From Cellulomonas sp. Root485 (GTDB lineage Bacteria > Actinomycetota > Actinomycetes > Actinomycetales > Cellulomonadaceae), in assembly GCF_001426705.1 (NCBI RefSeq), contig NZ_LMFC01000002.1, forward strand, positions 1,015,905 through 1,079,904: a stretch of 64,000 nucleotides of DNA, in the 5' to 3' direction. Of this stretch, positions 1 to 64,000 are shown piece by piece (within the stretch, counting starts at the first letter, position 1; every line of letters starts with the position of its first letter). Position numbers and translations under genes: made by a program. Below the pieces are notes generated by a model, which ran no database searches, was not told where the DNA came from, and was given only the letters and a program-made list of their open reading frames with translations.

Positions 1-32
1 GCGGGTGACGTACGCCACGTCCGCTCGGCCCG

Positions 33-1127
33 GTGAACTACCCTCGTCCCGTGCCGGACGATCGATCGCAGGACCTCGACTTCCTCGAGTCGACGGTCGG
101 GGAGCTCGACGCCGAGCTGCTCGGCGGCCCCCGCACCCTCAGCGCGCACGACCTCGCCGCGCGCGCCGGCATCGACATCGACGTCGTGCGCGGCTTCTGG
201 ACCACGATGGGCCTGCCCCACGCCGACCCGGACGAGCCGGTCTACACCGAGCGCGACGCCGAGGCGATCGACCGCGCGGCCGCCCTGGTCCGCGACCACG
301 GGCTGGACCTGCGCACGGTGATCACCGTGACCCGCGCGCTCGGGCACACCTCCGACCGGCTCGCCCTGTGGCAGGTCGAGGCCCTCGTGGAGGACATGGC
401 CGGCCGGTACGAGCTCGACGACACCTCCGCGCGGCTGCTCGTCCTCGACCGGCTCGCGTCCCTCGCGCCCGTCCTCGAGGCCCAGCTGGTCCACTCCTAC
501 CGCCGTCAGCTCGCCGCGATCGCCGGCCGCTACGCCGGGGAGTTCGGCCAGCTCCGCGCCCCTGGACCCGACCGGACCGCGCTCCCCCTGGCGCGCGCCG
601 TCGGGTTCGCCGACATGGTCTCCTTCACCCGCCGCACCGCAGGGCTCGGCTCCACCGACCTCTCCCAGTTCGTCCAGCGCTTCGAGGCCGCAGCGCGCGA
701 CATCGTCTCCGCCAACGGCGGCCGCGTCGTGAAGACGATCGGTGACGCGATCCTCTTCGTCGCCGACAGCGCCGCGACCGGCGCCCTCATCGCGCTCGAC
801 CTCGCGGACACCCTGGGCAAGGAGCTCGACGTCGACCGCGAGACGACGACCGGCGGGCTCTTCGAGGGCGCCCGTGGCGTCACCCCCGTGCGGGTCGGGC
901 TCGTGTGGGGGCGGGTGCTGTCGCGGTTCGGCGACGTCTTCGGGCCCGACGTGAACCTGGCCGCGCGGCTCACCGACATCGCGGACCCCAGCACCGTGCT
1001 GGTGGATGCCGGCACCGCCGAGGTCCTGTCCGCCGATGCGCGGTTCGTGCTCGAGCCCCGGCCGGCGCGACGGCTCGCGGGGATCGGCTCGGTCTCGCCG
1101 GTCCGGCTGCGGGCGGCCGGCGCCTGA
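33..1127 (+). CDS. Class III adenylyl/guanylyl cyclase with N-terminal regulatory domain
   Basis: This 364-residue protein is predicted to make cAMP (or cGMP). Its catalytic domain spans roughly residues 185-360. Metal-binding aspartates are visible at D194 (GFADMVSFT) and D238 (VVKTIGDA). K234 would contact the base, and FGPDVNLAAR supplies N308 and R312, so the catalytic set looks complete. The N-terminal half (about 30-170) is helical and resembles the regulatory domain of mycobacterial Rv1264-type soluble cyclases, which respond to pH; that link is by family resemblance only. No membrane segment is seen, so it is probably cytoplasmic. The start is GTG at the very edge of the window with no clear ribosome site, so an earlier start cannot be excluded. 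It converges on the SRAP gene. Confidence 0.85.
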   Translation: MNYPRPVPDDRSQDLDFLESTVGELDAELLGGPRTLSAHDLAARAGIDIDVVRGFWTTMGLPHADPDEPVYTERDAEAIDRAAALVRDHGLDLRTVITVTRALGHTSDRLALWQVEALVEDMAGRYELDDTSARLLVLDRLASLAPVLEAQLVHSYRRQLAAIAGRYAGEFGQLRAPGPDRTALPLARAVGFADMVSFTRRTAGLGSTDLSQFVQRFEAAARDIVSANGGRVVKTIGDAILFVADSAATGALIALDLADTLGKELDVDRETTTGGLFEGARGVTPVRVGLVWGRVLSRFGDVFGPDVNLAARLTDIADPSTVLVDAGTAEVLSADARFVLEPRPARRLAGIGSVSPVRLRAAGA

Positions 1128-1134
1128 GCACTGC

Positions 1135-1202
1135 CGAGATCGTGGGTCCGGCGCGAGCGCGTGGGTTCGCACCGACGCTCTCAGGTCGGACCCACGATCT
1201 CG
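1135..1202. terminator. 16-bp perfect inverted repeat between convergent genes
   Basis: Two perfect 16-bp arms, 1135-1150 and 1187-1202 (CGAGATCGTGGGTCCG and its complement), flank a 36-nt spacer. They lie between the ends of the cyclase and SRAP genes. The repeat may act as a bidirectional terminator. The long loop is unusual for one, and a dispersed palindromic repeat or protein-binding site is an alternative. Confidence 0.55.
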
Positions 1203-1211
1203 CGCGCCGGC

Positions 1212-1961
1212 CTACACCGGTCCTGCCTCGGGGTCGACCTCGTCGACCAGGGACGGGCCGTTGTTGGCGACCGTGTTGACGGCGGTGGAGACCGGGGTGG
1301 CGACGATGTCCGGCCCCGGGGTCTCCAGGAGCTCGCGGGCTCCGGCGGCGCCGACGGCGGGGTCCAGCCAGGCCGACCAGGCGTCCGACCGCAGCATCAG
1401 GGGCTGGCGGTCGTGGATGTGCGCGAGCTCGTCGGAAGCCGGTCGGGTGATGACGGTGGCGCTGACCACCCAGCGTGCGGGGTCGTCGTCGGCCTTGGTG
1501 GGGTCCTTCCAGAACTCGTACAGGCCCGCGAGCGCGACGACGTCGCCGTCGGCGGGGTGCAGGTAGAAGGGCTGCTTGCGCTTGCCTGCGGGCCCGGGCC
1601 CGCCGGGTGCAGCCTTCTTCCACTCGTAGTAGCCGTCGGCGGGCAGCAGTGCGCGGCGGACGGCGAACGGGCGCGCGAACGCCGACTTCTCCTCGAGCGA
1701 CTCCACCCGGGCGTTGATCATGCGGCTGCCGACGGAGATGTCCTTCGCCCACGACGGCACCAGGCCCCAGCGGGCCACCCGCAGCTGCCGGGTGATCTCC
1801 CCGGTCTCCTTGTCCGCGCGCTCCACGACCATGCGGACGCCGTCGGTGGGGGCGACGTTCCAGGACGGGCCCAGCAGGCGGACGTCGTCGGCGACGGTCG
1901 CGATGGCGAACTCGTCGGCCAGCGCCTGGTCCTCGCGGAAGGAGGCATATCGACCACACAT
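1212..1961 (-). CDS. SOS response-associated peptidase (SRAP/HMCES/YedK family)
   Basis: This 249-residue protein belongs to the SRAP family. Family members cap abasic sites in single-stranded DNA through a covalent bond with Cys2, which protects stalled replication forks. The start was set at the ATG giving MCGRYASF, because the catalytic Cys must be residue 2 after Met removal; an upstream in-frame ATG at 1994 would bury it. Other family signatures are the motifs SWNVAPT, MINARVESLEEK, PADGYYEWKK and the active-site His in IHDRQPLML. There is no strong ribosome site. A CAGGCT box 7 nt before the ATG hints at a leaderless transcript. The gene is divergent from a drug exporter and shares an 81-bp promoter region with it. 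Confidence 0.92.
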   Translation of the reverse strand: MCGRYASFREDQALADEFAIATVADDVRLLGPSWNVAPTDGVRMVVERADKETGEITRQLRVARWGLVPSWAKDISVGSRMINARVESLEEKSAFARPFAVRRALLPADGYYEWKKAAPGGPGPAGKRKQPFYLHPADGDVVALAGLYEFWKDPTKADDDPARWVVSATVITRPASDELAHIHDRQPLMLRSDAWSAWLDPAVGAAGARELLETPGPDIVATPVSTAVNTVANNGPSLVDEVDPEAGPV

Positions 1962-2007
1962 GGGGACCAGCCTGCCAGGTGCCGCCGACATCACATCCCG
2001 CTCGGAT

Positions 2008-2041
2008 CGAATCGATTCGTCTTCTGTGGGAGAATCGGTTC
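2008..2041. promoter_or_regulatory. Two tandem palindromic operator candidates
   Basis: A perfect 12-bp palindrome CGAATCGATTCG lies at 2008-2019. A near-copy, GAATCGGTTC, lies at 2032-2041. The GAATCG(A/G)TTC cores are 23 bp apart, about two helical turns, between the divergent SRAP and exporter genes. The second copy overlaps the ribosome-binding region of the exporter. A dimeric repressor site is inferred; no regulator gene is adjacent. Confidence 0.5.
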
Positions 2042-2042
2042 A

Positions 2043-3350
2043 ATGAGCTTGCGCACCACCACCTCTCCTTCCGCTGCGACCGGCCACGAGCCCGTCGCGG
2101 CTGTCGTGCCCTCCGGGGTCGGTCCGGCCGTCGACCCCGCGGCCACCGCGCAGTTCCGTCCCAACGCCAAGTACGTGCTGATGCTGGGGCTGATGTGCGC
2201 CCTGCCGGCCGTGTCCACCGACATGTACCTGCCGTCGCTGCCGGACGTGGCGCGTGACCTGAACACGTCGGCCACCGCGGCGCAGCTCACGATGACGGCG
2301 ATGCTCATCGGCGGCGCCGTCGGGCAGCTGGTCATCGGGCCGCTGTCGGACCGGTTCGGTCGGCGCAAGCCGGTGCTGATCGGTGTCGTCCTGCACGTCA
2401 TCACGTCGCTGCTGTGCGCGATCGCGCCTGCCATCGTGCCGCTGATCGGGCTGCGCACCGTCCAGGGCTTCTTCAACGCGTCGGCGACCGTCGTGGCGAT
2501 GGCGATCATCCGCGACCGGTTCGTGGGTGCCGACGCCTCGCGGCTGATGTCCCGGCTCATGCTCGTCATCGGGGTCGCACCGCTGTTCGCCCCGTCGCTC
2601 GGAGGCGTCATCGCCGGGCAGTGGGGCTGGCGGTCGGTGTTCGTCGCGCTCGCCGGGTTCGGCGTCGTGCTGTGGGTCGTCGTCTGGCGTCGGCTCCCGG
2701 AGACGCTGCCGCCCGAGCGGCGCCGGCAGGGGGGCCTGCGCACCGCGGTGTCCGGCTACCGCTCGCTGCTCCGGGACCGGCACTTCGTCGCGCTGGCGAT
2801 CCTGCCCGGGCTCGGCATGGCCGTGCTGATGAGCTACGTGGTCGCGTCGCCGTTCGTGCTCCGCGAGGGCTACGGGCTGTCGGCGACCGAGTTCTCGCTG
2901 CTCTTCGCGGTCAACGGCATCGGTCTGGTGCTGGGCGCCCAGGTGAACGCTTCCCTGGTGCGGCGGGTCGCCCCGATCCGGATCGTGCGCGTGGTGCTGC
3001 CGGTCTCGCTCGGGCTCACCGGCGTCCTGCTCGCGCTCGCGCTCACCGGCTGGGGAGGCCTGATCGCGCTGCTCGTGGTGCTGTGGCTGATCCTGGCGCT
3101 CGTCAACTTCGTCCCGCCGAACGCGTCGGCGCTGGCCCTCACCCGGCACGGGGAGATCGCGGGGACCGCCGCCGCGGTCATCGGGTCCATGCAGGCCGGT
3201 GTCGCAGGGCTCGTGAGCCCGCTGTCGGGCCTGCTGGGCGGCGACGCGGTCGCGATGGCGTCCGTGATGGTCGGTGCGTCGGTGGCGGCTCTGCTGGTGC
3301 TCGCGCTGGCCACCCCGGCGTACCGCCGCGACGGCGCCTGGGCCGTCTGA
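2043..3350 (+). CDS. Bcr/CflA-type multidrug MFS exporter
   Basis: This 435-residue, 12-helix major facilitator is of the Bcr/CflA drug:proton antiporter type. Family signatures are the first-helix motif STDMYLPSLPDVARDL (near residues 59-74), a loop 2-3 motif GPLSDRFGRRKPVL, and an antiporter-like RTVQGFFNASATVVAMAIIRD stretch in helices 4-5. The reading frame is open far upstream. The ATG at 2043 was chosen because GGGAG sits 10 nt before it and the preceding residues lack homology features. The N-terminal 35 residues are a hydrophilic, alanine-rich tail. Control by the tandem palindromes just upstream is likely. The substrate is unknown; bicyclomycin, sulfonamides or chloramphenicol are typical of the family. 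Confidence 0.88.
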   Translation: MSLRTTTSPSAATGHEPVAAVVPSGVGPAVDPAATAQFRPNAKYVLMLGLMCALPAVSTDMYLPSLPDVARDLNTSATAAQLTMTAMLIGGAVGQLVIGPLSDRFGRRKPVLIGVVLHVITSLLCAIAPAIVPLIGLRTVQGFFNASATVVAMAIIRDRFVGADASRLMSRLMLVIGVAPLFAPSLGGVIAGQWGWRSVFVALAGFGVVLWVVVWRRLPETLPPERRRQGGLRTAVSGYRSLLRDRHFVALAILPGLGMAVLMSYVVASPFVLREGYGLSATEFSLLFAVNGIGLVLGAQVNASLVRRVAPIRIVRVVLPVSLGLTGVLLALALTGWGGLIALLVVLWLILALVNFVPPNASALALTRHGEIAGTAAAVIGSMQAGVAGLVSPLSGLLGGDAVAMASVMVGASVAALLVLALATPAYRRDGAWAV

Positions 3351-3544
3351 GGGACCCGCGCGCGCACGGCCCGCGCCGCACCGACCCGTACGGGTGACGC
3401 TCTGACCAGGCTTTTCGCCCGCGGTCGGACAAAGCGCGCGGTGGACACGTCCGGCCCTGCCGCGCCAGTCCCGTCGGCCTTAACGTGCCCGTCGCGCGTC
3501 TCGGGCCCCGGGGTTGCGCACGGCCCTGGAAGGACCGACCCGCG
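3351..3544. other. Intergenic region upstream of the surface protein
   Basis: These 194 bases hold no convincing gene, tRNA or hairpin. An AT-richer patch (CTTTTCGCCC, and TTAACG near 3481) may contain the promoter of the following gene. GGAAGGA near 3528 is its ribosome site. Confidence 0.4.
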
Positions 3545-6046
3545 ATGCTGCGCCGCCTCCTGCTCTGCCTCCTCGTCGGCGCGCTCGCGCTCGGCGGCGC
3601 AGCGGTGCCCGCCGTCGCGTCGGGGAGCTCCGACCTGTTCCCGCAGGTGGCGGGAGTGGACGGCCCGTGCGACGCCACCCACCCGTGCCGTGCGGCGCTG
3701 GAGTGGCGGACCAACGCGTACGGGCCGGCGGGGGACACCCAGATCCAGCGGCGGACGCTGTTCACCGTTTACGCGGACGCGGGCGACCAGATCCTCACGG
3801 GGTCGTCGTCGATGGGGACCGGCAGCGCGGACATCGCCGTCTGGAACCCCGGCGTGGTGACGGACACGGAGGCGGCGACGCTTCCGACCGTCGTGGACGG
3901 CGTCAACGGGTTCAGCTGTGCGGCACACCGACCCGTCTCGACGAGCCTGGTGGGGCAGCTCACGACGCGCACCCAGGAGCTCGCCGGCCCGCGGTCCGTC
4001 GACGGTACGCAGAACCTGTCGGGCTACGTGCCCTGCGTCTACACAGCACCTTCCAACGGCCTGTACCGCGTGGCGTTCTACGGCGCCGCGGGGACCGGCA
4101 ACGCCGCCGACGGCAGCCCGGACCGGGACCTCGACCCGGGCACGTTCCGCGCCGCGGCGGGATCGTCGATCAACGCCTGGGACATCACCGTCCGCGACGG
4201 CGACGACCGGGCGTCGGTCGTCGACCTGCCCGGGCGGGCGTTCACGTACGTGCTGGCGGGCTTCACGGGCGGCAACCCGCGGCCGGTCACGATGCGGCTC
4301 TTCCTGAACACCCTCGACGGCTACCGCTACTCCGTCGACACCCACGGCTTCGACCCCAACGGCTTCGTCTTCTACGGCAACCGCGCGGGCTTCCTCGACG
4401 CCGACGGGACGACGCCGCTCAACCACGACGTCGTCGGGACGGGCACCAACCCGCAGACGCTCCCGTCGCTGGCCGGCGGGGTGCACCTGGCGCCGCCGGA
4501 GTACCCGTTGTCGTTCGAGCCGCTCGCGCCTCAGACCCTGGCGGCGCTGGGCATCCCCGCGACGCCGGTGCCGCCGACGCTGAGCGCCGTCGACTTCACC
4601 GGTCGCGCCACGGCCCACGGCAGCTTCGTCGGCCAGGGTGGGACGTTCACGCTCGACGCCGGGTCGGGCGGCACCTACGAGGTCGTCATCTCGCGCGACG
4701 GCGTCGACTTCGACCCGGGGCTGCCGGGCAACCGCGCGCTGCGCGGGCTGGTGCCCGCGGGCACGTTCACCGTGACGTGGGACGGCAACGACAACACCGG
4801 CACGGCGCTCCCCGTGAAGGACGGGTACGCAGTGCGTGCGGTGCTGCGTGCCGGCGAGTACCACGCACCGATGCTCGACGTGGAGAGCTCGACGCAGGGC
4901 GGCCCGAGCATCACGCTGCTCAACCCGCCGAACGGCGTCTGCCCGTTCACGGGCGCGACGAGCACCGGCAGCAACTGCACCCGCGTGTTCTTCGACGACC
5001 GCACCTACGTCTCGAGCACCGGGACGCGGGTCGGCGACCTCACGTCGGGCACCCTGTGCCCCGCGTTCGCGGGGGCGATGCCCGGCCGGCTGTTCGCCGA
5101 CCCCGCGGCCGGCGCCGACAGCACGGGCGCCGCCCGCGCGTTCGGCGACGGTGGAGGCCTCAACGCGAACCAGCACTGCCCCGCGACGGGCGGCACGCTC
5201 GGGGACGCCAAGGGCCTCGACCTGTGGACCTACTTCCCGTCCCAGCAGACCTCGACGTCGCTCGACGTGCTCCCGGACGTGGTCGCGACGGACGACGTCC
5301 ACACCACCCCGGTCGGCACCCCGCTCGTGGTGGCCGCGCCCGGTGTCCTGGCCAACGACGTGGGCACCGGCTTGTCCGTGGTGAGCTCCACCGCCCCGGC
5401 GCACGGCACGGTGACGACGAACCCGGACGGTTCCTTCACGTACACGCCGACGGCCGGCTACACGGGCCCGGACCAGTTCGACTACACGATCACCGACGAC
5501 CAGGGCCGGACCGACGTCGCCACGGTGCACCTCACCGTGACCCCGCTCGCCGTCGACGACACGTGGACCACCCCGGCCGGCACACCGCTCACGGTCCCGG
5601 CCCCGGGCGTCCTGGGCAACGACCTGGGTACCGGCCTGACCGCGGGCGCGCCGTCGGACCCGCCGCACGGCTCGGTGACGCTGGACCCGTCCGGCGCGCT
5701 GGTCTACACACCCGACCCCGGCTTCTCGGGCACGGACACGTTCACCTACACGGTGACCGACTCGGCGGGTCAGACGGCCGGCGCCACCGTGACCATCCAC
5801 GTGACGCCGCCGGTGCAGCCGTCGGTGGCGACCCCGCCGAGCCTGCAGGTGGTCGTCCCGCCGCCGGCTGCGCCCCCTGCCGTGCGGGCACCCAGCCTGA
5901 CGGTGACCGTCACCGTCCGTACCGGTGGGTCAGCGGGCCTCGCGACCACCGGCGCCGACCCCGTGTCGGCCCTCCTTCTCGCGTTCTCGCTGGTGGGCGC
6001 GGGTGTGGCGCTGTCCGTCGGGCGCCGCCGGCTCCGTCGGGACTGA
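3545..6046 (+). CDS. Secreted cell-wall-anchored protein with two Ig-like (Big_9/cadherin-like) repeats and LATTG sorting signal
   Basis: This 833-residue surface protein starts at the ATG at 3545, 10 nt after GGAAGGA. It begins with MLRRLLL and a signal peptide ending near AVASG. Residues about 30-560 form an unrecognised beta-rich extracellular region containing a FlgD-like patch (GTFTVTWDGNDNTG). Two tandem repeats of about 85 residues follow (about 580-665 and 666-755). Each has the pattern VDD..TTP.GTPL.V.APGVL.ND.GTGL and ends YTVTD..G, typical of cadherin-like Big_9 modules. The C-terminus has a linker, LATTG (799-803), a hydrophobic helix and RRRLRRD. LAXTG is the signal for class E sortases in actinobacteria. 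Adhesion or surface-layer function is inferred; the ligand is unknown. Confidence 0.85.
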   Translation: MLRRLLLCLLVGALALGGAAVPAVASGSSDLFPQVAGVDGPCDATHPCRAALEWRTNAYGPAGDTQIQRRTLFTVYADAGDQILTGSSSMGTGSADIAVWNPGVVTDTEAATLPTVVDGVNGFSCAAHRPVSTSLVGQLTTRTQELAGPRSVDGTQNLSGYVPCVYTAPSNGLYRVAFYGAAGTGNAADGSPDRDLDPGTFRAAAGSSINAWDITVRDGDDRASVVDLPGRAFTYVLAGFTGGNPRPVTMRLFLNTLDGYRYSVDTHGFDPNGFVFYGNRAGFLDADGTTPLNHDVVGTGTNPQTLPSLAGGVHLAPPEYPLSFEPLAPQTLAALGIPATPVPPTLSAVDFTGRATAHGSFVGQGGTFTLDAGSGGTYEVVISRDGVDFDPGLPGNRALRGLVPAGTFTVTWDGNDNTGTALPVKDGYAVRAVLRAGEYHAPMLDVESSTQGGPSITLLNPPNGVCPFTGATSTGSNCTRVFFDDRTYVSSTGTRVGDLTSGTLCPAFAGAMPGRLFADPAAGADSTGAARAFGDGGGLNANQHCPATGGTLGDAKGLDLWTYFPSQQTSTSLDVLPDVVATDDVHTTPVGTPLVVAAPGVLANDVGTGLSVVSSTAPAHGTVTTNPDGSFTYTPTAGYTGPDQFDYTITDDQGRTDVATVHLTVTPLAVDDTWTTPAGTPLTVPAPGVLGNDLGTGLTAGAPSDPPHGSVTLDPSGALVYTPDPGFSGTDTFTYTVTDSAGQTAGATVTIHVTPPVQPSVATPPSLQVVVPPPAAPPAVRAPSLTVTVTVRTGGSAGLATTGADPVSALLLAFSLVGAGVALSVGRRRLRRD

Positions 6047-6053
6047 ACCGCAG

Positions 6054-7277
6054 TCAGCCCCGGTGGAGCCGGCGCAGGCCGGCCACGGCCTGTGTCAGCA
6101 CCTCGTCGCGCTTGACGAACGTGAACCGCACCCACGACCGCAGCGCGCGGTCGACGTCGGACCCGGCGTGCGTGAAGGCGGTGACGGGGACGCCGACCAC
6201 GCCGGCCAGCCCGGGCAGGTCCCGGCACAGGGCGCCGCCGTCGGCGTACCCGAGGGGCGCGGCGTCGGCGAGCACGAAGTAGGTGCCCTGGGGCCGGACG
6301 ACCGTGAAGCCCGCGTCCTCGAGGCCCGCGCAGAGCAGGTCCCGGCGCCGGGACAGCGAGTGCGCCAGCTCGACCACCCACGCGGCCACGTCGGGGTCGC
6401 GCAGGGCGAACGCGACGGCCGGCTGGAACGGGGCACCGTTGACGTAGGTGAGGAACTGCTTGACGGTGCGGACGGCGGTGACCAGCGGCTCCGGCCCGGT
6501 GACCCAGCCGATCTTCCAGCCGGTGAACGAGAACGTCTTGCCGGCCGAGGAGATCGTCAGGGTCCGGTCGGCCATGCCGGGCAGGGTGGCGATCGGCGTG
6601 TGCACCGCCCCCGACCCGTCGAGCACCAGGTGCTCGTACACCTCGTCGGTGACGACGAGGGCGTCGTGCTCGACCGCGAGCCGGGCGATCGCGGCGAGCT
6701 CGGCGCGGGTCAGGACCGTCCCCGTGGGGTTGTGCGGGGTGTTCACCAGGACCAGCCGGGTCCGGGCCGTGAACGCGGCCGCGAGGGCGTCGAGGTCGAG
6801 GCGGAAGCCGTCGGCGGTCGCGACCAGCGGCGCGGTCGTGTGCGTGGCACCCGCGAGCGCGATGACGGCGGCGTAGGAGTCGTAGAACGGTTCGAGCGTG
6901 AGCACCTCGTCGCCCGGTCCGGCGAGCGCGAGCACTGTGGCCGCCAGGGCCTCCGTCGCACCGGCGGTGACCAGGACCTCGCGGTCGGGGTCCCAGCGCA
7001 GGCCGTAGTGCGACGCCTGGTGCTCGGCGACCGCCGACCGCAGCTCGGGGATCCCCGGTCCGGGCGGGTACTGGTTGGCACCGGCTGCGATCGCGTCCGC
7101 GGCGGCCTGCGCGACCGAGGCGGGGCCGTCGACGTCGGGGAAGCCCTGCCCCAGGTTCACCGCACCGGTGCGCGCGGCGAGGGCCGACATCTCGGCGAAC
7201 ACCGTGGCTCGGGGGACACCGTCGTCGCCCATCAGCCCGGTCGCGCGGGCGACGTCCTGCCAGCGGGGTGGGGTCAT
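6054..7277 (-). CDS. PLP-dependent class I/II aminotransferase (DapC/YbdL/kynurenine aminotransferase-like)
   Basis: This 407-residue fold-type I aminotransferase binds PLP through the Lys of SSAGKTFSFTGWKIGW. Other signatures are NLGQGFPDVDGP, NQYPPGPGIPELR (substrate loop), NTPHNPTG (Asn stacking residue), VTDEVYEHLV (Asp contacting the pyridine nitrogen) and the C-terminal Arg in WVRFTF. The GQGFPD and NQY motifs place it with the methionine/kynurenine aminotransferase and actinobacterial N-succinyldiaminopimelate aminotransferase group. Which substrate it uses cannot be read from sequence. No dap genes flank it. TAACCT lies 6 nt upstream of the ATG (7284-7289), with no Shine-Dalgarno sequence, so transcription is probably leaderless. 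Confidence 0.88.
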   Translation of the reverse strand: MTPPRWQDVARATGLMGDDGVPRATVFAEMSALAARTGAVNLGQGFPDVDGPASVAQAAADAIAAGANQYPPGPGIPELRSAVAEHQASHYGLRWDPDREVLVTAGATEALAATVLALAGPGDEVLTLEPFYDSYAAVIALAGATHTTAPLVATADGFRLDLDALAAAFTARTRLVLVNTPHNPTGTVLTRAELAAIARLAVEHDALVVTDEVYEHLVLDGSGAVHTPIATLPGMADRTLTISSAGKTFSFTGWKIGWVTGPEPLVTAVRTVKQFLTYVNGAPFQPAVAFALRDPDVAAWVVELAHSLSRRRDLLCAGLEDAGFTVVRPQGTYFVLADAAPLGYADGGALCRDLPGLAGVVGVPVTAFTHAGSDVDRALRSWVRFTFVKRDEVLTQAVAGLRRLHRG

Positions 7278-7339
7278 GCGAGGAGGTTACGGGGTGCCGA
7301 GGGCGACCCGTCGGCGACGGGTCGGGAGCGCTGGTGCGC

Positions 7340-7468
7340 TCAGACCACCAGTCCGGCCGCGGCGGTCAGGCCCGCGACCACGACGAGTGCCAGGGACGCC
7401 CAGGCTCCGACGATCCACCACTCCACGTGGTGTCGCCGCAGAACCCGCTGCGCCTGTCGTTCGGCCAT
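7340..7468 (-). CDS. Small single-pass membrane protein (42 aa), hypothetical
   Basis: A short ATG-to-TGA frame encodes 42 residues: a basic N-terminus (MAERQAQRVLRRHH) followed by one hydrophobic helix (about 18-42) containing Trp residues at the likely membrane interface. The codons keep the local GC-rich third-position bias. The topology fits a positive-inside single-pass protein. There is no good ribosome site, and the gene has no operon partner: it sits between the aminotransferase and a lipoprotein, all on the same strand. It is not recognised; it could also be chance. Confidence 0.4.
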   Translation of the reverse strand: MAERQAQRVLRRHHVEWWIVGAWASLALVVVAGLTAAAGLVV

Positions 7469-7548
7469 ACCGTCAAGATCGGCACGGGACCGCTCTGGTA
7501 CAACATCCCGCGCCGATGAGCGTGGAATTCACCCGAACACCACGCAAC

Positions 7549-7582
7549 GGATCGCCGTCCGGGCACAGACGGACGGCGATCC
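7549..7582 (-). terminator. Terminator of the coiled-coil lipoprotein gene
   Basis: A perfect 13-bp stem (7549-7561 with 7570-7582, GGATCGCCGTCCG) closes an 8-nt loop 19 nt downstream of the lipoprotein stop codon. There is no U-tract, as is common in high-GC actinobacteria. Confidence 0.75.
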
Positions 7583-7600
7583 CGGTCATGCGGGTGGGGG

Positions 7601-8128
7601 TCAGCTGTTCGCAGCCGTCTCGAGCTTGTCGCCCAGCGTGGTCAGCTGCTGGGCGAGCTGGTCGAGGGAGTCGGCGGCCTCGCCGGCGGCGTTCGCCTTC
7701 GCGGCGTCGAGCTCGGCCTTGGCGTCGGCAACCTGGGCCTCGGCGTCGGCCAGCGCCTGCTTCGAGGCGGCGTCGCCCTTGGCCTCGGCCTCGTCCAGGG
7801 CGGCCTGCGCATCGGCCACGGCGGTCTGCGCGTCGGCGACGGCCTGGTCGGCCTGCGCCTTGGCGGCGTCGTCGAGCGAGCCGAGCTGAGCCTTGACGTC
7901 CTCGATCTTCTGCTGGGCGGCGTCGGCCTCGGCCTTGGCGTCGTCGACCTGCGCCTTGAGGTCGTCGATCGCGCTACGTGCCTCGCTCGCGGCGTCCTTC
8001 GCCTGCTGCGCGGCGTCGTCGATGTCCGCGTCGGAGCACGCGGCGAGTCCGACGGCGAGCAGCGCGGCGACGACGGGAGCGCCGAGACGGGCGAGTCGCG
8101 GGCGGTTCGGGCTCATCGGGGCGGGCAT
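7601..8128 (-). CDS. Alanine-rich coiled-coil lipoprotein
   Basis: This 175-residue protein has a lipoprotein signal peptide ending in the lipobox GLAAC, with Cys31 as the lipidation site. The rest is almost entirely Ala, Asp, Glu, Lys, Gln and Leu in heptad-like order (about 35-170), predicting one long coiled coil anchored on the outer face of the membrane. GGAGGA 5 nt before the ATG at 8128 fixes the start. A perfect hairpin follows the stop. It resembles generic Lpp/YqjD-like or apolipoprotein-like repeats by composition only. A structural or envelope-spacing role is a guess; no catalytic motif is present. Confidence 0.7.
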   Translation of the reverse strand: MPAPMSPNRPRLARLGAPVVAALLAVGLAACSDADIDDAAQQAKDAASEARSAIDDLKAQVDDAKAEADAAQQKIEDVKAQLGSLDDAAKAQADQAVADAQTAVADAQAALDEAEAKGDAASKQALADAEAQVADAKAELDAAKANAAGEAADSLDQLAQQLTTLGDKLETAANS

Positions 8129-8264
8129 GAAGTCCTCCGGTGGGTCGTCGGGGTGCGGGGTGGTCCCACAGTCTGCCCGCGCAGCGGCCGACGCGCCCAG
8201 CGGAGACTCCCCGACATCCCGCCGGAGGTGCTGTGCGGGACATCGGGGGCCCGGTGGAGAACGG

Positions 8265-8301
8265 CCGACGCCCCGCCGGCTGGTGCACGGCGGGGCGTCG
8301 G
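8265..8301 (-). terminator. adhE terminator
   Basis: A perfect 14-bp GC-rich stem (8265-8278 with 8288-8301) with a 9-nt loop lies immediately downstream of the adhE stop codon on the minus strand. Confidence 0.8.
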
Positions 8302-8312
8302 GGGGCGAGCGG

Positions 8313-11030
8313 CTAGGACGCGGGGGAGGGGACCCGGTCGGTCGCGAGCTGCTCGCTGCGGCGGCTACGGACGTCAGTCAGCGACGTGCCGTAGTAGGCC
8401 GCGGTCATCAGGTCCTTCATGTCCTCGATCATCGGCATCCGCGGGTTCGCGGGGGCGCACTGGTCCTCATACGCACCCATCGCGACCTCGTCGAGCCGGG
8501 CGAGGAACTCGTGCTCGTCGACGCCCTGCGCGTGGAACGACGCGGGGATGCCCACCTTGGCCCGCAGCGACTCGACGGCCAGCGCGTACGACTCGACGCC
8601 CTCCGCGGGGGTGGACGCCGGGAGCCCGAGCATCGCGGCGAGCTGCTGGAACCGCTCGGGAGCGACGTAGTGCTCGTACTTCGGCCAGCTGGTGAGCTTG
8701 GTCGGGACCGTTCCGTTGTAGCGGATCACGTGCGGCAGGAGGGTCGCGTTCGTGCGGCCGTGCACCAGGTGGTACGTGGAGCCGACGACGTGGGCCATCG
8801 CGTGCACGATGCCGAGGAACGAGTTGCCGAACGCCATCCCGGCGATGGTGCCGGCGTTGTGCATGGTCTCGCGGGCGTCCTGGGTGGCCGGGTCGGCCGG
8901 GTCGCCGTTCACCGACGTCGCCAGGTTCTCGAAGATCAGGCGCACGGCCTGCATCGCCATGCCGTCGGTGAAGTCGTTGGCGTAGACGCTGACGTACGCC
9001 TCGGTGGCGTGCGTGAGGGCGTCGAACCCGGAGTCGGCGGCCAGCGACGGCGGCATCTTCGACGTGAGGACAGGGTCGATGATGGCGACCGACGGGGTCA
9101 GCGCGTAGTCGGCCAGCGGGTACTTCTTCCCCGTGGACGGGTCGCTGATCACCGCGAACGGCGTCACCTCCGCGCCGGTGCCCGAGGTGGTCGGGATGCA
9201 CACCAGCTGCGCCAGCTCGCCCAGGACGGGGAACTTGAACGCGCGCTTGCGGACGTCGAAGAACTTCTGCTTGAGGTCGGAGAAGTGGATCTCCGGGTGC
9301 TCGTACAGGAGCCACATGACCTTGGCGGCGTCCATCGGCGAGCCGCCGCCGAGCGCGATGATCGTGTCGGGCCGGAAGTGGCGCATCTGCGCTGCCCCGG
9401 CCTGCACGGTCTGCACCGACGGTTCGGGCTCGACCTGGTCGATGATCTGCAGCGCGACCTTGGTCGACCGGCGGTTCAGGACGTCGATGATCTTGTCGAC
9501 GAACCCGAGGGTCGTCATGGTCGCGTCGGTCACGATGGTGACGCGCTCGACGTCGGGCATGTCCGCGAGGTACCGGATGGCGTTCGGCTCGAAGTAGGTC
9601 TTGGCCGGCACCTTGAACCACTGCAGGTTGTTGTTCCGGCGGCCGATCCGCTTGATGTTCACCAGGTTCACCGCCGAGACGTTGTTGGACACGGAGTTGT
9701 GGCCGTAGGAGCCGCAGCCGAGCGTCAGGGACGGGATGAACGCGTTGTAGATGTCGCCGATGCCGCCGAGCGACGAGGGTGCGTTGGCGATGACCCGCAC
9801 GGCCTTGACGCGGCTGCCGAACTCCTCGGTCAGGGCGTCGTCCTGCGTGTGGATGGCGGCGGAGTGACCCAGGCCGTCGAACTCGACCATCTTCTCGGCC
9901 AGCTGGATGCCGTGCTCGGTGGACTCGGCACGCAGGACCGCGAGGACCGGAGCGAGCTTCTCGCGCGTCAGCGGCTCCTGGGGGCCGACGCCGCTGACCT
10001 CGACCAGGATGATCGACGTGTCCTCGGGCACCGTGAAGCCCGCCTGCTGCGCGATCCACTGCGGGGTCTGGCCGACGACCGACGCGTTCAGCTTGGCCTC
10101 GCCGCAGTTCTTGCCGTTGGCCTTGACCCCGAAGATGAAGGTCTCGAGCAGCGCCTTCTCCTTGGCGTTCGCCCGGTAGGCGTGCAGGATCGCGAACTCC
10201 GCGAGCGCGGCGTCGTAGATGACGTCGTCGAGGATGACGGCCTGCTCGGAGGCGCAGACCATGCCGTTGTCGAACGCCTTCGAGAGGACGACGTCGTTGA
10301 CGGCACGCTTCAGCTTGGCGGACTTCTCGATGTAGGCGGGCACGTTGCCCGCGCCGACGCCGAGCGCCGGCTTCCCGCACGAGTACGCGGCCCGGACCAT
10401 CGCGTTGCCGCCGGTGGCCAGGATCAGTGCGACGCCCGGGTGGTGCATGAGCGCGGTGGTCGCGCCGATCGACGGCGTCTCGACCCACTGGATGCAGTGC
10501 TCGGGGGCACCGGCGGCCACGGCGGCGTCGCGCACGACGCGGGCGGCGGCGACGGAGGACTCCTGCGCGCTCGGGTGGAAGGCGAACACGATCGGGTTGC
10601 GGGTCTTGAGCGCGATGAGCGACTTGAAGATCGTCGTCGAGGTCGGGTTGGTCACCGGGGTGACGCCGCAGATCACGCCCACGGGCTCGGCGATCTCGGT
10701 GATGCCGGTCAGGTCGTCCCGGGAGATGATCCCGACCGACTTGAGGTTCGCCATCGAGTTGGTCACGTGCTCGCACGCGAAGATGTTCTTCACGGCCTTG
10801 TCCTCGAACACGCCCCGGCCGGTCTCGTTCACGGCGAGCAGTGCGAGCTCGCCGTGCTTGTCCAGGGCGGCGACGGACGCCTTCTTGACCAGGTGGTCGA
10901 CGTCGGCCTGCGTGAATCGTGCGTACTCGTCCAACGCCTTCGCGGCCTGGGCCACGAGCTGGTCGATCGCTGTGTCGATCTCGCTGCCGGTTGTGCTGAC
11001 GGTCGTGCTGACGGTCCTGCTGGAGGTCAC
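8313..11030 (-). CDS. adhE: Bifunctional acetaldehyde-CoA/alcohol dehydrogenase AdhE
   Basis: This 905-residue fusion (E. coli AdhE is 891) reduces acetyl-CoA to acetaldehyde and then to ethanol, regenerating NAD+ during fermentation. The N-terminal CoA-acylating aldehyde dehydrogenase (about 20-450) carries the nucleophile C259 in NGMVCASEQ and the PVTNPTSTTIFK motif. The C-terminal iron-type alcohol dehydrogenase (about 475-880) has the NAD-binding GGGSPMDAAK and the iron ligands within GFDALTHATEAY and HAMAHVVGSTYHLVHG. The start is GTG, with GGGAG 7 nt upstream; the ATG at 11037 is out of frame. It stands alone with its own terminator. AdhE normally assembles into helical spirosomes. A Rex redox operator was looked for and not found. 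Fermentative use of xylan sugars fits the neighbouring xylanase. Confidence 0.97.
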   Translation of the reverse strand: MTSSRTVSTTVSTTGSEIDTAIDQLVAQAAKALDEYARFTQADVDHLVKKASVAALDKHGELALLAVNETGRGVFEDKAVKNIFACEHVTNSMANLKSVGIISRDDLTGITEIAEPVGVICGVTPVTNPTSTTIFKSLIALKTRNPIVFAFHPSAQESSVAAARVVRDAAVAAGAPEHCIQWVETPSIGATTALMHHPGVALILATGGNAMVRAAYSCGKPALGVGAGNVPAYIEKSAKLKRAVNDVVLSKAFDNGMVCASEQAVILDDVIYDAALAEFAILHAYRANAKEKALLETFIFGVKANGKNCGEAKLNASVVGQTPQWIAQQAGFTVPEDTSIILVEVSGVGPQEPLTREKLAPVLAVLRAESTEHGIQLAEKMVEFDGLGHSAAIHTQDDALTEEFGSRVKAVRVIANAPSSLGGIGDIYNAFIPSLTLGCGSYGHNSVSNNVSAVNLVNIKRIGRRNNNLQWFKVPAKTYFEPNAIRYLADMPDVERVTIVTDATMTTLGFVDKIIDVLNRRSTKVALQIIDQVEPEPSVQTVQAGAAQMRHFRPDTIIALGGGSPMDAAKVMWLLYEHPEIHFSDLKQKFFDVRKRAFKFPVLGELAQLVCIPTTSGTGAEVTPFAVISDPSTGKKYPLADYALTPSVAIIDPVLTSKMPPSLAADSGFDALTHATEAYVSVYANDFTDGMAMQAVRLIFENLATSVNGDPADPATQDARETMHNAGTIAGMAFGNSFLGIVHAMAHVVGSTYHLVHGRTNATLLPHVIRYNGTVPTKLTSWPKYEHYVAPERFQQLAAMLGLPASTPAEGVESYALAVESLRAKVGIPASFHAQGVDEHEFLARLDEVAMGAYEDQCAPANPRMPMIEDMKDLMTAAYYGTSLTDVRSRRSEQLATDRVPSPAS

Positions 11031-11134
11031 CGTTCATCTCCCTGTCGAGGCTGTCGGGCCCCCCTTCGACCCGCTGATCTCGACGTTACGGAACGCGGGT
11101 GGCGCCCGTGATGGGCCGAAGGTCCTCGGGACGC

Positions 11135-11172
11135 ACGACGGGCCGGTCCCCGGGTGGGGGCCGGCCCGTCGT
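11135..11172 (-). terminator. Terminator of the xylanase gene
   Basis: The stem ACGACGGGCCGG (11135-11146 with 11161-11172) is extended by inner CCCC/GGGG pairing. It lies 16 nt past the xylanase stop codon. Confidence 0.75.
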
Positions 11173-11187
11173 ACGCGAGCGTGCTGG

Positions 11188-13791
<2,604 letters not shown>

Positions 13792-13815
13792 TCAACGACC
13801 TGCCCGAGCGGGCCG

Positions 13816-15534
13816 CTAGCGCCGCTGGACGCGGGTGACCCACGACGACGACAGGCTCTCGTCCTCCAGGTCGAGCTCCCGCATCATCCGGCGCATCACG
13901 GCCTCGTCGAGCTCGCCGGAGTCCCGGCGGTCCATGAGCACCTCGCGCTGCGCGGCGACGATCTCGCGGCGCAGCCGTTGCGTGCGCAGGCCCTCTTCTG
14001 CGGTCGGCACCTTCGACGGGCTGACCTGCCGCATCACCCCGGTCAGCCCGGACGCCTCCGCGAGCGGGTCGGGCTCGTCGGGCAGCAGCTCGTCGGCCGA
14101 GTCGGGGTCGAGCATGACCGCGGCCGCGGTCGCGCGGGCACGCCACACCCCGGACAGGCGCTCGATGAGCTCGTCGGCGCGCTCCGGTCCGAGGTGCGCG
14201 CTCCAGTCCTCGCGCTGCCGCTCCAGCACCTCCTGGACCGCGTCCGCCGTCGCCACCCGGACGGCCGCCTCCTGCGCGGCGTCCTGCACGGACTCGTCGG
14301 CCGACCCGACGCCGAGCCGCCGGATGACCCACGGCAGCGTCAGCCCCTGGATGAGCAGCGTGCCGATGGCCACCGTGTACGCCGCGAGCTGGATGGTCGC
14401 GCGCTCGGGGAACGGCTCACCCGCGCTCGTGATCGGGATGGCGGCCGCGGCCGCGAGGGTGACCACCCCACGCATCCCCGCCCACGACACCACCGCGGAC
14501 TCGCGTGGGCTCAACGAGTCGCCAGGTGGTCGGTGGGAGCCGCGCAGGCGCAGGTGGTCGAACCGTGCGGTGACGACGATGTAGACCGGCCGCACCAGGA
14601 TGGCGACGACCAGGACGAGGAGCGAGACCGCGATCCCGTGCCGGAGCCCCTGGTCGGAGGCGATGACGTCGCGCACCACCCACGGCAGCTGCATGCCGAT
14701 GAGCGCGAACGTGAACGCCTCGAGCAGCAGGTCGACGGTGGACCAGATCGGCTCCTCGTAGAGCCGCGTCGCGTAGCCCGCCCGCGGGGAGGTGTGACCG
14801 AGGTACAGGCCCGCCGCGACGACGGCCAGCACGCCCGAACCCGCCAGCGCCTCCGCGGACCAGTAGGCCGCGAACGGGGTCAGCAGACCGATCGCGGAGG
14901 CGACCACCGGATCGTCGAGCCGCAGCCGGACCATGTGCACGACGAACGCGATGACGAGCCCGACCGTCACCCCGGCGCCGACCGCGAGCGCGAAGATCGT
15001 CAGCCCGTCGGCGAGCGCCCAGGCACCGGTCGCGACGCCGGCGAGGGCGACCTTGTAGAGCGTGAGGGAGGTGGCGTCGTTGATGAGGCTCTCGCCGGAC
15101 AGGAGCGTCATGACGCGGCGGGGCAGGCCGAGGCGCTTGCCGACGGCTGCTGCGGCGACCGCGTCCGGCGGTGCGACGACCGCGCCCAGCACGAGCGCGG
15201 CCAGGAACGGGACCCCGGGCTCCATCCACCAGAACACCAGCGCGACGACCACCGCACTGACCAGCACGAGACCGACGCCGAGCCGGGTGATCGAGTTCAG
15301 CGACGTCCGGAAGTCGCGGTAGGAGCTCGACAGCGCGGCGGAGTACAGCAGCGGCGGGAGCACGAAGTCGAGCAGGATCTCCGGCTCGATCTCGAAGCGC
15401 GGGATCGCCGGCACGAACGAGACGACGATCGCGGCGGCGACCAGGACCAGGGGACCCGGCCACCCGCGCCGCCGGCACACCGCGGTGACGGCGACCGCGC
15501 CCGCGACCAGCAGGAAGACCTCGACACTGTGCAC
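13816..15534 (-). CDS. CPA1-family Na+/H+ (monovalent cation:proton) antiporter
   Basis: This 572-residue membrane antiporter is of the NhaP/CPA1 type, exchanging Na+ or K+ for protons. It has about 12 hydrophobic helices in residues 1-420. The core motif VVAPPDAVAAAAVGKRLGLPRR supplies the paired aspartate region, and LLSGESLINDATSLTLYKVA is the characteristic ND ion-binding motif. A charged cytoplasmic tail of about 150 residues follows. The GTG at 15534 was chosen because GGGAGGGG lies about 8 nt upstream and the hydrophobic first helix follows directly; the frame stays open to 15717 with no such features. It ends just past the xylanase promoter region and is not in an obvious operon. Confidence 0.88.
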   Translation of the reverse strand: MHSVEVFLLVAGAVAVTAVCRRRGWPGPLVLVAAAIVVSFVPAIPRFEIEPEILLDFVLPPLLYSAALSSSYRDFRTSLNSITRLGVGLVLVSAVVVALVFWWMEPGVPFLAALVLGAVVAPPDAVAAAAVGKRLGLPRRVMTLLSGESLINDATSLTLYKVALAGVATGAWALADGLTIFALAVGAGVTVGLVIAFVVHMVRLRLDDPVVASAIGLLTPFAAYWSAEALAGSGVLAVVAAGLYLGHTSPRAGYATRLYEEPIWSTVDLLLEAFTFALIGMQLPWVVRDVIASDQGLRHGIAVSLLVLVVAILVRPVYIVVTARFDHLRLRGSHRPPGDSLSPRESAVVSWAGMRGVVTLAAAAAIPITSAGEPFPERATIQLAAYTVAIGTLLIQGLTLPWVIRRLGVGSADESVQDAAQEAAVRVATADAVQEVLERQREDWSAHLGPERADELIERLSGVWRARATAAAVMLDPDSADELLPDEPDPLAEASGLTGVMRQVSPSKVPTAEEGLRTQRLRREIVAAQREVLMDRRDSGELDEAVMRRMMRELDLEDESLSSSWVTRVQRR

Positions 15535-15666
15535 GGCGCACCCCTCCCGCCACGACGGCTGCCGGTCCTCAGCGACCCTACAAGCGACGATCTCTTCCGG
15601 CCGCGGGGCACGGGTGCCACGATGAGGACGACGGCACGTCAGGTGCAGGAGAGCGGGGGGGTCGAG

Positions 15667-15936
15667 ATGCCGTACTTCCTGATCGAGCGGAACTTCGCCG
15701 AGGATGTCGAACCACACTTCGGCGCGTTCGACGAGATCAACCGGATCAACGACGCCGAGGGCGTCCGGTGGCTCTACTCGTTCCTCTCGCTCGACCGACG
15801 CAAGACGTTCTGTCTCTACGAGGCCCCGTCGGCCGACGTGGTCCGCCGGGCCGCAGTCGCGGCGGGTCTCCCGGCCGACGTGGTCGTCGAGGTGACCGGG
15901 ACCGTCACGCCGGACGGGGCCATGGCCAGCCTCTGA
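15667..15936 (+). CDS. DUF4242 (SCO4226-type nickel-binding-like) small protein
   Basis: This 89-residue protein begins MPYFLIERNFAED and has the ferredoxin-like alpha/beta pattern of DUF4242. Motifs are VRWLYSFLSLDRRKTFCLYEAPS and a C-terminal half rich in Ala and Val. A Streptomyces member of the family binds nickel as a dimer; the physiological role is unknown. The start is ATG at 15667, behind a G-rich ribosome site. The gene lies alone between divergent and convergent neighbours and nearly abuts the end of the LuxR regulator gene (1-bp gap). Confidence 0.75.
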   Translation: MPYFLIERNFAEDVEPHFGAFDEINRINDAEGVRWLYSFLSLDRRKTFCLYEAPSADVVRRAAVAAGLPADVVVEVTGTVTPDGAMASL

Positions 15937-15937
15937 C

Positions 15938-18850
15938 TCACGCGAGCAGCCCGTGGGCGACGGCGTACATCGCGGCCCGCGTCCGGTTCTCGCAGCCGGT
16001 CTTGATGCGGATGTTGCGCACGTGGTTGGCGGCGGTGTTCTCGCTGATCACCAGCGCCCCGGCGATCTGCCGGTTGCTGAGACCCTCGGCGAGCAGGCAC
16101 AGGACCTCGACCTCGCGGTCGGTGAGTCCGTCCGGGTGCGAGGGGCGCGTCGAGGTGTCGCCGACTGCATCGAGCCGACGAAGGACGCGCGTCAGGCCGA
16201 GAGTCGTGGCCGTGGACCGGGCGCTCCGCTCCAGGGCACGGACGTCGCAGCCGTCCGCACCGTGCCGGCGGTGGTGTGCGACGTGCGCCGCGAGCGTCTC
16301 GGCCCGGTGCACAGGCGCACCCATGTCGACGTCCATCTGCTCCGCCCGGGCGAACGAGCGCTCGGGGTCCCCGCGGCCCAGCAGCGAGTCCAGCTGCCCG
16401 AGGTAGCGGTCCGCGCTGCCCATCACCGCGACGAACCCTCCGACCGCGAGGTTCATCCCGGTGAACGGTGCTACCGCGGGCCGGAGCCGCGCGGCGACGT
16501 CGACGTCCTCCAGGTCGACGGCAGCGTCGCACAGCAGGGCGAGAACACCCGACCCGGCGATCGTGCTCGCCCACTCGTCCGGCACGAGCCAGGTCAGCAC
16601 CCGCCGCGCGTCGTCGGACATGCCGAGCTCGGTGTACAGGGCGAGCAGCCCGGGCGCCCAGGTCGCGTGCACGTCCTCGCGGCCCGTGAGGATGCCACGG
16701 ACGGACTCGAGACCGCCCGTCTCGCGGCGCAGCATGAACTGCTGGAAGCTCCACGGTCCGGACGTCCCCTCCGCCTCGAACGTGGAGCCGAGCTCGACGA
16801 GGGCTGCGGAGGTGCGCGTGGCGTCGGCGAAGCGACCGGTGACGAACTGGCGGGAGTAGTCCACGCTGCCGGCCCAGTAGGCGAAGTAGGGCTGGCGGGT
16901 GGCGACGGCGGTCTGGGCGAGGTCGGAGCGCGCGTCGGCGAGCCCGCGGTCGTCTCCCGTGATGTACGAGATGAGCGAGCGCTGGAACGCGGCGTGGCCC
17001 AGGTGCCACAGGTCACCCTTCTGCCGGGACAGTCCTGACACCTCCTCGGCGCGCGCCAGGGCGGTGGGGAGGTCGGCAGGCGTGTGCCCGTGCATGAAGC
17101 TCGCCTCCAGCACGTGGACGAGGAGGTCCTCGTCATCGAGCTGGCGCGCCTGTGCGATGGTCTCCGTCGCCAGCTCGCACGCCTCCTGGTGCCGGTGCTC
17201 GTACACGAGGGCGCGTCCGAGGCTCGCGCGTGCCCGGACCCGCAGCGCGTCTCCCCGGACCACGGGTGCGGCGGCGAGCGCGGTCAACAGCAGCTCGACC
17301 GCACGGGTGCTGGGCCTGGAGGAGCGCCAGGTGCTCTCCTCATACATCACGGCGCCCCGCAGCCGGTGCGGAGACGTGCCGTCGGCCGCCACTGTCTCCG
17401 CCAGCTCCCGGGCAGCGGGCAGGTCCCCGGCCAGGACCCAGCACGCGGCTGCGCGGAGGCGGGTGTCGTCCGCTGTCGCGGGGTCGGGCTCGAGCGCCGC
17501 GGCGCGGGCGAAGAGCTTCGCCGCCTCGTCGTGAGCGAGCGCCTCCTCGGCCAGACGGCCAGCCTCGAGCAGATAGCGGACGGCCTCGGCGGTGTACCCC
17601 AGGACGTGGGCGCGGTCGTAGTGGTCCGCGAGCTGCTGCACCCGTGTCGCGGCTCGAGGGCCGGGTTGCTCCAGTGCCTGGGCGACCCGCAGGTGCAGGT
17701 GGGTCCGCCGGGCAAGGGGGACCAGGTCGAGCACGACCTGGCGGGCGAGGGTGTGGGGGAACTGGAGCAGACCGTCGGCGCCGGGGCGCTGCTCGAGCAG
17801 GTGCCGGTCCACTGCCGACCCGACGTGCTCGAGCGCCTCGCCGGCCTCGCAGCGTGACGCCCGCAGCAGCAGGTCGAGGTCGACGACGTCGCCGATGATC
17901 GCGGCGACCTCGAGCGTCTCGCGTGCCTCGGGCCGCAGGGTGCGGAGCCTGCTCTCGATCGTGTCCTGGACCGACTGCGGCGCCGGACTGTCGGGACGCA
18001 GCTCGTCGACGTCACCCGCCCCGAGGTCCCGCACGAGCTCACGGAGGAAGAACGGGTTCCCGCCGGTCCGATCACGCAGACGGGCTGCCAACCCTGCTCC
18101 TCGACCCTCCCTGGCCTGGCCCTCACGCACCAGGTACTCCTCGATCTCGCCGGTGTCCAGCGGGCGCAGATCGATGCGCCGGACGCCGTCGAGCCGGTAC
18201 AGGCGGGCCAGGCGGTCGACGAGCCCGGCCGAGCGGTCGGGGGCGGTCGTGCGCAGGGTCGCCAGCAGGAGGAGCTCGGTGGACGGGGTGCTCTCGACGA
18301 CGTAGGACAGCAGGTCCAACGCGCTCTCGCTCGCCCAGTGGACGTCCTCGAGGAGGAGCACCAGGGGGCGGTCCGCAGCGGCCGCCAGCAGCGTCTCGAC
18401 GACGGCGTCCACGACGTCCTGACGGTAGCCGAGGTCGACGGGCGGTCCGCCGACGTCGACCTGTGATCCCGTCACCGCGTCGAGCATGGCCAGGACGCGG
18501 TCGCGGGACAGTCGGGACGATGTCCGCAGCTCGAGGGTGCCGTCAGCGACCGCCGGGCGGAGCGAGGCCATCGCCTCCCCGAACGGCTGGTAAGGCGTAC
18601 CGAGGTCGGCGGCGCAGCTCCCGGCGACCACGACGGCGCCGGAGCGCTCGAGCCGGCTCGCCGTCTCGGCCAGGAGGCGCGACTTGCCTACCCCCGGCTC
18701 GCCACCGACGAACCAGACCTGGCGGTGGCCACGGGTCGCGGCCGACCAGGCCTCGTCCAGCTGGGCTCGCTCGGTGCGCCGGCCGACGAAGCTGCTCGGT
18801 GAGGCCTCGGTCCAGCGGAGCGAGCTGTGCGGTGCCGTCCAGGCGGACAC
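15938..18850 (-). CDS. Large ATP-binding LuxR-family (LAL/MalT-like) transcriptional regulator
   Basis: This regulator of about 970 residues has an N-terminal AAA/NACHT-like ATPase with Walker A GGEPGVGKSRLL and Walker B VLLLEDVHWAS, a long helical TPR-like middle, and a C-terminal LuxR helix-turn-helix (LTDREVEVLCLLAEGLSNRQIAGALVISENTAANHVRNI). Such LAL proteins are typically activators responding to sugars or secondary-metabolite signals. The frame is open to 18940. The GTG at 18850 is preferred because a -10 box TAGCGT lies exactly 7 nt upstream (18858-18863) with TCGACC 18 bp further, implying a leaderless mRNA. GTG 18859 and ATG 18904 are alternatives. It is divergent from the haloperoxidase-like gene, which may be its target. 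Confidence 0.88.
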   Translation of the reverse strand: MSAWTAPHSSLRWTEASPSSFVGRRTERAQLDEAWSAATRGHRQVWFVGGEPGVGKSRLLAETASRLERSGAVVVAGSCAADLGTPYQPFGEAMASLRPAVADGTLELRTSSRLSRDRVLAMLDAVTGSQVDVGGPPVDLGYRQDVVDAVVETLLAAAADRPLVLLLEDVHWASESALDLLSYVVESTPSTELLLLATLRTTAPDRSAGLVDRLARLYRLDGVRRIDLRPLDTGEIEEYLVREGQAREGRGAGLAARLRDRTGGNPFFLRELVRDLGAGDVDELRPDSPAPQSVQDTIESRLRTLRPEARETLEVAAIIGDVVDLDLLLRASRCEAGEALEHVGSAVDRHLLEQRPGADGLLQFPHTLARQVVLDLVPLARRTHLHLRVAQALEQPGPRAATRVQQLADHYDRAHVLGYTAEAVRYLLEAGRLAEEALAHDEAAKLFARAAALEPDPATADDTRLRAAACWVLAGDLPAARELAETVAADGTSPHRLRGAVMYEESTWRSSRPSTRAVELLLTALAAAPVVRGDALRVRARASLGRALVYEHRHQEACELATETIAQARQLDDEDLLVHVLEASFMHGHTPADLPTALARAEEVSGLSRQKGDLWHLGHAAFQRSLISYITGDDRGLADARSDLAQTAVATRQPYFAYWAGSVDYSRQFVTGRFADATRTSAALVELGSTFEAEGTSGPWSFQQFMLRRETGGLESVRGILTGREDVHATWAPGLLALYTELGMSDDARRVLTWLVPDEWASTIAGSGVLALLCDAAVDLEDVDVAARLRPAVAPFTGMNLAVGGFVAVMGSADRYLGQLDSLLGRGDPERSFARAEQMDVDMGAPVHRAETLAAHVAHHRRHGADGCDVRALERSARSTATTLGLTRVLRRLDAVGDTSTRPSHPDGLTDREVEVLCLLAEGLSNRQIAGALVISENTAANHVRNIRIKTGCENRTRAAMYAVAHGLLA

Positions 18851-18961
18851 GGTCGTCACGCTAGTCCGGTCCTTGCGGGCGGGTCGATGGTCACTTCTGA
18901 CCATCGGCGATCCCGCCCGAGGACAGGTAGTTCCGGTCATGTCAGGGCGTCGACCGCTTCC

Positions 18962-18967
18962 TAGCGT
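18962..18967 (+). promoter_or_regulatory. -10 element of the haloperoxidase-like gene
   Basis: TAGCGT matches the -10 box seen repeatedly in this window. A leader of about 30 nt and AAAGG precede the ATG at 19006. TGTCAG, 16 bp upstream, is a weak -35 candidate. Confidence 0.45.
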
Positions 18968-19005
18968 CGATCAGGTCCGAACCGCCGATGCCGAAAGGTC
19001 CTGCC

Positions 19006-20406
19006 ATGAACGCCATCACCTGGCCGCGAGTCCTGCGCCTCGTCGCGCCCGCACTGCTCCTCGCCCTGATCGCCCCTCCGGCAGGTGCGGCGCCACCGCG
19101 CGAACAGGTCGCGGCCACGCGCGGCGGTCCCGGAGTCGTCGCGGCGTGGAACGAGATCGCCGGAGAGGTCGCCCTCGCGGCGTGCCTTGCTCCGGCCGCC
19201 GACCCTCCGCACGAGGCGCGCATGTACGCCATGATGCACCTCGCCGTCCATGACGCCCTGAACGCGATCGACCGGCGCTACGAGCGCTACGTGCCAGGAC
19301 GCGGGACCGTGCGGGACGCCTCACCCGAGGCCGCGGTGGCCGCGGCTGCCCGCGGAGTTCTCGTCCCGGTCGCCGGCCAGGTGCTCGACCCGCTCGGCGC
19401 CGAGTGTGCGGCAGCGGGCGTGGACGTGGCGGAGCAGGCGTACGCGGAGAGGATCGGTGCGGTCCGCGACGGACGCGCGAAGGCGGCGGGCATCGCGGTC
19501 GGTGAGGCGGCAGCGGCGAAGATCCTGGAGCTGCGTGCCGACGACGGCGCGCCCACGACCCTGCTCGACCCGTCGTACCCCCAGGGCACCGAGCCCGGGG
19601 AGTGGCGCTTCACGCCCGGCTTCGATGTCGCCGCCCTGCCCACGTGGGGACAGGTGCATCCGTTCCTCGTGACGCGAGAGCTGTCCTACCCACGTGCGTA
19701 CCGGCCGTACCCGCTGACCAGCCGCCGGTACGCGGCGGACGTCGCCGAGGTCCAGCGGCTCGGTGGCGACGGGACGACGACACCCAGCGACCGCACGCCC
19801 GAGCAGACCGAGGTGGCCCTCTTCTGGCTGGAGAGCTCCCCCCTGCAGTGGAACCGGGTCGCGCGGACGCTGGCGCAGGGGTCGGGGATGGACCTGTGGG
19901 AGAGCGCGCGGATGTTCGCGCTGCTCGACGTCGCGCTGTCCGACGCCTACGTCGACGCGTTCCGGGTCAAGTTCGAGCTGAAGTTCTGGCGGCCGGTCAC
20001 GGCCATCCGTGAGGCCGCCTCCGACGGCAACCCGGCGACGACCGCGGACCCCACCTGGACGCCGCTCGTGGCGACGCCGCCGATCCCGGACCAGTACTCG
20101 GGGCATGCCGCCGAGGGTGCAGCCGCCACCGAGGTGCTCCGGCGGGTGATCGGCACCGACCGCGTCTCGTTCACCACGTGCAGCCTGACGCTGCCCGAGG
20201 GCCAGCAGTGCGACGACCCGAACCCGGTTCTGCGCTCGTACGAGCGCCTCTCGCAGGCGTCCGCGGAGAACGGGGAGTCGCGGATCCTTGTGGGCTTCCA
20301 CTTCCGGCACGCGGTCGACGACGGCTTCGTCGCCGGCGCGGTGATCGGGAGGGACACCGTGCAGGGAGCGCTTCGACCGCTCCACCGCGCGCAGGGACCT
20401 CGATGA
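19006..20406 (+). CDS. Secreted vanadium-dependent haloperoxidase/PAP2-superfamily protein
   Basis: This 466-residue protein has a signal peptide (about 1-29) and a helical vanadium haloperoxidase/acid phosphatase fold. The phosphate/vanadate-binding set is visible: Lys-Arg in KFELKFWRPVTAIR, the central SGHAAEGAAA motif, and Arg-His in SRILVGFHFRHAVDDG. The family includes bromo/chloroperoxidases and phosphatases; sequence alone does not separate them. The ATG at 19006 has AAAGG 7 nt upstream, and the ATG at 18988 does not. It is divergent from a large LuxR regulator. No biosynthetic genes surround it, so a role in extracellular oxidation (halide, signal quenching or lignin-related) is only a suggestion. 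Confidence 0.85.
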   Translation: MNAITWPRVLRLVAPALLLALIAPPAGAAPPREQVAATRGGPGVVAAWNEIAGEVALAACLAPAADPPHEARMYAMMHLAVHDALNAIDRRYERYVPGRGTVRDASPEAAVAAAARGVLVPVAGQVLDPLGAECAAAGVDVAEQAYAERIGAVRDGRAKAAGIAVGEAAAAKILELRADDGAPTTLLDPSYPQGTEPGEWRFTPGFDVAALPTWGQVHPFLVTRELSYPRAYRPYPLTSRRYAADVAEVQRLGGDGTTTPSDRTPEQTEVALFWLESSPLQWNRVARTLAQGSGMDLWESARMFALLDVALSDAYVDAFRVKFELKFWRPVTAIREAASDGNPATTADPTWTPLVATPPIPDQYSGHAAEGAAATEVLRRVIGTDRVSFTTCSLTLPEGQQCDDPNPVLRSYERLSQASAENGESRILVGFHFRHAVDDGFVAGAVIGRDTVQGALRPLHRAQGPR

Positions 20407-20414
20407 GGTGACAC

Positions 20415-20452
20415 GCGAGCGCCGCTCCGCCGGACGGTGGAGCGGCGCTCGC
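20415..20452. terminator. Bidirectional terminator
   Basis: A perfect 14-bp stem (20415-20428 with 20439-20452) with a 10-nt loop lies between the ends of the convergent haloperoxidase-like and glycosidase-like genes. Confidence 0.8.
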
Positions 20453-20462
20453 TGCGCGTGCG

Positions 20463-23400
20463 TCAGGCGACCACCGAGCGGCGCCGACCGAGGAGCGCGA
20501 GCCCTGCGCCCACGGCGGCGAGCACGAGCCCCACGACCGCGAGGACTCCCGCTGACGACGGCGGGATGCCCAGGTGCACCGTGATCCCGAGGATTCGCGA
20601 CAGCCCCCACGGCAGCAGCGCCATCTGGTCGTTCCAGAGGGTGAGCGCCCTCTCGAGACCGATGGCCGCGACACCGCCGGCGATGACCGCGAGGGCCGTC
20701 CCGCCGGCCAGGAGCGTCGCGCCGAGGGACCGGGTGGTGCCCAGCCCGTAGGCGCGCCGGAGCACCAGGGCGACCACGACGAACAGCCAGCAGAAGGCCG
20801 CGAACGCCACGGTGATGTACGCGGTGCGCGACGCGGGGTCCGTCCAGAAGCCGAACCAGTAGCGCCCAGGACCGCGGACGACGAGCGCGACGAGGAGGAT
20901 CACCGTGCGCAGCAGCACCACGCCGCCCAGGGCCGCCCACAGGTGGAACGGGTCCCGGCCGCGCACCACCCGGCGCAGCACGGCGGCGAGCACCAGCCAG
21001 GCGCCGAGGGTGGCGACGAGGTGCGCGGGCGCCGCGAACCACGTGTACACGCAGCGGCTGAGCACCAGGACGACCGCGGGCAGCGCCCAGACGAGGACCC
21101 GGTCGGTGCGGGTCGTCGGGGCGGGCACCTCGCCGAGCCGCCACGGACGCGTCGCCGCGACGACCAGCGCACGCAGCGCCGCCGCACCCGGGAAGCGCGC
21201 GGACGCGAACCCGAGCACCAGCACGACGACGACCGCGAGGAGCAGACCGCGCGCCGCCCAGGCCATCGCCGGGTCCCGGTCGGCACGGTCGCTTCCCAGG
21301 TCGGCCGCGGTGAAGCTGTACGCGGGCAGGTCGAGGTCGCCCGCGTACCGCTCGACGTGCGCGGACCGGGCCGCGCGGTACTCCCGCTCGGCGGTCAGCC
21401 ACTGGTCGTGCGCCGTCGCGCTGCCCGTGTCGAGCCACTGGGCGTGCCGCAGGATCGTCGCCCGGTACGCGGCGAGCGTGGCGAGCAGGTCCGTCTCGTA
21501 GTCGAGGGCGTCGACGAACGACCGGTAGAGCTCGGGGGAGTGCCACGCGCCAGGAGACGTCGCCGCGACCTGGTCACGCATCCCCGCGGACACCTCCGCC
21601 GCGCCCGCACCGTCGGCGATCGCGGAGCTCAGGTCGTGGCGGCTGACCTCGTAGATACTGTCGAGCGCCGCGGAGTCGCCCGTGACGATGTCCCACTCGA
21701 AGATCCACATCATCGGCGGCGGCTCGAGGCCGAGCGCCTTGACGCTCTGCTCCGCGAACGGCTGGATGTACAGGCCGCGGGTGATCGCCTCGCGAGAGCG
21801 TGAGAGCGCCTCGGTGACAGCGCTCGCGGTCGCCGGGTCCGACGACAGCGTCTGCCGCACCCAGTCGCCGGTCACCTGCGACGGCTCGGTGTCGGGGTCC
21901 CACGCGAGCCGCGCCGTGCCGTACGTGTTCAGGTCGTACATCTGCCAGAACCCGGTCCGCAGGTACAGCGTCATCGGCCCGGCACGCAGCGGTCCGCCGT
22001 CCTGCGTCCAGTTCCAGACGCCCTCCACGTGCGGGTTCGCCGCGAGGAACTGCCGCAGCGCCTGCGCCTCGTCGGCCACCAGGTCGTTGGGCAGCGCGCC
22101 GAACCCCTCGAACTCCCGACGGGCCTGGAACTCGACGATGCGGCGGTGCGACCCGGTCTCGAGCGTCGGGTTGAGCGGGAGGTGGCTGTAGAAGTCACCC
22201 ATCGTGTACTTGGTGGACACGATCAGGTGCGGGTCGTCGATCCCGCCCAGGACGGCCTCGTAGGACTCCGGGTTGGTGTGCAGGTCGCCGACCGCCCCCA
22301 CGCCCACGGTCCACGTGCGGAAGATGATCTCGCGGTCGTGCGCGCTCGCGGTCTCCAGCAGCGCGGTCAGCATCGCCTGGACGGAGGACTGGGACGTGAC
22401 CGCCAGCCGCGACGAGAAGTCCCACCCGGCCTGGTAGACCGCGCCGCCCTCACCGACGCGGACCATGAGCCCGTCGACGAACGGCATGCTCTCGAACAGC
22501 TCGGACAATCCTGCCTGGTACACCGACCACAGCGCGGGGTCGTCGACGTCGAGCCCGCCCACCGTCCGCTCCAGGTACGCCTCGAGCGGCGGGGAGACGG
22601 CGAGCATGTCGGTCAGCAGGTAGACCTGCATCCCCATCTCCTGCGCGTACGCGAAGACCGGGCCGAACGCCGCGACCATCGCCTCCGCCCGCGCCACGTG
22701 CGGGTCGCCCTGCGGGTAGACCTCGTGCCCGTCGCCGACGCCGCTGAACGTCACGTACTCGAGGAACCCGGGCACGACGACGCCGTTGTACCCCTGCCGC
22801 AGCGCGTGCTGGACCAGCTGGCGGAACTGCGCGTCGATCTCGTCGACCACGTCCTGGTCGACCCACGGCGCCTCCGGCAGCACCGCGCCGGCGACCACGT
22901 CGGTGTTGAGGGAGTAGTCGGTGCCGGTCGCGAACCCGTCCGGGTCGGCCTCGCGGCCCACCGATCCGGAGTCCACGAGCCGCAGGCCGAGGCGGGGTTC
23001 GACGGTCGCGCCGTCCGCGGGCAGGGCGGCGCCGGAGCGGATCCGGTCGGCCAGCGCGTAGAGGCCCGCGGCTGCGCCGGCCGGCTCGGAGGCCTCCAGG
23101 ACGATCCGGCCGTCCGTCGTCACGCGGTAGGCCTCGGCCGAGTCGGCGAACGGCGGCACGAGGCTGACCGTCAGGTCGGCGCCGCCCGTCGCGACACCGA
23201 CCGTCGGCGCAGGCAGCCCCCGTGCGGTCAGCGCGTCGGAGACGGCCGAGGCCGCCAGCCCCACCTGCTCGCCCGCGGGGACGTCGATGGTGGCGATCGC
23301 GGGCGCGGGCACCAGCGGGTCGAGGTCGACGGCCGACACCGCGGCGGGCGGCGTGTCGGCTGGCTCGTAGCTCAGCCCGAGGGCCTGCCCGACGCCCATG

Positions 23401-23471
23401 GCGACGAGGGCGCCGAGCGCAAGGACGACGAGGGCCGCGACGAGGGACGGCCAGGCACGGGAGCGGGACAC
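20463..23471 (-). CDS. Membrane-anchored glycoside hydrolase-like protein (GH67/GH20-type N-domain) with C-terminal TM helices
   Basis: This 1002-residue protein is only partly recognised. An N-terminal membrane or signal helix (about 10-32) precedes a domain (about 60-150) ending GAAAGLYALADRI. That is the alpha/beta fold preceding the barrel in GH20, GH67, GH84 and GH115 enzymes. A barrel-like region (about 160-560) follows, with YNGVVVPGFLEY, TDMLAVSP, VEGVWNWTQDGG and many exposed aromatics. After a helical region, about eight hydrophobic helices (about 740-990) end in RRRSVVA. An alpha-glucuronidase-like activity on xylan would suit the organism but is not established. The start is GTG, with TACACT 6 nt upstream. 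It may be a surface enzyme that also anchors or transports something. Confidence 0.6.
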   Translation of the reverse strand: MSRSRAWPSLVAALVVLALGALVAMGVGQALGLSYEPADTPPAAVSAVDLDPLVPAPAIATIDVPAGEQVGLAASAVSDALTARGLPAPTVGVATGGADLTVSLVPPFADSAEAYRVTTDGRIVLEASEPAGAAAGLYALADRIRSGAALPADGATVEPRLGLRLVDSGSVGREADPDGFATGTDYSLNTDVVAGAVLPEAPWVDQDVVDEIDAQFRQLVQHALRQGYNGVVVPGFLEYVTFSGVGDGHEVYPQGDPHVARAEAMVAAFGPVFAYAQEMGMQVYLLTDMLAVSPPLEAYLERTVGGLDVDDPALWSVYQAGLSELFESMPFVDGLMVRVGEGGAVYQAGWDFSSRLAVTSQSSVQAMLTALLETASAHDREIIFRTWTVGVGAVGDLHTNPESYEAVLGGIDDPHLIVSTKYTMGDFYSHLPLNPTLETGSHRRIVEFQARREFEGFGALPNDLVADEAQALRQFLAANPHVEGVWNWTQDGGPLRAGPMTLYLRTGFWQMYDLNTYGTARLAWDPDTEPSQVTGDWVRQTLSSDPATASAVTEALSRSREAITRGLYIQPFAEQSVKALGLEPPPMMWIFEWDIVTGDSAALDSIYEVSRHDLSSAIADGAGAAEVSAGMRDQVAATSPGAWHSPELYRSFVDALDYETDLLATLAAYRATILRHAQWLDTGSATAHDQWLTAEREYRAARSAHVERYAGDLDLPAYSFTAADLGSDRADRDPAMAWAARGLLLAVVVVLVLGFASARFPGAAALRALVVAATRPWRLGEVPAPTTRTDRVLVWALPAVVLVLSRCVYTWFAAPAHLVATLGAWLVLAAVLRRVVRGRDPFHLWAALGGVVLLRTVILLVALVVRGPGRYWFGFWTDPASRTAYITVAFAAFCWLFVVVALVLRRAYGLGTTRSLGATLLAGGTALAVIAGGVAAIGLERALTLWNDQMALLPWGLSRILGITVHLGIPPSSAGVLAVVGLVLAAVGAGLALLGRRRSVVA

Positions 23472-23536
23472 CGGCGCAGTGTAGGAACGCTTCCTGAGTC
23501 CCTGTGGCGGTGGTCACAGCCGCCCCAGGATCAATC

Positions 23537-23553
23537 GGACGGAGCGCCCGTCC
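23537..23553 (-). terminator. Weak hairpin downstream of the GNAT gene
   Basis: A 6-bp stem GGACGG/CCGTCC with a 5-nt loop lies 5 nt past the acetyltransferase stop codon. It is short, so termination is uncertain. Confidence 0.3.
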
Positions 23554-23557
23554 AGCA

Positions 23558-24130
23558 TCACCCGATCGGCCTACCGCGCCACTCGTCGGCGAGCAGGGCG
23601 TACGTCAGGCCGTCGATCCACCCCCGCGACCGGTGCAGCGCGTCGCGGACGCTGTGCTCCTCGCGCCGCATGCCGAGCCGCTCCATGAGGCGCCACGACG
23701 GCTCGTTGTCGGCGAAGCAGACGGCCCGCACCCGTCGCAGGCCGAGGTCCTCGAAGCTGATCCGCAGCAGCTCGGCGACCGCCTCGGTGGCGTACCCCTG
23801 ACCGCCGTGCTCCGGGTCGAGCACCCAGCCCAGCACCGCCTGCCGGGGGCGCTCGGGGTCGTCCTGCGCCCAGGAGTCCTCGATCTGGAGCATGAGGTCG
23901 CCGATGACCCGACCGTCGAGCTCGACGACCAGCGTGAGGGCGAGCCGGTCCGGGGCGCGCACGCGGGCGACGTAGGCGTCGCGCTCGCCGACGGTGTGGC
24001 TCAGCCACTCGTCCACGCCGGGCTTCCGCCGGAGCTGCCAGATGGCGTCGGCGTCGTCGGCGGTCGCTGGGCGCAGGGAGAGGCGGGCGGTGCGGACGGG
24101 CCAGGGGACGGCACTCAGGTCCTGGGGCAT
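23558..24130 (-). CDS. GNAT-family N-acetyltransferase (RimJ/RimL-like)
   Basis: This 190-residue acetyl-CoA-dependent acetyltransferase has the RimJ/RimL pattern: TARLSLRPATADDADAIW at the N-terminus, a core strand VELDGRVIGDLML, the acetyl-CoA loop LDPEHGGQGYATEAVAELL, and RVRAVCFADNEPSWRLMERLGMR. The last motif is typical for enzymes acetylating protein N-termini or small amines. The substrate is unknown. CAGAAT lies 6 nt before the ATG and there is no ribosome site, so the mRNA may be leaderless. It is downstream of ppx on the same strand, but a 90-bp gap argues against tight coupling. Confidence 0.85.
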   Translation of the reverse strand: MPQDLSAVPWPVRTARLSLRPATADDADAIWQLRRKPGVDEWLSHTVGERDAYVARVRAPDRLALTLVVELDGRVIGDLMLQIEDSWAQDDPERPRQAVLGWVLDPEHGGQGYATEAVAELLRISFEDLGLRRVRAVCFADNEPSWRLMERLGMRREEHSVRDALHRSRGWIDGLTYALLADEWRGRPIG

Positions 24131-24220
24131 GCCGGCATTCTGACCGAGGCCACCGACAGGGGCATGACATCAGCGGCGCCGCATCCGTCCCACGACGGAC
24201 GAGATTCCCGCAGGTCGGCG

Positions 24221-25147
24221 TCAGGCGAGCCCGTCGAGGTACCGCAGGATCAGTCCTTCGCGCAGCGCCCAGGGGGAGACCTCGAGCTCGGCGAGCCCGA
24301 ACGCCCGCATCGTCTCCGCCAGCACGATGCCCCCCGCGACGATCTGGAACGTGCGGTCCGCGGTGATGCCGGGCAGGGCGGGCCGCGCGTCGGCGGGGAT
24401 GCGCGCGAGCCGCGGCACCCAGTCCTCCAGCTCGGTGCGCCGCAGCAGCCGCCGGTCCTGCGGGCCGACGCCGTCCGCGCGCGATCCCGCCAGCCGGGCG
24501 AGCGAGCGGATCGTCTTGGACGACCCGACCACGTGCGCGGGGTCCGGTCGGTCGGCGAAGCGCGACCGGGCCTCCCGCAGCCGCTCGCGCGCGTGCTGCC
24601 GGAGCGCGGCGACCTGCTCGCCGGTGGGCGGGTCGTCGTGCAGGAAGCTCACCGTCGAGCGCCCGGCGCCCAGGGGGAGCGAGACGGCCACGTCGGGGAA
24701 CTCGCTGCCGCCCGCCGCGAGCTCGAGCGAGCCGCCGCCGATGTCCACGAGCAGGATCTCGCCGGCCGACCAGCCGAACCACCGCCGGACCGCGAGGAAC
24801 GTCAGGCGCGCCTCGTCGTCACCGGTCAGGACCTGGAGGCGGACGCCGGTCGTCTCCTCGACGAGGGCGAGCACGTCGGGGCCGTTCGCGGCCTCGCGCA
24901 CGGCGGACGTGGCGAACGGGAGCAGCTCCTCGATCTCGGCGGCCGCACCGGCGGCGACGGCGTCGGCCACCGCGGTGACGATGGCGTCCACACCCTCGTC
25001 GCTGATCGCGCCCTCGGGGGTGAGGTAGCGCATGAGGCGCAGCACGGACCGGTGCGACGACTGCGCGACGGGTGGGCCGCCGCGGTGGGCGTCGACGACG
25101 AGCAGGTGGACGGTGTTCGATCCGACGTCCAGCACCCCGAGTCGCAT
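24221..25147 (-). CDS. Exopolyphosphatase/guanosine pentaphosphate phosphatase (Ppx/GppA)
   Basis: This protein of about 308 residues has the actin-like ASKHA fold. Phosphate-binding loops are [17 protein letters not shown] near the N-terminus and [13 protein letters not shown] in the middle; SAVREAANG and [11 protein letters not shown] are further family motifs. It lacks the C-terminal extension of E. coli Ppx and GppA and resembles short actinobacterial Ppx1/Ppx2 proteins, which hydrolyse polyphosphate or pppGpp. The ATG at 25147 is preferred over GTG 25156 because TAGCGT ends exactly 7 nt before it (25155-25160), a leaderless arrangement. It is divergent from a secreted phosphodiesterase and starts a run of phosphate-related genes. 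Confidence 0.9.
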
Positions 25148-25173
25148 GCCTCGCACGCTACGGCCTCCCGCCG

Positions 25174-25206
25174 CGTCACAGGAGGTTCACAGGCTGGTCA
25201 TCCGGA
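25174..25206 (+). promoter_or_regulatory. PHO-box-like triple 11-bp direct repeat
   Basis: Three head-to-tail 11-bp units occupy 25174-25184, 25185-25195 and 25196-25206: CGTCACAGGAG, GTTCACAGGCT and GGTCATCCGGA. All carry TCA(C/T) at the same place. This matches the PhoP-binding repeat described in Streptomyces (consensus like GTTCACCCG). It lies 51 bp before the phytase/GDPD gene and near the divergent ppx start. Confidence 0.6.
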
Positions 25207-25257
25207 CGTGTCCGAGATGTCCGGCCACCGTCGCCGGGGCACAGTTCCCTGGCGTGC

Positions 25258-27495
25258 ATGAGACGCACCGCAGCACTCTCTGTCCTTGCGGCGACCGTGA
25301 CCGTCGCCCTGCTCGCTCCGACCCCGGCGACGGCGGGTGACCGTGGCGGCGCCGGCCATGGCGGTGGCCCGCAGCACGTCGTCCAGCCCACCCTCGTCGC
25401 CCGCGCGACGCTGTCCGCGGACTTCCTCGCCCCCGGGCCGCCGTCGGGTGCCCTGGCCACGGCTGCCAACGGCCGCCAAGGTCCGTTCGCCGGCCAGGTG
25501 ATCCCGGGCTTCTCCGGCGTGGTCGACGCCGGGGACGGAACCTTCTGGGCATTGCCCGACAACGGCTTCGGCACCAAGGCGAACTCCGCCGACTTCCTCC
25601 TGCGGCTGTACCACGTGACGCCGGACTGGCAGACGGCCCGCGGCGGAGCCGGTCAGATCGGCGTCGGGGAGTTCCTCTCCCTGAGCGACCCGGACCACCG
25701 GATCGACTTCCCGATCGTCAACGAGACCACCCCGGACCGCCTGCTCACGGGTGCGGACTTCGACGTCGAGTCGGTGGTCCGCGCCAAGGACGGGAGCTTC
25801 TGGATCGGCGAGGAGTTCGGTCCGTTCCTGCTGCACGTCGACGCCGCAGGAAGGCTGCTCGCGGCGCCCGTGCCGTTCGTCGGCGGCAAGTCGCCGCAGA
25901 ACCCGTACCTGCAGCCGGGCGAGACCCCGAACGTGCGGGCGAGCCGCGGGTTCGAGGCGATGGCCGGCTCGCACGACGGCCGGTTCCTCTACCCGATCTC
26001 CGAGGGCGCGTTCGTCGACGACGCCGACCAGCGTCGCCGCACGATCTACGAGTTCGACACCACCACCGGCGCCTACACGGGCCGCACCTGGGCGTACCAG
26101 ACGCACCAGGACGCCAACGTCATCGGCGACGCGTTCCTCACCGGCAAGCGCGAGCTGCTCGTCATCGAGCGGGACGACTTCCAGGGTGCGACGTCGGTGG
26201 TCAAGCGTGTGTACCGGGTCGAGCTCGACAAGACCGACGCCGAGGGCTACGTGCGCAAGACGCTGGTGCTCGACGCCCTGAAGATCGCCAACCCGGACCG
26301 CCTCGGTTCCGGCGACGGCTACGGCACGGACGACCCCTTCTCCCTGCCGGTGCAGTCGTTCGAGACGGTCGTGCAGCTGCGCGACGGCCGTCTGCTCCTC
26401 GCGAACGACAACAACTACCCGGGCAACGCCGCGCGGGTCGCGGGCACGCCGGACGACACGGAGATGGTCGTCGTCGACCTGCGGCGCGTCCGGGCAGCCA
26501 CGCCGGGGGAGGTGACCGTCGTCGGGCACCGCGGCGCCAGCGGCTACCGGCCCGAGCACACGCTCGCGTCCTACGAGACGGCGATCCTGCAGTGCGCCGA
26601 CTACATCGAGCCCGACCTCGTCTCGACGAAGGACGGCGTGCTCGTGGCCCGGCACGAGAACGAGATCAGCGGGACGACGAACGTCGCCGACCGCGCGGAG
26701 TTCGCGGCCCGCAAGACGACCAAGACCATCGACGGGCGATCCGTGACCGGCTGGTTCACGGAGGACTTCACGCTCGCCGAGCTCAAGACGCTGCGCGCCA
26801 AGGAGCGGCTGCCTGCCGTCCGGCCGGCGAACACGGCGTTCGACGGGCCGTACGAGATCCCGACGTTCGACGAGGTGCTGGACCTCGCCCGCCACTCCGT
26901 GAGCTGCGACGGCCGGCCCGTCGGGGTCTACCCGGAGACCAAGCACCCGACGTACTTCGACTCGATCGGCCTCTCGCTCGAGGAGCCGCTGGTGGCCCAG
27001 CTCACGGCGAACGGTCTCAACGACCGCCGTGCACCGGTGATCATCCAGAGCTTCGAGACGGGCAACCTGCGCCAGCTCGACCGCGTGACGAACGTCGAGC
27101 TCGCCCAGCTGGTCGACTGCTCCGGAGCGCCGTACGACCTGGTGGCCGCCGCTGACCCGCGCACGTACCGGGACCTCGTGACCCGTGACGGGTTGAGGCA
27201 GGTCGCCCGCTACGCCGACGGTGTGGGCCTGTGCAAGGACGTGATGATCCCGCGGGACGCCGACGGCACGCTCGGCACGCCCACCCCGGTCATCCGGGAC
27301 GCCCACAAGGCAGGGCTCGAGGTCCACGGGTGGACGTTCCGCCGCGAGAACCAGTTCCTGCCGGCGGAGTTCCGCAGCAGTGCGGACCCGATCGCCGTCG
27401 GTGACCTGACCGGGGAGATCCGTGTGTTCGTCGGAGCGGGCATGGACGGGCTGTTCAGCGACAACCCCGACCTCGCGGTGGCGACGGTCGGCTGA
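25258..27495 (+). CDS. Secreted phytase-like esterase domain fused to glycerophosphodiester phosphodiesterase (GDPD)
   Basis: This 745-residue secreted protein joins two phosphorus-releasing modules. A signal peptide (about 1-27, ending ATAG) precedes an esterase-like-activity-of-phytase beta-propeller (about 50-415) with FDVESVVRAKDGSFWIGEEFGPFLLHVD and AMAGSHDGRFLYPISEGAF. A GDPD TIM barrel follows (about 418-745), with catalytic VVGHRGASGYRPEHTLASYE (H424), YIEPDLVSTKDGVLVARHE (acidic metal ligands and second His) and a C-terminal HGWTFRREN. The ATG at 25258 gives the signal peptide; the frame is open upstream without one. It likely frees phosphate from phytate-like or glycerophosphoryl compounds outside the cell. 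PHO-box-like repeats upstream support phosphate-starvation control. Confidence 0.9.
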   Translation: MRRTAALSVLAATVTVALLAPTPATAGDRGGAGHGGGPQHVVQPTLVARATLSADFLAPGPPSGALATAANGRQGPFAGQVIPGFSGVVDAGDGTFWALPDNGFGTKANSADFLLRLYHVTPDWQTARGGAGQIGVGEFLSLSDPDHRIDFPIVNETTPDRLLTGADFDVESVVRAKDGSFWIGEEFGPFLLHVDAAGRLLAAPVPFVGGKSPQNPYLQPGETPNVRASRGFEAMAGSHDGRFLYPISEGAFVDDADQRRRTIYEFDTTTGAYTGRTWAYQTHQDANVIGDAFLTGKRELLVIERDDFQGATSVVKRVYRVELDKTDAEGYVRKTLVLDALKIANPDRLGSGDGYGTDDPFSLPVQSFETVVQLRDGRLLLANDNNYPGNAARVAGTPDDTEMVVVDLRRVRAATPGEVTVVGHRGASGYRPEHTLASYETAILQCADYIEPDLVSTKDGVLVARHENEISGTTNVADRAEFAARKTTKTIDGRSVTGWFTEDFTLAELKTLRAKERLPAVRPANTAFDGPYEIPTFDEVLDLARHSVSCDGRPVGVYPETKHPTYFDSIGLSLEEPLVAQLTANGLNDRRAPVIIQSFETGNLRQLDRVTNVELAQLVDCSGAPYDLVAAADPRTYRDLVTRDGLRQVARYADGVGLCKDVMIPRDADGTLGTPTPVIRDAHKAGLEVHGWTFRRENQFLPAEFRSSADPIAVGDLTGEIRVFVGAGMDGLFSDNPDLAVATVG

Positions 27496-27505
27496 CGCGG
27501 GGGAA

Positions 27506-27546
27506 GGTGCCGGCCGCTCGGGACGCGCTCCCGGGCGGCCGGCACC
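27506..27546. terminator. Bidirectional terminator after the phytase/GDPD gene
   Basis: The outer 12-bp stem GGTGCCGGCCGC (27506-27517 with 27535-27546) plus an inner CGGGA/TCCCG stem form one long hairpin between convergent stop codons. Confidence 0.8.
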
Positions 27547-27547
27547 G

Positions 27548-27919
27548 TCATCCGGTGACCTGCAGGCCGACGGCCGATGCCATCGCCTCCAGGTCCTGCC
27601 GTACGTGGCGGTGCGCCGCCGACGCGTGTGCGGTCGAGCGCACGCCGTGCGGTTCCTCGGCGGCCTCGGCGGTGAACAGCACGAGGGTCTGGTCCGCTCC
27701 CCGGGGGACGAGGTGCACGGCGACGCGGAAGTCCAGCCCTTCCCAGCGCGCGTCGCCGCCGGCGGCCTCACCGGCGGTCACGGAGTCGAGGACGACGTCG
27801 GCGTGCTCGAAGTGCAGGACCCCCTCTGCAGTGAGGCTCGCGGCACCCGCCAACGCCCGCCAGGCGTCGTCCCTGCCGACGGGGAGCTCGATGCTCGCGG
27901 ACGTCTCTCTCGGAATCAT
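27548..27919 (-). CDS. Small SRPBCC/START-like protein, hypothetical
   Basis: This 123-residue protein has the order expected of the SRPBCC (polyketide cyclase/START-like) fold: an N-terminal strand ETSASIELPVGRDDAWRAL, central strands such as RVAVHLVPRGADQTLVLFTAE, and a long C-terminal helix containing RHVRQDLEAMASAVG. Ligands of the family are diverse hydrophobic molecules; none is indicated here. The ATG at 27919, 7 nt after GGAGG, is preferred to the in-frame ATGs at 27958 and 27955, which lack a ribosome site. It lies between two terminators, so it is probably a single-gene unit. Confidence 0.6.
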   Translation of the reverse strand: MIPRETSASIELPVGRDDAWRALAGAASLTAEGVLHFEHADVVLDSVTAGEAAGGDARWEGLDFRVAVHLVPRGADQTLVLFTAEAAEEPHGVRSTAHASAAHRHVRQDLEAMASAVGLQVTG

Positions 27920-27977
27920 CGAACAGCCTCCGCGCCTCGGTACCCGTCCGGCCATCATCGGCCCGTGCCGGGCGCGT

Positions 27978-28015
27978 GAGAAGGCCCCGACCGCAGCAGC
28001 GGCCGGGGCCTTCTC
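27978..28015 (-). terminator. phoX terminator
   Basis: A perfect 12-bp stem GAGAAGGCCCCG (27978-27989 with 28004-28015) with a 14-nt loop lies 6 nt past the PhoX stop codon. The TTCTC arm supplies a short T-rich end. Confidence 0.8.
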
Positions 28016-28021
28016 TCGACG

Positions 28022-30106
28022 TCAGGGCTTCCAGACCTGGATCACGCTCGGTCGCGGTCCGCCCCACCGTCCCCCGGCGAGCGTGCCCGGCGCCACGTAG
28101 TCCGGGAAGTACGAGTGCTGCTGCGCCCACGTGCCGTTCTCGCCGGGGTGCTGCACGGCCACGTAGACCATCCCGTCGGCGTCGCGGACCACGGGCCCGC
28201 ACGTCTCGGACTCGGCGGGGACCGAGAGGAACTGCTGGACGCGACCGCGCTCGGGGCCCTCGAGCGGCACCTTGAACAGGCCGTCGCAGTAGCCGATGAC
28301 GCTCGGGGCGCCGTCGGTCGCGAGCCACATGTTGCCCGTCGAGTCGAACGTGACGTTGTCCGGGCAGGAGATGGGGGAGACCTGGGCGGCGGGGAACCCC
28401 GCGAAGTAGGTCGAGGTGTTCGTCGCCGGGTCGCCGCAGACCAGCAGGATGCTCCAGCCGAACGTGGTCGCCGCGGCGTCGTCGCCCGCCTCGGTGATCT
28501 CGATGACGTGACCGTCCCGGTTGTTGCTGCGCGGGTTCGGCTCGGTCGCGCCCTCCTTGCCGACCTTGCCGCGGTCGGTGTTGTTGGTGCACACGACGTA
28601 GATGCGACCCGTCGTCGGGTGCGGCTCGACGTCCTCGCAGCGGTCCATCTTGGTGGCGCCGACGGCGTCCGCGGCGAGCCGCGTGTTGACCAGGACCTCG
28701 TCGGCGGCGAACCCCGGCACCTGGCTGACACCGTCGATCACGAGCGGGATCCACTCGCCGGTGCCGTCGAAGGCCCCGTCGGACGGGAGCGCCCCGGTCC
28801 CGGTGATCTCCTCGACCGGCGAGTCCCCGGAGAACCGTGCGACGTAGAGGCTGCCGGCGGTGAGCAGCGTCTTGTTGTGCCGGCGGGCACGCAGGCTCGC
28901 GCCCGGGCGGTAGGTGTCCGTCGAGACGAACTTGTACAGGTAGTCGAACCGCTCGTCGTCGCCCATGTACGCCACCGCACGGCCCGTGCGGCCGATGACG
29001 ACGTTGGCGCCCTCGTGCTTGAAGCGGCCGAGCGCGGTGTGCTTGACGGGCGCGCCGTGCGGGTCGAGCGGGTCGACCTCGACGATCCACCCGAACCGGT
29101 TCGGCTCGTTCTCGTACCCGGGCGTCCGAGCGTCGAACCGGGGGTCGACCGACTCCCAGCCGCGGACGGTCGCCTTGTCCGCGAGGCCGTAGCGCAGGTC
29201 GGCTCTGCTGGTGCCGGCCGTCCGGAAGTAGCCGTTGAAGTTCTCCTCGCCGGACAGGACCGTCCCCCACGGGGTGGTCCCGCCCGCGCAGTTGCCGAGG
29301 GTGCCCCGCGCGGTCGTGCCCGTCGGGTCCTCGACGGTCGCCAGCAGCGCCGAGCCGGCCGCCGGCCCGCTGAACGTGAACGGGGTGTTCCCCGTGATCC
29401 GCCGGTTCAGGGGAGCGCCCACGGCATACGTCCACGGCTTGCCCTTGCGCGTGCGGTACAGCTGCACGACGGCCATGCCGTGCGCGGCGATCGCGATCCG
29501 ACGCTGCTCGTCGAGCTCCTCCGGCGTCGCGGCCGGCGGGAACATGATGTTCTCGTTCGTGTACTCCTGGTTGGCGACGAGGACCGCGCCGAGGCCGGTC
29601 GGCCCCTCGATGATGTCCAGGTAGTCGTTGTTGTAGCCGAACTGGCGCTCCTGCAGCTGCGCGGTCTGCGCGTTCGGGTCGAACACGTCGCGCTTCGAGA
29701 ACAGCGGGTCGCCCCAGCGGATGATCGGCGACCACGTGTAGCCGTCCGGCACGACGAACGCGTCGACGGAGGCGGCCACCGGCGCGATCGGCGTGAAGCG
29801 GAGCTTCCCCTTGCCCGGTCGTCCCGACGCGGCGGCGGGCTGCGCGTCACCGACGGCCGCGCCGATGACGATCGCACCACCGGCCGCGACCGCGCCCCAC
29901 AGCACCGACCTGCGCGTCAGGCTCGCGCTCGCGATGTCCCGGAAGTACGCGTTGTCGCTGGTGTTCGGCACGGGGTGGAAGCACGCGTCGGCGCACTTCA
30001 GGTGGCAGGTGACCGGGGACCGCTTGCCGGCGGTGTGGCCGGCCATGGGCAGCAGGAGCCGCCGGGACTCGCCGCGCACGGCGTCCCGGTCGTCGGTGGT
30101 CGTCAT
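28022..30106 (-). CDS. phoX: PhoX-family alkaline phosphatase (DUF839), Tat-exported
   Basis: This 694-residue protein is a PhoX-type phosphatase, a calcium/iron beta-propeller enzyme that strips phosphate from organic esters outside the cell. The N-terminus has the family sequence VTCHLKCADACFHPVPNTSDN, then a twin-arginine signal LTRRSVLWGAVAAGG at about 65-80. PhoX motifs follow: ELDEQRRIAIAAHGMAVVQLYR, GNCAGGTTPWGTVLSGEENFNGYF, LGRFKHEGANVV, YMGDDERFDYLYKFVS and CEDVEPHPTTGRIYVVCTNN, which contain many of the expected acidic and Cys metal-site residues. The ATG at 30106 is 9 nt after GGAGG. PHO-box-like repeats at 30173-30194 lie upstream. Confidence 0.93.
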   Translation of the reverse strand: MTTTDDRDAVRGESRRLLLPMAGHTAGKRSPVTCHLKCADACFHPVPNTSDNAYFRDIASASLTRRSVLWGAVAAGGAIVIGAAVGDAQPAAASGRPGKGKLRFTPIAPVAASVDAFVVPDGYTWSPIIRWGDPLFSKRDVFDPNAQTAQLQERQFGYNNDYLDIIEGPTGLGAVLVANQEYTNENIMFPPAATPEELDEQRRIAIAAHGMAVVQLYRTRKGKPWTYAVGAPLNRRITGNTPFTFSGPAAGSALLATVEDPTGTTARGTLGNCAGGTTPWGTVLSGEENFNGYFRTAGTSRADLRYGLADKATVRGWESVDPRFDARTPGYENEPNRFGWIVEVDPLDPHGAPVKHTALGRFKHEGANVVIGRTGRAVAYMGDDERFDYLYKFVSTDTYRPGASLRARRHNKTLLTAGSLYVARFSGDSPVEEITGTGALPSDGAFDGTGEWIPLVIDGVSQVPGFAADEVLVNTRLAADAVGATKMDRCEDVEPHPTTGRIYVVCTNNTDRGKVGKEGATEPNPRSNNRDGHVIEITEAGDDAAATTFGWSILLVCGDPATNTSTYFAGFPAAQVSPISCPDNVTFDSTGNMWLATDGAPSVIGYCDGLFKVPLEGPERGRVQQFLSVPAESETCGPVVRDADGMVYVAVQHPGENGTWAQQHSYFPDYVAPGTLAGGRWGGPRPSVIQVWKP

Positions 30107-30172
30107 GGGGAAAGCCTCCGTCGCGAGTGGGTGCTCCCACGGTGCCAATCGCCCCCGTGCGACAGAACGGAC

Positions 30173-30194
30173 ACAGGGTGACGACCGCGTGAAC
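30173..30194 (-). promoter_or_regulatory. PHO-box-like direct repeat upstream of phoX
   Basis: On the minus strand, GTTCACGCGGT (30194-30184) is followed directly by CGTCACCCTGT (30183-30173). These are two 11-bp units with TCAC in register, the form of actinobacterial PhoP sites, about 67 bp upstream of the phoX start. Confidence 0.6.
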
Positions 30195-30229
30195 GATCTC
30201 GACAGGTTGCCGACGGGCAGCCGCCCGGG

Positions 30230-30251
30230 AGTCACGGGCCGTTCATCCGCG
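30230..30251 (+). promoter_or_regulatory. PHO-box-like direct repeat facing the small gene
   Basis: AGTCACGGGCC (30230-30240) is followed by GTTCATCCGCG (30241-30251), two 11-bp units with TCA(C/T) in register, 42 bp before the GTG of the 89-aa protein. It is less certain than the phoX site. Confidence 0.45.
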
Positions 30252-30292
30252 CCCACCACGATGGGCGCACCACCGTCGTGAAGGAGCCTGCC

Positions 30293-30562
30293 GTGCGAGT
30301 CGAACGTGGTCGGACGCCCTGGTCGTCGACCGTCGTGACCGAACCCGTCTACGTCGTCGAGTTCTGGACGAGCGGCGGCGAGAGCGAGTTCTGGCGGGTG
30401 CTCGACGCCGAGGACGTCGACGACGTCATGGACTGGGCGCGCAGCCGGCAGGTCGGTCGCGTCCTGTCGGTCAGCATCGAGCACCACGACGAGTACGGGA
30501 CGTCCGTGCTTCGGCTGCTCGGGGAGCCGCGCGCGCCCCGCCGGGTGATGCGCTCGGCGTGA
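30293..30562 (+). CDS. Hypothetical 89-aa protein divergent from phoX
   Basis: This small acidic/basic mixed protein of 89 residues is not recognised. It has an alpha/beta pattern: YVVEFWTSGGESEFWRVLDAEDVDDVMDWARS, then a strand RVLSVSIEHHD and a C-terminal basic tail. The GTG at 30293 was chosen because AAGGAG lies 6 nt upstream; GTG 30278 lacks this. It shares the intergenic region with phoX, and a second PHO-box-like repeat points at it, so it may be co-induced by phosphate starvation. No membrane segment or signal peptide is present. Confidence 0.6.
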   Translation: MRVERGRTPWSSTVVTEPVYVVEFWTSGGESEFWRVLDAEDVDDVMDWARSRQVGRVLSVSIEHHDEYGTSVLRLLGEPRAPRRVMRSA

Positions 30563-30660
30563 CCGCTCGTCCAACCAGGACATAGCGGACATCGCCCGAC
30601 CCGCGATACGTTCCGGGTGCCGGCGCTGGTTGGCGCCGACGCCCGACGGGGGGCGACATC

Positions 30661-33546
30661 ATGGCGACGGAGACGAACGACCGCATCGGCGTCGAGCACG
30701 CGGGCGGGCCGCCGGCCTCCGTCCTCGAGATCCGTGTGCACGGCGTGTCGAACACTCCGCCGGCGTCGATGCTCGCCGTGGACAAGGCGGACGTGCGCCG
30801 GAGCGGCGGCGACGACCTCGGGAGCTTCTGGACCCTGACCGAGGCCGCGGAAGGCAAGTACCTGGAGCCCGAGGGGACGGCCGTCGCGCGGACGTACTCC
30901 GCGGTGCCGGCGGGCATCCACCGTGAGGCGTACTCGTGGGGTGGGCTGGCGCGCCTCGCGAAGGTCCCCGGCATCCGTGAGGTGCCGGGGGTCGTGCGCG
31001 GCGTCATCCGCGCGTTCTGGGTGTTCATCATCCCGTTCGGGATGGTCAACGTCGCCCACTGGGCCCGCGACCTCCACGAGCCCGAGTCGGCCGGGCGGCG
31101 CGTCCTGCGGACGGGGAGCGGTGGCCTCGTGCGGCTCGCGGGTCTGGTCCTGACCCTGTTGTGGGTCGCGACCGCCGCGACGGTGACGCTGGGGCTGGTC
31201 GCCGCCCAGTGCTACGTGCCGGACAGCAGCGGCACGTCGACCGTCATCGCGTGCTCGGTCCTGCCGGACGCGCTCGACGGCCTGGCCGGCTGGTCGTCGG
31301 GACAGCGCGCGGCCCTCTTCGCCCTCCTTGCGGCCCTCGCGCTCCTCGTGCTCGGCGCCGTGGCATCGACCGGGATCGTGCGGTACGAGCGTGTCGTCTC
31401 ACCGAAGCGTCAGCAGGAGAACGCGGACGACGATCGACCGCGGGTCATGCCCGCCGCGAAGGATGCGGCGACGAGCTGGCCCTGGCTCGCGCGGACCGGG
31501 TTCTGGGACCACGTCCGGGCGTCGACCTCGATGTGGCTGGATCACCTGGCCGCCGGGCTCTCCCTGCTCACGATCCTGGTGAGCTGGCAGCAGCTGCACC
31601 GCGCGGGGGACCAGTGCCCGAGCGTGGGGAACTACCTGCTCGCCGAGTGCCGGGACCTGTCCGGGACACCGGACGCGGGCAAGTCCTGGTTCACGCTGCT
31701 CGTCCTGGGCTGGGCCCTGCTCGCCGTCGTCGCCGTCCGGATCGGCTTCCTCCAGGTCGAGCCTGGGAGCACGTCGGGGAACGTGCGGTCGGTGATCGAT
31801 GCGGGTCTGCTCGCCGCCACGGTCGCCCTCTTCGTCTGGGTCGAGGTCGAGACCGCGACGAGCGTGGAACGGCCGCTCGCGGTCGGTGACCCCGCACGGT
31901 TCGCCGGCCTCGAGGTCGTCCCGGCGGTCCTCATCGCCACGCTGGTGCTCCTCTGCGTCGCCGCCGTCGGCCTGCGAGGGCACCTGCCCGCGATCGTGTG
32001 GGCGCCGCTCGTCCTGGCCGGGATCGGCGGCGCGGTCATGACCCTCGTCGAGCGCGATGCCCAGGACGCGGACGGCGTCCGCCTGTGGGCGACGGTGACG
32101 GCGGGGGTGCTCGTCGTCCTGGGCGTCGCGGCCGTCACCGCGAACCTCCGTGCGGCCGGTCGCGCGCACCAGGGGTGGGGTGGTCGTGGTCCCGCGGTCT
32201 TCCTCGCGCTGGCGTCCGGGTTCGGCATGGTGCTGACCGGCGCCACGGTCGCGGGGGTGGTCTGGTGGCTCGAGCAGTCGCAGGTCCCGTCAGGGGTGAG
32301 CCGCTCGACGGCCGAGAGCGTGGACGCGGCCGACGCCTGGCCGCAGCCGGTGGTGACCTCGGCCGACGGGGCGCTGGACCTGTGGACGCCTGAGGGCTAC
32401 CGCGAGTTCGCCGCGATGAGCCTGCTGGTGATCCTGGCCCTGGTGCTCGCCGTCGTCGTCCTCGTCGGCCGGACCTTCCTGTTCAGGACGGCGATCTCCG
32501 ACGTGCCGTTCGACCCCACCCCGCCGGCCGCCGTCGGTGACGCCCGGCGTGCGGCCAAGATCGCCGCGACCCGGCGGCTCGCCACCCTGGCGCACCGGGC
32601 CGAACGGATCGTCGGGTGGCTCGCCGCCATGTTCTGGCTCGCGCTCGTCGCCACGCTCCTGGCGCGACCGGCTGGCGCGCCCGAGTCCTCCGGCGCGGTG
32701 CCGAGCGTCGTCCCGCTCTGGACCTGGCTGGACGACTGGGGTACCGGTGCGATCCTGGTCGCGGTCGGGCTGCTCGTGGCCAGCGTCGTGGTCGCGGGGT
32801 CCAGGAAGTCGCTCGTCCGCCCCTGGGGTCTGCTCTGGGACCTGATGTGCTTCCTCCCGCGCGTGGCGCACCCGTTCGGCCCGCCGTGCTACGCCGAGCG
32901 CGCCGTCCCCGAGCTGCGGGGTCGGATCGACGAGTGGCTCGGCGACGTCGAGCCGCCGGGCGACCCCGGTCGGCGGGTGGTGATGTCGGCGCACAGCCTG
33001 GGCGCGGTCGTCGTGGTCGCGGCACTGCTCGCCCGGTGGGACACCGAGACCGCGAGCACCGCGAGCGGGAACATCGCGTTCCTGTCGTTCGGGACGCAGC
33101 TGCGGTCCTACTTCGGGCGGTTCTTCCCCGAGCTGCTCGGCCCCGCCGTCCTGGGTACCAGCCCGACGCCCGGGGCCCGGGTCTGGGCCGGCGACCCGTG
33201 GAAGCGGGAGACGGACGGCGCCGTCGTCCCCGAGTTCGGCGCGTGGACGCTGGCCGGCTCCCTCACGCCCGCGGTCGACCTCACCGCGGGCCGTCGGAAC
33301 CGGACACGGTGGCGCAGCCTCTGGCGCCGGACGGACTACCTCGGTTTCCCGGTGAACGGGTACTTCGTCGGAGCGGACGAGGTGCCCGACGGCGTGGCGA
33401 TCGACCGGATGGACGCGGAGTGGGACGAGTCCGTCGATCCGGCCAAGGTCGCGACGCACGGCGGCGACCACCGGACGCCGCAGTACCGCACACAGCTCGA
33501 CGCCCTCGTCGGGCTCCTGACGCCGTCGGGCGACGCGCAGGAGTAG
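30661..33546 (+). CDS. Large polytopic membrane protein with lipase-like alpha/beta-hydrolase motifs
   Basis: This 961-residue protein is not assigned to a named family. The N-terminus contains VLEIRVHGVSNTPP, like the oxyanion HG motif opening a lipase fold. About ten or more hydrophobic helices then cover residues about 115-720. The C-terminal third has RRVVMSAHSLGAVVVVAALL, a nucleophile elbow with S779, followed by conserved-looking aromatic and Arg residues (YLGFPVNGYF, THGGDHRTPQYR). The hydrolase thus seems split by a membrane block, so that the N-terminal strand and C-terminal elbow would meet on one face. The ATG at 30661 follows a G-rich site. A membrane lipase/esterase is inferred; substrate and sidedness are unknown. 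Confidence 0.6.
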   Translation: MATETNDRIGVEHAGGPPASVLEIRVHGVSNTPPASMLAVDKADVRRSGGDDLGSFWTLTEAAEGKYLEPEGTAVARTYSAVPAGIHREAYSWGGLARLAKVPGIREVPGVVRGVIRAFWVFIIPFGMVNVAHWARDLHEPESAGRRVLRTGSGGLVRLAGLVLTLLWVATAATVTLGLVAAQCYVPDSSGTSTVIACSVLPDALDGLAGWSSGQRAALFALLAALALLVLGAVASTGIVRYERVVSPKRQQENADDDRPRVMPAAKDAATSWPWLARTGFWDHVRASTSMWLDHLAAGLSLLTILVSWQQLHRAGDQCPSVGNYLLAECRDLSGTPDAGKSWFTLLVLGWALLAVVAVRIGFLQVEPGSTSGNVRSVIDAGLLAATVALFVWVEVETATSVERPLAVGDPARFAGLEVVPAVLIATLVLLCVAAVGLRGHLPAIVWAPLVLAGIGGAVMTLVERDAQDADGVRLWATVTAGVLVVLGVAAVTANLRAAGRAHQGWGGRGPAVFLALASGFGMVLTGATVAGVVWWLEQSQVPSGVSRSTAESVDAADAWPQPVVTSADGALDLWTPEGYREFAAMSLLVILALVLAVVVLVGRTFLFRTAISDVPFDPTPPAAVGDARRAAKIAATRRLATLAHRAERIVGWLAAMFWLALVATLLARPAGAPESSGAVPSVVPLWTWLDDWGTGAILVAVGLLVASVVVAGSRKSLVRPWGLLWDLMCFLPRVAHPFGPPCYAERAVPELRGRIDEWLGDVEPPGDPGRRVVMSAHSLGAVVVVAALLARWDTETASTASGNIAFLSFGTQLRSYFGRFFPELLGPAVLGTSPTPGARVWAGDPWKRETDGAVVPEFGAWTLAGSLTPAVDLTAGRRNRTRWRSLWRRTDYLGFPVNGYFVGADEVPDGVAIDRMDAEWDESVDPAKVATHGGDHRTPQYRTQLDALVGLLTPSGDAQE

Positions 33547-33625
33547 GCGACACCCGCACTTCTCAGCCCGGGACGACGGTGGGCGTGCCAGAGTGGCGTC
33601 GTCAGCTCACGCGAGGGGGTCAGTG

Positions 33626-34087
33626 ATGGAACAACGGCTGAGGGTCCGGCACGTCGGCGCGCTCCTGGTGGCACTGGGGGCGCTGTCGCTGTCCGGCTGC
33701 GCGTCCCCGACCTCCATCGAGGACTTCTCCGGCCTCCCGACGATCCCTGTCGCGGCCGAGGGGGAGGGCGCCGAGCCGGAGCTCGAGCAGGTGGACGTCC
33801 CCGAGGGGGAGACCAGCGTGGTCTACCTCGACTACGGCGACCGGCTGGCCCTGGTGACGTGGGGGAGCTCGACGTGCCCGATCGTCGGGACGGACATCGA
33901 GGTCGTGGAGGACGCGAGCAGCGGGAACTCCGTGCGGATCGAGACGAACGAGATCCCCGCCGACGCCGTCTGCACCTCCGACTTCGTCCCGCACACGACG
34001 ATCTTCGGCACGCCCGAGAACACGACGACGACGAAGCCGCTGAGCGTCGACGTCAACGGCGAGGAGATCGTCGTCCCCGTCAAGTAG
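33626..34087 (+). CDS. Small lipoprotein of unknown function
   Basis: This 153-residue protein begins at the ATG at 33626, preceded by GAGGGGG. It has a type II signal peptide ending in LSGC, so it should be lipidated and exposed outside. The mature part is acidic at first (EGEGAEPELEQVDVPEGE), then beta-rich. Two Cys (STCPIVG and DAVCTSD) may form a disulfide. No family is recognised. It follows the 961-aa membrane protein after 79 bp on the same strand and could be its extracytoplasmic partner, though this is only positional. Confidence 0.65.
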   Translation: MEQRLRVRHVGALLVALGALSLSGCASPTSIEDFSGLPTIPVAAEGEGAEPELEQVDVPEGETSVVYLDYGDRLALVTWGSSTCPIVGTDIEVVEDASSGNSVRIETNEIPADAVCTSDFVPHTTIFGTPENTTTTKPLSVDVNGEEIVVPVK

Positions 34088-34174
34088 CCGCGGGCCGCTC
34101 ACCGGTCGCCGCTCCTCGGACCCTCGTCCTGGGTGATCCCCGTGAACACCCGGAGTGCAGCCTGCTGACGGAGG
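34088..34174. other. Gap between convergent genes
   Basis: These 87 bases separate the convergent lipoprotein and GH43 genes. No strong hairpin or short gene was seen. Confidence 0.4.
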
Positions 34175-35467
34175 TCACACCACGGTGCGGGACCACAGCT
34201 GGTTGTTGCCGCCGGTGCAGTCCCAGAGGTTCAGGACGGTGCCGTTGGCGGTCGACCAGCCGGGCACGTCCAGGCACCTGCCAGAGCGTCGCTCGACGAT
34301 CCGCACGTACCCGCTGCCGGCGCTCTGCAGCGTGAACTGCTGGTTGGTCCCGCCGTTGCAGTCCCACTGCTGCACGTAGGCGCCGTTGGCGGTGCCGGAC
34401 CCGTCCAGGCACCTGCCGGAGTGGGCCGACCGGATACGCACGTAGCCGCTGCCGACGTCCTCGACGGTCCACCGCTGCCACGCCCCGCCGTTCCACGCGT
34501 ACTGACCCACCCGCGCGCCGTTCGACGTGTTCGGGTTCTGCACGTCGAGCACCAGCCCGCTGTGCCGGTTGGTGATCCGCTCGGTGCCGCTGCCGGCGTA
34601 GCCGGTGTCGAGGATGACCGTGCCGTGCCGGCAGCCCGAGCACCCGACCTGGGACAGCCCGCTCCACGACGTGAGGTTGGTGCTGGTCGACGTCCACATG
34701 CCGCCGCTGGGGTAGCGGTCGATGTAGGCGCGGTAGGTGCCGTCCGACTGGAGCACGACCGACGGGCCCTCGTGGTACTGCTGCCAGAGGGTGCCCTGGT
34801 TGGTCCAGCTGGTGAGGTTGGTCGAGGTCCAGCGCTCGATCCACTTGGTCGACTCGTTCTTGACGAACGCGTGGTACGTCGAGCCGCTCTTCACGATGTA
34901 CGTGTCGATGTGGTTCGCCGGGATGCCCAGGGCGGTCGGGCCGCTCCACGACGACAGCCCGCTGTTCTGCGCGGTGTAGACGTACGGCGTGAACTGGTAG
35001 CCGGACGTGCCGAGGCTGACGACGACGCGCACGGTGCTGCCGTCGACGAAGAACTCCGGCGCCCAGGTGTAGGCCGTGCCGCTGATCCCGGCGGCGACGG
35101 TGGTGACGTGCGTCCAGTCCCGCAGGTTGGTGCTGCGGGCGATGTTGAAGGTCGTCGACTGCGTCGTCCAGGACTGGACGGTGTACGCGATGTAGTAGGT
35201 GCCGTCGCGCTTGATGATGCTCGGGTCCCGGAGCGCACCGGACGGACCCCGGTAGTTGGTGTCGGCGAGCGCCGAGAAGGTCGTCGCGTCCGACGACGTG
35301 TAGACCCACAGCTCCTGGTCGGCGGCGGCGTCGCCCTTGAACGTCGTGTAGATGTACGCCGTGGCGGCCTGCGCCGGGGGCGCGGTCGCGACGGCCACCG
35401 CCGCGACCAGGGCGAGCGCGAGCGCCGCGAGGACGGCCCAGAGGCGCCGGGAGAGTGGCTGCGTCAT
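34175..35467 (-). CDS. Secreted GH43-type glycosidase with C-terminal ricin-B (CBM13) lectin domain
   Basis: This 430-residue secreted enzyme has a signal peptide (1-35, ending PAQA), a five-bladed propeller of GH43 type (about 36-300) and a ricin-B trefoil lectin domain (about 305-430) with repeated QxW-type motifs (AWQRWTV, NQQFTL, NQLWSR). Catalytic candidates are D81 (ALRDPSII), the Asp of NHIDTYIV and the Glu of QYHEGPSV; TWAPEFF is a typical GH43 signature. GH43 members are arabinofuranosidases, xylosidases or galactanases; the exact activity cannot be told. AAAGGAG lies 7 nt before the ATG. A LacI-like operator at 35500-35519 links it to the xylanase. Confidence 0.85.
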   Translation of the reverse strand: MTQPLSRRLWAVLAALALALVAAVAVATAPPAQAATAYIYTTFKGDAAADQELWVYTSSDATTFSALADTNYRGPSGALRDPSIIKRDGTYYIAYTVQSWTTQSTTFNIARSTNLRDWTHVTTVAAGISGTAYTWAPEFFVDGSTVRVVVSLGTSGYQFTPYVYTAQNSGLSSWSGPTALGIPANHIDTYIVKSGSTYHAFVKNESTKWIERWTSTNLTSWTNQGTLWQQYHEGPSVVLQSDGTYRAYIDRYPSGGMWTSTSTNLTSWSGLSQVGCSGCRHGTVILDTGYAGSGTERITNRHSGLVLDVQNPNTSNGARVGQYAWNGGAWQRWTVEDVGSGYVRIRSAHSGRCLDGSGTANGAYVQQWDCNGGTNQQFTLQSAGSGYVRIVERRSGRCLDVPGWSTANGTVLNLWDCTGGNNQLWSRTVV

Positions 35468-35499
35468 GCGGGACTCCTTTGTCCGCCGTGCCGGTGCGG

Positions 35500-35519
35500 A
35501 CATGTTAGCGCTCACATGT
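35500..35519. promoter_or_regulatory. LacI-family operator upstream of the GH43 gene
   Basis: ACATGTTAGCGCTCACATGT is a 20-bp palindrome with one mismatched pair. Its core, TGTTAGCGCTCACA (35503-35516), is 33 bp before the GH43 start. It resembles the xylanase site TGTGAACGCTCACA and known glycan-utilisation operators in actinobacteria. Confidence 0.65.
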
Positions 35520-35610
35520 CCCAAGTCAACGGCCCAGTGACTCGGAGCGCCCGCACATCGGATCGGGGCATTTCCCCCACACCGGGCCGGACTGCTCCTA
35601 CGCTGCGAAG

Positions 35611-37203
35611 ATGACGACACCACCCGCGGGGTCCGCACCGACGCTGGACCGGCGCCTCGCCATCCTGCTCGCGATGGCGATGTTCGTCCTGGTGGTCGAC
35701 ACCTCCTTCATGAACGTCTCCATCTCGGCCGTGGTCGCCGACCTCGACACGACGGTCAGCGGTGTCCAGTCGGCGATCGCGCTCGAGGCCCTCGTGTCGG
35801 CGGCGTTCATCCTCATCGGCAGCAAGGTCGGAGACCTCGCGGGCCGCAAGCGGGCGTACGTGCTGGGGCTGCTCGCGTACGCGACGGGCGCGGTCGCGAT
35901 GATGCTCGCGCAGAGCCTCACCGCGGTGATCATCTTCTGGGCGATCATCGGCGGCCTGGGCGCGTCGCTCCTGCTGCCCTCCATGCAGTCGCTGATCCAC
36001 GGCAACTTCACCGGCGGCAACCAGGTGAAGGTCTACGCGCTCGTCGGTGCGTCCGCCTCGATCGCCGCGGCCGTCGGCCCCCTGCTCGGCGGGTTCATCA
36101 CCACCTACCTCTCGTGGCGGGTGGCCTTCGGGCTCGAGGCGCTGATCATCGTGGTCGTGCTCAGCGGCATCAAGCTGGTCAAGGACGTGCAGTACACGGG
36201 CGACCGCTCGATCGACCTCGTCGGCGCGGGACTGTCCGCGCTCGCGATGGGCGGCATCGTCCTCGGGATCCTCGTGTGGCAGGAGGGCGGCGAGGCCGTC
36301 GGCGCGCTGATCGCCCTCGGCGGCATCGCGCTCGCGGCCCTCGTCTGGTGGCTGCTGCGCCGCAAGCGTCAGGGCAAGCCCGTGCTGCTCGACCCCGACC
36401 TGTTCCGGCTCCCGCTGTTCCGCGTCGGGGTGTCCCAGCAGACGCTCCAGCAGATCACGCTCGGCGCCGCCATGATCACGCTGCCGATCTTCCTGCAGAT
36501 GGTGCTCGAGTACGACGCGATGGCGGCGGGCCTCTCGCTGGCACCCCTGTCGCTGAGCATGTTCGCGATGGCCCTGCTCGCCGGGAAGCGCGCGGGGCGG
36601 CGCCGGCCCGCCACGATCGTCCTGGTGGGCTTCACGCTGGTCGTGATCGGCATCCTCGTGCTCATCCCGATCGTCCCGCGCGCGACGTCCGGCTGGTACC
36701 TCGTGCTGCCGCTGCTCGTCGTCGGCTCCGGCCTCGGCCTGCTCGTCTCCCAGCTGAACAACTACACGCTGTCCCCGATCACCGAGGAGCGCGTCAGCGA
36801 GGCCGCCGGCGTCAACTCGGCCGCCGGCTCGTTCGGGCTGTCGTTCGGGCTCGCGTTCGCCGGTGGCGTCATGCTCGCCGCGCTGTCCCTCGGGTTCACC
36901 GCCCAGGCCGACGCCAGCACGGTCCTCTCGCCCGCGGAGCAGACCCAGGTGGCCACCGCGCTCGAGGAGGACGCCGAGCTGATGAGCAACACCGCGCTGG
37001 AGGAGACCCTCGTCGGCCAGCCGGAGGACGTGCAGGCCGAGATCCTGCGCATCAACACCGAGGTCCGGCCGCGCGCCCTGCAGATCGCACTCCTCGTCCC
37101 GCTGCTCGCCGGCCTCGTCGGGGTGGTCAACGGCGTCCGGATGCGGCGGCTGCCCGACCCGCAGCCGAACGCTGCCGTCGAGGGTGCGTCGCTCGGCGGC
37201 TAG
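35611..37203 (+). CDS. EmrB/QacA-type (DHA2) MFS multidrug exporter
   Basis: This 530-residue, 14-helix exporter is of the DHA2 family. Signatures are VVDTSFMNVSISAVVADLDTT in helix 1, KVGDLAGRKRAYVLGL in the loop 2-3 region, and GASASIAAAVGPLLGGFI (motif C, diagnostic for antiporters) in helix 5. A soluble stretch of about 60 residues near 440-490 separates the last two helices. The ATG is 6 nt after TACGCT (a possible leaderless -10); no ribosome site is seen. Its stop overlaps the stop of the convergent MocR gene in a shared CTAG. No local regulator is obvious. Substrates are probably cationic or hydrophobic drugs. Confidence 0.9.
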   Translation: MTTPPAGSAPTLDRRLAILLAMAMFVLVVDTSFMNVSISAVVADLDTTVSGVQSAIALEALVSAAFILIGSKVGDLAGRKRAYVLGLLAYATGAVAMMLAQSLTAVIIFWAIIGGLGASLLLPSMQSLIHGNFTGGNQVKVYALVGASASIAAAVGPLLGGFITTYLSWRVAFGLEALIIVVVLSGIKLVKDVQYTGDRSIDLVGAGLSALAMGGIVLGILVWQEGGEAVGALIALGGIALAALVWWLLRRKRQGKPVLLDPDLFRLPLFRVGVSQQTLQQITLGAAMITLPIFLQMVLEYDAMAAGLSLAPLSLSMFAMALLAGKRAGRRRPATIVLVGFTLVVIGILVLIPIVPRATSGWYLVLPLLVVGSGLGLLVSQLNNYTLSPITEERVSEAAGVNSAAGSFGLSFGLAFAGGVMLAALSLGFTAQADASTVLSPAEQTQVATALEEDAELMSNTALEETLVGQPEDVQAEILRINTEVRPRALQIALLVPLLAGLVGVVNGVRMRRLPDPQPNAAVEGASLGG

Positions 37204-38618
37204 GTCGCCTCGGCGACGGCAGCGGCCAGCCGCGCGACCGCCTCGTCCAGCCGTGCGTCGACCAGGTTCCCGTACCCGACGACGAGCGCCGGGGCGGACG
37301 CCACCGGGGCGATGCGGTACCGGGCCGCCGGCATGGCCCGCACGTCGCGCCGAGCGGCGAGCCGCGCGACGCGGTTCTCGTCCACGCCGGCCGGAAGCCC
37401 CAGCACCACGTGCAGCCCCGCAGACAGTCCCGTCACGGGCAGGCCCGGCAGGTGCCGTTCGAGGGCGACGAGCAGGGCCGCCCGCCGGCGCCGGTACCGG
37501 GCACGTGCCGAGCGCAGGTGACGGTCGTAGGCGCCGTCGGCGAGCAGTGCGGCGCACGCGAGCTGGTGCAGCGACGGCGGGGCGCTCGTCCGGACGTCGA
37601 GCCCGGCGCGCGCGGCGGGGACGTCGTCGGGCGGGACCAGCCACCCGACGCCGAATCCCGCGGCGAGCGTCTTGCTCAGGGAGCCCAGCAGTGCGACACG
37701 GTCGGGCGCGAGCGCGCGCAGGGCCGCCACCGGGCGACGGTCGTAGCGGAACTCGGCGTCGTAGTCGTCCTCGACGACCACCCCGTCGACGGAGCGGGCC
37801 CACCGCACGAGCGCCTCGCGCCGGGCGGGCGCGAGTGCGGCGCCGACGGGGAACTGGTGGGACGGGGTCACCAGGGCGACCCTCGCGCCCGTGCGCCCGG
37901 CCGCGGCGACGAGTGCGTCGGTGTCCACCCCGTCGGCGTCGACGGGCACCGGGACGGGCCGTAGTCCGGCCGCCGCGGCGACGTCGCGCAGTCGCGGCCA
38001 GCTCGGGTCCTCGACGAGCACGGAGTCGTGGCCCGCGGCGCGCAGCGCGCTCGCCAGGCGCGTCATGCCGTCCGCCGCGCCATGCGTCACGACGACCGCG
38101 TCCGCGTCGACGAGGACCGCCCGCGTCACGGCCAGCCGGTCGGCCAGCGCCTGCCGCAGGGCGGGGACGCCGCGAGGGTCCGGCGCGACGAGGTCGCCCG
38201 GTGTCGCGGACGCGACCGCCGTGCGGACCGCCGCGACCCACGCCGCGCGTGGCAGGTGGCGCAGGTCCGGCACCCCCGGCCCGAGGTCGAACGCCGGCCG
38301 CGGCTGGACCGGCGGCGCGACGGCCCGGGTCGCGGTGAGGGTCGGCCAGGACGTGGCGGCGACGCGGGTGCCGGCGCCGGTGCGCGCGTCCAGCGCGCCC
38401 TCGGCCACGAGGGCTCCGTAGGCCTGGGTGACCACCCAGCGGGAGACGCCCAGGTCCCGGGCCAGCGCCCTGCTCGGCGGGAGCGGGTCGCCCGGGCGGA
38501 GGCGGCCCTCGCGGACGGCGGCGCGCAGCGACCGTTCGAGCGCGACGTGGACCGGCTCGCCGCCCTCGATCGTGACGAGCGCGTCGCCGACCCAGCGATT
38601 GGTCTGGTCGTCTGCCAC
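37200..38618 (-). CDS. MocR/PdxR-type GntR regulator with aminotransferase-like domain
   Basis: This 472-residue regulator has an N-terminal GntR winged helix (about 10-85, RPGDPLPPSRALARDLGVSRWVVTQAYGALVAEG) fused to a fold-type I aminotransferase domain (about 115-460). The PLP Lys is in LLGSLSKTLAAGFGVGWLV; VVVEDDYDAEFRYDRRPV and VTPSHQFPVGAAL are further motifs. MocR proteins sense PLP or amino acids and control vitamin B6, GABA or taurine genes. The start is GTG, with TACGGT 8 nt upstream. A perfect GGACCG-N6-CGGTCC repeat overlaps this promoter, suggesting autoregulation and control of the divergent aldo/keto reductase. Confidence 0.9.
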   Translation of the reverse strand: MADDQTNRWVGDALVTIEGGEPVHVALERSLRAAVREGRLRPGDPLPPSRALARDLGVSRWVVTQAYGALVAEGALDARTGAGTRVAATSWPTLTATRAVAPPVQPRPAFDLGPGVPDLRHLPRAAWVAAVRTAVASATPGDLVAPDPRGVPALRQALADRLAVTRAVLVDADAVVVTHGAADGMTRLASALRAAGHDSVLVEDPSWPRLRDVAAAAGLRPVPVPVDADGVDTDALVAAAGRTGARVALVTPSHQFPVGAALAPARREALVRWARSVDGVVVEDDYDAEFRYDRRPVAALRALAPDRVALLGSLSKTLAAGFGVGWLVPPDDVPAARAGLDVRTSAPPSLHQLACAALLADGAYDRHLRSARARYRRRRAALLVALERHLPGLPVTGLSAGLHVVLGLPAGVDENRVARLAARRDVRAMPAARYRIAPVASAPALVVGYGNLVDARLDEAVARLAAAVAEAT

Positions 38619-38624
38619 AGGAAT

Positions 38625-38642
38625 GGACCGTACTCCCGGTCC
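38625..38642. promoter_or_regulatory. Inverted repeat GGACCG-N6-CGGTCC in the mocR/AKR promoter region
   Basis: A perfect 6-6-6 inverted repeat overlaps the likely -10 of the MocR gene (TACGGT, 38632-38627). It lies 11 bp before the TAGCGT -10 of the reductase gene (38653-38658). Confidence 0.5.
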
Positions 38643-38692
38643 GCTGCGCGCCTAGCGTCGGACCTGTCACCAGATCGCACGAGGAGAACACC

Positions 38693-39679
38693 ATGCAGCA
38701 GCGCACCATCGGCTCCGGCTCCACCTCCACCGACGTCAGCGTCCTGTGCCTGGGCACGATGCGCTTCGGCACGCACACGCCGCGCGAGACGGCCTTCGAG
38801 GTCCTCGACCGCTTCGTCGACGCCGGCGGCACGTTCCTCGACACCGCGAACAACTACAACGCGTGGGACGCGGGCGGCCACGGGCACGAGAGCGAGGACG
38901 TCATCGGCGCCTGGCTGGCGTCGCGCGGGCTGCGGGACCGCGTCCGCATCGCGACCAAGTGCGGCGCCGCCAAGAAGGACCCGAACCTGCCCCTGTCGAA
39001 CACGCCGCCGACGAACTTCCAGGGGCTGGCCGCCGAGACCCTCCACCGCGAGGCTGCCACCAGCCTGCGCCACCTGGGCGTCGACCGCCTCGACGTCCTC
39101 TACGGGCACGTGGACGACCGCGACACCGCGCTGGAGGAGACCGTCGGCGCGTTCGGCAAGCTCGTCGCCGACGGCGTCGTGGGCGTGCCGGGGATCTCCA
39201 ACGTCACGACGTGGCGGGTCGTCGAGGCCCGCGAGACCGCGGCCCGGCTCGGCGTCGAGCCGTACGGCCTCGTCCAGCAGCAGGGCAGCTACGTGTACCC
39301 GAGCCCGACGCCGTACCGGTCCAACTGGGTGTCCGGCGACCTGCTCGACTACGCCGCGTCCACCGGCGTCGACGGCCGCCCGCCGCTCGCCGTGACCGTG
39401 TACTCGCCGCTGCACCAGGGCGCGTACACGCGCGCCGACAAGTCGCTGTTCGGCGGCGCCGACCACCCGAGCAGCCGCCGACGGGTCGAGGTGCTGCACG
39501 AGGTCGCGCGCGAGGCGGGCGCCACGGCGAACCAGGTCGCGCTCGCGTGGCTGCTGGGCGGCCCGACACCGGTCATCCCGATCGTCGGGGCGCACACGGT
39601 CGCGCAGCTCGACGAGTCGCTGGGCGCGCTCGACCTCGTGCTCGACCAGGAGCTGCGCACGCGGCTCGACGAGGCCTGA
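38693..39679 (+). CDS. Aldo/keto reductase
   Basis: This 328-residue NADPH-dependent TIM-barrel reductase has the N-terminal signature LCLGTMRFGTHTP, the catalytic Asp in FLDTANNYN, Lys in RIATKCGAA, and His in LYGHVDDRDT. The C-terminal cofactor region reads PIVGAHTVAQLDE. The substrate is unknown. The leader carries TAGCGT (38653-38658) and GAGGAG 8 nt before the ATG, so this is a conventional leadered mRNA. It is divergent from the PLP-type MocR regulator. Since some MocR proteins govern B6 salvage and some reductases of this class reduce pyridoxal, a vitamin B6 role is conceivable, but nothing in the sequence proves it. Confidence 0.88.
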   Translation: MQQRTIGSGSTSTDVSVLCLGTMRFGTHTPRETAFEVLDRFVDAGGTFLDTANNYNAWDAGGHGHESEDVIGAWLASRGLRDRVRIATKCGAAKKDPNLPLSNTPPTNFQGLAAETLHREAATSLRHLGVDRLDVLYGHVDDRDTALEETVGAFGKLVADGVVGVPGISNVTTWRVVEARETAARLGVEPYGLVQQQGSYVYPSPTPYRSNWVSGDLLDYAASTGVDGRPPLAVTVYSPLHQGAYTRADKSLFGGADHPSSRRRVEVLHEVAREAGATANQVALAWLLGGPTPVIPIVGAHTVAQLDESLGALDLVLDQELRTRLDEA

Positions 39680-39691
39680 CTGTCGCGGGTC

Positions 39692-40201
39692 TCAGTCGGT
39701 GGCGAGGCGTCGTTCCATGAGGACGACGTCTCGCCACTGTCCCTCCAGCGGCCCGTAGGTCATGCGGCCGAGCCGTTCCCGGGTGCCGACGACGCGGAAC
39801 CCGGCCGCGGTGTGCAGGGCGATGCTCGCGGAGTTCTCCGGGAAGATGCCGGACTGCACGGTCCAGACGCCACCGGCGGCCGCCGAGTCGAGCAGCGCGT
39901 CGAGGAGCGCCCGGCCGACGCCGCGTCCGCGCGCTGCCGGGTCGACGTACACGGAGTGCTCGATCACGCCGGCGTACACGCACCGGTCGGACACCGCCGA
40001 CGCGGCGGCCCAGCCGAGGACCCGGCCGTCGTCGTCGACGGCGACGAACCGGTGGTCGCGGACCTTGCCGGCGTCGAAGGCGTCCCACGTCGGCGGCGCG
40101 GCCTCGAAGGTGGCGTGCCCGGTCGCGATGCCGTCGGCGTAGATGCGCTCGACCTGCGCCCAGTGCTCGGCGGCCAGGGGCTCGATGCGCACCGCGGTCA
40201 C
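39692..40201 (-). CDS. arsN: GNAT acetyltransferase of the phosphinothricin/arsinothricin (PAT/ArsN-like) type
   Basis: This 169-residue acetyltransferase is similar in layout to phosphinothricin N-acetyltransferases: VRIEPLAAEHWAQVERIYADGIATGHATFE, SVYVDPAARGRGVGRALLDALLDSA (acetyl-CoA loop) and the C-terminal GTRERLGRMTYGPLEGQWRDVVLMER. Its GTG start (40201-40199) overlaps the arsR stop, so translation is coupled. In ars operons such enzymes are ArsN1, which inactivate the organoarsenical antibiotic arsinothricin by N-acetylation. That assignment rests on context. The frame continues upstream through arsR, but the GTG start is the natural one. Confidence 0.8.
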   Translation of the reverse strand: MTAVRIEPLAAEHWAQVERIYADGIATGHATFEAAPPTWDAFDAGKVRDHRFVAVDDDGRVLGWAAASAVSDRCVYAGVIEHSVYVDPAARGRGVGRALLDALLDSAAAGGVWTVQSGIFPENSASIALHTAAGFRVVGTRERLGRMTYGPLEGQWRDVVLMERRLATD

Positions 40202-40563
40202 GCGGCGCTCCTGGTCAGGTGGGTACCGAGGTGGCGGGTCACCTGCTCGAGCGCACCGGGCACGAGCGCGAAGTAGGCCCACACGCCGCGCTTGTCGCGG
40301 GTGATCAGGCCGGCGTCGGTGAGCACCTTGAGATGGTGCGACACGGTCGGCTGGCTCAGGCCGACGGGCTCGATGAGGTCGCAGACGCAGGCCTCCGCAC
40401 CGTCGTGCGCCGCGATGAGGGACAGCAGCCGCAGTCGCGCCGGGTCCGCGAGCGCCTTGAGCGTGCGGGCGAGCTGGACGGCATCCTGATCGCTGATCGC
40501 CGCGCTCGTGGCGGGGGTGCAGCACGCGGCGGGGGTCGAGACGGGCAGCAGGTCCAGAGGCAT
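40198..40563 (-). CDS. arsR: ArsR-family As(III)-responsive repressor
   Basis: This 121-residue winged-helix repressor reads DPARLRLLSLIAAHDGAEACVCDLIEPVGLSQPTVSHHLKVL. It has two Cys groups: C59 and C61 in ACVCDL, as in E. coli ArsR, and C14-C15 near the N-terminus, as in the Corynebacterium glutamicum type. Arsenite binding to such thiols releases DNA. The ATG at 40563 was chosen because a longer N-terminus from 40650 would read through the operator region. Operator candidates lie in the divergent gap before arsM. The gene is coupled to arsN. Confidence 0.93.
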   Translation of the reverse strand: MPLDLLPVSTPAACCTPATSAAISDQDAVQLARTLKALADPARLRLLSLIAAHDGAEACVCDLIEPVGLSQPTVSHHLKVLTDAGLITRDKRGVWAYFALVPGALEQVTRHLGTHLTRSAA

Positions 40564-40673
40564 GTGGCAAGTATGCCGCGGAGATTGACGGCTGTCGATA
40601 TTGACACCCATGGATGTCTGGTGCAGAGTCGGCATCGAACACATCGACACGCATCGATATCTGAGGAGACATC
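40564..40673. promoter_or_regulatory. Divergent ars promoter/operator region
   Basis: This 110-bp gap is the AT-richest stretch nearby. It holds repeated TCGATAT/TTGACA words (TGTCGATATTGACA near 40592-40605, CATCGACACGCATCGATAT near 40643-40661). These resemble ArsR-type imperfect inverted repeats and flank both start sites. Confidence 0.5.
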
Positions 40674-41414
40674 ATGGACGACGTCCGCGAGCAGGTCCGC
40701 CAGCGCTACGCCCTCGCCGCAGTGCAGACCACCGACGACGGGTGTTGCGGCGGGTCGTGCGGGCCCACGGACGAGAGCTTCGGGCAGGCGCTCTACGACG
40801 CGACGGAGGTCGCCGGCATCCCCGTCGAGGCGGTCGCCGCGTCGCTCGGCTGCGGCAACCCCCTCACGGTCGCGGAGCTCGCGGCGGGCGAGCGGGTCCT
40901 CGACCTGGGCTCGGGCGGCGGCATCGACGTGCTGCTCTCTGCCCGCCGGGTCGGACCCACCGGGTTCGCGTACGGGGTCGACATGACCGACGAGATGCTC
41001 GCGCTGGCACGGGCGAACGCGGCGAAGGCCGGCGCGACCAACGTGGAGTTCCGCAAGGGCACCATCGAGGAGCTGCCGTTCGCGGACGCCTCGGTCGACG
41101 TCGTCATCTCGAACTGCGTCGTCAACCTCTCGCCGGACAAGCCCGCCGTCCTGGGCGAGGTGTTCCGGGTGCTCACGGACGGCGGCCGGGTCGGCATCTC
41201 CGACGTCGTCGCCGAGGACCACCTGACCCCCGAGCAGCGCGCCGAGCGCGGTTCGTACGTCGGCTGCATCGCCGGCGCGCTGTCCCGCTCGGAGTACCTC
41301 AGCGGCCTGGCCGACGCCGGGTTCGTCGACGCGGACGTCACCTTCACCCACCAGGTCGCCGACGGCATGCACGGGGCCGTCGTCCGCGCCCGCAAGCCCG
41401 CCAGGGAGGACTGA
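40674..41414 (+). CDS. arsM: Arsenite S-adenosylmethionine methyltransferase
   Basis: This 246-residue class I methyltransferase converts arsenite stepwise to methylated arsenicals. The SAM loop is VLDLGSGGGIDVLLSA, followed by GVDMTDEMLALA. Arsenic-binding cysteines match ArsM: C60 in SLGCGNP, C148 in ISNCVVNLSPDK and C198 in YVGCIAGALS, with an N-terminal CC pair (C24, C25) plus C29. It is the first gene of the rightward ars unit, and its stop overlaps the next start (TGATG). Confidence 0.95.
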   Translation: MDDVREQVRQRYALAAVQTTDDGCCGGSCGPTDESFGQALYDATEVAGIPVEAVAASLGCGNPLTVAELAAGERVLDLGSGGGIDVLLSARRVGPTGFAYGVDMTDEMLALARANAAKAGATNVEFRKGTIEELPFADASVDVVISNCVVNLSPDKPAVLGEVFRVLTDGGRVGISDVVAEDHLTPEQRAERGSYVGCIAGALSRSEYLSGLADAGFVDADVTFTHQVADGMHGAVVRARKPARED

Positions 41415-41614
41415 TGCACCCGGACCTGTACTTCGTCGTCCACCAACAGCGCGAGCGCGAGCTCGACGAGAGGCTGCGTCGGCGGCTCGTCGCCGAGGAG
41501 CGCGCGACCCCGAGGACCGCGGGCGCACGGCGTCCCCGGCTCACGCGGCTCGTCTCCTGGGTGCAGTCCGCGCGGCCCGCACCCCGTCCGGCGCCCGTGT
41601 GCTGCCCCGCCTGA
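41414..41614 (+). CDS. 66-aa Cys-tailed basic protein in the ars operon
   Basis: This 66-residue frame starts at the ATG overlapping the arsM stop (TGATG), so it is probably translated by coupling. The protein begins MHPDLYFVVHQQREREL, has an Arg/Glu-rich helix (about 12-35), a basic Pro/Ala-rich segment, and ends in VCCPA, a vicinal Cys pair. It is followed 25 bp later by the flavoprotein gene. No family is recognised. The CC tail recalls As(III)-binding sites in its neighbours, so a metalloid carrier, chaperone or sensor is possible. The hydrophilic sequence rules out an efflux pump. Confidence 0.6.
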   Translation: MHPDLYFVVHQQRERELDERLRRRLVAEERATPRTAGARRPRLTRLVSWVQSARPAPRPAPVCCPA

Positions 41615-41639
41615 GTCCCACCACGACCGAAGGATCCGC

Positions 41640-43040
41640 ATGACCATCCAGCACCCCGACCTGCCCGTCGTCGTCATCGGCGCCGGGCCGGTCGGCCTCG
41701 CCGCCGCCGCGCACCTGCGCGAGCGGGGTCTCGAGCCGCTCGTCCTCGAACAGGGCGACACCGTCGGCGCCGCCGTCGCGTCGTGGGGTCACATCCGTCT
41801 GTTCTCCCCGTGGCGGTACGCGATCGACGCCGCCGCGCGCCGGCTGCTCGACGCGACCGGCTGGGTCGCACCCGACCCCGACGAGCTCCCCACGGGCGCC
41901 GATCTCGTCGAGCGCTACCTGTCCCCGTTGGCCACGACGACACCGATCGCCGCGCACGTCCGCACCGGCACGCAGGTCCTCGGCGTCTCCCGGGACGGAG
42001 CCGACCGGACGCAGTCCCTCGGCCGCGAGCGCCGCCCGTACCGCGTCCGGACGCTCACGGCGGACGGCGAGGTCCGGGACGTCATCGCGGCAGCCGTCCT
42101 GGACGCCTCCGGGACGTACGGGCACCGCAACCCCGTGGGTTCCGGGGGTCTGCCCGCCGTCGGTGAGGTCGACGCGCAGGATTACCTCGCCGGACCGCTG
42201 CCCGACGTCCGCGGCGTCGATCGTGCGCGGTTCGCCGGCCGGCACACCCTCGTGCTCGGCATGGGCCACTCCGCCGCGAACAGCCTGCTCGCCCTCGTCG
42301 ACCTCGCGCGCGACGAGCCCGGGACGACCATCAGCTGGGCCATCCGCGGAGGGTCGGCACGGCGGCTGTTCGGAGGGGGTGCGGACGACGAGCTGCCCGC
42401 CCGGGGTCTGCTCGGCAGCCGCCTGCGCGCCGCGGTCGACGCCGGCGCGCTCACGCTCCTGACCCGGGTGTCGATCGACCGCCTCACCCCCGACGGCGAC
42501 ACGGTGCACGTGTCGGGGACGGCGCGCGACGAGCAGATCGCGCTCGACGTGCACGCGATCGTGGACGCCACGGGCTTCCGGCCCGACCTCGACCTGCTGC
42601 GCGAGATCCGCCTGGACCTCGACCCGGTCGTCGAGGCACCCCGGGAGCTCGCACCGCTCATCGACCCGAACCTCCACTCGTGCGGGACCGTCCCGCCGCA
42701 CGGCGAGAGCGTGCTGGCGCATCCCGACGCGGGGTTCTACCTGGTCGGGATGAAGAGCTACGGCCGCGCGCCGACGTTCCTGCTCGCCACCGGCTACGAG
42801 CAGGTCCGCTCGATCGCGGCGGCGCTCGCCGGGGACCGCGCGTCGGCCGACGAGGTCCAGCTCCAGCTGCCCGCGACGGGGGTCTGCTCGACGGACACCG
42901 CCGCCGACGGCGCGGACGCGGCGGCATGCTGTGGCACAGCGGCCGGTCCGGTCGCCGTCTCGTTGACAGCACCGGTGCTCGGCTTCCGGTCCGGTGTGCT
43001 GCACGGACGCAGTGGCGATCTCCCCGGGGGCCTCGCGTGA
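41640..43040 (+). CDS. FAD/NAD(P)-dependent oxidoreductase of ars operons (ArsO-like flavoprotein monooxygenase)
   Basis: This 466-residue flavoprotein has two Rossmann motifs: VVVIGAGPVGLAAAAHLRERG for FAD at the N-terminus, and HTLVLGMGHSAANSLLALVD for NADPH mid-protein. IVDATGFRPDLDLL is the second FAD contact. The C-terminal extension carries GVCSTD and ACCGTAAG, a vicinal Cys pair not needed by ordinary monooxygenases. ArsO-type enzymes accompany ars genes and may oxidise arsenicals; the reaction is not well established. GAAGGA lies 6 nt before the ATG, and the stop overlaps the GTG of arsC. Confidence 0.85.
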   Translation: MTIQHPDLPVVVIGAGPVGLAAAAHLRERGLEPLVLEQGDTVGAAVASWGHIRLFSPWRYAIDAAARRLLDATGWVAPDPDELPTGADLVERYLSPLATTTPIAAHVRTGTQVLGVSRDGADRTQSLGRERRPYRVRTLTADGEVRDVIAAAVLDASGTYGHRNPVGSGGLPAVGEVDAQDYLAGPLPDVRGVDRARFAGRHTLVLGMGHSAANSLLALVDLARDEPGTTISWAIRGGSARRLFGGGADDELPARGLLGSRLRAAVDAGALTLLTRVSIDRLTPDGDTVHVSGTARDEQIALDVHAIVDATGFRPDLDLLREIRLDLDPVVEAPRELAPLIDPNLHSCGTVPPHGESVLAHPDAGFYLVGMKSYGRAPTFLLATGYEQVRSIAAALAGDRASADEVQLQLPATGVCSTDTAADGADAAACCGTAAGPVAVSLTAPVLGFRSGVLHGRSGDLPGGLA

Positions 43041-43450
43041 CCACGATCCTGTTCGTGTGCGTCCACAACGCCGGACGCTCGCAGCTCGCGGCCGGCCTCG
43101 CGGCCGCACGGGCCGGCGTCGACGTCGTCATCGCGTCGGCGGGCACCGACCCGGACGACGCCGTCAGCGCCACCGTCCTCGCGTCGCTGGCCGAGCTCGG
43201 CATCGACCGCAGTGCCGAGGTCCCGCGCCGGCTGACCCCTGAGCTCGCTGCCGAGGCGGACGTCCTCGTCGCCCTCAAGCCGGGGCTCGACCTTCCTGCC
43301 CACCCCCGGGTCGAGACGTGGCCGCTGCCCGACCCGGCGGCGTGGGACGTGGACGGCGTCCGACCGCTCCGCGACCACATCGACGGACTGGTGGCGGACC
43401 TGCTGCGACGGCAGTCCGTCGCACCGGTCGGCAGTGTCCGGCGCGACTGA
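43037..43450 (+). CDS. arsC: Low-molecular-weight-phosphatase-type arsenate reductase
   Basis: This 137-residue protein has the LMW protein tyrosine phosphatase loop VCVHNAGRSQ (C8-X5-R14) and a later Asp in PLPDPAAWDVDG. This is the pattern of ArsC enzymes that reduce arsenate using mycothiol/mycoredoxin or thioredoxin. Few other Cys are present, which favours the mycothiol-dependent kind known from Corynebacterium. The GTG at 43037 overlaps the previous stop (GTGA). It is the last gene of the unit. It supplies As(III) to ArsM, since no efflux gene is here. Confidence 0.9.
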   Translation: MTTILFVCVHNAGRSQLAAGLAAARAGVDVVIASAGTDPDDAVSATVLASLAELGIDRSAEVPRRLTPELAAEADVLVALKPGLDLPAHPRVETWPLPDPAAWDVDGVRPLRDHIDGLVADLLRRQSVAPVGSVRRD

Positions 43451-43604
43451 CGGGAACGTCGCGCCGTCGTTGATTGTTCAACTGGGGGAAATCATTCGGA
43501 AACGGTTGGCGTGACACCCTCGACGGAGCATCCCGACGCCCCGGTGTGCGCGCGCCGCTCCCGGGTCCTGAGGACGCCGGCGCCACCCCCGGATCGAGGA
43601 ACAC
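43451..43604. other. AT-richer leader of the sugar kinase gene
   Basis: This 154-bp gap contains TTGA-N4-TCAA (TTGATTGTTCAA near 43470-43481) and GGAAACGGTTGG near 43497-43508. Both resemble dimeric repressor sites and may control the kinase. No gene or hairpin was seen. Confidence 0.35.
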
Positions 43605-44528
43605 ATGACACTGCATGACGTGCTGGTGGTCGGCGAAGCCCTGATCGACCTCCTCGACGACGGCATGACCATCCGCGAGCGCGTCGGCGGGAGCGCCGGC
43701 AACGTGGCCGTCGGACTGGCGAGGCTCGGGCGGGACGTCGTGCTGCACACGGACCTCGGGCACGACGAGCGCGGCGAGGAGATCGCGGCGTACCTGTCCG
43801 ACGAGGGCGTCCAGCTGTCCGGGTCGTCGTTCGGCGCGGCCGCCTCGTCCGTCCAGCGGGCGGTCGTCCGGTTCGACGGCTCGGCGTCGCACGACTTCCG
43901 GGTCCACTGGGCGCCCTCGCCCGACCCGGGGACCTTCGACGCCCGGTGCGTCCACGCGGGGTCGCTCGCGGCCTACGTGGAGCCGGGCGCGGGCACGGTC
44001 CTCGACCTCGTGGAGCAGGCGCACGGCCGGTCCCTGGTGACCTTCGACGCGAAGGTCGAGCCCGCTCTCGTCACGTCGCGGGAGGCGGCCGTCCGTCGGA
44101 CCGACGACTTCGTGCAGCTCGCCGGGATCGTCAAGACGAGCGAGGCCGACCTGGCCTTCCTCCACCCGGACGTCCCCGCGGTCGACGTGCTGCGCGACTG
44201 GGTGGCCCGCGGTCCGGACCTCGTGGTCCTGACCCGTGGGGCGCGCGGCGCGACGGCGGTCACCGCGCGGGGCATCGTCGACGTGCCCGCCGTCCCCGTC
44301 CTGTACGCGGACGAGGTGGGCGGGGCCGGCGACGCCTTCATGTCGAGCCTCATCGACACCGCGCTGAGCTGGGACGCGGACGTGAGCATGCGCTGGCTGC
44401 GCTCGGGCGCCCCGGTGGTGGAGCAGGTGCTGATCCGCTCGGTGCGTGCCGCGGCGCTGACCATCGCTCGGCTGGGAGCGGTGCCACCGACCGCGGCGGA
44501 GCTCGCGGTCGCCCCGACCAGCGCCTGA
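43605..44528 (+). CDS. PfkB-family carbohydrate kinase (fructokinase-like)
   Basis: This 307-residue ribokinase-family sugar kinase opens with VLVVGEALIDLLDD. It contains RVGGSAGNVAVGLARLGRDV (substrate-binding GG motif) and the C-terminal anion-hole/catalytic signature YADEVGGAGDAFMSSLID, in which the Asp of GAGD is the base. KTSEADLAFLHPD is the typical KXN-like region. The pattern is closest to fructokinases, but sugar specificity is not readable. GAGGAA lies just before the ATG. It stands alone, without a transporter, between the ars unit and a TetR-ABC operon. Confidence 0.88.
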   Translation: MTLHDVLVVGEALIDLLDDGMTIRERVGGSAGNVAVGLARLGRDVVLHTDLGHDERGEEIAAYLSDEGVQLSGSSFGAAASSVQRAVVRFDGSASHDFRVHWAPSPDPGTFDARCVHAGSLAAYVEPGAGTVLDLVEQAHGRSLVTFDAKVEPALVTSREAAVRRTDDFVQLAGIVKTSEADLAFLHPDVPAVDVLRDWVARGPDLVVLTRGARGATAVTARGIVDVPAVPVLYADEVGGAGDAFMSSLIDTALSWDADVSMRWLRSGAPVVEQVLIRSVRAAALTIARLGAVPPTAAELAVAPTSA

Positions 44529-44555
44529 GGTCTCGTCAGCAGTCGACGAGCGCCC

Positions 44556-44591
44556 TGGACCGGCGGAAAGTTAGTGACTAACATTTCCGGG
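44556..44591 (+). promoter_or_regulatory. Promoter and operator of the TetR-ABC operon
   Basis: TGGACC (44556-44561), a 17-bp spacer and TAACAT (44579-44584) form a promoter whose -10 ends 7 nt before the GTG start. A perfect 13-bp palindrome GTTAGTGACTAAC (44570-44582) overlaps the -10, the expected position for autorepression by the TetR protein encoded next. Confidence 0.6.
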
Positions 44592-45170
44592 GTGAGCATG
44601 AGCCCGCCGGTGGTCGGCGTCGGCACGAAGTCGGGACGTACCCGCGCCCGTCTGCTCGCCAGCGCCTTCGAGCTGTTCGGCGAGCAGGGGTACGACCAGA
44701 CCACCGTTGCTCAGGTCGCGCAGCGCGCGGGCGTGACGGAGATGACCTTCTACCGGCACTTCCGCAGCAAGGCCCAGCTCGTGGTCGACGATCCTTACGA
44801 CCCGCTGATCGCTGCGGCGATCAGCTCCCAGCCCCGGGAGCTCCCCCCGATCGTCCGGGCGGCACGGGGCGTCCGGGCTGCATGGGAGGGGCAGCCGCTG
44901 GATGACGACGACACCCTCAAAGCACGCATCGCGCTGGCCGGCGCGACGCCGAGCCTGCTTCCGGCGATCCGCGCGGGTACCGCCGCGACCGAGGAGGCCA
45001 TCGCCGAACAGCTGGTGGCCGGCGGCACGTCGCCGCACGACGCCGCCGTCTGCGCCGCCGCTGTCATGGGTGCCCTCATGACCGCGCTGCTCGACTGGCC
45101 ACGGCGGGAAGGCGTCACCCTCGGCGGCGCCATCCTGCGGGCCCTCGACCTTGTGGAGCACGGACGATGA
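44592..45170 (+). CDS. TetR-family regulator of the adjacent ABC exporter
   Basis: This 192-residue regulator has an N-terminal TetR helix-turn-helix (about 15-60: RARLLASAFELFGEQGYDQTTVAQVAQRAGVTEMTFYRHFRSKAQL) and a variable ligand domain. The GTG at 44592 is preferred over the GTG at 44574, which lies inside the operator, because TAACAT ends 7 nt before it (leaderless). The stop overlaps the ATG of the ATPase gene (ATGA), so the three genes form one operon. The ligand is unknown. Confidence 0.9.
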   Translation: MSMSPPVVGVGTKSGRTRARLLASAFELFGEQGYDQTTVAQVAQRAGVTEMTFYRHFRSKAQLVVDDPYDPLIAAAISSQPRELPPIVRAARGVRAAWEGQPLDDDDTLKARIALAGATPSLLPAIRAGTAATEEAIAEQLVAGGTSPHDAAVCAAAVMGALMTALLDWPRREGVTLGGAILRALDLVEHGR

Positions 45171-45886
45171 CAGACACGCTCTTGCAGCTGGCGGGCGTCG
45201 CCTACACCTACCGAGGCGGTGCCGGTGTCCATGACGTCGACCTCGAGGTCCGTGCGGGCGAGGTGCACGCGCTCGTGGGTCTCAACGGCGCAGGGAAGTC
45301 GACCCTGATGAAGCTCGTGCTCGGCATGCTCCGGCCCCAGCGAGGCACGGTCGAGGTCCTCGGCGAGGAGGTCGGCGACGCGGGCCGCGAGGTGTGGGGA
45401 GCCGTCGGCGCGCTCGTCGAGCACCCGCTGGCGTACGGCGAGCTCGACGCGGCGACGAACCTCGCCCTGGCGGCCCGCCTGCACGGAGTGGCAGCGCGTG
45501 ACGTCGCAGGGACGGTCGACGCGGTGCTGGACGAGCTCGACCTCGCGACGTACGCGGGAGTCCTGGTGCGCCGGTTGTCGGCGGGCAACGCACAGCGGGT
45601 CGGACTGGCCGCCGCGCTCGCCCATCGCCCCCGGCTGCTGGTGCTCGACGAACCCACGACCGCGCTCGACCCGGCCGGGATCATCACGCTGCGTGAGGCG
45701 CTGCTCCGCCGTGCCGCTGCGGGAGCAGGCGTCCTCGTCTCCAGCCACCATCTGGACGAGGTCGCTCGCATCGCCGACCGGATCTCGGTCATCGCCGAGG
45801 GTCGGATGATCGGCTCGCTGGACCCGGGTGGCGTCGACATCGAGCGTGCATTCTTCGCCAAGGTGCACGAGGCGGTGACCCGGTGA
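45167..45886 (+). CDS. ABC transporter ATP-binding protein
   Basis: This 239-residue ATPase has Walker A GLNGAGKSTL, signature RLSAGNAQRVGLAAALA (LSAGN in place of the common LSGGQ), Walker B LLVLDEPTTALDP and the H-loop SSHHLDE. It is of the DrrA/CcmA class that powers small two-subunit exporters. It overlaps both its neighbours by 4 nt, TetR upstream and permease downstream. Confidence 0.92.
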   Translation: MTDTLLQLAGVAYTYRGGAGVHDVDLEVRAGEVHALVGLNGAGKSTLMKLVLGMLRPQRGTVEVLGEEVGDAGREVWGAVGALVEHPLAYGELDAATNLALAARLHGVAARDVAGTVDAVLDELDLATYAGVLVRRLSAGNAQRVGLAAALAHRPRLLVLDEPTTALDPAGIITLREALLRRAAAGAGVLVSSHHLDEVARIADRISVIAEGRMIGSLDPGGVDIERAFFAKVHEAVTR

Positions 45887-46659
45887 ACGGCTTCCGGACG
45901 GCCATGGTCGTCGAGGCGCGCAAGGCGACGGCATCGTCGACGTTGCGCGCGACCGGGGTGCTTCTCGCGCTCGGGGTGCCGGCGATCGTCGCGGCGATCC
46001 TGGCGGCGGCGCACGGTGGCGGTACACCGCAGGCGCGTGCGCAGATGCTCGCCAAGCTGGGCCCGGAGATCGCCAAGGCCGACTGGCATGCCCTGGTCCT
46101 CGCGTCCACCCAGGTCACGGCCGCTGCGTCGGTGTTCGCGTTCGGGCTCGGAGCAGCGTGGCTCGTCGGCCGCGAGTTCGCCGACGGCACAGCCCCGGCC
46201 CTCTTCGGGCTCCCCGTGAGCCGCCCGGCGATCGCCGCGGCCAAGCTCGTCGTGCACCTGTGCTGGGCCGTCATCGTCTCGTCGGTCCTGGCCGTGACCC
46301 TCGCTCTGGTGGGGCTGGCCTTCGGGCTCGGTGTGCCCGGAGCGGAGGTGGTCGCCGGTCTCGTCCGGATCGTCGTGCTCGGCACGCTCTCCGCTCTCAT
46401 CGCGCTCGCGGCCACGGTCGCGGCGACGCTCGGCCGTGGCATCCTGCCCGGCGTCGCCGTCGCGGCCGTGACCATCGTCGTCGCACAGATCACGGTGTTC
46501 ACGGGCGCGACGGCGTGGGTCCCGCTCGCTGCTCCTGCCCTGTGGGCCATGGATCCCGGTGCGGTGTCCGCCGGCCCCTTGACCCTCGTGGTGGCCTTCG
46601 GTGCGGCGTGCGCCGCCCTGACCATCGCCCTGTGGGACCGGCTGCAGCTCGTGCGATGA
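45883..46659 (+). CDS. ABC-2 type transporter permease
   Basis: This 258-residue membrane protein has about six hydrophobic helices, and GREFADGTAPALFGLPVSRPAIAAAKLV is the conserved region after helix 2 in ABC-2 permeases. It pairs with the ATPase just upstream (GTGA overlap). The cargo is unknown; such systems often expel antibiotics or lipids. It is the last gene of the TetR operon and converges on a second ABC exporter 74 bp away with no strong terminator between. Confidence 0.88.
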   Translation: MNGFRTAMVVEARKATASSTLRATGVLLALGVPAIVAAILAAAHGGGTPQARAQMLAKLGPEIAKADWHALVLASTQVTAAASVFAFGLGAAWLVGREFADGTAPALFGLPVSRPAIAAAKLVVHLCWAVIVSSVLAVTLALVGLAFGLGVPGAEVVAGLVRIVVLGTLSALIALAATVAATLGRGILPGVAVAAVTIVVAQITVFTGATAWVPLAAPALWAMDPGAVSAGPLTLVVAFGAACAALTIALWDRLQLVR

Positions 46660-46733
46660 CAGGCTGCGGTCACGGTCGCGTCACCCCCGTCGTCGGCCCA
46701 GGCGGAGGCGGAGACCCGCGGAGGGGACAGGTG

Positions 46734-48383
46734 TCACCCCGGCTGCACGTCGCGACGGCTGAAGCGGTCGATCCCCGTCCAGACGAGCGCGCAGGCGAGG
46801 AAGGTCAGTACCGCCACCGGGGTCCACGACATCGGCTCGAGCGGCAGGTAGGGCACGGCCGAGAACGGCAACCCGTCGAGCAGCCACTGCGGCAGGCCGA
46901 ACACGTCGCCGAGCATCGCGGCGAACCACATGGCCGCGAGGAGCCCCCAGGTCAGGGGAACAGCGAGGCGCGGCAGCCAGCCGAAGAGCGCCACCGCGAC
47001 GCCGACCAGCACCATGACCGCCGGCCAGTACACGAGCGCGGCTCCGGCCATCGTCGCCGCCTGCGACGAGTCGCCGACCACCGAGCCGTAGACCGCGCCG
47101 AGCAGGCCACCGCCGACGAGCAGCAGCACGGCCGAGCCGACGACGGGGATCGCGAGCCGCTGCAGCGTCCAGCTGGTTCGGGACACCGCCCCGGCGAGCT
47201 GTGGCTCGATGATCCCGCTCGCCTCCTCGGTGCGCAGGGAGACGGCCTGCTGCGTCGCGAAGATCGCGGTGACCAGCGCGATCATCCCGGCCAGAAGCGC
47301 GAGCAGCGCCTGGACGCCCGAGCCGCGCAGCAGGTCGTCCGCACCGCCGCCGGCGTCGTCGAGCAGGGTGGTCATCGCGTCGATGATCGAGCCGAACAGC
47401 AGGCCCGCGAGCACGACGGCGATGGACCAGCCGAGGATCGGACCGCGCTGCAGGCGCAGACCGAGCCCGAGCGGCGACGCGAGTCGTTGCGGCGCGCCGG
47501 CCGGTCCGGGGCGTTCCGCGCGCAGCCCGGCACCGTGGTCGCGCGTCGACTCGATCCGGGTGGCCACGGCCAGGAGGACACCGGCGAGCACGAGGAGCAG
47601 CACGAACGGCCACCACCGGTTGCCGGCGTACGGCTGCATGTACTCGCCCCAGCCGATCGGCGACGCCCACGTCAGCGCCCCGCTACCGAGGTCGCCGATC
47701 ATCCGCACGACGTAGAAGCCGATGATCACCGCCGACGCGAGCGCGTTGGCGCCCCGTGACGTGGACGCCACCTGGCCGGCGACCGCACCGACGCCGAGCC
47801 CGAACAGGCCGACTCCGGCCACGGAGGCGCCGAGGACGAACGACCCCGCGACGCCGGTCCCCGCCGGATCGAGCCCGTTCGCCGCGGAGAGCGCGGCGAT
47901 GCCGAGCCCGACGGCTACGCAGAGCAGTCCCTGGACCAGCCACGACGCGGCGGAGTACGCGTGCACGCCCAGCATCCGCGAGCGCAGCAGCTCGGTGCGG
48001 CCCACCTCCTCGTCGGCCCGGCCGTTCCTGGTGACGAGGAAGGCGACCCCGATCGCCAGGCTCAGGGCGATGGTCATCCAGCCCTTCGTCCAGACCGCCC
48101 CGCCGAGCGTGTCCGCCGCAGCCGACAGCCCGGTCAGCGCCCGGATGCCGGGGGTGTCGGACAGTGCGGCGAAGTCGTCGAGCGACTGCTGGGTGGGGAA
48201 CAGCTCCTTGTAGTACGTCGCGATGTAGGCGAACATCCCGACGAGCACGACGAACCACACGGCCAGTCGCACGCGGTTGCGACGCACGACGAACCGCACC
48301 ATCGGTCCCGTCCCGGCGAGCGTGGACGCGACGTGCTGGGGTGTGGCGGGTGCCGCCTCGGAGGCTCGGACGGTGGCAGTCAT
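46734..48383 (-). CDS. Large ABC exporter permease (polyketide/antibiotic-type)
   Basis: This 549-residue protein has about 12 helices in two homologous halves, a fused ABC-2 permease as in exporters annotated for polyketide antibiotics. GRADEEVGRTELLRSRMLGV and RTEEASGIIEPQLAGAVSR are the repeated cytoplasmic motifs of the halves. The ATG at 48383 overlaps the ATPase stop (ATGA). The frame remains open upstream over the ATPase gene, but that is antiparallel-free shadow coding. The cargo is unknown; regulation is presumably by the TetR protein upstream. Confidence 0.88.
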   Translation of the reverse strand: MTATVRASEAAPATPQHVASTLAGTGPMVRFVVRRNRVRLAVWFVVLVGMFAYIATYYKELFPTQQSLDDFAALSDTPGIRALTGLSAAADTLGGAVWTKGWMTIALSLAIGVAFLVTRNGRADEEVGRTELLRSRMLGVHAYSAASWLVQGLLCVAVGLGIAALSAANGLDPAGTGVAGSFVLGASVAGVGLFGLGVGAVAGQVASTSRGANALASAVIIGFYVVRMIGDLGSGALTWASPIGWGEYMQPYAGNRWWPFVLLLVLAGVLLAVATRIESTRDHGAGLRAERPGPAGAPQRLASPLGLGLRLQRGPILGWSIAVVLAGLLFGSIIDAMTTLLDDAGGGADDLLRGSGVQALLALLAGMIALVTAIFATQQAVSLRTEEASGIIEPQLAGAVSRTSWTLQRLAIPVVGSAVLLLVGGGLLGAVYGSVVGDSSQAATMAGAALVYWPAVMVLVGVAVALFGWLPRLAVPLTWGLLAAMWFAAMLGDVFGLPQWLLDGLPFSAVPYLPLEPMSWTPVAVLTFLACALVWTGIDRFSRRDVQPG

Positions 48384-49303
48384 CTCTGGCTCCCGCCGGA
48401 GAGCGCCGCGAGCTCGTCGCCGTAGTGGCGCAGGAACAGGGCCTCGAGCGACGGCGGGTTGGCCTCGAGGATGCGAGGGTGGAGCGCGGCGACGGCGGAG
48501 AGCACGTGCGGCAGCTCGGCGTCGTCGACGGCGAACGTCACCCGACCGTCGACCACCGTCAGGTCGTGCACGCCCGCCAGGGTCGCGAGCCCGTCGGTCC
48601 CGCCGTCGAGCACGGTGGTCACCTGCGTGCGCGTGAGGTGGCGGAGCTCGGCGATCGTGCCGGACTCGACGGTCACGCCGTCGCGGATGATCGTCACCCG
48701 GTCCGCCAGCCTCTCGACCTCGGAGAAGATGTGGCTGGACAGCAGGACGGAGCGCCCGTCGGCCTTCACCTCGCGGATCGACTCGGTGAACGCCGCTTCC
48801 ATGAGCGGGTCCAGCCCGCTGGTCGGCTCGTCGAGCAGCAGCAGCTCCGCGTCGGAGGCCAGTGCCGCGACGAGGGCGACCTTCTGCCGGTTGCCCTTCG
48901 AGTAGGTCCGGGCCTTCTTGGTGGGGTCGAGCTCGAACCGGTCCAGCATCGCCTTCTTGCGCGCCGGGTCGAGCGGACCCGACAGCCGGCACAGGATGTC
49001 GATGGCCTGCCCGCCGGTGAGGTTCGGCCAGAGGGTGACGTCCCCGGGGACGTAGGCGATCCGCCGGTGCAGGGCGACCGCATCGGTCCACGGGTCGCCG
49101 CCGAGCAGGGTCGCGCGCCCACCGTCGGACCGGAGCAGGCCGAGCAGGATCCGGATCGTGGTGGTCTTGCCGGACCCGTTCGGCCCGAGGAACCCGGTCA
49201 CCTGGCCGGTGGGGACCGCCAGGTCGAGCCCTCGCAGCGCGTGCACGGTCCCGAAGCTCTTCTCGAGGCCCTCGACCTGCAGGGCCATGGCGTTGCTGGA
49301 CAT
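48380..49303 (-). CDS. ABC exporter ATP-binding protein
   Basis: This 307-residue ATPase has Walker A GPNGSGKTTT, signature YSKGNRQKVALVAALA, Walker B LLLLDEPTSGLDP and H-loop SSHIFSE. A C-terminal domain of about 90 residues is typical of DrrA-like drug-export ATPases. GAAGGA lies 6 nt before the ATG. It is coupled to the permease downstream and lies 58 bp after the TetR gene. Confidence 0.92.
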   Translation of the reverse strand: MSSNAMALQVEGLEKSFGTVHALRGLDLAVPTGQVTGFLGPNGSGKTTTIRILLGLLRSDGGRATLLGGDPWTDAVALHRRIAYVPGDVTLWPNLTGGQAIDILCRLSGPLDPARKKAMLDRFELDPTKKARTYSKGNRQKVALVAALASDAELLLLDEPTSGLDPLMEAAFTESIREVKADGRSVLLSSHIFSEVERLADRVTIIRDGVTVESGTIAELRHLTRTQVTTVLDGGTDGLATLAGVHDLTVVDGRVTFAVDDAELPHVLSAVAALHPRILEANPPSLEALFLRHYGDELAALSGGSQR

Positions 49304-49361
49304 GCCTGTTCCTTCGATTCATTGCCGGGGAGGGGTTGGTGGAGGGCTGGGACACCTGCTG

Positions 49362-50012
49362 CTACCGCGGCGGGTCCCCGACGTAGAGGAGGTAGTCGTC
49401 GAGCATCCGCCGGGTGGTGAGGATGCCCTCCGTGAACAGCTCGAGCGTCGGCAGGATCTGGTCCCGTTGCCCGTCCCGGACCGACATGACGAACTCCTCC
49501 GGTGTCGCTCCGGGCGACGTGAGGAACTGGATGAGCAGCGCGCCCATGGTCTGGTAGGTGAGGTACCGCAGGCGTGCCTCCTCGTCGCGCGACGGGCGCA
49601 CGACACCGGTCTCGACGCCCGCCCGCATGACCTCCCGCACGCCGTCGATGAGGTGCTCGAGGAACTCCTGCGCGGGCTTCCCGCCGGCGTGGATCGCGCG
49701 CAGCAGGTACACGACCAGCGGTGCGGCCGTGCTGGGCCCGGTCAGGTTCTGCAGGAGGTAGGCGCTGGGGTCGGCGAGGCTGCTGGTCTTCAGCTCCTGG
49801 TAGTGGCGCAGCACCTCGGAGTCGCACTCCGCGCGCAGGGCCGTCTTCGAGCCGAAGTGGTGGGTGATCAACCCCGGGGAGACGCCTGCGCGTCGGGCGA
49901 TGGTCCGGAACGAGGCGTCGAAGCCCTCGTCGGCGAAGCAGGCGATGGCTGCGTCCCGGATCCTGGCCCGCGCAGTCAGGTCGGACGCCCGGACCGACCG
50001 GGCTGTATGCAT
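49362..50012 (-). CDS. TetR-family regulator
   Basis: This 216-residue regulator has an N-terminal helix-turn-helix (about 12-55: RDAAIACFADEGFDASFRTIARRAGVSPGLITHHFGSKTAL). The start is the ATG at 50012, because the promoter TTGCTT-17 bp-TAGCGT ends 7 nt before it; the in-frame extension to 50072 would run through that promoter. It heads a minus-strand operon with the ABC exporter and is divergent from kdp. The ligand is unknown. Confidence 0.9.
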   Translation of the reverse strand: MHTARSVRASDLTARARIRDAAIACFADEGFDASFRTIARRAGVSPGLITHHFGSKTALRAECDSEVLRHYQELKTSSLADPSAYLLQNLTGPSTAAPLVVYLLRAIHAGGKPAQEFLEHLIDGVREVMRAGVETGVVRPSRDEEARLRYLTYQTMGALLIQFLTSPGATPEEFVMSVRDGQRDQILPTLELFTEGILTTRRMLDDYLLYVGDPPR

Positions 50013-50019
50013 GACCAAG

Positions 50020-50048
50020 ACGCTATACACGTGACCAGCGGAAAGCAA
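50020..50048 (-). promoter_or_regulatory. Leaderless promoter of the TetR gene
   Basis: On the minus strand, -35 TTGCTT (50048-50043), a 17-bp spacer and -10 TAGCGT (50025-50020) are followed by 7 nt and the ATG. The -35 and spacing make this the clearest promoter in the window. Confidence 0.7.
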
Positions 50049-50097
50049 GGGGGAGCCGACGCGGGGCGACAACGTTGCGCTAAGACCTCGGGCAGGT

Positions 50098-50115
50098 CCG
50101 TCAAGGTTCCGTCAA
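50098..50115 (+). promoter_or_regulatory. Direct repeat CCGTCAA, candidate KdpE site
   Basis: CCGTCAA occurs at 50098-50104 and again at 50109-50115, an 11-bp period typical of OmpR-family response regulators such as KdpE. It lies 117-134 bp upstream of the first small kdp gene. Confidence 0.45.
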
Positions 50116-50231
50116 CACGGCCTCCCGCCGCCTGTCGCGAGGCGTAGACCTGCGGTTGCGGCCCTGGTGAGAGGGCCGCCGGCGGCTCCGAGAAGGCGCC
50201 CCCGACCGTCGTCGAAAGCACTGTGAGACCC

Positions 50232-50315
50232 ATGGCCGACCTGGCCTTCCTCGCGCTGACCGTGGCCTTCTTCGCCACCGTCGCGCTGCTCGCCCGGCGG
50301 GCGGACCGGACATGA
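50232..50315 (+). CDS. 27-aa membrane micropeptide at the head of the kdp operon
   Basis: An ATG-to-TGA frame encodes 27 residues, [20 protein letters not shown] then ARRADRT: one transmembrane helix with a basic cytoplasmic end. Its stop overlaps the kdpF start (ATGA), as for the other genes of the operon, so it is probably translated. I recall similar short hydrophobic peptides annotated before kdpF in other bacteria, but I cannot verify this here. It could be an accessory subunit of the pump or a leader peptide. The ribosome site is weak. Confidence 0.6.
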
Positions 50316-50404
50316 GCGGGCTCGACATCGCGGGCCTGGCCGTGGCCGGCGCGCTCCTCGTGTACCTGGTGGTCCAGCTGCTGCGTTCGGACAAGGTCCG
50401 ATGA
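50312..50404 (+). CDS. kdpF: Potassium-transporting ATPase small subunit KdpF
   Basis: This 30-residue single-helix protein ([20 protein letters not shown], then a short basic tail ending SDKVR) matches KdpF in size, hydrophobicity and the ALLVYLV core. KdpF stabilises the KdpFABC complex and lies between KdpA and KdpB helices. The start overlaps the preceding micropeptide stop, and its stop overlaps the kdpA ATG. Confidence 0.88.
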
Positions 50405-52065
50405 GCGCCGAGTGGACGGCGATCGGTCAGATCGGGATCGTCGTCCTGGTCCTCGCCGTCGCGCACCGGCCTCTCGGTGACTACATGTTCCGGGTCCTGA
50501 CCTCGCCGAAGCATCTCGCGGTGGAGCGGGTCGGGTACCGGGTCATGCGGGTCGACCCGGACGCCGAGCAGCGCTGGAGCACCTACCTGCTGTCCCTGCT
50601 CGGCTTCTCGCTGGCATCCGTCCTGGTCCTGTTCGGCCTCGGCCGGCTGCAGGACAGGCTGCCGCTCGACCTCGGCATGGCACCGCTCGACCCGGCCGGT
50701 GCGTGGAACACCGCCGTCTCGTTCGTGACCAACACCAACTGGCAGTGGTACTCGGGGGAGGCGGCTGCGGGCCACCTGTTCCAGATGGCCGGCCTCGCGG
50801 TGCAGAACTTCGTCTCCGCCGCGGTCGGGATCTCCGTCCTCGCCGCGCTGGCCCGCGGGTTCGCGCGGCACGGGACGGACTCCCGCGTCGGCAACTTCTG
50901 GGCGGACCTCGTCCGGGTGACCGTCCGGGTGCTGCTGCCGCTCGCGTTCGCCGCGGCCCTCGTGCTCGTCGCCGGCGGCGTGATCCAGAACCTGAGCGCG
51001 CACACCGAGATCACGACGCTGGCCGGCGGCACGCAGTCCGTGCTCGGCGGCCCGGTCGCCTCGCAGGAGGCCATCAAGGAGCTGGGCACCAACGGCGGCG
51101 GGTTCTTCAACGCCAACTCCGCGCACCCGTTCGAGAACCCGACCCCGTGGACCAACGCGCTCGAGGTCGTCCTGCTGCTGCTCATCCCGTTCAGCCTGCC
51201 CCGCACGTTCGGCCGGATGGTCGGCGACCGTCGCCAGGGCTGGGCGATCCTGGCCGCGATGGCGACCCTGTGGGTCGCCGCCGTCGGCCTGCTCACCTGG
51301 GCCGAGCTGGCCGGGCCCGGGCTGGTCCCCGCGGCGGCCGGAGGCGCGATGGAGGGCAAGGAGGTCCGCTTCGGCGAGGCCGCGTCCGCGCTGTTCGCCG
51401 CGTCCACGACCATGACCTCGACCGGCGCGGTGAACTCGATGCACGACTCGCTGACCGCGCAGGGCGGCGGGGTCGCGCTCGTCGGGATGCTGCTCGGCGA
51501 GGTGTCGCCCGGCGGCGTCGGCAGCGGCCTGTACGGGATGGTCGTGCTGATCGTCGTCGCGGTGTTCCTCGCCGGACTCATGGTCGGGCGGACGCCCGAG
51601 TACCTGGGCAAGAAGATCGGCCGGCAGGAGATCACGCTCGTCGCGCTGTACATCCTGACGATGCCTGCGGTCGTGCTGATCGGCGCCGCGATCGCCGTAT
51701 CCGTGCCCGCGGGCCTGGCCGGTCAGCTGCAGGGCGGGCCGCACGGCCTGTCCGAGATCGTCTACGCGTTCGCCTCGGCGGGGAACAACAACGGCTCGGC
51801 CTTCGCCGGGCTGTCCGTCGGCACGCCGTTCTACAACACCCTGCTCGGGCTCGCGATGCTCGTCGGCCGGTTCGTGCCGATCGCGCTCGTGCTGGCGCTG
51901 GCCGGCCGGTTCGCCAGCCAGCGGAAGGTGCCTGAGGGCGCGGGCACCCTGCCGACCCACACGCCGCTGTTCGTCGGCCTCCTGGTGACCGTGACCCTCG
52001 TGGTCGTCGGCCTCACGTTCGTCCCCGTCCTGTCCCTCGGTCCCGTCGTGGAGTCCCTGTCATGA
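50401..52065 (+). CDS. kdpA: Potassium-transporting ATPase channel-like subunit KdpA
   Basis: This 554-residue polytopic membrane protein forms the K+ selectivity pathway of the Kdp pump. Its four filter-like loops are recognisable: [52 protein letters not shown], and [13 protein letters not shown]. The ATG at 50401 overlaps the kdpF stop, and its stop overlaps the kdpB start. Confidence 0.97.
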
Positions 52066-54155
52066 GCACCACCCTCGTCAAGCAGCCGCCGGTCACCCCC
52101 CACAAGGTGCCGGCCGCCACCTCGACGCTGTCCCCCCGCCAGCTCGCCGCGGCACTGCCGGGAGCACTGCGTGGGCTGGACCCGCGTCGGCTGTGGGACT
52201 CCCCGGTCATGTTCGTCGTCGAGGTCGGCGCGGCGTTCACCACGGTGCTCGCCATCCTGGAGCCGAGCGCGTTCGCGTGGTCCATCAGCGTGTGGCTGTG
52301 GCTCACGGTCGTCTTCGCGACGCTCGCGGAGTCCGTGGCCGAGGGACGCGGCAAGGCGCAGGCGGCGAGCCTGCGGGCCACGCAGCGGGAGACGACGGCA
52401 CGCAAGGTCGTGGGATCCAGCACCACCGAGGTGCCCTCGTCGTCGCTGCGGGTCGGTGACGTCGTGATCGTCGTCGCCGGCGAGACCATCCCCGGCGACG
52501 GGGACGTCATCGAGGGCGTCGCGAGCGTCGACGAGTCCGCGATCACGGGCGAGTCCGCGCCGGTCATCCGCGAGTCCGGCGGCGACCGGTCGGCGGTCAC
52601 CGGTGGGACGGTCGTGCTGTCGGACCGCATCGTCGTGCGGATCACGGCCCCCGCCGGTCAGACGTTCGTCGACCGGATGATCGCGCTGGTGGAGGGCTCG
52701 GAGCGGCAGAAGACGCCGAACGAGGTGGCGCTGAACGTGCTGCTCACCACGCTGACGATCGTCTTCCTGCTGGCGGTGGTGACGCTGCAGCCGTTCGCCG
52801 TCTACTCAGGCGCTCCGCAGCAGCTGATCGTCCTTGTCGCGCTGCTGGTGTGCCTCATCCCGACGACCATCGGCGCTCTGCTGTCCGCCATCGGCATCGC
52901 GGGCATGGACCGCCTGGTCCGCCGCAACGTGCTCGCGATGTCCGGCCGCGCGGTCGAGGCTGCCGGCGACGTGGACGTGCTGCTGCTCGACAAGACCGGC
53001 ACGATCACGCTGGGCAACCGGCAGGCGGCGGACCTCCTCCCCGCCCCCGGGATCGACGACGCACTGCTCGCCGACGCCGCCCAGCTGTCCTCGATGGCCG
53101 ACGAGACCCCCGAGGGCCGCTCGGTCCTCGTGCTGGTCAAGGAGCGGTTCGGCCTGCGCGAGCGCCCCGAGGGGGACCTCGTCGGCGCCGAGCTGGTCCC
53201 CTTCCAGGCCCGCACCCGGATGAGCGGCGTCGACCTGCCCGCCGCGTCAGGGCGCCCCTCGCGGCTGGTCCGCAAGGGCGCCGCGGCGGCCGTGACCCAC
53301 TGGGTCCGGACGACAGGCGGTCACTCGGGCGCGGACGTCGCCGCGACCGTCGACGCGATCTCCGCGTCGGGCGGCACTCCTCTGGTGGTCGCCGAGCAGC
53401 TCGGCGACCAGCCTGCCCGCGTCCTCGGGGTGATCCACCTCAAGGACGTCGTGAAGGAGGGCATGCGCGAGCGGTTCGACGCCCTGCGCGCGATGGGCAT
53501 CCGGACCGTGATGGTGACCGGCGACAACCCGCTGACGGCGAAGGCCATCGGTGCGGAGGCCGGCGTGGACGACGTGCTGGCCGAGGCGACGCCCGAGGAC
53601 AAGCTGGCCCTCATCCGCCGCGAGCAGGAGGGCGGGCGGCTGGTCGCGATGGCCGGCGACGGCACGAACGACGCCCCGGCGCTCGCCCAGGCCGACGTCG
53701 GTGTCGCGATGAACACGGGGACGACCGCCGCGAAGGAGGCGGGCAACATGGTCGACCTCGACTCGAACCCGACGAAGCTGCTCGAGATCGTCGAGATCGG
53801 CAAGCAGCTGCTCATCACGCGCGGCGCGCTGACGACCTTCTCGGTGGCCAACGACGTCGCCAAGTACTTCGCGATCCTGCCCGCGATGTTCGTCGTCGCG
53901 TTCCCGCAGCTCGGAGTCCTGAACGTCATGCACCTGACCAGCCCGCAGTCGGCCATCCTCTCGGCGGTCGTCTTCAACGCGCTGATCATCGTCGCGCTGC
54001 TCCCGCTGGCCCTGCGCGGGGTGCGGTACACCCCGTCGTCGGCCAGCGCGCTGCTGCGCCGCAACCTCCTGGTCTACGGGCTCGGCGGCGTCATCGCCCC
54101 GTTCGTCGGGATCAAGCTCATCGACCTGCTCGTCACTGCCCTGGGGATGTCCTGA
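52062..54155 (+). CDS. kdpB: Potassium-transporting ATPase catalytic subunit KdpB
   Basis: This 697-residue P-type ATPase hydrolyses ATP to drive K+ uptake. The phosphorylated aspartate is D310 in [29 protein letters not shown] is the A-domain dephosphorylation motif, and [20 protein letters not shown] the hinge motif. It is coupled to kdpA (ATGA) and kdpC (TGATG). Confidence 0.97.
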
Positions 54156-54796
54156 TGACGACCGCACGCCCGCACTACTCGTCCGGATCCGACACCGTCG
54201 CCTTCGTCCGCCAGACCTGGGCCGGTCTTCGGGTGCTGCTCGTGCTCACGGTCCTGCTCGGGTTCGCCTACCCGCTGGCGGTCACGGGCGTCGCGAAGGT
54301 CGTGTTCCCCTGGCAGTCGAACGGTTCACTCGTCTCGTCGACCGGGGAGCGCGTGACGTCGCGCGACGACGCCGTGGGCTCGCTGCTGATCGGGCAGGCG
54401 TTCGACGGGCCGGAGTGGTTCCACCCGCGCCCGTCGGCTGCCGGCGACGGGTACGACACCCTCGCGTCCGCCGGGTCGAACCTCGGCCCGCTGAACGAGG
54501 ACCTCCTCGCGGCCGTCGAGGAGCGACGTACCGCCGTCGCTGACGCGGAGGGCATCGAGCGCGCCGACGTCCCGGTCGACGCACTCACCGCCTCGGGATC
54601 CGGGCTCGACCCCGACATCTCGCCGGCGTACGCCCGGCTCCAGGTCGCCCGCGTCGCACGGGAGCGAGGTCTGTCGCAGGACGAGGTCCGGGCGCTCGTC
54701 GACGACGCCACCGTCGGTCGTGACCTCGGCGTCCTCGGCGAGCCTCGGGTGAACGTGCTCCGCCTGAACCTCGCACTGCAGACAATGGGCTCATGA
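54155..54796 (+). CDS. kdpC: Potassium-transporting ATPase subunit KdpC
   Basis: This 213-residue protein has one N-terminal helix (LLVLTVLLGFAYPLAVTGVAKVVF) and a periplasm-side domain with SLLIGQAFDGPEWFHPRPSAAG, SNLGPLN and the C-terminal VNVLRLNLAL, all KdpC signatures. KdpC assists K+/ATP coupling in the complex. Its start overlaps the kdpB stop by one base, and its stop overlaps the kdpD start. Confidence 0.95.
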   Translation: MTTARPHYSSGSDTVAFVRQTWAGLRVLLVLTVLLGFAYPLAVTGVAKVVFPWQSNGSLVSSTGERVTSRDDAVGSLLIGQAFDGPEWFHPRPSAAGDGYDTLASAGSNLGPLNEDLLAAVEERRTAVADAEGIERADVPVDALTASGSGLDPDISPAYARLQVARVARERGLSQDEVRALVDDATVGRDLGVLGEPRVNVLRLNLALQTMGS

Positions 54797-57306
54797 CCCC
54801 AGCCGACGAGGTACCGAGGCGCGGTCGGCTGACCGTCTACCTCGGCGCCGCGCCGGGCGTCGGGAAGACGTACGCGATGCTCGACGAGGCCCACCGCCGC
54901 CTGTCGCGTGGGACGGACGTGGTGGTCGGCTTCGTCGAGGACCACGGCCGGCTCGCGACGGCGGCGCTGCTCGAGGGGCTTGAGGTCCTGCCGCGCCGCA
55001 GGCTGGAGCACCGCGGCAGCGAGTTCACCGAGCTGGACGTCGACGCCGTCCTGGCCCGCGCGCCACAGGTGGCGATGATCGACGAGCTCGCGCACACCAA
55101 CGTCCCCGGCTGCGCGCACGCGAAGCGGTGGCAGGACGTGCACGACCTGCTCGCGGCGGGCATCGACGTGGTCACGACGGTCAACGTGCAGCACCTGGAG
55201 TCCCTGAACGACGACGTCGAGGCGATCACCGGCGTGAAGCAGCGCGAGACGGTGCCGGACCACGTCGTGCGCGACGCCGACCAGATCCAGCTCGTCGACC
55301 TCGCGCCGGAGGCGCTGCGGCGGCGGCTCGCGCACGGCAACGTGTACCGGGCCGAGCAGATCGACGCCTCGCTCACGCAGTACTTCCGCGTCGGCAACCT
55401 CACGGCGCTGCGCGAGCTGGCCCTGCTGTGGCTGGCGGACCGCGTCGACGACGCGCTGACCACCTACCGGCGCGACCACCGGATCGAGTCACCGTGGCCC
55501 GCCCGCGAACGCGTCGTCGTGGCGGTCACCGGCGGACCGGAGGGGGACACGCTGCTGCGGCGCGGAGCGCGGATCGCCCAGCGCGCCGCAGGCTCCGAGC
55601 TCCTCGCCGTGCACGTGCTCGCCACCGACGGCCTGCCGAGCGCCCCACCCGCGCGCATCGCGGAGCAGCGTGCGCTGGTCGAGTCGCTCGGGGGGACGTT
55701 CCACACCGTCGTGGGGGAGGACGTCCCGAGCGCCGTCGTGGACTTCGCGCGCGGGGTGAACGCCACGATGATCGTCGTCGGTGTGTCCCGGCGCAGTCGC
55801 TGGCGGGAGGCCGTCCGGGAGAGCAACGGCACCGAGATCGCCCGCCTCGCCGGCATGATCGACGTCCACCTGGTGACCCACGAGAGGGCTCGGGCCGGCA
55901 GTCGCCGGACCGGCCGCGGCTCCGCGTTGTCCGGACCGCGCCGGACCGCCGGCTGGGCGGTCGCTCTGCTCGGGCCCGTCGTGCTCACGCTTCTGCTCTC
56001 GGCGATGGGTGATCTCGTCAGCCTGCCCACCGACCTCATGCTCTTCCTGGCGCTCACCGTCCTGGTCGCGCTCGTCGGCGGACTGTGGCCGGCCATCGTC
56101 AGTGCGATCGTCGGCTTCCTGCTGCTCAACTGGTTCTTCACGCTCCCCACCGGGAAGCTCACCGTCGCCGAACCCGAGAATGCGCTCGCGCTGGGGGTGT
56201 TCGTGCTGGTCGCCGCCGGTGTCGCCTCCGTGGTGGACCTCGCAGCGCGTCGGACGACCGAGGCGTTCCGGGCCCGCGCCGAGGCCTCCGCCCTTGCCGC
56301 GATCTCCCGGTCGGTCCTCTCGGGCGAGGACACCGCTGCCGCGCTGGTCGCCCGGCTGCGTGAGACCTTCACGCTCGAAGCGGTCTCGCTTCTCGCCAGG
56401 AGCGGCGGCGGGTGGGAGGTCCTGGCGACGGACGGCGTCGACCCCGCGCTCGACCCCGAGGCGGCTCAGGTGGTGCTCGTGGTCGACGACGAGCGGGTGC
56501 TCGCGCTCACGGGTCGGGTGCTCCCCGCGAGCGACCGACGGGTGCTGGAGGCCTTCGCGTCGCAGGTCGGCATCGTGCTGGAGCAGGAGCGCCTGCGCGC
56601 CCAGGCGGAGCAGGCGCGCATCCTCGGCGAGGCCGACGCCACCCGCACCGCTCTGCTGGCGGCCGTCTCGCACGACCTGCGCACGCCGCTGGCGACCATC
56701 CGCGCCTCGGTCGACGGCCTGACGTCCACGGACCTCGACCTCGACGACGCCGACCGTGCGGCCCTCGTCGGCACCCTGGAGGAGTCCACCGCCCGGCTGG
56801 AACGGCTCATCGACAACCTGCTCGACCTGTCCCGGCTGCAGACGGGTAGCGTCCGACCCGTGCTGCGTGCGACGAGCATCGATGAGATCGTGCCGTTCGC
56901 GATCGAGGGTTACCCGCCGGGCGCCGTGGTCCTCGACGTGCCGGACGACCTGCCTCTCGTGCACACCGACCCGGGCCTCCTGGAGCGCGTCGTCGCCAAC
57001 CTCGTCTCCAACGCGGTGCGGCACGCGAAGACCGGCAGCCCGGTCATCGTGGGGTCGGCGGTCGTCGGCCACGACGTCGTCGTGCGGGTGGTCGACGACG
57101 GTCCCGGCGTCCCCGACGACGTCAAGGGGCACATGTTCGCCGCGTTCCAGCGGCTGGGCGACACCAGCGGCACCGGCCTCGGGCTCGGGCTGGCAGTCGC
57201 CGACGGGCTCGCGACCGCCGTCGGTGCCGAGGTGAGCGTCGAGGACACCCCTGGCGGTGGACTCACGATGCTCGTGACGGTCCCGCTCGCAGAGTCGGCG
57301 CTGTGA
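54793..57306 (+). CDS. kdpD: Turgor/potassium sensor histidine kinase KdpD
   Basis: This 837-residue sensor kinase has a KdpD domain (about 10-215, with Walker A GAAPGVGKTYAMLDEAH), a USP-like domain (about 230-355), four closely packed helices (about 395-490), a GAF-like region (about 500-600), the HisKA phosphoacceptor H627 in AAVSHDLRTPLATIR, and an ATPase domain with the N-box LVSNAVRHAK and VDDGPGV. It senses low K+ and phosphorylates KdpE. The start overlaps the kdpC stop. Confidence 0.96.
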   Translation: MTPADEVPRRGRLTVYLGAAPGVGKTYAMLDEAHRRLSRGTDVVVGFVEDHGRLATAALLEGLEVLPRRRLEHRGSEFTELDVDAVLARAPQVAMIDELAHTNVPGCAHAKRWQDVHDLLAAGIDVVTTVNVQHLESLNDDVEAITGVKQRETVPDHVVRDADQIQLVDLAPEALRRRLAHGNVYRAEQIDASLTQYFRVGNLTALRELALLWLADRVDDALTTYRRDHRIESPWPARERVVVAVTGGPEGDTLLRRGARIAQRAAGSELLAVHVLATDGLPSAPPARIAEQRALVESLGGTFHTVVGEDVPSAVVDFARGVNATMIVVGVSRRSRWREAVRESNGTEIARLAGMIDVHLVTHERARAGSRRTGRGSALSGPRRTAGWAVALLGPVVLTLLLSAMGDLVSLPTDLMLFLALTVLVALVGGLWPAIVSAIVGFLLLNWFFTLPTGKLTVAEPENALALGVFVLVAAGVASVVDLAARRTTEAFRARAEASALAAISRSVLSGEDTAAALVARLRETFTLEAVSLLARSGGGWEVLATDGVDPALDPEAAQVVLVVDDERVLALTGRVLPASDRRVLEAFASQVGIVLEQERLRAQAEQARILGEADATRTALLAAVSHDLRTPLATIRASVDGLTSTDLDLDDADRAALVGTLEESTARLERLIDNLLDLSRLQTGSVRPVLRATSIDEIVPFAIEGYPPGAVVLDVPDDLPLVHTDPGLLERVVANLVSNAVRHAKTGSPVIVGSAVVGHDVVVRVVDDGPGVPDDVKGHMFAAFQRLGDTSGTGLGLGLAVADGLATAVGAEVSVEDTPGGGLTMLVTVPLAESAL

Positions 57307-57992
57307 TGACCGGCAACAGGATCCTGGTCGTCGACGACGAGCCCGGCCTCGCGCACGCACTGTCGATCACGCTGCGTGCCACCGGCTGGGAGGTCACGAC
57401 CGCCGGCGACGGTGCCTCGGCCATCTCGGCCGCGGCGTCGCACACCCCCGACGTCGTGCTGCTCGACCTCGGGCTCCCGGACATGAGTGGCCTCGACGTC
57501 ATCACCGCGATCCGCGGGTGGAGCCACGTCCCCATCGTGGTCCTGTCAGCCCGGCAGCACGGGGAGGACAAGGTCGACGCCCTGGACGCCGGGGCCGACG
57601 ACTACGTGACCAAGCCGTTCGCCATGAACGAGCTGCTCGCCCGCCTGCGCGCGGCGGTCCGGCGCGCGTCCGTCCCGTCCGACCTCGACGACGCGGTCGT
57701 CACCGCGGGATCGCTGACCGTCGACCTGGCACGCCGGCGCGTGCTCCGGGACGGCGCGGAGGTCCGGCTGAGCCCGACGGAGTGGTCGATGCTCGAGGTG
57801 CTCGTCCGCAACCGTGGCCGGCTCGTCGGCCGCGTCCAGCTGCTCCAGGAGGTCTGGGGCCCGGGGTACTCCGACGAGACCCACTACCTGCGCGTGTACT
57901 CGGCCCTGCTGCGCCGCAAGCTGGAAGACGACCCGGCCCACCCGCGGCACATCATCACGCAGCCGGGCATGGGCTACATCTTCGAGCCCTGA
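57306..57992 (+). CDS. kdpE: Response regulator KdpE
   Basis: This 228-residue OmpR-family regulator has a receiver domain with phospho-acceptor D54 (VLLDLGLPDMSG) and Lys in DDYVTKPF, and a C-terminal winged helix (LSPTEWSMLEVLVRNRGRLVGRVQLLQEVWG). It activates kdp under K+ limitation. The ATG at 57306 overlaps the kdpD stop (TGATG); GTG 57303 is an alternative. It ends the seven-gene coupled operon. Confidence 0.95.
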   Translation: MTGNRILVVDDEPGLAHALSITLRATGWEVTTAGDGASAISAAASHTPDVVLLDLGLPDMSGLDVITAIRGWSHVPIVVLSARQHGEDKVDALDAGADDYVTKPFAMNELLARLRAAVRRASVPSDLDDAVVTAGSLTVDLARRRVLRDGAEVRLSPTEWSMLEVLVRNRGRLVGRVQLLQEVWGPGYSDETHYLRVYSALLRRKLEDDPAHPRHIITQPGMGYIFEP

Positions 57993-58009
57993 CCAGCCGC
58001 GGTCCAGGA

Positions 58010-58029
58010 TCTCAGGGTGCCTCTCAGGG
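58010..58029 (+). promoter_or_regulatory. Tandem TCTCAGGG repeat upstream of the hydrolase gene
   Basis: TCTCAGGG occurs at 58010-58017 and 58022-58029, a 12-bp period, just after kdpE and 47 bp before the hydrolase start. It has the look of a response-regulator direct-repeat site. The word differs from the CCGTCAA repeat before kdp, so a regulator other than KdpE may bind. Confidence 0.4.
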
Positions 58030-58075
58030 CTGTTCCCCGTTGCGGCGGAACTCGGACGCCTGCGAGCCTCCAGGC

Positions 58076-59140
58076 ATGATCGAACCGTCTGTCGTCTCCG
58101 CGGTCCCCGAACCGACGCAGGACGCACCGAGGCGACGACGGAGCTGGCCGAGGCGCCTCCTGCGCACGGTGGTCGTCGTGCTCGCCGTGGTGCTCGCGCT
58201 GATCCTCCTCCTGACCGGCGTCAACCAGGCAGCGAACGCCATCGGCCTGGCGCGGCTCGACGTCCCGGGCGTCCTGGTGGAGGTGGAGGACGGGGCCAGG
58301 ATGCACGTCTACTCGCGTGCGGAGCACCCGGGCGAGCCCACGCTCGTGTTCCTGGCCGGCATGGGTATGGGCAGCACCTACTACGAGCTCGAGAGCGTCT
58401 GGGAGCCACTCGCCGAGGACGTCAACATCGCCACGGTCGACTACCTGGGCTACGGCTTCTCCGACACGACGACGACGGACCGGACGAACGAGAACGTGGC
58501 GACGGAGATCCACGCCGCGCTGCAGGGCGCCGGGGTCGAGGGCCCGTACGTGCTCGTCGCCCACTCCCTCGGAGGTCTGTACGGGCTGGAGTTCACCGAG
58601 CTCTACCCGGACGAGGTCGCCGGGTTCGTGGGGCTCGACAGCACCTCGCCCGGTCAGCTGGCCCCGGAGGACTACGCGGGTGACCTCTCCGCGGACGGCG
58701 GGCTCCACCCCACGATGTCCGTGGCGCGCTTCATCGGCCTGGTGCGGGTGGAACGGTGGATCAACGGCGACGACTCGACCCTCCTGCCCGCCAACCCGCT
58801 GCTCGACGAGGCGGAGCAGGACCGGGACTGGCTGCTCGACAACACCAAGCTGGACCTGCGCCTGCTCGACGACGAGGTCAGCTGGTCCCTGCGCAACGAC
58901 CTCGCCCTGGAAGGTCACCGGTTCGACGCCGCGATCCCCACGCTGATGGTCCTCGCGGACGACTCCGTGGAGCTCACGCACGAGCTGGGCATGCCCGACT
59001 GGGTGGAGGTCCACGAGGCTGTCGCCAGCGAGCACCCGCAGAGCCGGATCGTCGTCCTGGACGGTGCGCACCTGATCTACGTCGACGCGCCCGACGACGT
59101 GGTGGCCGAGATCCGGAAGTTCCTCGCCGCGACGCAGTGA
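58076..59140 (+). CDS. Membrane-anchored alpha/beta hydrolase
   Basis: This 354-residue protein has a proline/arginine-rich N-terminus, one transmembrane helix (about 30-52, TVVVVLAVVLALILLLTG) and an extracytoplasmic alpha/beta hydrolase. The nucleophile elbow is VAHSLGG, preceded by the oxyanion-type LAGMGMG and VDYLGYGFSD; LMVLADDS and VVLDGAHLIYVD supply the late Asp and His. An esterase or peptidase is likely, with unknown substrate. The ATG at 58076 includes the anchor; the longer upstream frame overlaps kdpE. Confidence 0.85.
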   Translation: MIEPSVVSAVPEPTQDAPRRRRSWPRRLLRTVVVVLAVVLALILLLTGVNQAANAIGLARLDVPGVLVEVEDGARMHVYSRAEHPGEPTLVFLAGMGMGSTYYELESVWEPLAEDVNIATVDYLGYGFSDTTTTDRTNENVATEIHAALQGAGVEGPYVLVAHSLGGLYGLEFTELYPDEVAGFVGLDSTSPGQLAPEDYAGDLSADGGLHPTMSVARFIGLVRVERWINGDDSTLLPANPLLDEAEQDRDWLLDNTKLDLRLLDDEVSWSLRNDLALEGHRFDAAIPTLMVLADDSVELTHELGMPDWVEVHEAVASEHPQSRIVVLDGAHLIYVDAPDDVVAEIRKFLAATQ

Positions 59141-59155
59141 GCGGGCTGCGACCGG

Positions 59156-60370
59156 TCAGAACCCGGTGGGCGGGGATGCGCCGTCGGCCGCCGGGGCAGG
59201 GCGAAGCGCGGTGCCGCTCACGGCCGCGGTGCCGGCGGTGACCGCCGCCAGGACACCCAGCGCCACGGGCAGGCTCGCCGCGACGGCGACCGCGCCGACC
59301 AGCAGCGGACCGCCCGCGTCGCCGATCTCGCGGCCCAGCTCGGCGGTCCCCATCGTGCGGCCCATGCGCTGCGGGGGAGTCGTCGCCGCCAGGTGGGCGA
59401 ACGCGAGCGGCGTGGCGACGCCGATGCCGAGACCGATCAGCAGGGCGGACGCGTAGAGGGTGACCGGGTGCGGTGCTACCGCCACGAGGAGGACCCCGAC
59501 GGCCACGGCGACCAGGCCGGCGGGCGCCCCGCGCCGCGTGTCGACCCGCCCGGCGTCACGCAACCGGCCGACCATCGGCTGCACGACCGTCGAGGAGAGC
59601 GCGAGGACCGTCACGACCCCCATGCTCGCGGCCGTCCCGAGCCCGAGAGTGGTGCCGAGCAGGGGCAGGAAGCCCACGGCGACCCCCAGCGCCGCGGTGC
59701 TCGCCGCGAGCACGGCCGTCGGGACGAGGAACGACGGGTCCGTCAGCTCGCGCACGAGGTCCGCGACCGTCGAGCGCTGCCGCGGCAGGACGGGGAGGTT
59801 CGGCACCGCGACCGCGGCCCAGACCGTCGCGCCGGCCGCCAGCACTGCCAGCGCGACGAACAGCGCCTGGAGTCCACCGAGGACCAGGAGCCCTGCGCCG
59901 AGCAGCGGTCCGATCGCGTACCCGAGGCTCTTCCACGCGCCGTACCGGCCGAACGACCGCCCCGCGGCGGCAGGTCCGGCCACCCGCGCGACCGCCGCCG
60001 ACGACGCCGGGGAGAACGCGGACGCCGCGGCACCCTGACCGAGCCGCGCGAGCGCGAGCATCGCCGGTGCGGTGAACACCGCGCCGAGCAGCGAGACGAT
60101 CGCGAACGCGAGGAGTCCGCCCACGACGACGGGCTTGATGCCGATCCGGTCGCTCAGGGCCCCGAACACGGGTTTGAGGATGACCTCGGCGACGTCGTAG
60201 AGCGCGAGGACCGCCCCGAACGTCAGCAGCGTCAGCCCGACATCATCGGTCTGCGTCCCCAGGGCGGCGGCGAGCCCGTGCGCGCCGAACGCGGTGGTGA
60301 ACCCCGCGAGGTACAGCGGAGCGATCGCCCGGACGGGCAGGGGGCGACGTGCGGGGGACGACTCGCTCAC
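59156..60370 (-). CDS. MFS exporter
   Basis: This 404-residue, 12-helix major facilitator contains ILKPVFGALSDRIGIKPVVVGG (loop 2-3 motif) and RLGQGAAASAFSPASSAAVARV in helix 4. It resembles drug/sugar efflux facilitators. The GTG at 60370 is preferred over ATG 60388 because TAGCGT (60378-60383) lies exactly 7 nt upstream. Only 15 bp separate its end from the convergent hydrolase. The substrate is unknown. Confidence 0.88.
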   Translation of the reverse strand: MSESSPARRPLPVRAIAPLYLAGFTTAFGAHGLAAALGTQTDDVGLTLLTFGAVLALYDVAEVILKPVFGALSDRIGIKPVVVGGLLAFAIVSLLGAVFTAPAMLALARLGQGAAASAFSPASSAAVARVAGPAAAGRSFGRYGAWKSLGYAIGPLLGAGLLVLGGLQALFVALAVLAAGATVWAAVAVPNLPVLPRQRSTVADLVRELTDPSFLVPTAVLAASTAALGVAVGFLPLLGTTLGLGTAASMGVVTVLALSSTVVQPMVGRLRDAGRVDTRRGAPAGLVAVAVGVLLVAVAPHPVTLYASALLIGLGIGVATPLAFAHLAATTPPQRMGRTMGTAELGREIGDAGGPLLVGAVAVAASLPVALGVLAAVTAGTAAVSGTALRPAPAADGASPPTGF

Positions 60371-60394
60371 GCCCCGGACGCTACCCACCCGAGG

Positions 60395-61615
60395 TCAGTT
60401 CGGGCACGCCGCCGGCTCGACGACCGCCCGCCGGGCCGGGAGGTCCGTCGGCTCGGCGGCGCGCGACCGGGTGGCGACGACCAGCCCGACCGCTGCCACG
60501 GCCACGACGAGCGCGGCGGGCACCGGGAGGGCAGCCGGCGCGGACCGCTCGACGACGAGACTGCCGACCGCGGCACCCACGGCGATGCCGAGGTTGAAGA
60601 CGACCGGGATGACGCCGCCGGCGGTGCCGCGGTGCTCGGGGCCGGCGGTCCTCATGATGAGCGTCTGCGCGAGCGGCGGGAGCGTGCCGGACGTGAGGCC
60701 CCACGCCACGAGCACCACGAGGCCGACCACGGGACGGCCGTCGACGACGACCAGGGCGAGCAGGGACACCGCGACGAGGACGGTCGCGGCGACGAGCACG
60801 GGCGCAGTCCAGCCGTCCCGCACCCGGCCGACGACCGCGAGCCCGAGGGTCGACGACGCCCCGAACACCAGGAGCGCCCCGCTGACGCCACCGGGCAGCC
60901 CCGCGGCCGCGTCGGCCACGAGCCGCGTGACGAACGTGAACGCCGCGAAGTGCCCGACGAGCACCAGACCGACCAGACCGGCGACCACGAGCACCGGCCG
61001 CAGCTGCCCGACGGGTGCGGCGGCGCGCTCGTCGGCTGACCCCAGCGCGACTGCGCGCGTCACCAGCACCCGCACCAGCACCGCCGCCACGCCGCCGAGC
61101 ACCGCGAGCGACCCGAAGGCCACGCGCCAGTCCCATCCCTCGGCGACGAGGCTCGCGAGCGGAACGCCGATGACCGTGCCGAGGGTCGCCCCGCCGAGCA
61201 CCACGGCAACGCCGGACGCGAGGTGGCGCGACGGCACGATGTCGGCCACGTGCGCGTTGACGGTCGCCCACAGGAGCCCGCACACGGCGGCGCCCAGGAG
61301 CCGGCCGGCGACGGCGGCCTCGTACGTGGGTGCGACCGCGGTGAGCGCGGACGCGACGGCGAAGACGACGAGCGCCGCGGCGACGACCGAGCGCCGGTCC
61401 CACCGTCGGGTGAGCCGGACCAGGGGGAACGTCGCGACGACCACGGTCAGCGCCCACAGCGACACCAGCAGACCGGTGCGCGCCTGCGTGACGCCGAGGT
61501 CGGCGCTCATCTGCGGCAGGACGGCCGTCGGCAGCATCTCGCCGGTCACCATGACGAACGTTGCACCGCCGAGGACGGTGAGGCTCGGCCACGGGAGCCG
61601 GTCGGAGAGGTTCAT
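60395..61615 (-). CDS. MFS exporter divergent from its MerR regulator
   Basis: This 406-residue, 12-helix DHA1-type exporter reads FVMVTGEMLPTAVLPQMSADLGVTQ in helix 1 (motif D1-like GEMLP, as in AraJ/YdhP/Cmr-like proteins), RLTRRWDRRSVV in loop 2-3 and VVLGGATLGTVIGVPLASLV in helix 5. The ATG at 61615 follows TAGCGT by exactly 7 nt. The promoter has a 20-bp spacer holding a near-palindrome, the hallmark of MerR activation. Confidence 0.9.
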   Translation of the reverse strand: MNLSDRLPWPSLTVLGGATFVMVTGEMLPTAVLPQMSADLGVTQARTGLLVSLWALTVVVATFPLVRLTRRWDRRSVVAAALVVFAVASALTAVAPTYEAAVAGRLLGAAVCGLLWATVNAHVADIVPSRHLASGVAVVLGGATLGTVIGVPLASLVAEGWDWRVAFGSLAVLGGVAAVLVRVLVTRAVALGSADERAAAPVGQLRPVLVVAGLVGLVLVGHFAAFTFVTRLVADAAAGLPGGVSGALLVFGASSTLGLAVVGRVRDGWTAPVLVAATVLVAVSLLALVVVDGRPVVGLVVLVAWGLTSGTLPPLAQTLIMRTAGPEHRGTAGGVIPVVFNLGIAVGAAVGSLVVERSAPAALPVPAALVVAVAAVGLVVATRSRAAEPTDLPARRAVVEPAACPN

Positions 61616-61622
61616 GCAGACG

Positions 61623-61654
61623 ACGCTAAACTTTGACATCACTGTGAAGGTCAA
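61623..61654 (-). promoter_or_regulatory. MerR-type promoter with long spacer
   Basis: On the minus strand, -35 TTGACC (61654-61649), a 20-bp spacer and -10 TAGCGT (61628-61623) drive the exporter leaderlessly. The spacer contains CTTCAC-A-GTGATG, a palindrome with one mismatch. MerR-family activators bind such over-long spacers and twist the DNA. The same region precedes the divergent merR gene. Confidence 0.65.
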
Positions 61655-61664
61655 GGGGGTCGTC

Positions 61665-62063
61665 GTGAAGATCGGTGAGCTCGCCCGCCGCACCGGGGTC
61701 TCCACCCGGCTGCTGCGGTACTACGAGGAGCAGGGCCTCATCACCCCCGCCCGCACCACGAACACGTACCGCACCTACGACGAGCAGGACGTCGCCCGCG
61801 TCGAGCAGGTCGTCGGCCTGGTCCGCGCCGGCGTGCCTACCCGGTTGGCCAAGGTGCTGCTGGACCTCGAGGACACCCGGGCCGAGGAGCTCGCCCCGTC
61901 GTGCACCCGCCAGGTCGCCGAGATGCTCGCCGACGAGCTCACCGGCCTCGACGAGCGGATCGCGTGCCTGACCAGGAGCCGCCGCACCCTGTGCGACTAC
62001 CTCCAGCGCACCGAGCACGCGACCGCCGTACTGGAGGGCGCCACCGCGCTGTCGGCCGACTGA
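61665..62063 (+). CDS. MerR-family transcriptional regulator
   Basis: This 132-residue regulator opens with the winged helix KIGELARRTGVSTRLLRYYEEQGLITPARTTNTYRTYDEQDVARVEQVVGLVRAGVPTRLA, followed by a long dimerisation helix. Cys residues at SCTRQV, IACLTRSR and TLCDYL could bind a metal or thiol ligand, but the order does not match known metal sensors. The start is the GTG at 61665, with GGGGG 5 nt before it. It probably activates the divergent exporter. Confidence 0.9.
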   Translation: MKIGELARRTGVSTRLLRYYEEQGLITPARTTNTYRTYDEQDVARVEQVVGLVRAGVPTRLAKVLLDLEDTRAEELAPSCTRQVAEMLADELTGLDERIACLTRSRRTLCDYLQRTEHATAVLEGATALSAD

Positions 62064-62116
62064 CGCCGTACGGGTGACTCGCTAGCCTGGACGCACCCCA
62101 AGCAGAGGAGAGCCCC

Positions 62117-62698
62117 GTGGGCACGGTGGTCATGTATGCCTCGGTGTCGGTGGACGGCTTCGTCGCGGACGACGATGACCAGCCCGGACCGCTGTTCGAC
62201 TGGTTGACCAGCGGTGACGTCCCGTTGGACGAGAGCGGCGTGCTGACGGTGTCGCAGCCGTCCTTCGACTACACCCGGCCGTACTGGGACCAGATCGGGG
62301 TCACGGTGGTCGGCCGCCACGTCTTCGACCTGACGGACGGTTGGGACGGGAAGCCCCCGAGCGGGATCGACCACGTCGTCGTCGTGACGCACCGACCCCC
62401 GCCCGACGGCTGGGACCCCGAGGCGCCGTTCCACTTCGTCGACGGCGTCGAGGCAGCCCTGGCCACGGCGCACGAGCTCGCGGGCGACCGCATCGTCGAG
62501 GTCGCCGCCGGCGACGTCGGCGGGCAGGTGCTTGCCGCTGGCCTGGTCGACGAGGTGCGCATGGACGTCGCGCCCGTCGTGCTGGGATCCGGCAAGCGCT
62601 ACTTCGGGTCGGTCCACGCACAGCACCTGCTGGAGGATCCCGACGTGGTGATCCAGGGCAACCGGGTTCTTCACGTGCGCTGCAAGGTGCGCCGCTGA
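62117..62698 (+). CDS. Dihydrofolate reductase-fold protein (RibD C-terminal-like)
   Basis: This 193-residue protein is of the DHFR/RibD-C superfamily: MYASVSVDGFVADDDDQPG at the N-terminus, VVGRHVFDLTDGW (NADPH region), VEVAAGDVGGQVLAAGLVDEVRMDVAPVVLGSGKRYF and a final strand VLHVRC. Actinobacterial members are annotated as deaminase/reductase-like proteins of unknown substrate. GAGGAG lies about 7 nt before the GTG. TAGCCT near 62081 is the probable -10 of a leadered mRNA. Confidence 0.85.
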   Translation: MGTVVMYASVSVDGFVADDDDQPGPLFDWLTSGDVPLDESGVLTVSQPSFDYTRPYWDQIGVTVVGRHVFDLTDGWDGKPPSGIDHVVVVTHRPPPDGWDPEAPFHFVDGVEAALATAHELAGDRIVEVAAGDVGGQVLAAGLVDEVRMDVAPVVLGSGKRYFGSVHAQHLLEDPDVVIQGNRVLHVRCKVRR

Positions 62699-62738
62699 CC
62701 GACGTCGGTCGACACGGCAGGCGTTCCTGCACGTCAGG

Positions 62739-62766
62739 TGGTGCCCGCGAAAGGACTCGAACCTTC
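62739..62766 (-). other. tRNA 3'-end fragment, attachment site (att) of an integrated element
   Basis: On the minus strand this reads as a tRNA T-arm and acceptor 3' half: GAAGG stem, TTCGAGT loop, CCTTT stem, CGCGGGC acceptor strand, discriminator A and CCA. No matching GCCCGCG acceptor 5' strand, anticodon or D-arm lies upstream, so it is not a complete gene. A tyrosine integrase begins 150 bp to the right. The pattern fits the left junction of an element that inserted in a tRNA gene. Confidence 0.75.
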
Positions 62767-62918
62767 GAAGTGGCCTATGAACTGAGATGAACCGAGTGGA
62801 CAGAATGGGCCTCTGAACTGCACCTTTGCGTACCTTTCGCGAGTGATAACGTGAACCCCGTTGAACCGGATTTCGCCGACTTCTGGCACGTATCTGGCAC
62901 GCCGGGGAGGGTCAAGAG
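62767..62918. other. Integrase leader region with direct repeats
   Basis: This gap has lower GC than the chromosome around it. It contains TCTGGCACG at 62882-62890 and again at 62893-62901 (11-bp period), as well as GATAACGTGAACCCCGTTGAACC. These are candidate integrase arm sites or autoregulatory boxes. No gene was seen. Confidence 0.45.
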
Positions 62919-64000
62919 GTGTCTCGACGTGACTTCGGGTCGGTCCGGAAGCTGCCAAGCGGCCGCTACCAGGCCCGCTATCAGGTGCCCGGAGCCGAGC
63001 AGTCGATCACCGCGCCGGACACGTTCGGGTCGAAGGCTCAAGCGACTGCGTGGCTCGCCAAGCAGCGCGTCCTCATCGGCGAGGGCAAGGTCAACCCGAC
63101 CGCCGTCGTGACGACGTTCGGCGAGTTCGGCAGGCGTTGGCTCGAGCAACGCGACCTCAAAGAGTCGACCCGAACGCTCTACACCCGGCAGTTCGTCAAA
63201 GCGCTTGAGCCCACGTGGGGTGACGTCCGGTTGGTCGACATCACGCCGGCGACCGTGAGCGAGTGGTACGGGACGCTTCTGCCCGATCGGCGCACCGAAC
63301 GCGCTCACGTCTACGCGCTGTTCCGCACCATGCTGAATACCGCCTGGCGTCAGACGCTGATCGAGTCGAACCCGTGCCGCGTCGAGGGCGCCGGCTCGGT
63401 CGGTCGGCGTTCGAAGAACATCCGACCTGCCTCGCTGGCGGAGCTTGAGGCGCTCACCAAGGCGGTCGACGCCCAGTACCAGCCGATGATTCTTCTCGGG
63501 GCCTGGTGCGCGCTCCGCTTCGGCGAGGTCACAGAACTGCGGCGCGCCGATCTCGATGTCGATGCCGGGGTGGTCCGTGTCCGCAGGGGAGTGACCTGGC
63601 TGACGGGTGTGCCGGTGGTCGACACGCCTAAGACCGAGGCCGGTGCGCGCGACGTGGCCATCCCTCCCCATCTGTTGCCGCTGCTCACGGAGCACCTGCA
63701 CGGACGCGTCGGAGGGCGACCGGACGCATTGCTGTTCCCGGATGCGCGGAGCGTCAGCCTGCAGCTATCGCCGCATCGCTTCCGCGGACCGTTCGCGAGA
63801 GCCAAACTCGACGCCGGGCGTCCGGACCTCTCGTTTCATGCCCTCCGGCACACCGGTGCTGTGCTCGCCGCGGCCTCCGGCGCCACCGTCGCAGAGCTGA
63901 TGGCCAGGCTCGGGCACACAACGCCAACCATGGCAATGCGCTACCAACACGCGGCGGCAGATCGCGATCGCGTAATCGCAGACGCCTTGTCCCGCCTAGC
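62919..64000 (+). CDS. Tyrosine-type site-specific integrase (partial, runs off the window)
   Basis: The frame stays open from the GTG at 62919 to the window end (360 codons so far). An N-terminal arm-type and SAM-like domain (about 1-160) precedes the catalytic domain with the full set of active residues: R200 (CALRFGEV), K238 (TPKTEAGARDV), H307 and R310 (FHALRHTG), H333 (ARLGHTT) and nucleophile Y342 (AMRYQH). Phage and ICE integrases have this form. GGAGG lies 8 nt before the GTG. Codon use is less GC-biased than in the surrounding genes, a sign of transfer. With the tRNA fragment it marks a mobile element extending right. Confidence 0.93.
   Translation, partial: MSRRDFGSVRKLPSGRYQARYQVPGAEQSITAPDTFGSKAQATAWLAKQRVLIGEGKVNPTAVVTTFGEFGRRWLEQRDLKESTRTLYTRQFVKALEPTWGDVRLVDITPATVSEWYGTLLPDRRTERAHVYALFRTMLNTAWRQTLIESNPCRVEGAGSVGRRSKNIRPASLAELEALTKAVDAQYQPMILLGAWCALRFGEVTELRRADLDVDAGVVRVRRGVTWLTGVPVVDTPKTEAGARDVAIPPHLLPLLTEHLHGRVGGRPDALLFPDARSVSLQLSPHRFRGPFARAKLDAGRPDLSFHALRHTGAVLAAASGATVAELMARLGHTTPTMAMRYQHAAADRDRVIADALSRL

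Follow-up and report, generated by a model that had tools for sequence, protein, structure and literature searches.

A layered locus without a pump of its own and its possible role in arsenic transformation in Cellulomonas sp. Root485

Within the window, the 64,000-nucleotide stretch of DNA analysed here from the soil-type actinobacterium Cellulomonas sp. Root485, positions 39692–43450 hold a locus in which genes for an ArsN1-like GNAT and ArsR run leftward, and genes for ArsM, a 66-aa protein, a flavoprotein and ArsC run rightward; coordinates and families bear out the gene content and order read in an earlier note on this DNA. Specifically, the arsN-like gene (39692–40201, minus strand; 169 aa, GTG start) encodes a PF00583 GNAT N-acetyltransferase resembling ArsN1 family A, and its start overlaps by 4 bases the stop of arsR (40198–40563, minus strand), the gene of a 121-aa ArsR/SmtB repressor with a CC pair (C14, C15) and a CxC motif (C59, C61). 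On the plus strand, arsM (40674–41414; 246 aa, NF008823), encoding an arsenite S-adenosylmethionine methyltransferase, is followed by the small ORF (41414–41614; MHPDLY...CCPA), whose start shares one base with the stop of arsM, then by the gene of a 466-aa FAD/NAD(P)H flavoprotein (41640–43040) with invariant C348, C416, C430 and C431, and by arsC (43037–43450; 137 aa, GTG start), which encodes an arsenate reductase of the low-molecular-weight-phosphatase type and overlaps the flavoprotein gene by 4 bases. The locus is flanked by two plus-strand genes, an aldo/keto reductase gene (38693–39679), kept as a neighbour in C. humilata and the relatives G180, G179, G169 and G182, and a PfkB-type sugar kinase gene (43605–44528), kept in C. 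humilata and G180. A comparison of gene order across relatives finds the same six-gene arrangement again in C. humilata and C. biazotea, and the six genes have dN/dS values of 0.10–0.36 against C. humilata. The types of component are mostly known; their combination, together with two proteins that have paired-cysteine ends, makes the locus a variant worth studying.

ArsR passes NF033788 with 94.1 bits against a cut-off of 55, and its closest PDB structure is 6j0e, an arsenic-responsive ArsR. In the alignments used here for ArsR, ArsM and the flavoprotein, whose rows had to pass a filter on identity and length, count the window's sequence twice and may contain near-identical copies fetched twice, ArsR C59 and C61 are present in 88/88 rows, C14 in 82/88 and C15 in 78/88. 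With its ArsR/SmtB fold and its cysteine pairs, the protein is predicted to be an As(III)-responsive ArsR. The gap between arsR and arsM contains an inverted repeat resembling an ArsR box, ATTGACGGCTGTCGAT (40584–40599, plus strand), which matches ATYGAYN4RTCRAT exactly, a second such box, ATTGACACCCATGGAT (40600–40615, plus strand), with one mismatch, and a third, ATCGACACGCATCGAT (40643–40658, plus strand), which is exact and lies close upstream of arsM. All three matches of the whole window (3/3) fall inside this gap, with 0.58 expected in the window. The second box overlaps a promoter-like TTGACA (40601–40606), which may form a promoter with CAGAGT (40624–40629), 17 bases on. When the pattern, taken from the window's own arsR-arsM gap, was counted elsewhere, an exact box was found in 40/40 non-identical arsR-arsM gaps (the window's gap included) and in none of the shuffles; with at most one mismatch, 63 of 99 arsR-flavoprotein gaps contain it (27 exactly), with an average of 0.28 in shuffles.

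ArsM passes NF008823 (298.4 bits, cut-off 263) and is closest in the PDB to 5evj, an arsenite methyltransferase. In alignments, its C60, C148 and C198 stand opposite cysteines that solved ArsM chains have there and that we take to be the As-binding ones; C148 and C198 are kept in 43/43 rows and C60 in 41/43, and ArsM is predicted from its sequence to methylate As(III). The 66-aa protein encoded next to it, whose frame was verified, ends in VCCPA and matches no family in Pfam or NCBIfam. Its ORF lies directly 3′ of arsM in all 15 strong matches for which the position of arsM is known, and this arsM-linked protein is a concrete candidate ars gene product. At the other end of the rightward arm, ArsC passes the low-molecular-weight-phosphatase profile PF01451 (52.9 versus 23.2) and stays under the ArsC equivalog cut-offs TIGR02689 and TIGR02691; its best PDB matches are the arsenate reductases 3rh0 and 3t38, and its CX5R P-loop, CVHNAGRS, carries the only cysteine of the protein.

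The flavoprotein had been labelled ArsO-like, a family name that proves wrong. Specifically, it scores 45.6 bits against the ArsO model NF040505, whose cut-off is 425, and a Streptomyces FR-008 plasmid encodes both a true ArsO (554 bits) and, near it, a homologue of the window flavoprotein; ArsO was rejected as its identity. Its four cysteines are kept in 113/113 rows of one alignment (two of them the window's own sequence) and in 33/33 rows of another alignment, and all six plasmid homologues inspected for it, from Actinomycetota and Pseudomonadota, have CC tails. Relatives occur in 141 plasmid records, 121 of which cover at least 80% of the flavoprotein, and two family members scanned against NCBIfam reached no cut-off among the matches listed. 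By Foldseek, the core fold matches YpdA and N-hydroxylating monooxygenases; AlphaFold pLDDT is below 50 for residues 344–350 and 411–466, and the placement of the cysteines is not readable from the model.

Read from this fold, the flavoprotein could, instead of oxidising arsenicals, be a reductase of the thiol-disulfide or mycothiol-disulfide type and drive ArsC. The best Foldseek matches are indeed bacillithiol disulfide reductases YpdA, the flavoprotein gene overlaps arsC in the window, an ArsC of one type lies at most one gene away in 19/60 family loci, and the single-cysteine ArsC is closest to 3rh0, which we take to be of the mycothiol-dependent type. However, phmmer similarity to the best YpdA chain is confined to residues 10–56, ArsC stands next to ArsM in several genomes of the genus that lack a flavoprotein match, and the family extends to Pseudomonadota, which to our knowledge do not have mycothiol, with no annotated cytoplasmic-type ArsC in the four stretches inspected. 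We consider the reductase reading very unlikely.

In a count that used few reference proteins and, for most genes, a 40% identity floor, and in which unlisted genes appear as unnamed ORFs, ArsR lies at most one gene away in 55/60 family loci; in annotated plasmid regions, an MFS gene is directly downstream of the flavoprotein homologue in 11/19, and a GNAT stands beside the homologue or its ArsR in 5/19. The flavin monooxygenase ArsV reportedly oxidises antimonite as well as organoarsenicals, and the order ArsR-flavoprotein-MFS is one that we presume to be that of ArsV. Gene order suggests that the flavoprotein may be an ArsV-type methylarsenite oxidase. A more far-reaching proposal sees the locus as an organoarsenical system that is complete in itself and works without a pump, with cysteine tails passing on trivalent arsenic: the 66-aa CCPA protein would serve ArsM as a small arsenic chaperone or scavenger, and the flavoprotein tail with C416 and the CC at 430–431 would carry methylarsenite to the flavin for oxidation. 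We regard this as improbable; if such a cysteine-tail hand-over were true, the genus-wide cassette (arsN-arsR|arsM with the small ORF) would protect against arsenical antibiotics, and possibly produce them, rather than being an arsenite-resistance operon.

Comparison with relatives, whose genes were called by a codon-score caller rather than taken from annotation, reveals that the locus is layered. In the close relative G180, window positions 39600–41630 and 43462–44530 match at approximately 91% with 15 bases between them, and the flavoprotein-arsC block (41631–43461) is absent at that same site (L209). The arsN-arsR|arsM part is a Cellulomonas cassette, and flavoprotein-arsC is a 1.8-kb block missing in this relative. 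In a sample of 200 family genomes, which supplied, out of those listed, 40 loci for ArsM and 60 for the flavoprotein, flavoprotein and ArsM occur together in 9, the flavoprotein only in 76, ArsM only in 81 and neither in 34. A simple co-dependence of the two proteins is not borne out by these counts, and their apparent avoidance is partly a lineage effect.

These distributions bear on a strict pathway in which ArsC would supply As(III), ArsM would convert it to methylarsenite and the flavoprotein would oxidise this to methylarsenate, in place of ArsH and a pump. A single arsR gap that serves all genes and the overlaps between genes are in its favour, as are the recurrence of the arsM-flavoprotein order in C. 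humilata and C. biazotea and the lack of an Acr3 match in all three arsM-flavoprotein genomes (these two and the host). Against it, the flavoprotein is missing in 81/90 ArsM genomes and ArsM in 76/85 flavoprotein genomes of the 200, G180 keeps arsM while having no flavoprotein-arsC block, and the cassette tree places C. biazotea apart from the host and C. humilata. We judge such an obligatory sequence of steps distinctly unlikely.

The best model of the GNAT is ArsN1 family A (NF040503), at 136.9 bits under a cut-off of 170; the GNATs of the three operon carriers score 133–137 bits, and the positive control, P. nitroreducens ArsN1a, scores 234.1. An extract of PMC6465285 gives Arg75-Ala76-Arg77 as substrate gate residues of PpArsN1. 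With these positions mapped via relatives, PpArsN1 itself standing outside the alignment, the window GNAT carries Ser-Asp-Arg at the gate and its clade Ser-x-Arg in 30/30 rows (the window's own counted twice), and P. nitroreducens ArsN1a has Arg-Ala-Arg. The sub-cut-off scores in all three carriers and the Ser that stands in the clade at the place of gate Arg75 are consistent with an enzyme that works on another substrate and hitch-hikes beside arsR, yet ArsN lies at most three genes from ArsM in 21/40 loci, a Herbiconiux plasmid has the order GNAT-ArsR|flavoprotein, and a dN/dS of 0.33 against C. humilata indicates that the gene is maintained. Action on another substrate is a reading we take seriously and lean against.

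The locus was previously described as free of a permease, and indeed neither within it nor next to it is there a gene for Acr3 or ArsB. Among the 47 called genes of the window, reference Acr3, ArsK, ArsA, ArsD, ars-linked MFS and aquaporin proteins found a single match, an MFS protein at 2043–3350 (25.7%), and an ArsJ reference, which also matched nothing among relatives, found none. The matches listed for another MFS protein of the window, at 35611–37203, include neither an ArsJ nor an ArsK model; the nearest are the DHA2/EmrB exporters, at 175 bits under a cut-off of 230. The search of the whole host genome agrees: there is no match to the Acr3 model (which scored in 7/14 controls), none to ArsP (8/14 controls positive) and none in an ArsK-like search run without a positive control, and the best ArsB-type hit, distant and unlinked to the locus, reaches 114.7 against a cut-off of 415. 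An SBF-fold hit was rejected as Acr3, its best NCBIfam match being the pantoate transporter PanS (weak, 33.9 bits) with the Acr3 model silent, and an ars-linked aquaporin was likewise rejected, since none of the three MIP genes of the host has an ars neighbour within the fetched stretches. The missing linked Acr3 is not special to this locus, because Acr3 lies within 5 kb of ArsM in 13/50 ArsM-bearing genus genomes and is not so placed in 37/50.

A second ars locus of the host lies on a different contig; in it, an ArsR-ArsC fusion, ArsC and an amino-acid-type (APC) permease are joined by 4-base overlaps, and an MFS gene precedes them. The permease gene (G000:C3, L258:8237–9466) overlaps arsC. 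Because of this permease and of an aquaporin-arsC operon that C. humilata has near its copy of the window locus, transport routes are possible, the second ars locus among them. Arsenicals might then be exported elsewhere, via this permease, an ArsB/CitMHS-type permease, an aquaglyceroporin or another transporter, and the window locus would be accessory. In addition to the coupling of the second locus, homologues of its permease (about 53% identity or more) appear 19 times among the ars-locus genes of relatives, all of them loci picked as ars loci and some fetched twice, and 8 of the 19 lie on the same strand immediately beside ArsC or Acr3; the host also has an ArsB-like permease (G000:C1:1101160–1102281; PF02040, 84.9 above 22.2) besides the three MIP channels. 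However, the second-locus permease is matched by models of amino-acid permeases (PF13520, 144 bits) with no arsenic transporter model among its listed matches, may bring in amino acids or thiol precursors, and has no ATYGAYN4RTCRAT box in the 16 kb around it. The ArsB-like protein scores far too low to pass as ArsB, is matched better by CitMHS (125 versus 85) and recurs in the genus, where 67/81 genomes have some match and 2 exceed the cut-off, and neither its gene nor the MIP genes have an ars neighbour in the fetched stretches. Export elsewhere is, in our view, unlikely as the main explanation, and the second-locus permease is a concrete candidate ars gene product.

Since ArsR boxes lie between both arms and ArsM keeps its cysteines, it is fair to read the locus as one based on transformation. 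The earlier view of a locus geared to organoarsenicals and not to arsenite export holds in so far as the locus has no pump, an ArsM with its cysteines and ArsR boxes, and is weakened by the second ars locus with its permease, by the C. humilata aquaporin-arsC operon and by the frequent lack of a linked Acr3 in the genus; the arsinothricin acetylation brought up for ArsN1 in that note is a putative activity of the window GNAT, given its sub-cut-off score and its missing gate arginine. Taken together, we tentatively favour, at somewhat less than an even chance, a locus built in layers that transforms arsenic under the control of ArsR and has no pump of its own, for which we infer each catalytic step in the host as follows. 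ArsR would occupy the boxes between the divergent arms and be released by trivalent arsenic. In the old layer, arsN-arsR|arsM with the small ORF, As(III) would be methylated, and the GNAT may N-acetylate an amino-bearing organoarsenical or phosphinate antibiotic. In the added layer, ArsC would reduce arsenate, and the NAD(P)H-dependent flavoprotein would most likely oxidise trivalent organoarsenicals to less thiol-reactive pentavalent forms; its substrate could be methylarsenite, from outside or from ArsM, or perhaps antimonite, and its flexible cysteine tail may capture trivalent substrates. Products would exit by diffusion, volatilisation or an unlinked transporter. A cell that makes methylarsenite and has neither ArsH nor a dedicated pump is at risk, and pump-free ArsM loci therefore pose a question of cell survival. 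Because 27/60 sampled genus genomes have ArsM without an Acr3 match, 0/27 of them with ArsB over the cut-off, Cellulomonas offers a tractable test bed for methylation as detoxification versus chemical warfare.

Among known systems, ArsO shares with the window flavoprotein a flavin, an ars linkage and a Rossmann FAD motif, and differs by the wide gap in NF040505 score given above. As outlined in an extract of PMC10080717, which names Paracoccus sp. SY for arsV, ArsV oxidises methylarsenite, and methylarsenate leaves the cell through ArsW; in likeness to this pair, flavoprotein homologues are linked to ArsR, often with an MFS gene behind them (in Rhizobiaceae, Bosea, Nitrobacter and a Paracoccaceae member), and some lie near ArsH, ArsJ or Acr3, whereas the window flavoprotein has no MFS partner and is joined to arsM and arsC. 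Like the ArsN1 arsinothricin/phosphinothricin N-acetyltransferases, the window protein is a GNAT with ArsN1a as best model in an ars-locus setting, and it keeps the equivalents of Phe33 and Arg77; unlike them, it stays below the cut-off and has Ser-x replacing Arg75-Ala76, and most rows of its clade have a short insertion ahead of the WxD motif. An arsM gene in a Cellulomonas gilvus ars cluster is already noted in an extract of PMC6514093. Compared with the actinobacterial arsR-arsC-acr3 loci of that extract, the window locus likewise has ArsR and a low-molecular-weight-phosphatase-type ArsC, and instead of Acr3 it carries genes for methylation and acetylation.

Re-reading the locus returned the same genes on the same strands and in the same order as the earlier note had described. 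On the minus strand, an arsN-like GNAT gene (39692-40201) shares four bases with arsR (40198-40563), and on the plus strand follow arsM (40674-41414), a small ORF of 66 codons (41414-41614), a flavoprotein gene (41640-43040) and arsC (43037-43450). The locus is flanked by an aldo/keto reductase on one side and a PfkB-type kinase on the other; past the aldo/keto reductase lie a gene that we read as a MocR-like regulator and then an MFS gene (35611-37203) closest to DHA2/EmrB exporters. ArsM (298.4 against a curated cut-off of 263) and ArsR (94.1 against the ArsR/SmtB cut-off of 55) both pass their models, and ArsC is LMWP-type, with a single cysteine within CVHNAGRS and the arsenate reductases 3rh0 and 3t38 as nearest proteins. 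All catalytic functions in the locus are of known kinds; what is new is their combination and layering, together with two cysteine-tailed proteins.

With at most one mismatch, the ArsR-box-like inverted repeat ATYGAYN4RTCRAT occurs at three sites in the 64 kb (40584, 40600 and 40643), every one inside the arsR-arsM gap, against an expectation of 0.58 across the whole window and with three reached in 2 of 100 shuffles, counts that are partly circular because the pattern came from this same gap and its relatives. The exact box is present in 40/40 non-identical arsR-arsM gaps, where shuffles gave 0. Of 99 arsR-flavoprotein gaps, 27 contain it exactly and 63 when one mismatch is permitted (shuffles average 0.28). 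Since the boxes cluster in the arsR-arsM gap and the middle one is overlapped by a promoter-like TTGACA-N17-CAGAGT, inferred from sequence, a single ArsR probably controls both arms.

The absence of a pump gene from the locus, also claimed earlier, agrees with a reference-protein comparison of the 47 called window genes. Specifically, references for Acr3, ArsK, ArsA, ArsD, ars-linked MFS proteins and aquaporins gave only one 25.7% MFS match (2043-3350). The same references returned 85 Acr3 rows and others among relatives' locus genes (twice-fetched copies counted), so the comparison works for all but ArsJ, which matched none of the 47 genes and nothing in relatives' loci either. The genome-wide search for acr3, arsB and arsP that the earlier note had recommended, run on a 4.65-Mb assembly of 7 contigs (99.99% complete), found no Acr3 (the same model was positive in 7/14 control genomes), no ArsP (8/14 controls positive) and, in a search without positive control, no ArsK. 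The ArsB models gave one match by PF02040 and two by TIGR00935. The best, a full-length permease (C1:1101160-1102281), scores 114.7 bits against the ArsB cut-off of 415 and fits the Pfam citrate-transporter model better (125 versus 85), and no ars gene accompanies it within the 15 kb fetched; its counterparts occur in 67 of 81 Cellulomonas genomes at E ≤ 0.001 and pass the cut-off in 2. Three MIP channels are encoded, one aquaporin Z-like, one Gla-like and one adjoining a putative glycerol kinase gene and a putative glycerol phosphate dehydrogenase gene.

Two of the host's six LMWP-type matches make up a second ars locus, carried by contig C3 (L258), in which an ArsR-ArsC fusion (L258:6913-7830), an ArsC 77% identical to an Arthrobacter plasmid ArsC (L258:7827-8240) and an APC-type amino-acid permease (L258:8237-9466) follow one another, each gene sharing 4 bases with the next. 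The locus is preceded by an MFS_3-type gene that stops 46 bases before it. Relatives' locus genes include 19 permease homologues (identity of about 53% or more), of which 8 directly adjoin ArsC or Acr3 in the same orientation; a few loci in this set are duplicated, and all were picked as ars loci. The permease is found beside ArsC or Acr3 in the actinobacterial ars loci L212, L071/L110, L160, L161, L164, L166 and L170. No arsenic transporter model was among its matches, and no box of the ATYGAYN4RTCRAT type lies in the 16 kb around it. To our knowledge, no arsenic role has been described for this APC-type permease. It is a candidate ars transporter; the host genome thus matches none of the known arsenite pumps tested, yet holds an ars-linked transporter candidate.

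The arsN-arsR|arsM cassette is spread through the whole genus. ArsM exceeds its cut-off in 90 of 200 sampled Cellulomonadaceae genomes and in 50 of 60 from Cellulomonas, where Acr3 is found in 25 of 60 (one a cut-off fragment) and ArsM without Acr3 in 27. Thirteen of the 50 ArsM genomes have Acr3 no more than 5 kb from ArsM, and among 40 fetched ArsM loci (39 in the genus) at least 8 have Acr3, and at least one an ArsK-type MFS, within five genes, minimum figures because some contigs are cut and few genes were counted on each side; arsN-arsR|arsM without adjacent Acr3 is therefore usual. Divergent ArsR adjoins ArsM in 37 of these loci, and ArsN stands within three genes in 21. A published survey has already recorded arsM in a Cellulomonas gilvus ars cluster (PMC6514093).

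The 66-aa protein matched nothing in Pfam or NCBIfam scans. A search with ten aligned copies located it in 34/81 Cellulomonas genomes and missed the 48-aa C. biazotea copy. Nineteen matches stand out as strongest (E under 1e-14); the arsM position is known for 15 of them, all of which lie just after arsM. Weaker matches include ones unlinked to arsM, some of which lack the CC end, so the protein belongs to a broader family. Inspection of 44 arsM copies revealed a candidate ORF after 20 (two look spurious), its start overlapping the arsM stop in 14. ORFs with a CCPA end lie 3' of arsM in the window (41414-41614), at L039:9365-9565 in C. humilata and in other loci, frequently with start/stop overlap. 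The dN/dS against C. humilata is 0.28, from few sites.

The comparison of gene order across the family, likewise suggested before, divides the locus. The entire arrangement is present in C. humilata (91.6% DNA identity), and arsN through flavoprotein in C. biazotea (78%), with no arsC after; neither genome has an Acr3 match. In genome G180, window segments 39600-41630 and 43462-44530 are both conserved at about 91% and lie 15 bases apart, so that the flavoprotein-arsC block (41631-43461) is exactly missing. G169, G179 and G182 likewise retain aldo/keto reductase-arsN-arsR|arsM in this order but lack the block, G182 carrying a flavoprotein at 60% elsewhere. A tree built from concatenated arsM, arsR and arsN of 13 genomes places C. 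biazotea beside two genomes that lack the flavoprotein (support 100) and away from the host and C. humilata. The block is an addition or a survivor, and because the cassette tree separates C. biazotea from the other two carriers, its distribution implies repeated gains, repeated losses or transfer. Three genes beyond its copy of the locus, C. humilata also carries an aquaporin-oxidoreductase-arsC operon (L039:2490-6425, strain BE332), whose ArsC is closer to the window ArsC than the syntenic copy (93% versus 88%), which suggests arsC duplication or exchange.

The interpretation of the earlier note, a locus geared to organoarsenicals rather than arsenite export, is partly supported: the locus has no pump and the genome gave no Acr3 or ArsP match, but the 'ArsO-like' flavoprotein is not ArsO, scoring 45.6 of the required 425 bits. 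On the Streptomyces sp. FR-008 plasmid pSSFR1 (L245), a true ArsO (554 bits) is a separate gene near a flavoprotein homologue (51.9 bits) that is followed by an MFS gene; as both stand so close together, surveys that report 'ArsO' from actinobacterial ars clusters may be pooling two families. Homologues of the window's flavoprotein occur in 85/200 family genomes and 141 plasmid records. Of 60 family loci, 55 have ArsR and 14 a GNAT at most one gene away, and 20 have Acr3 no further than four genes away; the GNAT in those 14 is of a second type, ArsN1b/phosphinothricin-acetyltransferase-like, 35-41% identical to the window ArsN. The pst (phosphate ABC transport) genes adjoin or lie near the ArsR-flavoprotein pair in L003, L041, L048, L115, L141 and also L008, perhaps favouring phosphate over arsenate in uptake. 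The flavoprotein core matches YpdA and N-hydroxylating monooxygenases in structure comparison, and C348, C416, C430 and C431 are present in 113/113 aligned rows. Six homologues on plasmids of Actinomycetota and Pseudomonadota share a GVC...CC tail, some with extra cysteine pairs. The AlphaFold model resolves neither the tail nor the loop around C348. Since the cysteines are invariant, the tail otherwise disordered and the flavoenzyme ars-linked, the tail is best read as a putative trivalent-arsenic ligand.

A neat pathway would have the flavoprotein act on the product of ArsM, and within this locus it may also meet that product. Such service predicts that the two travel together; however, 9 of the 200 family genomes hold both, 76 just the flavoprotein, 81 just ArsM and 34 neither, so that the two are almost mutually exclusive. 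Lineage accounts for part of this avoidance. Neither protein needs the other, and they may be alternatives; because they seldom co-occur, an arsenical from outside or antimonite is the more likely usual substrate of the flavoprotein.

The GNAT fits ArsN1 family A best, with 136.9 bits against a cut-off of 170. PpArsN1, an arsinothricin N-acetyltransferase, is described as contacting its substrate through Ile31, Phe33, Ala124, Val158 and Arg75-Ala76-Arg77 (PMC6465285). In the ACETYLTRANSFERASE comparison, aligned via relatives, both the Phe and the second Arg are conserved in the GNAT clade, whereas Ser-x replaces Arg75-Ala76 in 30/30 clade rows. Arg-Ala-Arg is found instead in the ArsN1a of P. 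nitroreducens, a protein that clears the model cut-off with 234 bits. This clade may still use arsinothricin. In Nocardia acididurans (L174), the order is flavoprotein-MFS-arsM, with an ArsM 69% identical to that of the window. Among 19 annotated plasmid regions, MFS directly follows the flavoprotein homologue in 11 and GNAT stands beside the homologue or its ArsR in 5; ArsH, ArsJ or arsenite-oxidase-like genes lie near some homologues. Judged by gene order and reported function, these plasmid homologues, which often precede MFS and in some cases lie near ArsH, would fit ArsV-ArsW, the pair reported to oxidise methylarsenite and extrude methylarsenate (PMC10080717).
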